Assembly: GCA_027604685.1 (NCBI GenBank)
Contig: JADHYX010000228.1
Location: forward strand, 1 to 34,466
DNA length: 34,466 nt
Reading direction: 5' to 3'
DNA from: Lobulomyces angularis
Lineage: Eukaryota; Chytridiomycota; Chytridiomycetes; Lobulomycetales; Lobulomycetaceae
Part shown: positions 1-34,466 of the stretch, one piece after another
How positions within the stretch are numbered: position 1 is the first letter of the stretch
Layout: each line of letters starts with the position of its first letter
Notes under the pieces: generated by a model
What the model saw: only the letters and a program-made list of their open reading frames with translations
Database searches by the model: none
Told to the model about the DNA's origin: nothing
Program-made: the position numbers and the translations under genes

Positions 1-60
1 ATATTTAAATATATGTTGGTGTTTGTCGTGTGTTTTTTTTGAATATTAACGTTCAAAAAG

Positions 61-149
61 ATAATGCCCAAGCACTAGTCATTTCACAAATTTTCAAGAG
101 GCTTGATGTGGCGTACTCAGAATTTTACAATTCTCAAAAAAAATTATGA
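61..149 (+). CDS. Possible last exon of a gene lying upstream of the window (partial)
   Basis: An AAG acceptor ends at position 60, preceded by an ATATTAAC branch-like site at 43-50. It is followed by an open frame of 29 codons that ends at TGA (147-149). The translation begins DNAQALVISQIFKRLDVAYS and is rich in varied, non-low-complexity codons, unlike the surrounding AT-rich DNA. No family is recognisable from so short a piece. It could equally be chance; the only support is the splice-like acceptor, the composition and the stop. Confidence 0.28.
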
Positions 150-246
150 TGATATTATTATTTTTAACAGTGTATCAAACAAAAAAATATTTCGCATAAT
201 GCGTTATTGCCTGCAAACTTTAGATTCTATTGCATGATTTTAATAA

Positions 247-387
247 TTATTGTGAATCAGAATAAGCAGCAGAAGATTTTGATCTTTGTAATGAAAGATC
301 CTTAACTTCAAAATTTTCTGCTTCTTTTGAAGCTAGTCGCTGGTTGTAGAGGTTGATGACTGCTGTAGAGCTAGCTGGTTTAAAACA
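247..387 (-). other. Coding-like minus-strand fragment, gene or relic unresolved
   Basis: Read on the minus strand, this is an open frame of 46 codons ending in TAA (247-249), with a polar, well-mixed composition (includes AVINLYNQRLASKEAENFE). A further coding-like minus-strand stretch lies around 590-690 (LETLLSEAGKKLELQQNKK, coiled-coil-like). I tried to join them with short introns, including a candidate intron at 375-409, but the frames do not stay open throughout. It may be a decayed gene, an unresolved multi-exon gene, or chance. Confidence 0.15.
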
Positions 388-1056
388 TTATTTAATATAA
401 AACCTTAACAATTAATTTCTTTATTTTTGGAATCTCTGCGGAGCTGTTGACAATAAATATTTGGATTTCCAAAATTTGAGTATACGAATTCCTTTCTCAC
501 CTTTAAATTTTTTCTAGCTCCAGTTTCAGAGTTAACTGAGCATAGTCCTTTTCTCAATAAAATCCCTCTATATTTCTCTAGTTAATTTTCTACAAGTTTC
601 TTAATCTCAACTTTTTGTTCTGTTGTAGTTCTAACTTTTTTCCTGCTTCGGATAAAAGTGTTTCTAATGTTTGTTTTTTTTTATTACCAAAACTTAAAAA
701 AGCGATAATGAAATTTATACCGTAAGTGTTCAAGATACAGCTTTGTTGGGAGTTATAAGGACGGAGTGCTGGAATATATGCATGGTAAAATAATGATTTT
801 TGGTGACTTTTGGGGGATAATGATAAGTATCACACAATATGAAGTTCAATAAAATGACAGCGGCATTTAACACTTGGTAAAAAAGTAAATAAAATAAAAA
901 AAAATATTAAACTTTAAATGCATTTATATTAACATTTGTTTAGCTACGTCAATTGGAATACAAAATCCGTAATTGTTCTAGTATTGTAGCGGGTATTATT
1001 CTGTGCTATTGAACTATTTTTGATCCAATAAACTTTTTTTATTTTATCCTCGCCCT

Positions 1057-1128
1057 ATGATGCCATCAATGTTAGGCTTTGCCAAGGCTGGCGCAAGTCA
1101 CAATCATCATCCAACTAAAGTAGATTAA
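1057..1128 (+). other. GC-richer mini-ORF of 23 codons
   Basis: A short patch around 1048-1118 is visibly richer in G and C than anything nearby. It contains ATG ATG ... TAA encoding MMPSMLGFAKAGASHNHH followed by PTKVD. The frame is open from 1024. It could be a microprotein, a last exon, or a structured or regulatory element; it also contains short inverted GCC/GGC matches. No homology is claimed. Confidence 0.15.
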
Positions 1129-1440
1129 TTTATTTTTAGTATGCTGGTGGAAGTAGTTAGTAATGCTATTCTTATCACAGGAAACATTAGAATATAGTTT
1201 GACATTTTTTCTTTTAAATGTAAAAAAAGAGATGAAATTTTAAAAAGTTCAAATTCAAGAGTTTTTCTTTTTATAAAAAACAAAAAACAAAAATAAAACT
1301 AAAAAAACTAATTTAAGTCTGGTGTAAATCGATCGCTAAACAAAATATCCACTTTTATTGGAGAAATCTATGTCATTTAGACTCATTAATCTTTTTTTTT
1401 CAAACTTTTTTTTTTATACTGTAGTAATTTAAAGTAATTG

Positions 1441-1520
1441 AAGCATTAATGATTTTACTTGAATATTAAATTTTAAATTGAAACATTATTGATTTTACTT
1501 GAATATTAAATTTTTAGTTG
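1441..1520. repeat. Two-copy 40-bp tandem direct repeat
   Basis: Copy 1 is 1441-1480 and copy 2 is 1481-1520. They match at 36 of 40 positions, sharing the core GATTTTACTTGAATATTAAA, and are directly adjacent. This is a recent local duplication in non-coding DNA about 230 bp upstream of the protease gene. Confidence 0.8.
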
Positions 1521-1745
1521 TAAAGTGGAAAAGTACAGAATGAAAGTTTATTTTAGAATGTTGATTATTTTAAAAAAAAATATTATTTAAAACACTTACT
1601 TGTACAATAAATTTCTTTATACAAGATGTTTTTTATTTAAAAATATTAATTTACTGAAAATTTACTAAAAGATATAAAATTTTTTATTCTTTTTAATTTG
1701 TTTACAAATTTTTTTTTTCTTGTAATTTATTTTCTTATAAATTAA

Positions 1746-4700
1746 ATGAAATACCTACAATTGATCAAAAACTTTCTTTTTAGTTGTATAATAACAATTA
1801 GTGTAGTTTCAACAATAAAGTTAATAATTTATATCTTTCCATCAAATGACTTCAGTGATTCAACAGATTTAAAATTACTAGAAAATTCAAATAAAACTTA
1901 CACTTTTAATCAAACTAAAAATTGGGTAATAAAAAAATATTGCCAATTTTTTAACAGAAAATTAATTTTTTTTTATTCGAAGTTTGAATTTAGAAACCAG
2001 TTGGAGGAAAACCTTTTTTTGCTAAATGAAGTTAAAGCTGTAAATTTGACAAGTTTTTCTAGTTCCCAATTATTTGCATCCTTTGTGTGCAGTGAAAAAT
2101 TTTTTACACTTGTTGATGTGAATAGAACTTTACAAGATGTTTTTGTCAAAAGATATTCACCTGTTTGGCAACCATCTGCCAATGCAGTTTTATATCCGAT
2201 AACCATTTCTCTCATTTCTTTTACAAATCAGTGGGAGGAATTACAAAGGTAAGCAAAATTTTTATTAATTTTTTTTTATTTTTTTTTATTTTACTAATTT
2301 TTTTTTTAAACAAAAATAAATTTTTTTTATTTAATAGTAAATTAAATAAAAGTCTTTCATTATCAAAAACAACTGAATTACTTAATTCTACTACACAAAT
2401 TGAATACCAATTAAATAAATTTAATATTGTAACCAAGAAAATGTCTATAATTTCCAAATTCATAACCGGAATATTGGTTTTACTTGTGACCTTTCAAGAT
2501 CAGTTAAAAAAGGCTACAAATTTCTTATTAAGTTTGCAGAATGATTCAAAAAAAGTCAAAAAATTAAAAATTTTAAAATTAAAAAATAAATTAAAAAATC
2601 TAAATTCAAAGAGAATATACAGGTATGTTTCCAAATTAGTAATGGGAAAATTTTTTGCAATTTTAATGACATTTGCTGTTATGGACTCGTTAATGAAAAA
2701 CGTTTTTACTTGGACGTCACTAATTCCTTCAGATCATTTTTTTCCCACTAGCTTTTACGAATTTAAAGATGATATTATATTTAATAGTACAATTGAAAAG
2801 GTTTACTTGGACCTGACAGATTATAAAGCAACTGTTACTTTATTGGATTGGAAAAATTCTACTAGCAAATTATTAACCAACGCAACGAATTTTCAGTTTG
2901 ATTTTATTTCTCCTACAACATTAGGTATATATAATAAACTACAAGGAGTGTTTTTCTTATAAAAAATATCATATTAGAATCAAAGTTGGAAACAATTGTT
3001 GGTAATTTAACTTTGAATAATAAGTTTCAATGGGATATTGGTTATCAAACATCTGACCCTAAGGGATTTTTTGATTTTTTAACTTTCGATATCATTATAT
3101 ATTTTGTGTTTCTGGGATTTATGCACTATTTTAATGGAATTGGAAGTATTGTTGGTACAGATTTTATGAATGTTGAAAGTTCTGTCGCAGTTAGATTCAA
3201 AGATGTTGCAGGTTTAGATGAAGCAAGAGGTGAAATTGAAGAAATTGTGGATATTTTGAAAAATCCTACAAAGTACCATGACATGGGAGCCAAAATTCCA
3301 AAAGGAATTTTAATGAGTGGGCCCTCTGGTACCGGTAAAACTTTATTGGCCAAAGCTATTGCAGGAGAAGCAGGATGTAGTTTCATTTCACTTTCTGGAA
3401 GCTCCTTTAGTAAACAATTTTTTTAATTTTTAAGCTCACCTGATAAATTTTAAATTCAATTTTTTAAAAATAGATGAAATTTATGTTGGAGTAGGTTCTT
3501 CTAGGGTACGAAAATTGTTTCAACAAGCACGTTCGTCTGCACCATGTATTATTTTCATTGATGGTATGCCACATCAAAAAAAATTGTTTATTAAATGATA
3601 ATTTTTTTTTTAGAAATTGATGCTTTGGGTCATAGAGGAAAATCTAACTCTGAAGGAGATACAACTTTAAATCAACTTTTAGTGGAAATGGATGGATTTC
3701 CTTCTGAAGTTGTTGGTAGAGATTCGGTAGTTATTGTAATGGCAGCCACGAATAGACCGCAATTAATTGATTCTGCCTTAAAAAGACCTGGAAGGTTCGA
3801 TAGGTAATATTAAAATTTTTTATTTTTCCTGTTAATTGAATTATTGTTAATTTTATTTTTTTCTAAGGCATATCACTGTATCATTACCTGATAAATATGG
3901 CAGAAAAGATATTTTTAAAGTACATTTAAAAAAGATAAACTTGGCAGAAAAGGTTTTAAGTCTTAAGGAAATTGAGATGGAAAAAAAAAGATTAAAAGAG
4001 ATTAAATTAAAAATTATTGAAGGAAATGGCGATAAAAAGCCAAATTTAGAAAAGCTGAAAAATGACGTCGCCAAAGAGATGCTACTTAACAGCAACAATG
4101 AAGATTCAGATTTTGAGACAACCGAAGAGCATTTGACTTCTCTATTAACATTCTCAACAGTATCTCCAAATCCAAGCGATAATCTAGTTATGCAATATGC
4201 AGATAAGTTATGTGAAATCACAGCTGGTATATAAAAGTTGATAAGAAAATATATTTATTTGAAAAAAAAAATTTAAATGAAATGTAGGGTTTTCCGGTGC
4301 TGATATAAAAAACATTTGCAACGAAGCTGCAATTTTGGCTTGTAGAAACAAAGAAGCTTCAGTTAATTTAAAGCACTTTGATTTAGCAATTGAAAGGTAA
4401 AAAAAAAATTTTTAATTTTTTTACATGAATTTTATACTTTATTAGAGTAATTGCTGGTTTGGCTAAAACTAAAAATAACATATCACCAAAAGAAAAAGAA
4501 ATTTTAGCACATCATGAAGCTGGTCACGCAGTTATAGCATATTTTGTCCGACATTCTGATCCTTTGGTCAAAGGTAAACAAAAATAAAAAAAAATTTTTT
4601 TTGGAATTTATTAATTTACAATTATGAACAACAGTTTCTATTGTTCCCCGATCAGGAGTAAGTGAAGATGGTTCAGGAGGGCAGACCCTAGGGTTTGCAC

Positions 4701-5208
4701 AGTATTCACCTCAAGATAAATATCTAATGAGCAAAGAACAGATTTTAGATAAGATGATGGTAGCGATGGGAGGGAGAACAGCCGAAAAACTCTTTTTTAA
4801 TAGTATTACCAGTGGTGCACAGGACGACTTGCAGAAAGTTACAAAATTGGCATATTGGCAAATTCAAGAACTGGTAAAATTTTAATTGAAGTTTTTTTTT
4901 TTTTTTACTTGACTTAAAAAATTTAGGGAATGAATGATTCAATAGGGTGGTTATCGTTTCCACAACAGCAACAGAAAAACCCGTTTTCTGAGGAAACATG
5001 CGCAATGATTGACAAGGAAGTTAGAGAATTGGTTTTAAAAGTTCAAAAATTGACTATGGACCTAATGATAGTACATAAAGAAAGTGTTTTAAAAGTTGCT
5101 ATGCATTTGTTAGAGAAAGAAGTACTAATTTATGAAGACATGATTAGATTGTTAGGTCCTAGACCTTTTGATGATGATGAAAAGAGTACAGTTAAAGAAA
5201 ATGATTAA
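1746..5208 (+). CDS. Mitochondrial m-AAA protease subunit (FtsH / Yta12-Afg3 family)
   Basis: ATP-dependent zinc protease of the mitochondrial inner membrane that degrades and processes membrane proteins as a hexamer facing the matrix. Exons: 1746-2248, 2338-2924, 2978-3409, 3474-3563, 3614-3803, 3868-4226, 4288-4396, 4446-4573, 4635-4873, 4927-5208; the sum is 973 codons including the stop. Two membrane spans (about residues 268-288 and 394-415) flank an intermembrane-space region. The AAA module has Walker A GPSGTGKT (about 478-485), Walker B CIIFIDEID, the ATNRP sensor and RPGRFDR arginine-finger segment. The M41 zinc site is HEAGH (nt 4513-4527), with SGAQDD supplying the third ligand. 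[11 protein letters not shown] near the C terminus is closer to Yta12 than to Afg3 as I recall them, so the subtype is left open. Oddities: about 70 extra residues between KVHL and GFSGAD, and about 265 residues before the first conserved span; exon 1 is unrecognised. Confidence 0.9.
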
Positions 5209-5523
5209 TGTAAAAGTTTTTGAAGATACAATAAAAGAAAATTAAGTTTTTTTTTTTTTTTTTGTTTAGATTTTTAGATTTTGAGGTTTTAACTTACTAT
5301 TTATTTTTAAATCTTCTTTAAAATTTTTTTTTTTTCTTGTTCATTTATTAAAAATATTTATTTTTTTTCATTTTATATTAACGAATTACAATATAATAAT
5401 AAAACTTTTATTTTTTTAACATTAAATAAAAAAAAAAATTTCTTTTCTTTTTCATAAAAAAAAATTTTATTTTTTTTTTTTTTTATTTTTTAACCAACAA
5501 AAAAAAATTGTTCTAGTGTTCAA
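5209..5523. other. Intergenic spacer between the protease and midasin genes
   Basis: About 315 bp of almost pure A/T with long T and A runs. It must hold the 3' end of the protease gene and the promoter of midasin. I see no ORF, repeat or RNA gene in it. Confidence 0.5.
5230..5235 (+). terminator. AATAAA polyadenylation-signal candidate of the protease gene
   Basis: AATAAA lies 22 nt after the stop of the protease gene. In DNA this AT-rich the hexamer is expected often by chance, so position is the only support. Confidence 0.35.
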
Positions 5524-8500
5524 ATGAAATTAAATTTAACAAAACTAATAAGATTGTATGAATTAGAAGAAAAGTTTTCCCATTGCGAAAAGTTAAATTT
5601 AAAGAAACCTATCAATTCCAAGTCAAATTTGCAAGAAAATTTAAATTTAATTTCCGAATTATTAATTTTTCCATGTTGTTATTTTCAAACCTCAATTATA
5701 TTTAAAAAAATTTTAATTGATTTAATCAGTAGACTAATTTTTGACAACAAGAATAAACTAATTCAGTTGGAGAGTTGTTGTACTCAGCACACTTTCATCA
5801 ACCAAAAAACCAGCTCTTCGCCAAAACATTTAATAGCTAATGATGAAATTAAAATTTCTAATGATACTCCACAAAATTTTATACCTTCAAAGGAGCTTCT
5901 TTTGCATACTTTGTCCAAAATTATTAAATCCTATCCTCAGATAAAAAGGTGAATATTTTTCTACATTTTTTTTATTAATAATTTATTTTAGCCTTTCACT
6001 TGATTTAGGAATGTTATTAGGTTATGATTACCTGACAGTAATATTCTCAGTTTACAATAGCGACTGTGAGGTAACAATAATAATATATAATTTTTTATTC
6101 TTTCTTTATTATTGATGCTTTAACTAGGAATCTTCATTAACCTCATTTAGAATGCTCCAGTTAATAAAATCTTCTTTTAAATTTTTAAAGTACGATCGAG
6201 ATTTTTTTATAAGCATGTTTGACTGGACTGCACTTTATAAACTTACAGATTGCTCTAACTCAATAATTCGAGCTTATGCTGCGCATACCGTAGCAATTAT
6301 AACTGGAATGTCGGATAAAGAAAAAACAATTTTTTTAAGTAAAAAAATATCTGATTCTGTTAACTTCATTCAAGAAAATTTTAATGAAGAAAAAAAAAAA
6401 TTTGAATTTAACTTAAATTCTGCCTCATTTTTACCCATTTTAGAGTATATTTATTGAATTTAATATTATTAATTTTTTTTTTTTTTTTTAAAAAAAAAAA
6501 AATTAATAAATTTAATTTTTAGGATAATGGAATTAGATACTGATGCGAAACTTCAATCTTTCACAATCTACAATGCAGATATCGATAATTCTGTTAATGA
6601 TGATGATACCGATCTGATTATGACTGAAGATGATCTTAGTAAATATACAATATACATGTGTGGAGTATTATTGCCAAAACCTTTTCAAACTGGAAAAAGT
6701 GTTTTGAATGTAACCAAAAGAGGGCTAGTACATACAGATTCTACAAAAGAGTATTTAGAAAGAATCGCTTTAGCCGTTTCAATGAGAACTCCAATATTAT
6801 TAGAAGGATATTCTGGTGTCGGAAAGACTGCATTAATTGAAGAGGCAGCTTTAATCAACGGAAATCCTGGTAAAAATAATTTTACTTGTTTCATATTCCA
6901 CTAATACCTTTAGATTTGTTAAAAATTCACCTGGGTGATCAAACGGACAGTAAGGTGTTACTAGGAACATATGTTGCTACTGCAACACCTGGTACCTTTC
7001 GTTGGCAACCTGGTGTGCTAACCACTGCCGTGGCTGAAGGAAAATGGATATTGATCGAGGATATTAATTTGGCCCCAACTGAAGTAATATCGATCCTTAT
7101 CCCCCTTTTAGAATCAAGAACACTATTTATTCCAAGCAGGTACTTAAAAAATATAGATATTTTTTTCTTATATGATCAATTTTTTTTTTTTTCATAGAGG
7201 AGAAAAGGTTATACCAAAGGATGGCTTTAGAATTTTTGCAACCAAAACAATTTCAAGCAAAAATTCTTATAAGGAAAAAATTGTCGCAAACGGTTTGTGG
7301 GAAAAAATTGAAGTGAAGCCACTATCAAGAATAGAATTAATGGAAGTTGTAAAAATTTCCTTTCCTTCATTGACTTCAGTTGTATCTATCATTGTTGCTG
7401 CGTTTGAAGCAGTGATGGTGGAATTTAACAAAGCTAATTATGGATCAATTGGAGGATCTCATCGATCCTTATCAGTTAGAGATTTAATTAAATGGTGCGA
7501 AAGACTGGAAGCTAGAAAAGTCTTCGTTGATTCACAAAATTCTTCATTAATGGATGTGGACGGAGAAAATGAAGACAACGTCGGACTCGAATTGGAATTG
7601 AAAGAAAATTTATTTAGAGAAGCCTGTGATTGTTTTGTTAGCATGATTTCAAGTGAAACTTTGAGAAATTCTATTCTTTCTAATCTTGGTTATACCCTTT
7701 CTATACCTAATCATCGAATTGACTTTTATATAAATGTTTTTGTTCCTTCTATTCAAGCATCAACTTCATCTATTCAAGCTGGAAGAGTCGAGTTGAAAAA
7801 GTTTGAGTCTAATCGGTACATGATGCATAGCGGAACTTTTGCCACTCTTTCTCACTCTCGTCGATTGATGGAAAAACTCGCTGTTTGCATTTTTATGAAT
7901 GAACCTGTATTGCTAGTGGGCGAAACTGGAACAGGAAAGACGACCGTGGTTCAGCATCTAGCTGGCCTTCTAAATAAAAATTTACAAGTAGTTAATATGT
8001 CACAACAGTCAGACTCTTCAGACTTATTAGGAGGATTTAAACCAGTTGATACAAGACATTTAGCGAAACCACTGAAGTTAAAATTTGACATTTTATTTAA
8101 AAAGACTTTTTCAGTAAAAAAGAATGCGAATTTTTTAGAAGTTGTAGAAAAAGTTTATTCAAAATCCAAATGGCAGCAACTACTTACTGCTTTTTTTAAC
8201 GCTTTTTCTATGGCTGAAAAGGTTTTTAATAAACATCATGAAAACAGTAGCAGCGCGAATGTGCCAAATAGCATCAAGAAGATAAAAGTTTTAGATTTTG
8301 GTATTTTTGATGAATGGTTGGTGTTTCATGAAGAAGTAACCCAATTCCAAGTACAATATCAGCATATCAAAAATAAATTTTTGTTTAGTTTTGTCGAAGG
8401 CACCTTAGTTCAAGCAGTTAAAAACGGTGACTGGGTATTATTGGACGAAGTCAATTTAGCCTCTGCTGAAACATTGGTATAATTTGTTTTTGTTTTTGAA

Positions 8501-11500
8501 TTTTTTTAATTAATCAAACTATTTAGGAATGTCTAAGTGGCTTGCTTCAATCCAGCAGTGGGTCTCTTTTGTTGTTGGAAAAAGGAGATACAGTACCAAT
8601 TGAAAGACATCCTGAATTTAGATTGTTTGCATGTATGAATCCTGCAAATGATGCCGGAAAAAGAGATTTACCACCTGGTTTGAGATCTAGATTTTCTGAA
8701 TTTTGGGTGGATTCACCTGATAAAGATCAAAAAGATTTAATTATGCTGGTGAGTCAGTATATAAAGGATTTTTTACCACCAGGACAACAAGGTCAAGAAA
8801 TTATTGAAAGCACCGTCAGTTTTTATAATTCAGCAAAAGAGCGATCTCTCAACGATTTGTTCGATGGAGCAAATCAAAAAATTCACTTCAGTATACGTAC
8901 TCTAACTAGAGCACTTGCCTATGCTTCCTCCATCACATCTATGTATGGGTTAAGGAGAGCATTGTATGAAGGACTAATTATGACTTTTGTAACTCAACTG
9001 AATAAAGAAGGACAAATTAAAGTCAAGACCTTGATTGATCAATTTATTTTAAGTGGAATAAAAAATCCTGAAAAATTTGTTTCCCAAATCCCAAAACCTC
9101 CTCAACCAAACAAGGATTTGCCTTACATATCCGATACCCATGAGTTGTTCAACTCCTTTTGGATTGAGCGTGGACCCTTAAAAGTTTTGGATGAAAATGA
9201 ACTATCTTCATATGTTTTAACACCATCAGTTGAATCCAATTTAGCAAATGTTGCAAGAGCCATAATGTCTCACAAATACCCTATTCTACTTCAAGGTAAG
9301 AAGATTTTTGTTATCATCATTATTGTTTAAAAAAAAAAAAAAAAAATATAGGTCCGACTTCAGCAGGTAAAACTTCCATGATTGAATATATTGCCAAAAG
9401 GACAGGCCATAAATTTGTTAGAATCAACAATCATGAACACACTGATTTACAAGAATATGTGGGGAGTTATATTACCGATAACACAGGAAAATTGGTTTTT
9501 AAAGAGGTAGTTAGCTGCAAATTATTTGAAATTTTTAACCTAGTTTTTCAGGGTATTCTGGTGCAAGCATTAAGAAAAGGATGCTGGATTGTACTTGATG
9601 AACTTAATTTAGCCCCTAGTGATGTACTGGAAGCATTAAACAGACTGTTGGACGACAATAGGGAACTGTTTATTCCAGAAACTCAAGAAATAGTAAAACC
9701 ACATCCTCACTTTTTATTATTTGCAACTCAGAATCCTCCTGGATTGTACGGAGGACGGAAAGTTTTATCTAGAGCTTTTAGAAATAGATTTTTAGAATTA
9801 CACTTTGATGATATACCAGAAAGCGAGCTTGGAACAATTTTGGAAAATAGATGTAAAATTGCGCCTTCCTATGCAAAAAAAATTGTCCTTGTTTTTAAAA
9901 CGTTAAGAAATGCTAGACAACGTTCTAGAATTTTTGACGGTAAACATGGCTACATTACTTTGAGAGATTTGTTTAGATGGGCGGAAAGGCGTGCTGTGGG
10001 ATATCAAGCACTAGCTGAAGATGGGTAAAATACTTTTTTTGTTGTGTGATTTATTTTATTATTTTTCTTTGTTGTCAGTTATATGATTTTGGCGGATAAA
10101 ATTAGAAAGGATGATGATAAAATCGCCGTAATTGAAGCATTGGAAAGTGTTTTTAATGTAAAATTAAACGTTCAAAAGATGTATGAGGATAATTTTGAAG
10201 ATGTTAAAAGAAAAATATTGGACACGTATTCCATAAAATCTGGAAAGGTACCAGAAATTATTAAACTCCTAAATGAGGTGGTGTGGACGAAATCTATGAA
10301 ACGACTATTTACTTTAGTTTATAAATGTATCAAACATAATGAAGCTGTCTTACTTGTTGGAGAAACAGGATGTGGAAAAACCACTGTCTGTCAAGTTCTG
10401 GCAGCCTTTTTAAATAGAAAACTCCACATAGTAAATGCGCATCAGCACTCTGAAACATCTGATTTCCTTGGTTCTCAAAGACCTGTAAGAGGAAAGGATT
10501 TGATTGAAGAGGAGTTTAGAATTGCTGTTAAAGACTTTTTTGTTTTGAACAACATAGCAATACCAGAAAACGTGGAAAACTCGAATTTGGGCGATTTAAT
10601 GCATATTGTTGAAAATTTCTTGCAGAGTAATGAGCATTCTGAGTCCAGCGCAAATTTACGTTTACTGTATAAAAGGAGCCAAACAGTATTTGAATGGCAT
10701 GATGGGCCACTGGTTGAAGCGATGAAGAATGGTGATTTGTTTTTACTAGATGAGATAAGTTTAGCGGATGACTCTGTTCTAGAAAGATTAAACTCAGTAT
10801 TAGAACCTCAAAAATTGTTAGTTCTTGCAGAGAAAGCCAGTGAGGACGATACTGTCCCAGAATTATATGGAGCTGAAGGCTTCGAATTTTTGGCTACAAT
10901 GAACCCTGGTGGAGACTATGGTAAAAAGGAATTGTCACCTGCCCTAAGAAATAGGTTTACAGAGGTTTGGGCACCACAAGTTTCAAACCAAGAGGACTTA
11001 CTGGAAATTATTAATTCAAAATTTGATCATGATACTAAAAGAAAGGACTTGCTGAGAAGTTGGAACACAGCAGAAAAAATTTTGCAATTTATTGATTGGT
11101 TTTCAGTTGAACTGAACAAACAAAGGGAAACGTTAATCAGTTTGCGTGATATTTTATCATGGGTTAATTTTATAATGGTGACTGTTGATTTAGATATAAG
11201 TGAATCATTTTTTCATGGGGGGTGCCTTGTTATTGTTGATGGCATTGGAGTAAATCCTTTATTTGGTTTGGGTGGAATGAGCCAACAGAGTGCTTCAGAA
11301 TTACGCAATAAATGCCGAATAACTCTTGAAAATATTGCCTCCAAAGAAATTTCAAAATCTGAGTCTACGTCAAATATAGAATTTAGTGGAAATAGTTTCG
11401 GTGTTCATCCTTTTTACATTTCTCTTGGAGATTATGCTGTACAGGAAGTGAAATTTAGCTTAAACGCTCCCACAACATTAAATAATTGTATGAGAGTATT

Positions 11501-14500
11501 AAGGGCTTTACAATTAAAAAAACCTGTTTTGCTTGAAGGAAGTCCTGGTATCTTTTATAATATCATATTTTTTTTTTATTAATAAAGCAAAGGGGTTGGA
11601 AAGACAGCATTAATTGCTAACTTGGCTGCGATATCTGGTAGAAAATTAGTTAGGATTAACTTAAGTGAGCATACTGATTTAACAGATTTATTTGGCTCAG
11701 ATTTACCTGTTGAGGAGGACTATTTAAAAAATACTAGTGGGCCAGAGTTTGCTTGGAGAGATGGTAGAAAATTTAAACATTTTATTAACTTTTGGTAGGT
11801 CCTTTTTTACAAGCGATGAAATGTGGTGACTGGATTTTACTGGATGAGCTAAATTTGGCATCCCAACAAGTTTTGGAGGGTCTTAACGCATGTTTAGATC
11901 ATCGCGGTGCTGTATTTATTCCAGAACTTCAACGGGAATTTTTGTGTTCTTCAAAATTTAGAGTTTTTGGTGCTCAAAACCCTCAGTCACAAGGTGGTGG
12001 CAGAAAAGGTTTACCGAAGAGTTTTGTCAATAGATTTACGCAAGTTTTCGTAACAGCGTTAGAGGAAGCTGATTTAAAGTTTATAGTGTCTTCCTTGCAC
12101 CCAAGGGTTTCTGATAGTGTTGCATCGAAAATGATTAGTTTTGTTGATGGAATTCATCAAGAATTAATTCAAAGTAGGAATTTTGGTATTTGCGGTAGCC
12201 CATGGGAATTTAATTTAAGAGATATTATGCGCTGGATAAATTTAGTTGAAGCTTTTTCGAACGAGCAAGTAATAACTGATTGTTCATTACCAGGTCGCTT
12301 TCTAAATATGGTTTTTATCCAAAGAGTGAGAACTCTTGAAGATAGGATGCGTATTAAAGAAATTTTTTTTAATGTTTTTGGCAGTTTACCAAATGATATT
12401 GACTCAAACCCTCACTTTCGGATTACTCCAGACTGGTTGGAAGTTGGCGAAACAAAATTACAACGCAAAACATCATATTTAAAATCATCTTCTCATATTG
12501 GTGAAATCATACATAACTCCTTACCAATTTTGCAGTCTTTGATGAATTCCGTTAAAATGAATGAAATGGTTTTGCTAACGGGACCCACTGCATGTGGAAA
12601 GAGCAGCATTATTCGCTTGTTAGCTAACTTGACAGGAAATGAACTGGAAGAATTTGCCATGAATGGAGGAGTTGATACAGGTGTTGTTAGTTCTACGCAA
12701 ATAATAATTTATTTTTTTTTTAGTTGAATTATTAGGAGGATTTGAACAAGCTGACTTAATGAGGAGACAAGAAAATATTATCAGTCATATTCACCAAGTT
12801 CTTACATTAATAGTACGCAATTTATTAACATCAGATGCAGGAAGATGTACAGATCAAATTTCATTGTTGCAAAGCCAATTCAAGTCGATAGAATTTCATG
12901 AATCTAAAAAAAAAAAAGACTGGGTTGAACGCACTTTGGAATTACTTAAAACTTTGGAAAATCTAGAAAAGCAAATGAAATTTGGATGTGGTCACCTCTT
13001 TTTTAAGATTTATGATTTGGTTAAGTATTACACAAACTTGCAAAATAGAGGAGTCCATGGCAGCTTTGAGTGGGTTGACGGCACACTTATTCGTGCAATG
13101 GAAGACGGACACTGGGTTTTGATTGACAAGTAAAACTTCAAATTTTTAATTCATATCTTAAATTTCATAGTGTGAATTTCTGTTCACCTTCTGTTTTAGA
13201 TCGATTGAACTCCCTTTTTGAACCAAATGGAACATTAATGATAAATGAAAGAGGCTTAGTCGATGGTGAAGTTAAAGTTATTAAACCTCATTCCAACTTC
13301 AGATTATTTTTAACCATGGATCCAAAATACGGTGAGATATCACGAGCAATGAGAAATCGCTCCGTGGAGTTATCTATGGTAGGGCACGAGTGGATGCCTG
13401 CAACTGCTTTAGCAACCTCCACCAAACCTAGAATATATGATTTTTTTAAAATCATAAATTCGCATGGATTGCATGGTATAAAATTTCACTTGCTTTTCTT
13501 TTTATTCCTTTTTTTTAACAAAAGCCCATTACTTGCAAGAAAACTTGTACAAAGTTCACTGTTTAATTTATAAGTTTAACTCGGAATTTTCAAGCAACAA
13601 CCTAAAAAATGATATTGACGATTACTGTATTGTTAGACTATGCAAACTAATTCTTGAAAGATCCCAACGAGGTGGATTTTATAAAGGGCTCTTAAGGAAG
13701 TGTCTTGATGACATTTATATGGTTGAAGACTTGCTATCAGATTGTGGCTTGGCCGTATTACCAATACAAACGAAGGAAATATTACTTACAGCGCAAAAGG
13801 ATATTCTGAATTTGATAGCTGAAATGGAGAACAAACTTTTTGAAATGAATTTAACATATTCTTCGATTTTGGAACATTTCAGTATGGAACAATCCGCCTC
13901 CTATTTTTGGCCAAAAGCTATTGATGGATCATTTATTACAGTTAACTCAAAGTTAGCTAAAATATCGGTGAGAGGATCTTTAATTAAGAGCTTCAAGCAC
14001 CTTAACAGTGATGGAAAAACTGCATTTGCTTTATTGAAACATTTTGTTAAGGATCTTAATTTTGATGAGTGGAACTTAACTTTGATATGGTTGGCATATT
14101 CCTCGGCTGTTACAAAGTCTCCTTTACTATGCAAACTTTTAGTCTTCTTAAGTTTTGAATTTGACAAAAACGCCATTTTACTACTACGAAAATTTGAGCC
14201 TTCTACAGACGAAAACGTAACAAGTTTTAATATTCGAATAATTTCATTATTTTTTATAATTTTAGATATCGCTATATCAAGCCCATCTTGAAATTTGGGT
14301 TAGATCAATGTTTCTTGATTTTGAATCCAAAAAAGAATATTTTGAAAACTCTGCTAAAAAATTATCAGATTTATCTTTTATCCAACGTTCATTTGCTTTT
14401 AACAATGGTAAAATTGGGCACTCTCAGTTAGTTTTCGATTTTGTTCAGTGGCTGTATCCGCTGTTTTGTGTACTACAAAAAGTGCTACGCGAGTTTGTCT

Positions 14501-17500
14501 ACTCAATGGAAAATAAGGTTTTTATTAATGACTAGTGATTACAATTAATTTCAATGCTAATTGATTTAGTTAAGCTTGGAAGTACTACAATTTTTAGAAA
14601 GGCTGGAAAATTTTTGGTATTCTGTTCAAAAACAGATGGTAGAATTTAGCGAGTTCGCTATAGTTTTAAAACGGTTAAAAAAGTCAATCAACTCAGCTCC
14701 CATTTCTGAATATTTAATTAATAAAAACTCTTTGCAAACTGAGGTGGATGCATTAATAAATCATATTGAAACTTCAATTGGCTTGAATTCTATATCCCGA
14801 TTGAGTAATATGTGGAAATCCACTGCTGTAAACACTTTAAAAAATGCTGAGTTGTTGGAAACCTATGAGAAATTCAAAGAGAATAGCAGTTTTTTTAATT
14901 TGAACGTTGCCAATTTAAAATGTAAAATAAAAAATTTCCATTGTTGATGACATCTTAAAATATTTTTAATCAAGGTTTGCTTGTGAACTTGGCTAGCTTT
15001 TCTGACTTTGAATCATTAGAGGCCGTACTTAACGGTTCTTCCACACTCTATTATCTTAACGAACAAGACAAATTTGACACTGCTACCACTGAATTGGTAG
15101 AGGTACTCAAAGCAGTTCCAACTGCAATATTTTTAAAACTGAAAACTTCAAAAAAAAATTACAGTGAAAAAATTGACAAGGCGATTAAATTTGAATCGCA
15201 CGATGAAAATTCTCTTATAATTCCTCTTAACATAATTGAAGAGTTTACTTCCCGATTTTTGAGATTGAAAACAATTCCAGCATTTGATAAATTTTGGATC
15301 ATAGAAGAAAGGAAACTGTTGTTTGAATTATCCAGAATTTATTCTTTATCCTCTTTGGAAGAGGTTAAGGTAAAATATTTTTAAATTTTATTGTATTTGA
15401 CTATGTTTCAGCATAACCTTGTTAATATTATACCCAAACTTTCTGGATACATTACCCAGAGTGTCCATTGGAGTTATAGGACACCAATTCATTTGGAACC
15501 ATTAAAACGTATCCTCTGGACTTATAACGATATTTCAAAGAAATTTCAAGTTGAAGGTATACTCTTTAAAATTTTTTTTCTTTTATTTATTTTTTTAGAT
15601 GACAAATTAAAGCAGTTTTTGAAGAGTGCTACTCTAGAAGCAAACTTAAATAATTCTAAAAGCACTTGGGTACAAGTATATTCTGTGATGTATGAGCAAC
15701 TGTTTACTTATAACAATCCTATCAATTTGGGTAGTTTCATCGAAAATTTTGATGCAACGGTTAACGTTGATTTGCATGTAAGTGAAGGTTTATAAAAAAT
15801 GTACTTAAAGTTATTCAAGTTAGGAACTTCGTTGGATGGCCCAGTTCTATTTTTTAAGCCTTTAAGTGCCATTTGTGGAATGTCTATCGTGTAAGTGAAA
15901 ACAACTTACAAATTTTCATCTGTAATTATTTGTAGAGGAGAAAGCCTTGAAAGTGTACCTGCTTATGCCAAAAATATTAAATTACAACAGTTATCACATT
16001 TAAAAGATTTTTATAAATTTGAAAAATTTGAATTGTTTTCGTACTTTCACACTGAATTTTTAAGTACAATTACCATAATGGAACAGGTATTCCCTTCCTC
16101 TTAAATCATTTATTAAATTTTTATGTTTAGCTCATTGATGGATTAGCAGAATCTAGCGATTGGGCAAGAATATTAAAAAACTTTTTTCACTTAATTCGCT
16201 GGTCCTTTAACTCCGTTATGCCGTTAAGTAAAGAAAACCTAACTTTAATTTTTGAATCTTTGAATAATTTGCAAAACGATGCTTCTTTGTATTCTGGGGA
16301 TATTCCCTTTGACTTAAATTTGATGTTATTGAGTTTTACTGATCTTTTAGCCTTTTCACCTACGACTTATGTAAATTTATCAAAATTCCAAATAGATGTG
16401 TCACTTAAATTTTTTATGTTTTACATTCCTCAATATCCCGTGGATCCAGCAATGTATGCAAAATACAAGTGCTTGTTTGTTGAAGATCAAATCGAACAAG
16501 TAAATGCTGATATAGAAATAAATTTGGGAATCGAAAGAAACATTAGCGGTAATTCAAGCAATCATACATTGTCATATTTTCATCAGAAGCTATCTGAATT
16601 TTCGAAATCTCTAAAGAAATATGCATCAAAATTGAAACTACGTCCAGAAAAATCGTCAATAAATGAACTTCACCGAGATTTACAATTATTTATACAAACC
16701 ATAGCATCTCAGCGAATTATTAATGATCTTGTTCAAGAGATACTAAACCCTATGACAATTAATGCAGCAAAACAAAAAGAAATTTCATTGCAACATAATT
16801 TAACAGCGTTTATTGAAAAGATGGAGACCAAATATTCACTATATCTTGATATTTTACTGCCACTTTATTTTGCAATATATCATTTGAAAAATGCGTTAAA
16901 GATACTTGTGGAAAACATTAAAACTTCTGGAGACGAGAAATTTTCTAGCTCTCTCTCAAAGCTATTAAGCTTTAACGAAGTTAGTTCAAATGTCAATGAA
17001 AGAGAATCTTTGACAGCCACAATCGCATCATTGAGTGAATTGATCAGTATAACAACTTTAAATCCAGATGAAAAGATTAAATTACAATGGGATTTAACTT
17101 TTTCTTCTCTACTTCGCTGGAATTGCGAATCCATTACCAGGTCACTTCAAAATGACAATTTGAAAGTCACTCATTCCTTATTCCTTTCCCTCATTGAAAT
17201 TTGGGCAAAATTGCAAAAAAAAGAAGAAGAAGACCAGAAAAGCGCTGACTTCTACAAGTATAAAGTACAGGAAACCAAGATACTCACTGAAGAGGAATTT
17301 AATGAACAGGAATTTTCACATTCTTTTCCAGATTTTTATGAAAATTTTGCGTTTGCTGAGGAAAATTCTGTACTAAACACTGAAATTGTCAACAAGACCT
17401 TAAAAAAAGAAAGCTACTTCAAAATTGATGATATAACTGCACATCAAATAAGGTTACTTCATATGTCAACAGTTGATTCAGCCCTTCCAAAGTCCATGTT

Positions 17501-20500
17501 ATTTCAGGAAGTTTGGGGTAATGCATTTTATTCGTCCTTCTTAGCCATTTGGAAGATTTTTGCAAACTCAAACCTTAACATTAACGGGAGCCTTGATGAT
17601 CATGCTCACAGCGGATTGGTTTTTTTAACAGATGCTTCCATTAAAGCTTTAAATGTTGGCTTCCCTAATATTTTTGGAAAGTACGATTTTTATAAGCACC
17701 CTAATGTGACAGAAGCAAACCAGGTTATTTCCCTGCTTTACTCTTTTGACAAAAGATTATCCGAACTACTTGAGCAATGGCCAGATCATGTGATGTTGCT
17801 CCAATTATCCAGAATATGTACTAGAATGGTTAGTTTTCCAATAACATCACCAATTCCAAAATTTATGGTTGGTTTGGAATTGTTATTGCAAAAAATTGAC
17901 GATTGGGAAAAATATGCTAGTCGTAACGTTTCTTTGAAGGGAGAAATGCAATCCATATCAAATCTGGTAGTGCGTTGGAGGAAATTAGAACTGCAATCCT
18001 GGCGAGATCTTCTTGACTTAGAGGATTATTACAGCTATGCAAGGACCTCTCAATTATGGTTTCATATGTTTCGGATGGTATCTGGTTTTATTGTAACTGA
18101 TGCAGCTAGTAGCGAAGAGGTGAGATTATAATGACGCCAATAAACTTAATTTTTTTTGATAGGCTGTAGACGAAAATTCCATATTGAGTGTTTTGGATCA
18201 AATTTGTCTCACTTCTAAATTTGGTGAATATTTTGGGAGGCTGGAACTATTAAAAATTTTTCATAAATATTTAACCAATCTACAAACTCACTTTTCGCAC
18301 TTTACTAATAACTTGCAAAAACTTCAGAGTATGTTTAGTAATGTTTACCACTATTATGGACAATTTCAAAGTGTAATTTCGGAAGAGATTCAAAGTAAAA
18401 GAAAATCCATTATGAAAGAGCTCCAAGATTATGTGCAAATAGCGTCATGGAAGGAAGTCACAGTGTTCGCTCTTAAAGAAAGTTCCATTAGATCACATCA
18501 TCACCTTAATAAATACTTAAAAAAATATCGTGAAGTGTTGGAAATGTCAGTGAAAGAGCTTATTCAACAATCTAATGTAACCGCTGTCACTGAAAAAAAT
18601 GATGATGTTTTTACTTACGAAAACGTAAAAATTGATAAAATTCTAGTGGTGCAGCCAATTGAATTTTCCAATGTAGGTAAATTGGAGATAGTAGGCAGTT
18701 TAGTTAATAAAATGTGGCACTTTCATACCAAAAATGCTGAAAATTCCGATGTAAAGCGCGTTGTTTCAAGTTTAAGTGATGTATCTACAGAAATTTTAAA
18801 TACAGTAAAGAGTTTTCAGGAAATGCAGTTGCAACCTAATTCAGGAGCTGCAAAATTACAAAAAACCGTTAGAAAGAAAGCACTCGTAGACTTGCATAGA
18901 TGCTTGGAATATCTGGGGATACCTAACAGATCCCATAATGCTCAAAAAAACCAAAATACATCCATTATTTTTTTCAAAAATTCTTTTAACCTTGCTGAAT
19001 CATATGCGATTACTGAAAAGTTGTGGGAAAATATCGATATTTCATTGCCTTCTGTTAAAAAACTTTTTTTAAAGGCATGGTTTAATTCTGAAAAATACTA
19101 CTTCAAAATTTTAGCAAAAATGACAAAATTGCGTTCAGCTGCGTTAGCATATTCTAGAGACCTTACTGAAAGAGAAATGAGCAAAAGTGTCAGTTTTTGT
19201 GAAGAACTTCTTCATCATATTTTTATTCAAAGGGATTTTATCATAGATCACAGTCAATACTTCTCTTCCCTACTCTTTTTATGTGGTAATTGGGCAAAAA
19301 TTTATAAGTTGCAAATTTCAAAAGTTAAATATTCCTTAATGCCTGGAGATAAATTTCTCTTCGCACTCGAAGATTCCCAAAATAAAGTAGATGATATAAT
19401 TGTATACTTAAACAAGGTTCAAATGCTTTTAAACGCGGAAAATACTTCAACAGGAATATTAAATGTAGATACTATACGAAATGACTTTATATTGCTAAAG
19501 CAGGTATTACAAAATGAGTGGGAACAGTACGCTGTAAAGGATAGTGGGGAAGTTTTTGTCCACTTAGTTCCAACATCCGCTATTAAGTTACTTAGAAGAA
19601 CTGTAGATGCAATAATGGTACTAAATATTGAAATTACGAAGGCCATGAAACATAAACCAGAATTATTGCACACATTTAAAGACTCAAACTCAGTTTGCGA
19701 TACATCTTCTATTGATCTACACTTAAAAAATTTAGAATACTATGAACATACAGAAGAAGTAATCAATTCGAATGTCTTACCTAAAAATCTTTCAGATTTG
19801 GTGGATCCTTGTGTGGATTCACTCTTAGTGTCATTTCAAGAATTAAAGAGATTGTCATCAGAAATAGAGGCTACTTCCTTCGATGAAGAAGTTAACAGCG
19901 ATCTTGATGAATTTGGTTTGCGTCAGGGAGATTTGATGAAGCAATTTAAACTAATTTCCGCTGCTTCCACAAGTAGGCAACTTAAGAGTGTTATTCAATT
20001 ATTAAGGAAAATTTCTGCCACAATAAGTGTAAAGGCACTCTCTGATTCAGTTGAAAATGTGGCTCCTCACCAGCCATTGTTTCTTGATGCCATTAAAATT
20101 GTAATTTGTTGTTTGTTCCCTCTTTTATATCAGTATACCCAATTTTTCCAACATTTTATGAATGGATTATCTTCGTATCATCGAGAACTTTGCAAATTAC
20201 AGTTTATCCTCTGCTCCACATTCACAAATATCTTTCAGAAAGGATATTGTTTGCCTGCTAATTCCAAAGAGGAGGAAGAAGGTGCGGATGAAGAAGCTGA
20301 AGGAACTGGATTCGCAGAAGGCCAGGGTGAGAAAGATGTTAGTGAAAATGTTGAAGATCAAGAAGAAGTAGAGGGATTAAAAAATGAAACACAAGAAAAC
20401 CGTGGTGTTCCGATCCCAGAAGAAGATAATGCAGTAGAAATGGATTTAGATTTTGAGGGAGAATTAGAAGATGTCAACAATGATGGAGAAGATGAGGAAG

Positions 20501-22983
20501 AGGGAAAGCAACAAGATAAAGACGAATTAGATGAACAGATGGGGAATCTTGATACAAATGATGCAGATGTTGTGGTAAAATTTTAAAGACTTTTTTTTTT
20601 AAATTAACTATTGGTACAGGATGAAAAAATGTGGGGAGACGACAACGAGCAAACAACTGAAAATGAGAAAACGGAAAAAAATTCTTCAGTAAATGCAAAA
20701 GATAATGAAGTGGAGACTGTTGCTAATGAATCAGAATTTAAAGAAAAGACAGCGAAGGAAGAAGACGGTGATAATTCTTCAGTAAAATCAGATGCAGGGG
20801 ACAATGCTCACGAGGAAGAAAATGAAGATGCTCTCGCAGAAGAAGAAGTTGAAGATAGTAATCAAACAGAAAATGTTAATAAGATGGAGAATTTAGAAGA
20901 TAACAGTGGGGTCGATGTAAAGAATGAAGAATCTGGGCAAAATAAAGAGGAAGAAGAAGAAGAACTGAATTTAGGAGATGAGTTGAATTTTGAAGAAAAT
21001 GGTCAAGAAGGTAAAGAAGAAACTAATGACTCCGAAAATATCCCTGACTCACCAATACCAGATTCTGAATGCAATGAGAAAATTCCAGAAGTAGAAAACA
21101 ACACTGATGAAAACTTAAATGAGGATAATTTTGAAACTGCAGATAAATTAAATACTGATGACGCCCTTGAGGAAGAAAATGTAGATGCAGATAATACCCC
21201 TGAAGAAGAAAAAGAAGAAAACAAAATGATCAATAATGATGATGGTGGGGAGAAGCAAGGCAATTTGGAAGAGGAGGAAGCAGAAGAGACAGAAGACTTA
21301 TTGACAAAAGAAGAGAAATTCAACAAAGAAAGCTTTCAACAAAATTTCGGAGTTGAAGGAGATAATGGTGATGCAACAGAAGGAGTGCTAGAAAATTCTT
21401 TTGCCAACAGTGTAGATAATGCGAATACAAATACTTCTCCAGAAAATACAGCAGAAAATGGAAGAAAAGGCATGAAAGAAGAAATGCAAAGTACTGACGA
21501 ACAAAAAAAATCCAGTGATCCTAACCCTCGTCGAAATATGGGTGATGCTTTAAAACACTGGATGACAAAATTAAAAAATTTGCAAGATAATAACGAATTA
21601 GAAATACCTGAAAAAGAGGAATACAATTATGATGCAACAGACGAAAGTGCTGCGTTTATGTATGTTAAAGAAGATGATTTGTCAGACGCGATGCAAGCGT
21701 TGGATACTGCAACAGGCGAACAAGCAAAAGAAAACAAAATCACACAGGATGATAAAAATGAAATTAATGACAGTGAAATGGAAGATATAGAGATGAACGA
21801 AGAAAAATTACCTGAAGAAAATGTCGATTATGATCCTGTAAGCGATGTCAAGTCATCGAATAATAAAGGTAACGAATTATCTGACCAAATGAAGAAGAGT
21901 GCTATTGAAACCAGCGAAAGTAACGAAATAATTGATGAGTCCAAGTTAGAAATTGAAAATAACCATTCTGATGATCCTAAAATACCAAATTTAATTGAAG
22001 AAAAAATTACCAGAGAAAATTTATTAAAAGATTTAGAAGATTTAAGCGATGATGAGGAGAAGTTGGATTATGAAAATTTAAGAATAGAGTTAGATGAAGG
22101 AACAAGGAAGTGGATGGCAGATCCTGAAAGCAGAGAAAACTCCTTACAAGTGTGGAGAACATGTTGTAATTTAACTAGAGAACTTTCCTTTGAATTATCG
22201 GAGCAGTTACGATTAATACTTGAACCAACATTAGCAACAAAATTAAAAGGTGATTATAAAACTGGAAAAAGACTAAATATGAGAAAAGTTATACCATACA
22301 TCGCAAGCGATTATAAGAAAGATAAAATTTGGATGCGAAGAACTAAACCATCCAAAAGAACTTACCAAATTATGCTTGCCATTGATGATTCCAAATCTAT
22401 GTCGGAGTCGAAATCAATTCAGTTAGCTTACCAATCTTTAACATTAATTTCCACAGCATTGACGCAATTAGAAGCTGGAGATATCTCGGTGGTTAGTTTT
22501 GGAGAAGAGGCGAAATTGCTTCACCCATTTGAAAAAACTTTTAATGACGAAGCTGGTGCAACGGTGATATCAAGATTTACTTTTGATCAAGGAAAAACAC
22601 GGGTGAAGGAAATGTTAGAGTGTTGTATGGGAATATTTGAACATGCGCGAGGCTCTAGTAATAGTGAACTGTGGCAGTTGCAAATTGTTATTTCAGATGG
22701 TATTTGTGAAGATCATGAAAAGATTAGAAGTTTGGTGCGAAAAGCAGCAGATCAAAAAATTATGATAGTTTTTTTAATTTTGGATTGTAGAAAAGAATCT
22801 TTGTTAAAAATGACAACAGTTTCTTACGAAGAAGATTCCACGGGTAGCATGGTTTTACAGATGAACAAGTACATAGAAACCTTCCCCTTTGACTATTACA
22901 TAACTTTACGAAAAATAGAGTTGTTACCAGAAGTTTTATCTGAGACTTTAAGACAGTATTATTCATTGGTTGGAAACCATTAA
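5524..22983 (+). CDS. MDN1: Midasin, dynein-like AAA ATPase of 60S ribosome biogenesis
   Basis: Giant nuclear ATPase that strips assembly factors (Ytm1, Rsa4) from pre-60S particles. Twenty-five exons join to 5434 codons plus stop (yeast about 4900, human about 5600). Introns: 5949-5991, 6071-6127, 6445-6522, 6870-6913, 7140-7197, 8477-8526, 9296-9351, 9507-9551, 10025-10078, 11548-11592, 11764-11798, 12681-12723, 13130-13170, 13476-13524, 14217-14265, 14518-14569, 14922-14974, 15370-15411, 15557-15598, 15778-15819, 15891-15935, 16087-16130, 18120-18162, 20575-20619. Six P-loops: GYSGVGKT (about residue 369), GETGTGKT (704), GPTSAGKT (1147), GETGCGKT (1450), GSPGVGKT (1846), GPTACGKS (2164). 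Walker B is canonical in AAA2-5 (LDE), IED in AAA1 and IDN in AAA6. Then follow a long helical linker, an acidic tail and the MIDAS domain. The start is the first ATG of the open frame. Intron 16 has a weak GTTTTT donor, and one exon-intron border there is less certain. Confidence 0.96.
20270..22080 (+). other. MDN1: Acidic D/E-rich region of midasin
   Basis: From the end of exon 24 through most of exon 25 (about residues 4546-5135) the frame is dominated by Glu, Asp and Asn with short EEEEE and EDEEEG runs. It has no predicted fold and is broken only by a short helical patch around MGDALKHWMTKLKNLQ. Midasins from yeast to human carry a flexible acidic tether here that lets the MIDAS domain swing onto the AAA ring. 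It is interrupted by the 45-bp intron 24. Confidence 0.85.
22366..22983 (+). other. MDN1: C-terminal MIDAS (von Willebrand A-like) domain of midasin
   Basis: The metal-ion-dependent adhesion motif DxSxS is present as DDSKS (nt 22384-22398), followed by a candidate threonine ligand in QGKTRV and the ISDG aspartate. In the family this domain grips the ubiquitin-like domains of Rsa4 and Ytm1. The protein ends 29 residues after TFPFDYYITLRK, as expected for the family C terminus. Confidence 0.9.
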
Positions 22984-23076
22984 TTTTTAAATTTTTTTTG
23001 TAATTAATAGATATTAAATATTAGATTTTATTTTTTTTCTAATGTATTTGTAAATTAAAAAATAGAAGAAAGTTAA

Positions 23077-23082
23077 AATAAA
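23077..23082 (+). terminator. AATAAA polyadenylation-signal candidate of MDN1
   Basis: AATAAA lies 94 nt past the MDN1 stop, in a short spacer before the next gene. Low information content in AT-rich DNA. Confidence 0.35.
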
Positions 23083-23110
23083 GAAACTATCTATGGTTTA
23101 AAAAAAGGGG

Positions 23111-23146
23111 GCTTGTGAGTTGAGGCTTCAATGAGTGAGGCTTGGC
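23111..23146 (+). promoter_or_regulatory. Short imperfect direct repeat upstream of the SH3 gene
   Basis: TGAGTTGAGGCTT is followed within 16 nt by TGAGTGAGGCTT in an otherwise A/T-dominated spacer of about 335 bp between MDN1 and the SH3 gene. The repeated GAGGCTT could be a binding site. This is only a compositional observation. Confidence 0.25.
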
Positions 23147-23317
23147 GTTAATTTTCTTTAAATTTTTTTACCTAGTTTTCTTTTGTGCATTTTCTTTTGT
23201 TTTGCAAGATTGTTTTTTCTGACACTCATTAAAGCCTGGTTTCAATTTTCTTTATTTGACTTGTTTCGAACCTCGTTCTTGTCTATAAAAGCTGAGTCAA
23301 ATTCTAATATTCAACCT

Positions 23318-26300
23318 ATGAAACTAAAGCGATTTCATGATAGAAGCGATCTACGTCTCTATCCTACTCAAATAATCACTACTCCTGAAAATGGTGATTC
23401 AGCTATAACTTACCAAGTAGATACTCCTACTTTTTTGACAGATGTAAACAGCAACATTTATTCTGCAATCATTTCCGAAGTTTATACTACTTTCGATGGA
23501 ACACCTACTACTTTATATGAAACTGGAATTATTACAGTAGTTGGTGGAAAAGTGTCAACTGTATTTGCTTTCAATAATTTTTTATTTTTTTTAACGTAAA
23601 ATTTTATCAACAATAATTCTTTAATTAGATAAATGGAATACCCACAAACTTTGGTGGTCAACCAACTACTATCTTTGGTGTGTCTGTCACTGTAATAATA
23701 AAAAATTTTAAAAAATTTTGAAAATTAATGTTTTTTTTTATAAAAAAGATAAATGATGAACCAACTTACATTTTTCCCTTTCAAACCTTTTTAACAACTA
23801 TTACCAATAATGCTCATACAGCTTTAATAACCGCAAAGACAACTATTGTTGAAGGAAAAACCAACAGTGTTATTGAAACAGGAATTATCACTGTAGTTGG
23901 TGGAACAATAACAACTGTATGAAGATAGATATTTTTAAGAAAATGTTACTAAAAATTTATTGTTTATCTTAGGTTAATGGAGTTCCTACTGTATTTGGAG
24001 GAACACCAACCACTATATTTGGCTTGTCTACTAATGTATTATAATTAAATATTTAACAGATTTGTTCATCTATTTTTAGATGGCTGGAACAAACACTGTT
24101 GTTTTTCCATTTCGAACTATAGTAACAAATTTAAAATTAAACTATATTATTAAAAAAAAAAATTTTTTTTTTTCTTTTCAAGGTTTCTGGCACTTCGTTG
24201 TTGATATTTCCGTCTGAAACAATTGTAATTAATTTCTTATTTTTTTTAACTGTTTTTATTGAAGATTACCGCGACGCCAACAGTAGTTTTTCCAATGACA
24301 ACCATAGTAATATTTTATTAAAAAAACAAAAAAAAATAAAATAGCTTTAATTATTTTTTCTTTTTATGATTTATTCTATTTATTATTTTTTAGATCAACG
24401 GAGTCGCTACCTTAATTTTTCCAACTGAAACCATCGTAATACTAAATTATTATTTTAAATTTTAAATAGTTTTTTTTAGATCAGTGGGGAACCATCGTTG
24501 GTTTTACCAACTCCTCCAATTCCAGGAATAGTTATTCCACCTCTAGCTACTGGTACTGCACCAAATCCTTTGCCAACAGCTGCGGTGACTTCTCCAAACG
24601 GATTACAATCTTCAAATAATCTTCTACTTTATATTGGAATAGCAATTTTAATTTTTTTTCTAATAGCTCTCTTAATATTTTGTGCACTACATAAAAGAAA
24701 AAAGGCTTTAAAATTTAAGAATGATGAAGAAGAGTTGGGACCTCAACCTGGAGGTATGTTACATAATTCATCAACACGTCGGACAATAGTCGATAGATCA
24801 ACCTCTTCTTCGTCGAGCGAAAATAGCAATCTTATTTCTTTTAATAATATGGCAATAGCTAATGAACCCTTAAACATTCGTAGTTCTAGTGAAGATCCAT
24901 TCTACCCGGCCTCAGAAAATGCTACATATGGAACCTCCTTTAATAACAACTTCTCTGATTTTTCAGCATCAGAAAATTTAGTTGATCCAGAACTCGTTGG
25001 CGGAGCATATTTTAGCAATTTTATACCTTTTCAAAAAAAATTAGAAAAAATTCCTAGTAACAAAACGTTTGATAGTAACTTTGCAAATGCCTCAGTAATA
25101 AATGACGCTGCACTAGCATCATCATACTTAAGTATGCAAAATACAAGTTTAGAAAATGATGAATCTCATGATCTCGCTAAAGATATTATTGGTCACTATG
25201 AAGGTGCAACAGTTCCTGAGTCCCCCACTAGTAATGGAACTTTTGGTGAAGTGACATCGTTTGGTAACAACCAAGTTGTAGCATCTATATCAAATGAAAA
25301 ATTAGATATGGCTAATGAAGATGTTGTCAATCATTCCAATAATATCGCTAACAAATTTGAAGAACAAAATTCTTCCGATAAAAACGAATTAAAAACGGTG
25401 CAAGATTACTTATTACCGTTAGCAGTAGGAGCTGTTTCTTCCGCTATGTATGCTGAAAAAGAAGAAAAATCTAGCTTGCCCCAATATGAGGACAGTAATA
25501 AAATTACTAAAGAATACAACACTATTTCCGGTGAGGTGATGGAAGTTCCATTTTCTAAAACCAGAGACGTTAAATTTGATCCCGCAAGTATTCCCCCTGA
25601 TTCCAACACAACTATACCACAAGAGGTAGATACTATCCTCTCAAAAATCGATACCCATGATACAAGTACAACTTTACAAAATTTTACAGCTACTGCTATT
25701 GACAACAATAGAAACATTGTAGAGGCTATCAACACCGACTCCAAAGACCAGTATTTTGACAAGGAAGCTAATTATTTTGACAGTAAAGGCGAAGATATTC
25801 CCATTATAGTTGTATAGTGAACTTTTGAAAATATTTTTTTTTAAAATTTTTTTTTTTTATTTAGTCAAGTCCAAGCAAAACGACTATTTCAGATTTTAAT
25901 GAAAATAAGATCTCATCCAATACCAGCTATACAACTTCAAAAAATATTCCAAAAAATAACTTGAGCATTGAAACTAAATGTAAAAATGAAACTAAGCGTG
26001 ATTCAAATAATGCTACAGCATTATTGTCTCCAACCTCTTCCTTAGTATCTCCTACATCGAGCAATGAAGGCATTAAAAACAGCTATGAGTCATATGTACA
26101 AAATCAAATTGACGAAGCTGATTTATCTGTAAGAGTTCCTCCTCCACCAACTGATTTCGTTGCTGCTCAACCATGTAAGTATAATTATTAACAAACATTT
26201 TTTCAATTTATTTGTTTATTGTCATCAAGACTTTCCAATTCGCCCAGACGAAATTCATATGCAAGTTGGAGATTTGGTTGGTATTGAGCGTATATTCTCT

Positions 26301-29300
26301 GATAATTGGGCAAGGGGACAAAATATGAGTCAAGGAAAAAAGCGCGGATTGTTTCCGCTATCAATATTAACGCCAATAAAAAGTGGTCCCTCTCAAAATG
26401 TAGTAAAAAGTAAAGTCTCAATTTTTGGTGGTAGTTTAACTGCGAAGACTTCAAATTCCAGAAAAAATAGCAGCGAAGTGCGTTATTCGGAAAAAAGAAA
26501 AACTAATGTAATTCCTGTGAGAACCACTAGTTTACCAGGCAATGAAACGTTAAAAGAAATTGAAATTTTACCTGACTTGAGCAACAGCGTTAAAAAAAAT
26601 AAATTTTTGTCTAGAAGCAACTCCATAAAAACCATTGGCACAGTAAAATCCAAAGCTTCAATAAACAGTATTACTCCTTCAAAAGAACTTATCGTTTATC
26701 AAGTATTTAACTGTTTTGAATATCCTTTACTTAATTTTTTTTTTTTTTTTTTTGCAGGATTTACAAGATACAGTATGGGATATTTCACAGAAATCAAGGC
26801 TTAACTTTAGATCATTTGTTCGCCGTTGTAGAATGTATTCGAAAGATTTTGATATAAAAGTGTTTTTGGAAAACCTTTCAAACTGTGAAAATATCAGGGA
26901 AGAAGCAATGTTTAAAGTCATAAAGGTTTTAAATGAAAAATTTAATTTTGTATTAAAAATGTTTTACTAACTATACTTTAGTCCTCTGGTATAAATAATT
27001 TGGATGATCGCACCTTCAATGATCTGTTAATAACAATCGGAGGAGATGATGATAAAAATACTTCAATGTTAATCTTCAAGCACCTCAGAAACGCTTTAAG
27101 AGATTTGGGGGTTGATCAATTTTTGGAAGCAAATGTGGATGTTGCCACCGAATCAGTAAATAATAAAAAAATATCAACATTAATTCTAATGATTCTTTAC
27201 TTTAGAAATATTTGGCGACCTCTCAAGACTTTATAACCAAAGTGCATTTAATGGGAAATTCTAGTTCATTTAATTTACCAGCTTTTGTTAATAGTTGCAT
27301 GAACATAAATCCTGACTTTGACTTTAGAACATTTTTAAAGATCATGGTAGAGAAATCTAACAATCTTGATCACGATACGATATATGAAAATATGAAAGTA
27401 CGTATCATTTTTAAATTCAAAAAAAATTAACTTTATTATTTAAAGGATTGTGGAGTTTTGGTATCTAAAGAGGAATATCATGAGATCATTAGTTTATTAT
27501 GTGTACAAGATGATATTGTACTTGAAGTTATTAAGCAGTGGATAGAGGTGGTTTCAGTCGTCGGAATTTCACGATTTATTGAAACTATTGACACTTTCTA
27601 TGATGATGAAGAGGATGATATGGATGCAATTGTTATTGAATCTTTTTTAACTAGTGTCGCTTGTTTAAGTTCTCAATCAACTTTCGCACTTAGAGAATTT
27701 GTTACACAGTCCTTGGAATTAAATTCCAACTTTAATTTTGAAATCTTTTTGAACTACTTACTTTTGTCTGACACCCCAGCAAATGATGAAGAATTTCTTG
27801 AAATTTTTAAGGTAGGAAAATTTTTTTAAAATTTTTTTTTTTTTAAACCTATATCAAATTTTATTACTTCAAATAGAATGCTGGCTTAGTATTAGATATT
27901 ACCACCTACAAGCGTTTAATGATTACTTTATGCGGTGACTATGAATTGCGTTTTACAATAATTAGCCATCTGAAATTATTATTAAAGCAAAAAGGAGTTA
28001 AATGGTTTATTTCAAGAATTTTTAGCACAATTCAAGAGCGTTCTCTAACTGATATGGAAGGACGATCTCTTCTTACCAAAATATACTCTATAAGCTCAAC
28101 AGCAACATTTGACTATCGTGGGTTTTTGGATAGATGCAGAAGATATAGTTCTACCTTTGATATCAAAATTTTCTTGAATGAGTTAGCTTTTCTGGAAGAA
28201 TCTGTTACAGATGCGAATATTAAAGAGTTATTTGTACTTTCTGGATGGGATATTTCTGATGAGGAGTATGTAAAAGTGTTAAGAGAACTCTGTGGAAATT
28301 TTAATTTGAGATTAAAGATAGTCGAAGAATGGAAAAACTATTTAAATACCAACACTCCCAAGTATTTTATTAAGTAAGCAAACCAAAACCAAAAAAAAAT
28401 TCTTTTGATTTATTATTTTATTTTATTTATTTTATTTTTTTATTACAATTTTTTATAGATATATCTTCATTTGGTTAGAGGAGAGGGAAAGTGCAGAATT
28501 TGCTTTAAAGGTACAATTTATCACCAAATTGGAAATAATATGTTAAAATATATAAATGAATAATTTTTTTTTTTGTATATAGCAATTTTTTTTAAAACTT
28601 CAATCTTATGGAGATAAAGTTCAATTTAATTTGAATGAATTTTTACTTGAGTCAAGAAAGCATTCCAACATGTTCGAATTGAGAATATTTTTAGAGATTT
28701 TAAATTCCAATGTCAAAAGCATTGGAGAAATTACAACAGCGGAAGTTGTAAAAACATTTCAAGACTCAGGTCTTAATATTTTGGAAACCGAAGCAATTCA
28801 GCTGATAGTTATACTGTTTAAAGATTACAATATTGGACTTGAAGTTTTGAAGGATATGATAAATGCATCAAAAATGGGTATTTCATCAATTGAACACCTC
28901 CTTATGCATTATTACTCCTGTAAGTGTTATAAAAAAATAAAAGCTAACTAAAAGTTTTGTATACCTTAGGGATAAGTATAGTCCGGGAATTTTACATTAG
29001 GATAAGAACTATTGGTGAAGCAGTTAAATTTGACTTGCATAGCTTTATAAGTGTATGCAATACTCTTGAGAGTTCCAAATTTAATTTATCAAAATTTTTG
29101 GGTAACTTTGTTTTGCTCGAAGTGGAAAATCTTAATGTACTTACTTTACTAAACATCTTTAAGGTATGCAGTTATTATTTTATTTTTTTGTGTTTTTTTT
29201 TTTTATTTTATTAGCAATCTGGATTAGAAAATTTAAATGAAGAGGATTATAGAACTATAGTAGAAACACTTTGTGGTGACTATAATTCACATCTTTCGGT

Positions 29301-30322
29301 TTTCCGCGAGTGGTTGATTACATTGAAAGAATGTGGGGTAGACACTTTTGTTAGAATCAACTTTAGTTATATCACTCTTGAAGGGTCCTTGAATCAACTG
29401 GATATAAAAACTTTAATTAAAGTATCTTTTATTGAACTTTAATTAATTTAATATTAATTCCAAATTTTTAGATTTTTTTTGCTGATATTTTGTCGTTAGG
29501 AGGGAGATTTAATATTGAGAAATTTTGCTTGGAAGCAAAAACTTTCAATCCCTCATTTGATTTAAAGTTGTATTTGAAATCATTTGGATCTAATTCAAGT
29601 TTTGATTCGATATTTTTCGAATCAAAATTAACTGAGTTAACAACAGTTCAAAAAGAGTCACTATTTTTAACCCTTTTTGGATTAAAAAATAAAAATCTTT
29701 TTAACACTGTTCAAATGCTCTTTGTCACACTTATTAGAACAATCGGAGTTGAAACAATAATAAAAGAGATTCCTTACATTTTGAACTTGAAGTATAATTC
29801 TTTGGCCGAGGTTATCTTTACCGAAACCGAAAATTTGATAGCAAGTAGATTATTTTTTTTCAAGTTGAAGTATATGAGAAACGATTCCGTTGGAATTAGG
29901 TTTCAGTTACTGAATTTTTACAATATTTGCAAAAAGTTAAACACTAAGTTTCAGTTGATAAAGTTTCTAAGGACTTTAGAACTTTTTTTTTTAAACTATA
30001 CTAAGGTGCAAGTTGATTGGATTTTAGCAGAAATTGGCTTAGAAAATATAAGTGGAAGCGAAAAAGTTGCAATTTTTCTCACTTTGGTTGAAGATTACAC
30101 TAAAATGGATGAATTTTTTCATAACTGGGGGTCCGCAATATTTGCCAGCGAGATAAATGTATACTTAAATTGTCTAAAAGTTGAATATCCTGAAGTTAGA
30201 GGTAAAAAACTAAATTTTTACATCTTTTCAAAAATTAATTAAAAAAAAAAAAATTAGATATCATTGAGCAAGAAATTAATAACCAAAAAAAATTGATACC
30301 AACCATACAATTGGAGACGTAA
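23318..30322 (+). CDS. Large single-pass membrane SH3 protein with exon-encoded ectodomain repeats and C-terminal repeats
   Basis: Not recognised as a whole. Exons: 23318-23560, 23629-23691, 23749-23916, 23973-24035, 24080-24121, 24183-24224, 24265-24306, 24394-24435, 24480-25811, 25865-26174, 26230-26702, 26758-26925, 26982-27155, 27206-27397, 27446-27811, 27877-28373, 28459-28510, 28583-28919, 28970-29163, 29215-29421, 29472-30201, 30258-30322 (1933 codons plus stop). In order: a Thr/Val/Gly repeat region (to about residue 245); proline-rich stalk; one membrane span (about 282-304, LLLYIGIAILIFFLIALLIF) followed by HKRKK, so the repeats are probably outside; about 470 Ser/Asn/Glu-rich residues; an SH3 domain (about 775-835: DEIHMQVGDLVGIE, DNWARG, GLFPLSIL) behind PPPP; and about eight C-terminal repeats. 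It resembles fungal Fus1-like membrane SH3 proteins in layout. The first ATG is used, but the frame runs open upstream to about 23176 through a hydrophobic stretch, so a signal-peptide exon may be missing. The exon 9 donor could be 25809 or 25812. Confidence 0.8.
23629..24521 (+). repeat. Array of exon-encoded 14- and 21-residue repeats
   Basis: Exons 5-8 (24080-24121, 24183-24224, 24265-24306, 24394-24435) are each exactly 42 bp and encode MAGTNTVVFPFRTI, VSGTSLLIFPSETI, ITATPTVVFPMTTI and INGVATLIFPTETI. Related units begin exon 3 (INDEPTYIFPFQTF) and exon 9 (ISGEPSLVLPTPPI). Exons 2 and 4 are each 63 bp and encode INGIPTNFGGQPTTIFGVSVT minus its last residue in comparable form: both share NG-PT-FGG-PTTIFG. 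All borders are phase 0. The introns between them are unrelated in length (61, 40, 87 and 44 bp after exons 5-8). Confidence 0.9.
26758..30201 (+). repeat. About eight degenerate protein repeats of about 90-150 residues at the C terminus of the SH3 protein
   Basis: Approximate units: 26758-27155, 27206-27640, 27640-28077, 28066-28510, 28583-28919, 28970-29421, 29472-29830, 29830-30201 (introns included). Each has a first half with F(N/D)xxxF plus a later (F/N)(D/N)(I/F/L)xxFL, such as FDYRGFLDRCRRYSSTFDIK, and a second half with SGL-x-L and LCGDY-like cores followed by a tryptophan and G-V-x-x-F. Examples of the core: LCGDYEL, LCGNFNL, LCGDYNS, LFKDYNI, LVEDYTK. Helix-rich by eye; I do not recognise the family. 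Confidence 0.75.
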
Positions 30323-31003
30323 GAATGAAAATAACTAAGTGTTTAGATAGAGAATAAAAAGTTAGAGTTAGAATTTTTAATTTAAACATTAAAATTAAGA
30401 AAAATGGATACATAAATTTATTTTGTTGTTTTTTAAGAATAATTTAAAAAAAAATTTTGTATTGTACAAATTTCGTAAAAAGGTTAAGGGCTAATTAAAG
30501 ATTTTTAGTAATTTTGGAAAATGTTAACATGCTGCTGGTATTAATGTAGCATAATACTAAATAACTTTATTCCTGACACCTATTCACGAAAAATTTTTTA
30601 TTTATGACATTGGTGAGAGGAGTATTGTATTTTCTTTTAATAGAGCTATTTCGTTCAAGTTATTTTGAGGGAATTTATTTGAGAATTAATAATCAAACTG
30701 TTTCAAAAAAAAAAAAATACCACTTTGAAACAATAAAAAAATAAGAATGAGCCTTTGTTTATGAGAAGAATGAAAAGAAAAAAAAAATTGATGCTAGAAA
30801 GAAAATTAGTAAAAACTCTTTTTTTAAAGAAATTGACAAATTTTAACAACAAGAAGGTTTTTAATTGAAATCATGTTATTTAAATCTTGTTTATTTTTTC
30901 ATTTTAATTCTCTTTTAGCCACTGCATTGCCTCATATTGTATCTATTGAATTAACAAAAAAAAAAAAAAAAAAAATGTTAGAAATTATTCAATTTTTCAA
31001 AAT
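30323..31003. other. Intergenic spacer between the SH3 and LRR genes
   Basis: About 680 bp of AT-rich DNA without an ORF of note, tRNA or repeat that I can see. A long A run directly precedes the LRR start region (about 30956-30974). Confidence 0.5.
30353..30358 (+). terminator. AATAAA polyadenylation-signal candidate of the SH3 gene
   Basis: AATAAA lies 30 nt after the stop codon; support is by position only. Confidence 0.35.
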
Positions 31004-32206
31004 ATGAAATTAGTTAATTTTTCTATTGTAAAAACGATAGCGTTGCTTTCAGTTAAATTGGTTAATGCCAAAGCGGGTGAAATCGATCCAGCGTTATATC
31101 AGCAAAGTCCAGATTGTTTGACTTTTTGGGCCTGGCTTCCTCAACTCTATCCAAGAGGTGTTACTAGTTGTTGCGACATAACTGCTGCTAATAAAGATTC
31201 TTTTCCTATAATAATTACTTGTGATCAAAATTTAAGAATTACAAAAATGTATGGAGTTTTGTTTAATAATTTTTTTCTAAAAAAAAAAATTTTTTGGTAG
31301 TAATATTGGTTCATTATATAATCCTGCATTAGCAACTGTAAAAGGAAACTGGAAAAGTTTAGGAATAGGAAAATTAAATGCACAGTTACCAGCATATCTA
31401 GGAAATTTAACTGAACTCACAACATTTTATATTACTGAAGCATTTTTATATGGTCAAATACCAAAAGAATTTTCAAAGTTAACAAAATTGAAATATTTTT
31501 CTGTTGGTTATAATTCTTTAACTGGAGATGTTCCAGAAGGACTTTTCAAAAATATGAACAGTTTAGTTGCTCTGGATATAAGTCATAATAAATTTAGTGG
31601 CCCAATTCCTAATTCTTTCATTGGATTACCAAGTTTAATTTCAATGTAAAACTGTTAATTTATTTTATTATTTTTTGTTTAGAATTCTTTTATATGATTT
31701 TTTTTTTTTCAAATAGTCAATTAGGATCTAATCAGTTTTCTGGAGCATTACCTGATCTCTCAACTATGAAATCAATTGGAACCGGGCCAAAATACGATGT
31801 AGAAGATGGTGGTTTTACACCAGTATGTGATTTGAATAATTTAGGTCCCAAATCTTGCATAGCAAAAGGAGAGGATTTATCGAAAGTTCCGAATACCTGC
31901 GTATTGCCTTCTCCTTCACTCAAAGGTATTTTTTTTTTTTTTTGTTAGTTTTTCTAACATATACTTCAAGTTTGCGTTGCAGAAACAATAAAAAGTTCTC
32001 CCACACCAATATATGCTGAAGCAATACAACCAAAGAAAGAATTAATTAGCGAAGCTGGTAAGATAGGAATTATAGTATCAAGTATTATTCTATTTTTGGT
32101 TGGAGGTTATATGATTGGTTTTCATATTATTAAAAGAGGTAATAGAAAAGCAGCTTTGGAAGAGGAGCAAGTAAAAAAGGAAAGGATTGATAGATCTTCC
32201 GATTAA
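31004..32206 (+). CDS. Single-pass cell-surface leucine-rich-repeat protein
   Basis: Four exons (31004-31248, 31301-31645, 31717-31925, 31983-32206) give 340 residues. A signal peptide (MKLVNFSIVKTIALLSVKLV, cut near NAKA) is followed by a cysteine-containing N-cap (CLTFWAWLPQ ... CC), then about four plant-type LRRs (for example LVALDISHNKFSGPIPNSF and LKYFSVGYNSLTGDVPE) and a C-terminal Cys-containing cap. Near the C terminus is a membrane span (GIIVSSIILFLVGGYMIGF) and a short basic/acidic cytoplasmic tail of about 30 residues with no kinase. The role is probably recognition or adhesion at the cell surface; the ligand is unknown. Exon 2 ends inside the LRR array. It follows another single-pass membrane gene on the same strand. 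The plant-type LRR motif is common in early-diverging fungi and other protists, so it does not by itself indicate transfer. Confidence 0.85.
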
Positions 32207-32341
32207 AAGTTGAATAGGATTTATTAACTTTCTTTTACAGTTAAAATTTTTTGTATCATTATATTGTAACAGTTTTTTTTTTTTTTTTTTAAGTTGTAAA
32301 TTTTAATTTATTATTGATAATATTCAGTTATTTTATTTTTT

Positions 32342-32347
32342 AATAAA
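32342..32347 (+). terminator. AATAAA polyadenylation-signal candidate of the LRR gene
   Basis: AATAAA lies about 135 nt after the LRR stop, following a run of T; weak support. Confidence 0.3.
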
Positions 32348-33128
32348 AGAAAAGATATGTTTAAATCTACTGCGCAGTTTTTTTTTTTGAAAAAATTCCA
32401 AAAATTTTTTTAAAAAATTGAATCTTCATTTCACCAACACACACAACTAACTGAACATAATTTTTTTTTTTCCATATTTTTTTGTTCTCATAAATTTATT
32501 CTATTTTTTTTGTTTTTTTTTTTTATTAAGTAAAGGCGATTTCTTTTTCAGCAAACCCCAGCTTGGGTGAATAAAACGCAGATTTTAGTTGATTAAACCA
32601 TTTAAACGGTGAATTTTGCATGCATGATTTAACCTGGGATTCGTTTTAATGGAATGGAAAAATCCATAATTTTATATGCAGGAAGTCAACTGTTTCATAA
32701 CAGTTCAGAGGCAATTCTATTTTTTAGATGTTTTTTAGTTTCATTACTAAATTGTGATTGAAATAACAATTTGTGTATTATTCAAATTCCAAAAAAAACA
32801 AAAAATATTTACTTAACAATAAGTATTACATGAATAGAAATAATAGTATCTTCTTTTTATTTCATAAAAAATACATTTTAACTTGGGAAACAATTTAGTT
32901 AATTTTACAAAATGCCTTAGATAAATATTTTTTTTTTTGGTCAAAATAAAATAAAAAAAAAATAACTATTACAATTTTGTAATATTTCAAGTACATATTC
33001 CATTTCAAAGTGTCCTTTAAAAAGATAAAAAAAAAAATGATTAAGATGTTGGTGTCTAATAAAGTGGACTTAACACGGAAAAACCACGGTCCATTTCTCA
33101 TCAAAGGAAATGCCACTTAGAGTATCCA

Positions 33129-33136
33129 TATAAAAG
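33129..33136 (+). promoter_or_regulatory. TATA-box candidate (TATAAAAG)
   Basis: A perfect TATAAAAG lies 85 bp upstream of the ATG of the small gene at 33221, within a locally less A/T-extreme stretch (33060-33145). Spacing suits a TATA box with a short 5' UTR. AT-rich background reduces certainty. Confidence 0.45.
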
Positions 33137-33220
33137 CGGAAGAAACATTCAAATTGTTTACAACTTTTATATAAAATAAGTCTGTTACTTTTTCAAATTT
33201 TTTATTTAAACCAAATTACA

Positions 33221-33514
33221 ATGAATCATTTTTTTAAATCTTTTCGAAATAATGGTAATTTCAATTGTTAAAAACAAAAAAAAATTAAATTATTTTTTTT
33301 TTAAGAAAAGGAAAATGTAAAATCAGCAGAAAAGTATTTAGTGACGAGTATAACAAACTCAAATATGATAGAAGTTACAAATAAACTGAAAGAAGAAAAA
33401 AAAAAGGAAGAAAAGAAAAAAGTAAAAAAAAATTCAATTGATGTGTTTTTATCATTAAACTGTTTCAGTCCAAAAGAGCAAAAAACAAAGAAATTAAGTA
33501 CCATAATAGAATAA
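33221..33514 (+). CDS. Small lysine-rich protein, paralog of the gene at 33849-34142
   Basis: Two exons, 33221-33254 (34 nt) and 33306-33514, joined in phase 1 by a 51-bp intron, give 80 residues. The start MNHFFKSFRNN is followed by a charged middle with Lys/Glu runs and a conserved tail KKNSIDVFLSLNCF ... KLSTIIE. No signal peptide or membrane span is seen. The function is unknown. The model is supported by the second gene on the opposite strand, which has the same exon-1 length, the same intron phase and the same conserved tail, a match unlikely unless both are real genes. Confidence 0.72.
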
Positions 33515-33940
33515 CATAATATAATAACGATAGAATAGACTTTTTGTACATAGTAATAATATTTTTATGGATTTTAACAATATACAATTTTTCATTATTT
33601 TCTCATTCATTGTTTTAATTTCAAAACTATTTACAGACTACAGGAGACCTTTTAAACTTTTTTCACTTGACTTTATTTAAATAATGAAGAAGTAATGAAA
33701 TAGCAAATTAAAATAATATATTTTAACATTTAAATAACTTAAATATATATGATAAATAAATAAAAAAAAGAAATATAATAATACAAGTGGTATCTAGAAT
33801 TTAAAACTATATACAAAGACATTAAAGTAGTATTTTATAATTAAGAATCTACTCAGTTATTGTACTCAGTTTATTACTCTTTTCCTCATTACCACCAAAG
33901 CAGTTTAACGATACAAAAACATCAATTGAATTTTTCTTTA
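33423..33940. repeat. Inverted repeat formed by the conserved tails of the two small genes
   Basis: Arm 1 is 33423-33462 and arm 2 is 33901-33940. The reverse complement of arm 2 matches arm 1 at 36 of 40 positions, centred on TTCAATTGATG and TTAAACTG. The arms encode the conserved KKNSIDVF(L/V)SLNCF motif of the two paralogs, and the loop between them is 438 bp. Identity falls away outside the motif, so selection on the protein or a local exchange, rather than a fresh duplication, may keep it. Confidence 0.8.
33515..33848. other. Convergent spacer between the two small paralogs
   Basis: 334 bp of AT-rich DNA between two stop codons. It must hold both 3' UTRs. No canonical AATAAA is seen just after 33514; several ATAAATAA-like runs (about 33749-33765) are candidates on the + strand. 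Nothing else is recognisable. Confidence 0.5.
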
Positions 33941-34142
33941 TTTTTTTCTTTTCTTCAACTTTTTTTGTTTTTGGTACTTCTTCTTTTATATTTGAATTCG
34001 TAATATTAACAACAACCTCTTTTTCTGTTGGTTTTAAACTTTTTTTATCTAACAATAAAAATTTTCAAATTTTAGTTGATGTGAAAAAAAAAAAAATGTA
34101 ATATTTACCACTCTTTCCAATTGTTTTATAAAAATTTAACAT
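33849..34142 (-). CDS. Small lysine-rich protein, paralog of the gene at 33221-33514
   Basis: On the minus strand: exon 1 34142-34109 (34 nt), intron 34108-34049 (60 bp, GTAAAT..TTAG), exon 2 34048-33849 ending in TAG; 77 residues. The start is MLNFYKTIGKS, the middle is Lys/Glu rich, with the shared ITNSN tetrad-like segment, then KKNSIDVFVSLNCF and KLSTITE at the end. Architecture (34-nt first exon, phase-1 intron) and even total genomic span (294 bp) equal those of the + strand paralog. No known domain, signal peptide or membrane span. It runs opposite to every other gene in the window. Confidence 0.72.
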
Positions 34143-34377
34143 TTTCTTTTTTTTATTTTTATTTTTAAAAAAAGACTTTTTTTTTTTAATTAGTTTTATT
34201 CTTAAAATTTAACTTTTTTTAATTTTTATTTTATGTTAATTTTTTTTCAAAATTCTTCTTATTTATAAGTAAATTTTAAAAAAATAATTACTTGGTATTT
34301 TTACTAAAATTTGTCAAGTGTTTGGATCATTGCTTATAAATATTTTGCTTTCAAGTTACCTTCGGAGAAGATGCCTT

Positions 34378-34437
34378 ATGCCACTCCGCTCAAAATTAGG
34401 ACAAGGAAGCGGATATTTACAAATGGCACTCCGCTCA
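34378..34437. promoter_or_regulatory. Paired CACTCCGCTCA elements upstream of the minus-strand small gene
   Basis: Two 15-bp near-identical sequences (34378-34392 and 34423-34437, one mismatch in ATG[C/G]CACTCCGCTCA) lie 45 bp apart, with an inverted AGCGGA half between them (34408-34413). They stand out as GC-rich in AT-rich DNA about 235-295 bp upstream of the start of the minus-strand gene, which is where upstream activator sites would be. The region runs to the window edge, so a larger array is possible. Confidence 0.4.
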
Positions 34438-34466
34438 GTTCCAAAAAAAAAAAAAATTAAAAACTA

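Follow-up and report, generated by a model that had tools for sequence, protein, structure and literature searches.

Lengthening of the rod of fibrillar collagens by the addition of exons has been proposed for their arrays of 54-bp and 45-bp repeat exons (PMC4450265), and the micro-exon genes (MEGs) of Schistosoma are described as containing tiny symmetrical exons whose loss leaves the frame intact, with a surface or secreted product (PMC4350168). The gene reported here, from the chytrid Lobulomyces angularis, resembles both. As in the fibrillar collagens, rows of short exons correspond to whole short peptide repeats of a putatively extracellular rod, and as in a collagen-type array the exon lengths are multiples of the repeat in a single phase (seven of seven exons are multiples of 21 nt, in phase 0); in contrast to collagen, the gene lacks Gly-X-Y and any indication of a triple helix, it is fungal, the unit is seven residues long and there are only seven such exons. 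Its exons 2–8 are, like those of the MEGs, very small and symmetrical (42–168 nt, phase 0–0), whereas in the MEGs most of the coding region consists of small exons, compared with 462 of 5793 coding nt here, and alternative splicing is reported there (PMC4350168), no splicing variants being known for the present gene. We file it as neither a collagen-type gene nor a MEG, and as a case of repeat growth by symmetric exon duplication. No report of a fungal microexon array with one exon per repeat was found among the open-access papers listed in literature searches.

In the window, by which we mean the whole 34,466-nt stretch of DNA that was analysed, a single gene on the + strand occupies positions 23318–30322, beyond a midasin gene whose stop codon is at 22983. 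The hand-built model of this gene, referred to as the SH3 gene after its SH3 domain, comprises 22 exons encoding about 1930 residues, and its introns 1–8 are all GT–AG, 40–87 nt in length and of phase 0. Exon 1 (23318..23560, 243 nt, with an alternative donor at 23552) ends in ETGIITVVGGKVST and is followed on the + strand by exon 2 (23629..23691, 63 nt, INGIPTNFGGQPTTIFGVSVT), exon 3 (23749..23916, 168 nt, with a rival acceptor at 23838), exon 4 (23973..24035, 63 nt, VNGVPTVFGGTPTTIFGLSTN), the four 42-nt microexons, exons 5 (24080..24121), 6 (24183..24224), 7 (24265..24306) and 8 (24394..24435), and exon 9 (24480..25811, the end favoured by the splice model being 25816), which continues from the stalk into a Pro-rich linker, a transmembrane segment and a Ser-rich region. 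A previous, sequence-only reading had proposed a run of seven phase 0–0 exons at this place, and the exon coordinates bear this out for exons 2–8, although the end that it gave for the array, 24479, is where intron 8 ends; the last exon of the array ends at 24435. It was also right that four of the exons are of exactly 42 nt and that each encodes one 14-residue repeat, but the pattern that it wrote for this repeat had 15 letters; the actual 14-residue pattern is h-x-[GA]-x-x-[TL]-h-h-F-P-x-x-T-I (MAGTNTVVFPFRTI, VSGTSLLIFPSETI, ITATPTVVFPMTTI and INGVATLIFPTETI in exons 5–8, respectively). As a predicted gene structure, the exon array is well supported.

The base unit of the stalk is seven residues long, h-x-[GP]-x-x-T-h. 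The autocorrelation of the stalk is positive at lags of 7, 14, 28 and 42, whereas its local peaks at lags of 21 and 35 are negative. Of the 24 phased heptads (residues 82–249), 20 have I, V, F, L or M at position 1, 18 have G or P at position 3 and 16 have T at position 6, the most degenerate heptads being those in the middle of exon 3. Exons 2–8 hold 3, 8, 3, 2, 2, 2 and 2 heptads, the starts of exons 2–9 all fall on heptad boundaries, and introns 1–8 cut one and the same heptad boundary in phase 0, each before [IVM][NAST][GDA]. The 14-residue unit is also present at the start of exon 3 and at the start of exon 9 (ISGEPSLVLPTPPI). The end of exon 1 and the exon after it are like the end of exon 3 and the exon after that (ETGIITVVGG..., followed by a 21-residue exon), and from this likeness exons 1–2 and 3–4 look like a duplicated exon pair, of which ETGIITVVGGKVST would be the beginning.

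As a background, 30 ab initio genes with a coding sequence of at least 900 nt were taken from 149,462 bases (the window and 23 loci), with the SH3 gene excluded; they are predictions of a model whose training set was 17 introns, and the loci, chosen for other reasons, are not a random sample. Multiples of 21 nt account for four of 80 predicted background internal exons, compared with all seven of exons 2–8, and among 122 internal exons none is of 42 nt and three are of 45 nt or less. The 152 background introns have phases of 51/62/39 (0/1/2) and a median length of 55 nt, with a 95th percentile of 95 nt, a 99th percentile of 114 nt and a maximum of 151 nt. The longest run of phase-0 introns in the 30 genes is four, in one gene, versus eight in the SH3 gene; the run is counted as eight and not nine because the choice of the model for intron 9 is of phase 2. 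Exon boundaries, reading frame and repeat register coincide to seven residues in this compact genome, where introns measure about 55 nt, and if RNA confirms the structure it would be a fungal counterpart of collagen-style growth via exon duplication.

The reading that we favour, and hold to be fairly probable, is that the array arose by old tandem duplication of exon-plus-intron units and is constitutively spliced, in a fungal SH3 membrane protein the stalk length of which is set by the genome. The stalk DNA would have grown by repeated tandem duplication in which an exon was copied along with its phase-0 intron, a process that would leave introns 1–8 on one heptad boundary and exons 2–8 as whole heptads. 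The duplicated stalk exons would then have undergone long divergence, and the four 42-nt exons would be ordinary coding exons, constitutively spliced between short introns. The exon copy number in the genome would set the stalk length, with exon gain or loss altering the length between lineages, and exon-number typing of isolates would read out this genome-set length.

Alternatively, a repeat stalk that was already present as one exon may have acquired its introns afterwards, at corresponding sites. The introns had been described as mutually dissimilar, and the array as either old or fast-diverging in its introns, and this description holds: of the 28 possible pairs of introns, two have z>2 and the other 26 are no more alike than shuffles. 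Since the introns show none of the shared ancestry that would prove duplication, later insertion, which would account for the lack of any sequence common to the introns and for which identical repeats could supply identical insertion sites, keeps some weight. It has to contend, however, with eight introns at exactly one heptad boundary and in one phase, with an intron common to the exon 1–2 and exon 3–4 pairs and with a second repeat of the same gene that has the same intron habit (see below), and, as a weak point where insertion into AG sites is concerned, with upstream exon ends that carry AG in none of eight cases, compared with 31 of 99 in predicted background genes. We regard later insertion as doubtful, and return to tandem duplication as the preferred origin.

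The constitutive splicing that goes with tandem duplication may be set against a second alternative, in which one or more of exons 2–8 are skipped, perhaps by life stage, and the stalk varies in length while frame and register are kept. The sequence-only reading had seen in this locus such a splicing-based length generator, and its premise is correct: exons 2–8 are all symmetric (phase 0–0), any subset of them could be lost in frame, and the heptad register survives their loss. Frame neutrality alone is nevertheless no evidence for skipping, because exon duplication leaves it too. Some splice sites at the beginning of the array are poor, with strengths in the 6th percentile for the acceptor of intron 2 (that of exon 3) and in the 22nd for the intron 1 donor, and a design of this kind is used by the Schistosoma micro-exon genes (PMC4350168); the splice sites of introns 4–8, which bound the microexons, are however ordinary, with donor percentiles of 0.31–0.58 and acceptor percentiles of 0.42–1.00, middling to strong. 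The skipping of a single exon requires an intron of 147, 143, 169 or 173 nt for exons 5, 6, 7 and 8, respectively, and of 188, 281 or 163 nt for exons 2, 3 and 4, and a length of at least 143 nt, the least that a microexon skip needs within its range of 143–173 nt, is found in one of the 152 predicted background introns. In one fungus, Schizophyllum commune, exon skipping amounts to 1% of coding splice events (PMC5034255). Retention of any one of introns 1–8 leads to a frameshift or a stop. A length generator operating by the splicing of exons 2–8 is thus unlikely in our estimation, and the locus offers a simple test case of whether tiny symmetric exons between short introns are ever skipped.

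The predicted product is proposed to be a single-pass membrane protein that runs from a heptad stalk through a transmembrane helix and a long linker to an SH3 domain and a region of repeats of about 121 residues. All six of the highest hydropathy windows belong to a single, strongly hydrophobic segment (24621..24692, + strand, approximately residues 283–306), which is followed by the basic flank KRKKALKFK. The hydrophobic segment and its basic flank point to an N-terminus outside the cell and make an extracellular location of the stalk plausible, and the SH3 domain lies on the side of the basic flank, which is consistent with a cytosolic position. The stalk contains no cysteine and no N-glycosylation sequon, and 26% of its residues are Ser or Thr. 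The SH3 domain (26162..26369, + strand, residues 779–829, interrupted by intron 10) scores under the Pfam cut-off, matches a solved SH3 domain with E=3.7e-6 and has 57% identity to a paralogue. Such a protein may act as a sensor or adhesin at the cell surface, with its SH3 domain as the adaptor on the inner side. Yeast Fus1 is a single-pass SH3 protein without a cleaved signal, and in Fus1/Sho1-like proteins the SH3 domain is at the C-terminus. The present protein is like Fus1, Sho1, Msb2 and Hkr1 in being a predicted fungal surface protein tied to an SH3 module, but differs from Fus1 and Sho1 in that about 1100 residues come after its SH3 domain, which is not C-terminal. Sho1 has four transmembrane segments, and Msb2 and Hkr1 are described with Ser/Thr-rich ectodomains, one transmembrane segment and a link to an SH3 signalling module (PMC4411306). 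Msb2 and Hkr1 carry an HMH domain, and the stalk here differs from theirs in being an ordered heptad repeat.

A Pfam search with the ectodomain returned no family above its cut-off. Residues 128–198 give a weak match to the profile PF21300 (LbR_Ice_bind, the beta-roll repeat of grass antifreeze proteins; E=0.0095), which at 16.5 bits against a gathering cut-off of 30 means that the stalk is not a member of this family on this evidence. The beta-roll of the grass antifreeze family has a coil of about 14 residues, and it would be an attractive guess that the stalk is a beta-solenoid to which every 42-nt exon contributes a single coil. If such a fold were combined with life-stage splicing that sets the number of coils, the reach of the SH3-coupled surface protein would be tuned in whole coils with the fold undisturbed; we look on this combination as a long shot.

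On the duplication reading the microexons are ordinary coding exons, and their reality was assessed with a splice-and-codon model, blind to the repeat, that was trained solely on the adjacent midasin gene, the 17 introns of which divide 6/7/4 over phases 0/1/2, and run forward–backward over the SH3 gene with introns of up to 500 nt permitted. Introns 4–8 have posteriors of 1.000, 0.990, 0.979, 0.977 and 0.996, and in six of seven model settings, one of them with flat codon use, all five are at least 0.66; in the harshest setting, with an intron rate of 1e-4 and a length tail that is 60% flat, the range falls to 0.09–0.68. When the 444-nt interval between exons 4 and 9 was dinucleotide-shuffled 150 times, each time in a sequence context shorter than that of the real run, 73 shuffles gave no intron above 0.9, 75 gave one and two gave two, compared with five in the real sequence. 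The nucleotide differences among the microexons are distributed 37/24/56 over the three codon positions, the third position holding 56 of 117, and codon pairs for the same residue use a different codon in 25 of 39 cases. The four microexon peptides have 5–8 of 14 residues in common per pair and a mean pairwise BLOSUM62 score of 36, against null maxima of 7.0 for 20,000 random 14-mer sets from the same protein and 9.3 for 20,000 residue shuffles. That exon 4 is instead spliced directly to exon 9 over a 444-nt intron, with the microexons unused and their repeats mere leftovers, is scarcely credible, since this intron reaches 0.10 under the harshest prior only, while introns 4–8 stand at 0.977–1.000 under the default model, exons 5–8 show third-position bias and synonymous changes, and the longest predicted background intron is of 151 nt.

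The 5' part of the array is modelled less uniformly. For exon 1 the donor at 23552 has a posterior of 0.655 versus 0.325 at 23561, and for exon 3 the acceptor has a posterior of 0.493, with 0.404 for the rival at 23838. With a free start the gene finder begins the gene at the ATG of exon 5 (24080) and omits exons 1–4; with the start fixed, the best intron of the model is the hand-set one at 17 of 21 introns and differs at introns 1, 9, 11 and 12. In model terms, exons 5–8 are therefore firm with a free start and exon 4 is firm with the start fixed, whereas exons 1–3 are less firm and depend more on the register of the repeat, with exons 2–3 depending mainly on it and on the resemblance between exons 1–2 and exons 3–4.

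The stalk repeat was sought elsewhere in the 20.8-Mb genome with two motif patterns and one protein query, and none was found by these means, which diverged arrays would escape. The pattern TTYCC N7 ACNATHGTA (FPxxTI followed by GTA) occurs at eight places, four of which are exons 5–8; the remaining four (L018, L019, L024 and L025), considered as arrays, look on reading like chance matches. The PTTIFG pattern occurs at three places, namely exon 2, exon 4 and one chance match at C94. The ectodomain protein query matched five places at E<=0.001, every one of them within the window, and is blind to single microexons, because exons 5–8 themselves went unmatched. In the protein collection, no homologue of the whole protein was found at E<=0.001 (8000 candidates scored), and none of residues 30–330 at E<=1 (5822 candidates). 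For the neighbouring midasin, among the 120 matches listed of 991, the named records close to the top are fungal (Rhizopus microsporus at 48%, Gigaspora rosea at 45%, Atractiella and Ambrosiozyma), with a plant record lower in the list; together with the gene content this fits a fungal source. Related SH3 domains were found at E<=0.001 at seven places outside the window, at C3, C112, C400, C97, C25, C408 and C62 (L043–L049). In the six of these paralogues that have readable DNA upstream, the ab initio models there contain no row of equal small exons, the model at C97 ending before the SH3 domain; at C3 the first 2715 bases are N. By eye, the SH3 domains at C112, C400, C25, C408 and C62 stand behind a transmembrane segment with differing ectodomains, and there appears, again by eye, to be a family of SH3-tailed surface proteins in this genome.

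The region downstream of the SH3 domain (26758..30322, + strand) is without a Pfam family and contains six segments of about 121 residues, with anchors at residues 994, 1116, 1238, 1358, 1481 and 1598. In an anchored gapped alignment the mean pairwise score of these segments is 80.4, whereas the best of 500 random anchor sets scored 71.3, the anchors having been picked by eye ahead of this test; self-BLASTP of the protein detected no C-terminal internal repeats. In four of the six repeats a phase-0 intron (introns 12, 14, 15 and 19) lies at one position just 5' of the anchor, K|xxG[ILV], and the gene keeps introns at fixed repeat positions in both of its halves. A stretch resembling the C-terminal repeat, with 26% identity and E=3.7e-5, occurs at C307 (L050, approximately 5535–6915) in a predicted secreted protein with a hydrophobic start and a Thr-rich linker, and so this domain, judged by sequence similarity, appears to be present in a second context.

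No signal peptide is evident at the ATG at 23318. Among 11 upstream arrangements examined, two give a hydrophobic start, both from an ATG at 23042; these arrangements cross a poly-T tract, and TATAAAA is present at 23284. Within 23042–23175, a candidate 8-nt first exon, ATGTATTT, would provide the SH3 protein with a hydrophobic N-terminus resembling a signal. A search of both strands of the window for TATAAAAGC found two sites, at 23284 and 33129, which lie 34 and 92 bases upstream of the predicted starts at 23318 and 33221, respectively. The gene adjoining the SH3 gene (31004–32206, + strand) appears by eye to encode a leucine-rich-repeat membrane protein, with four exons in the model. It is followed by two small paralogous genes in inverted orientation (33221–33513 on the + strand and approximately 33860–34140 on the − strand), both with KKNSIDVF[LV]SLNCF near the end, and close to the end of the window [CG]CACTCCGCTC occurs in two copies, at 34381 and 34426.
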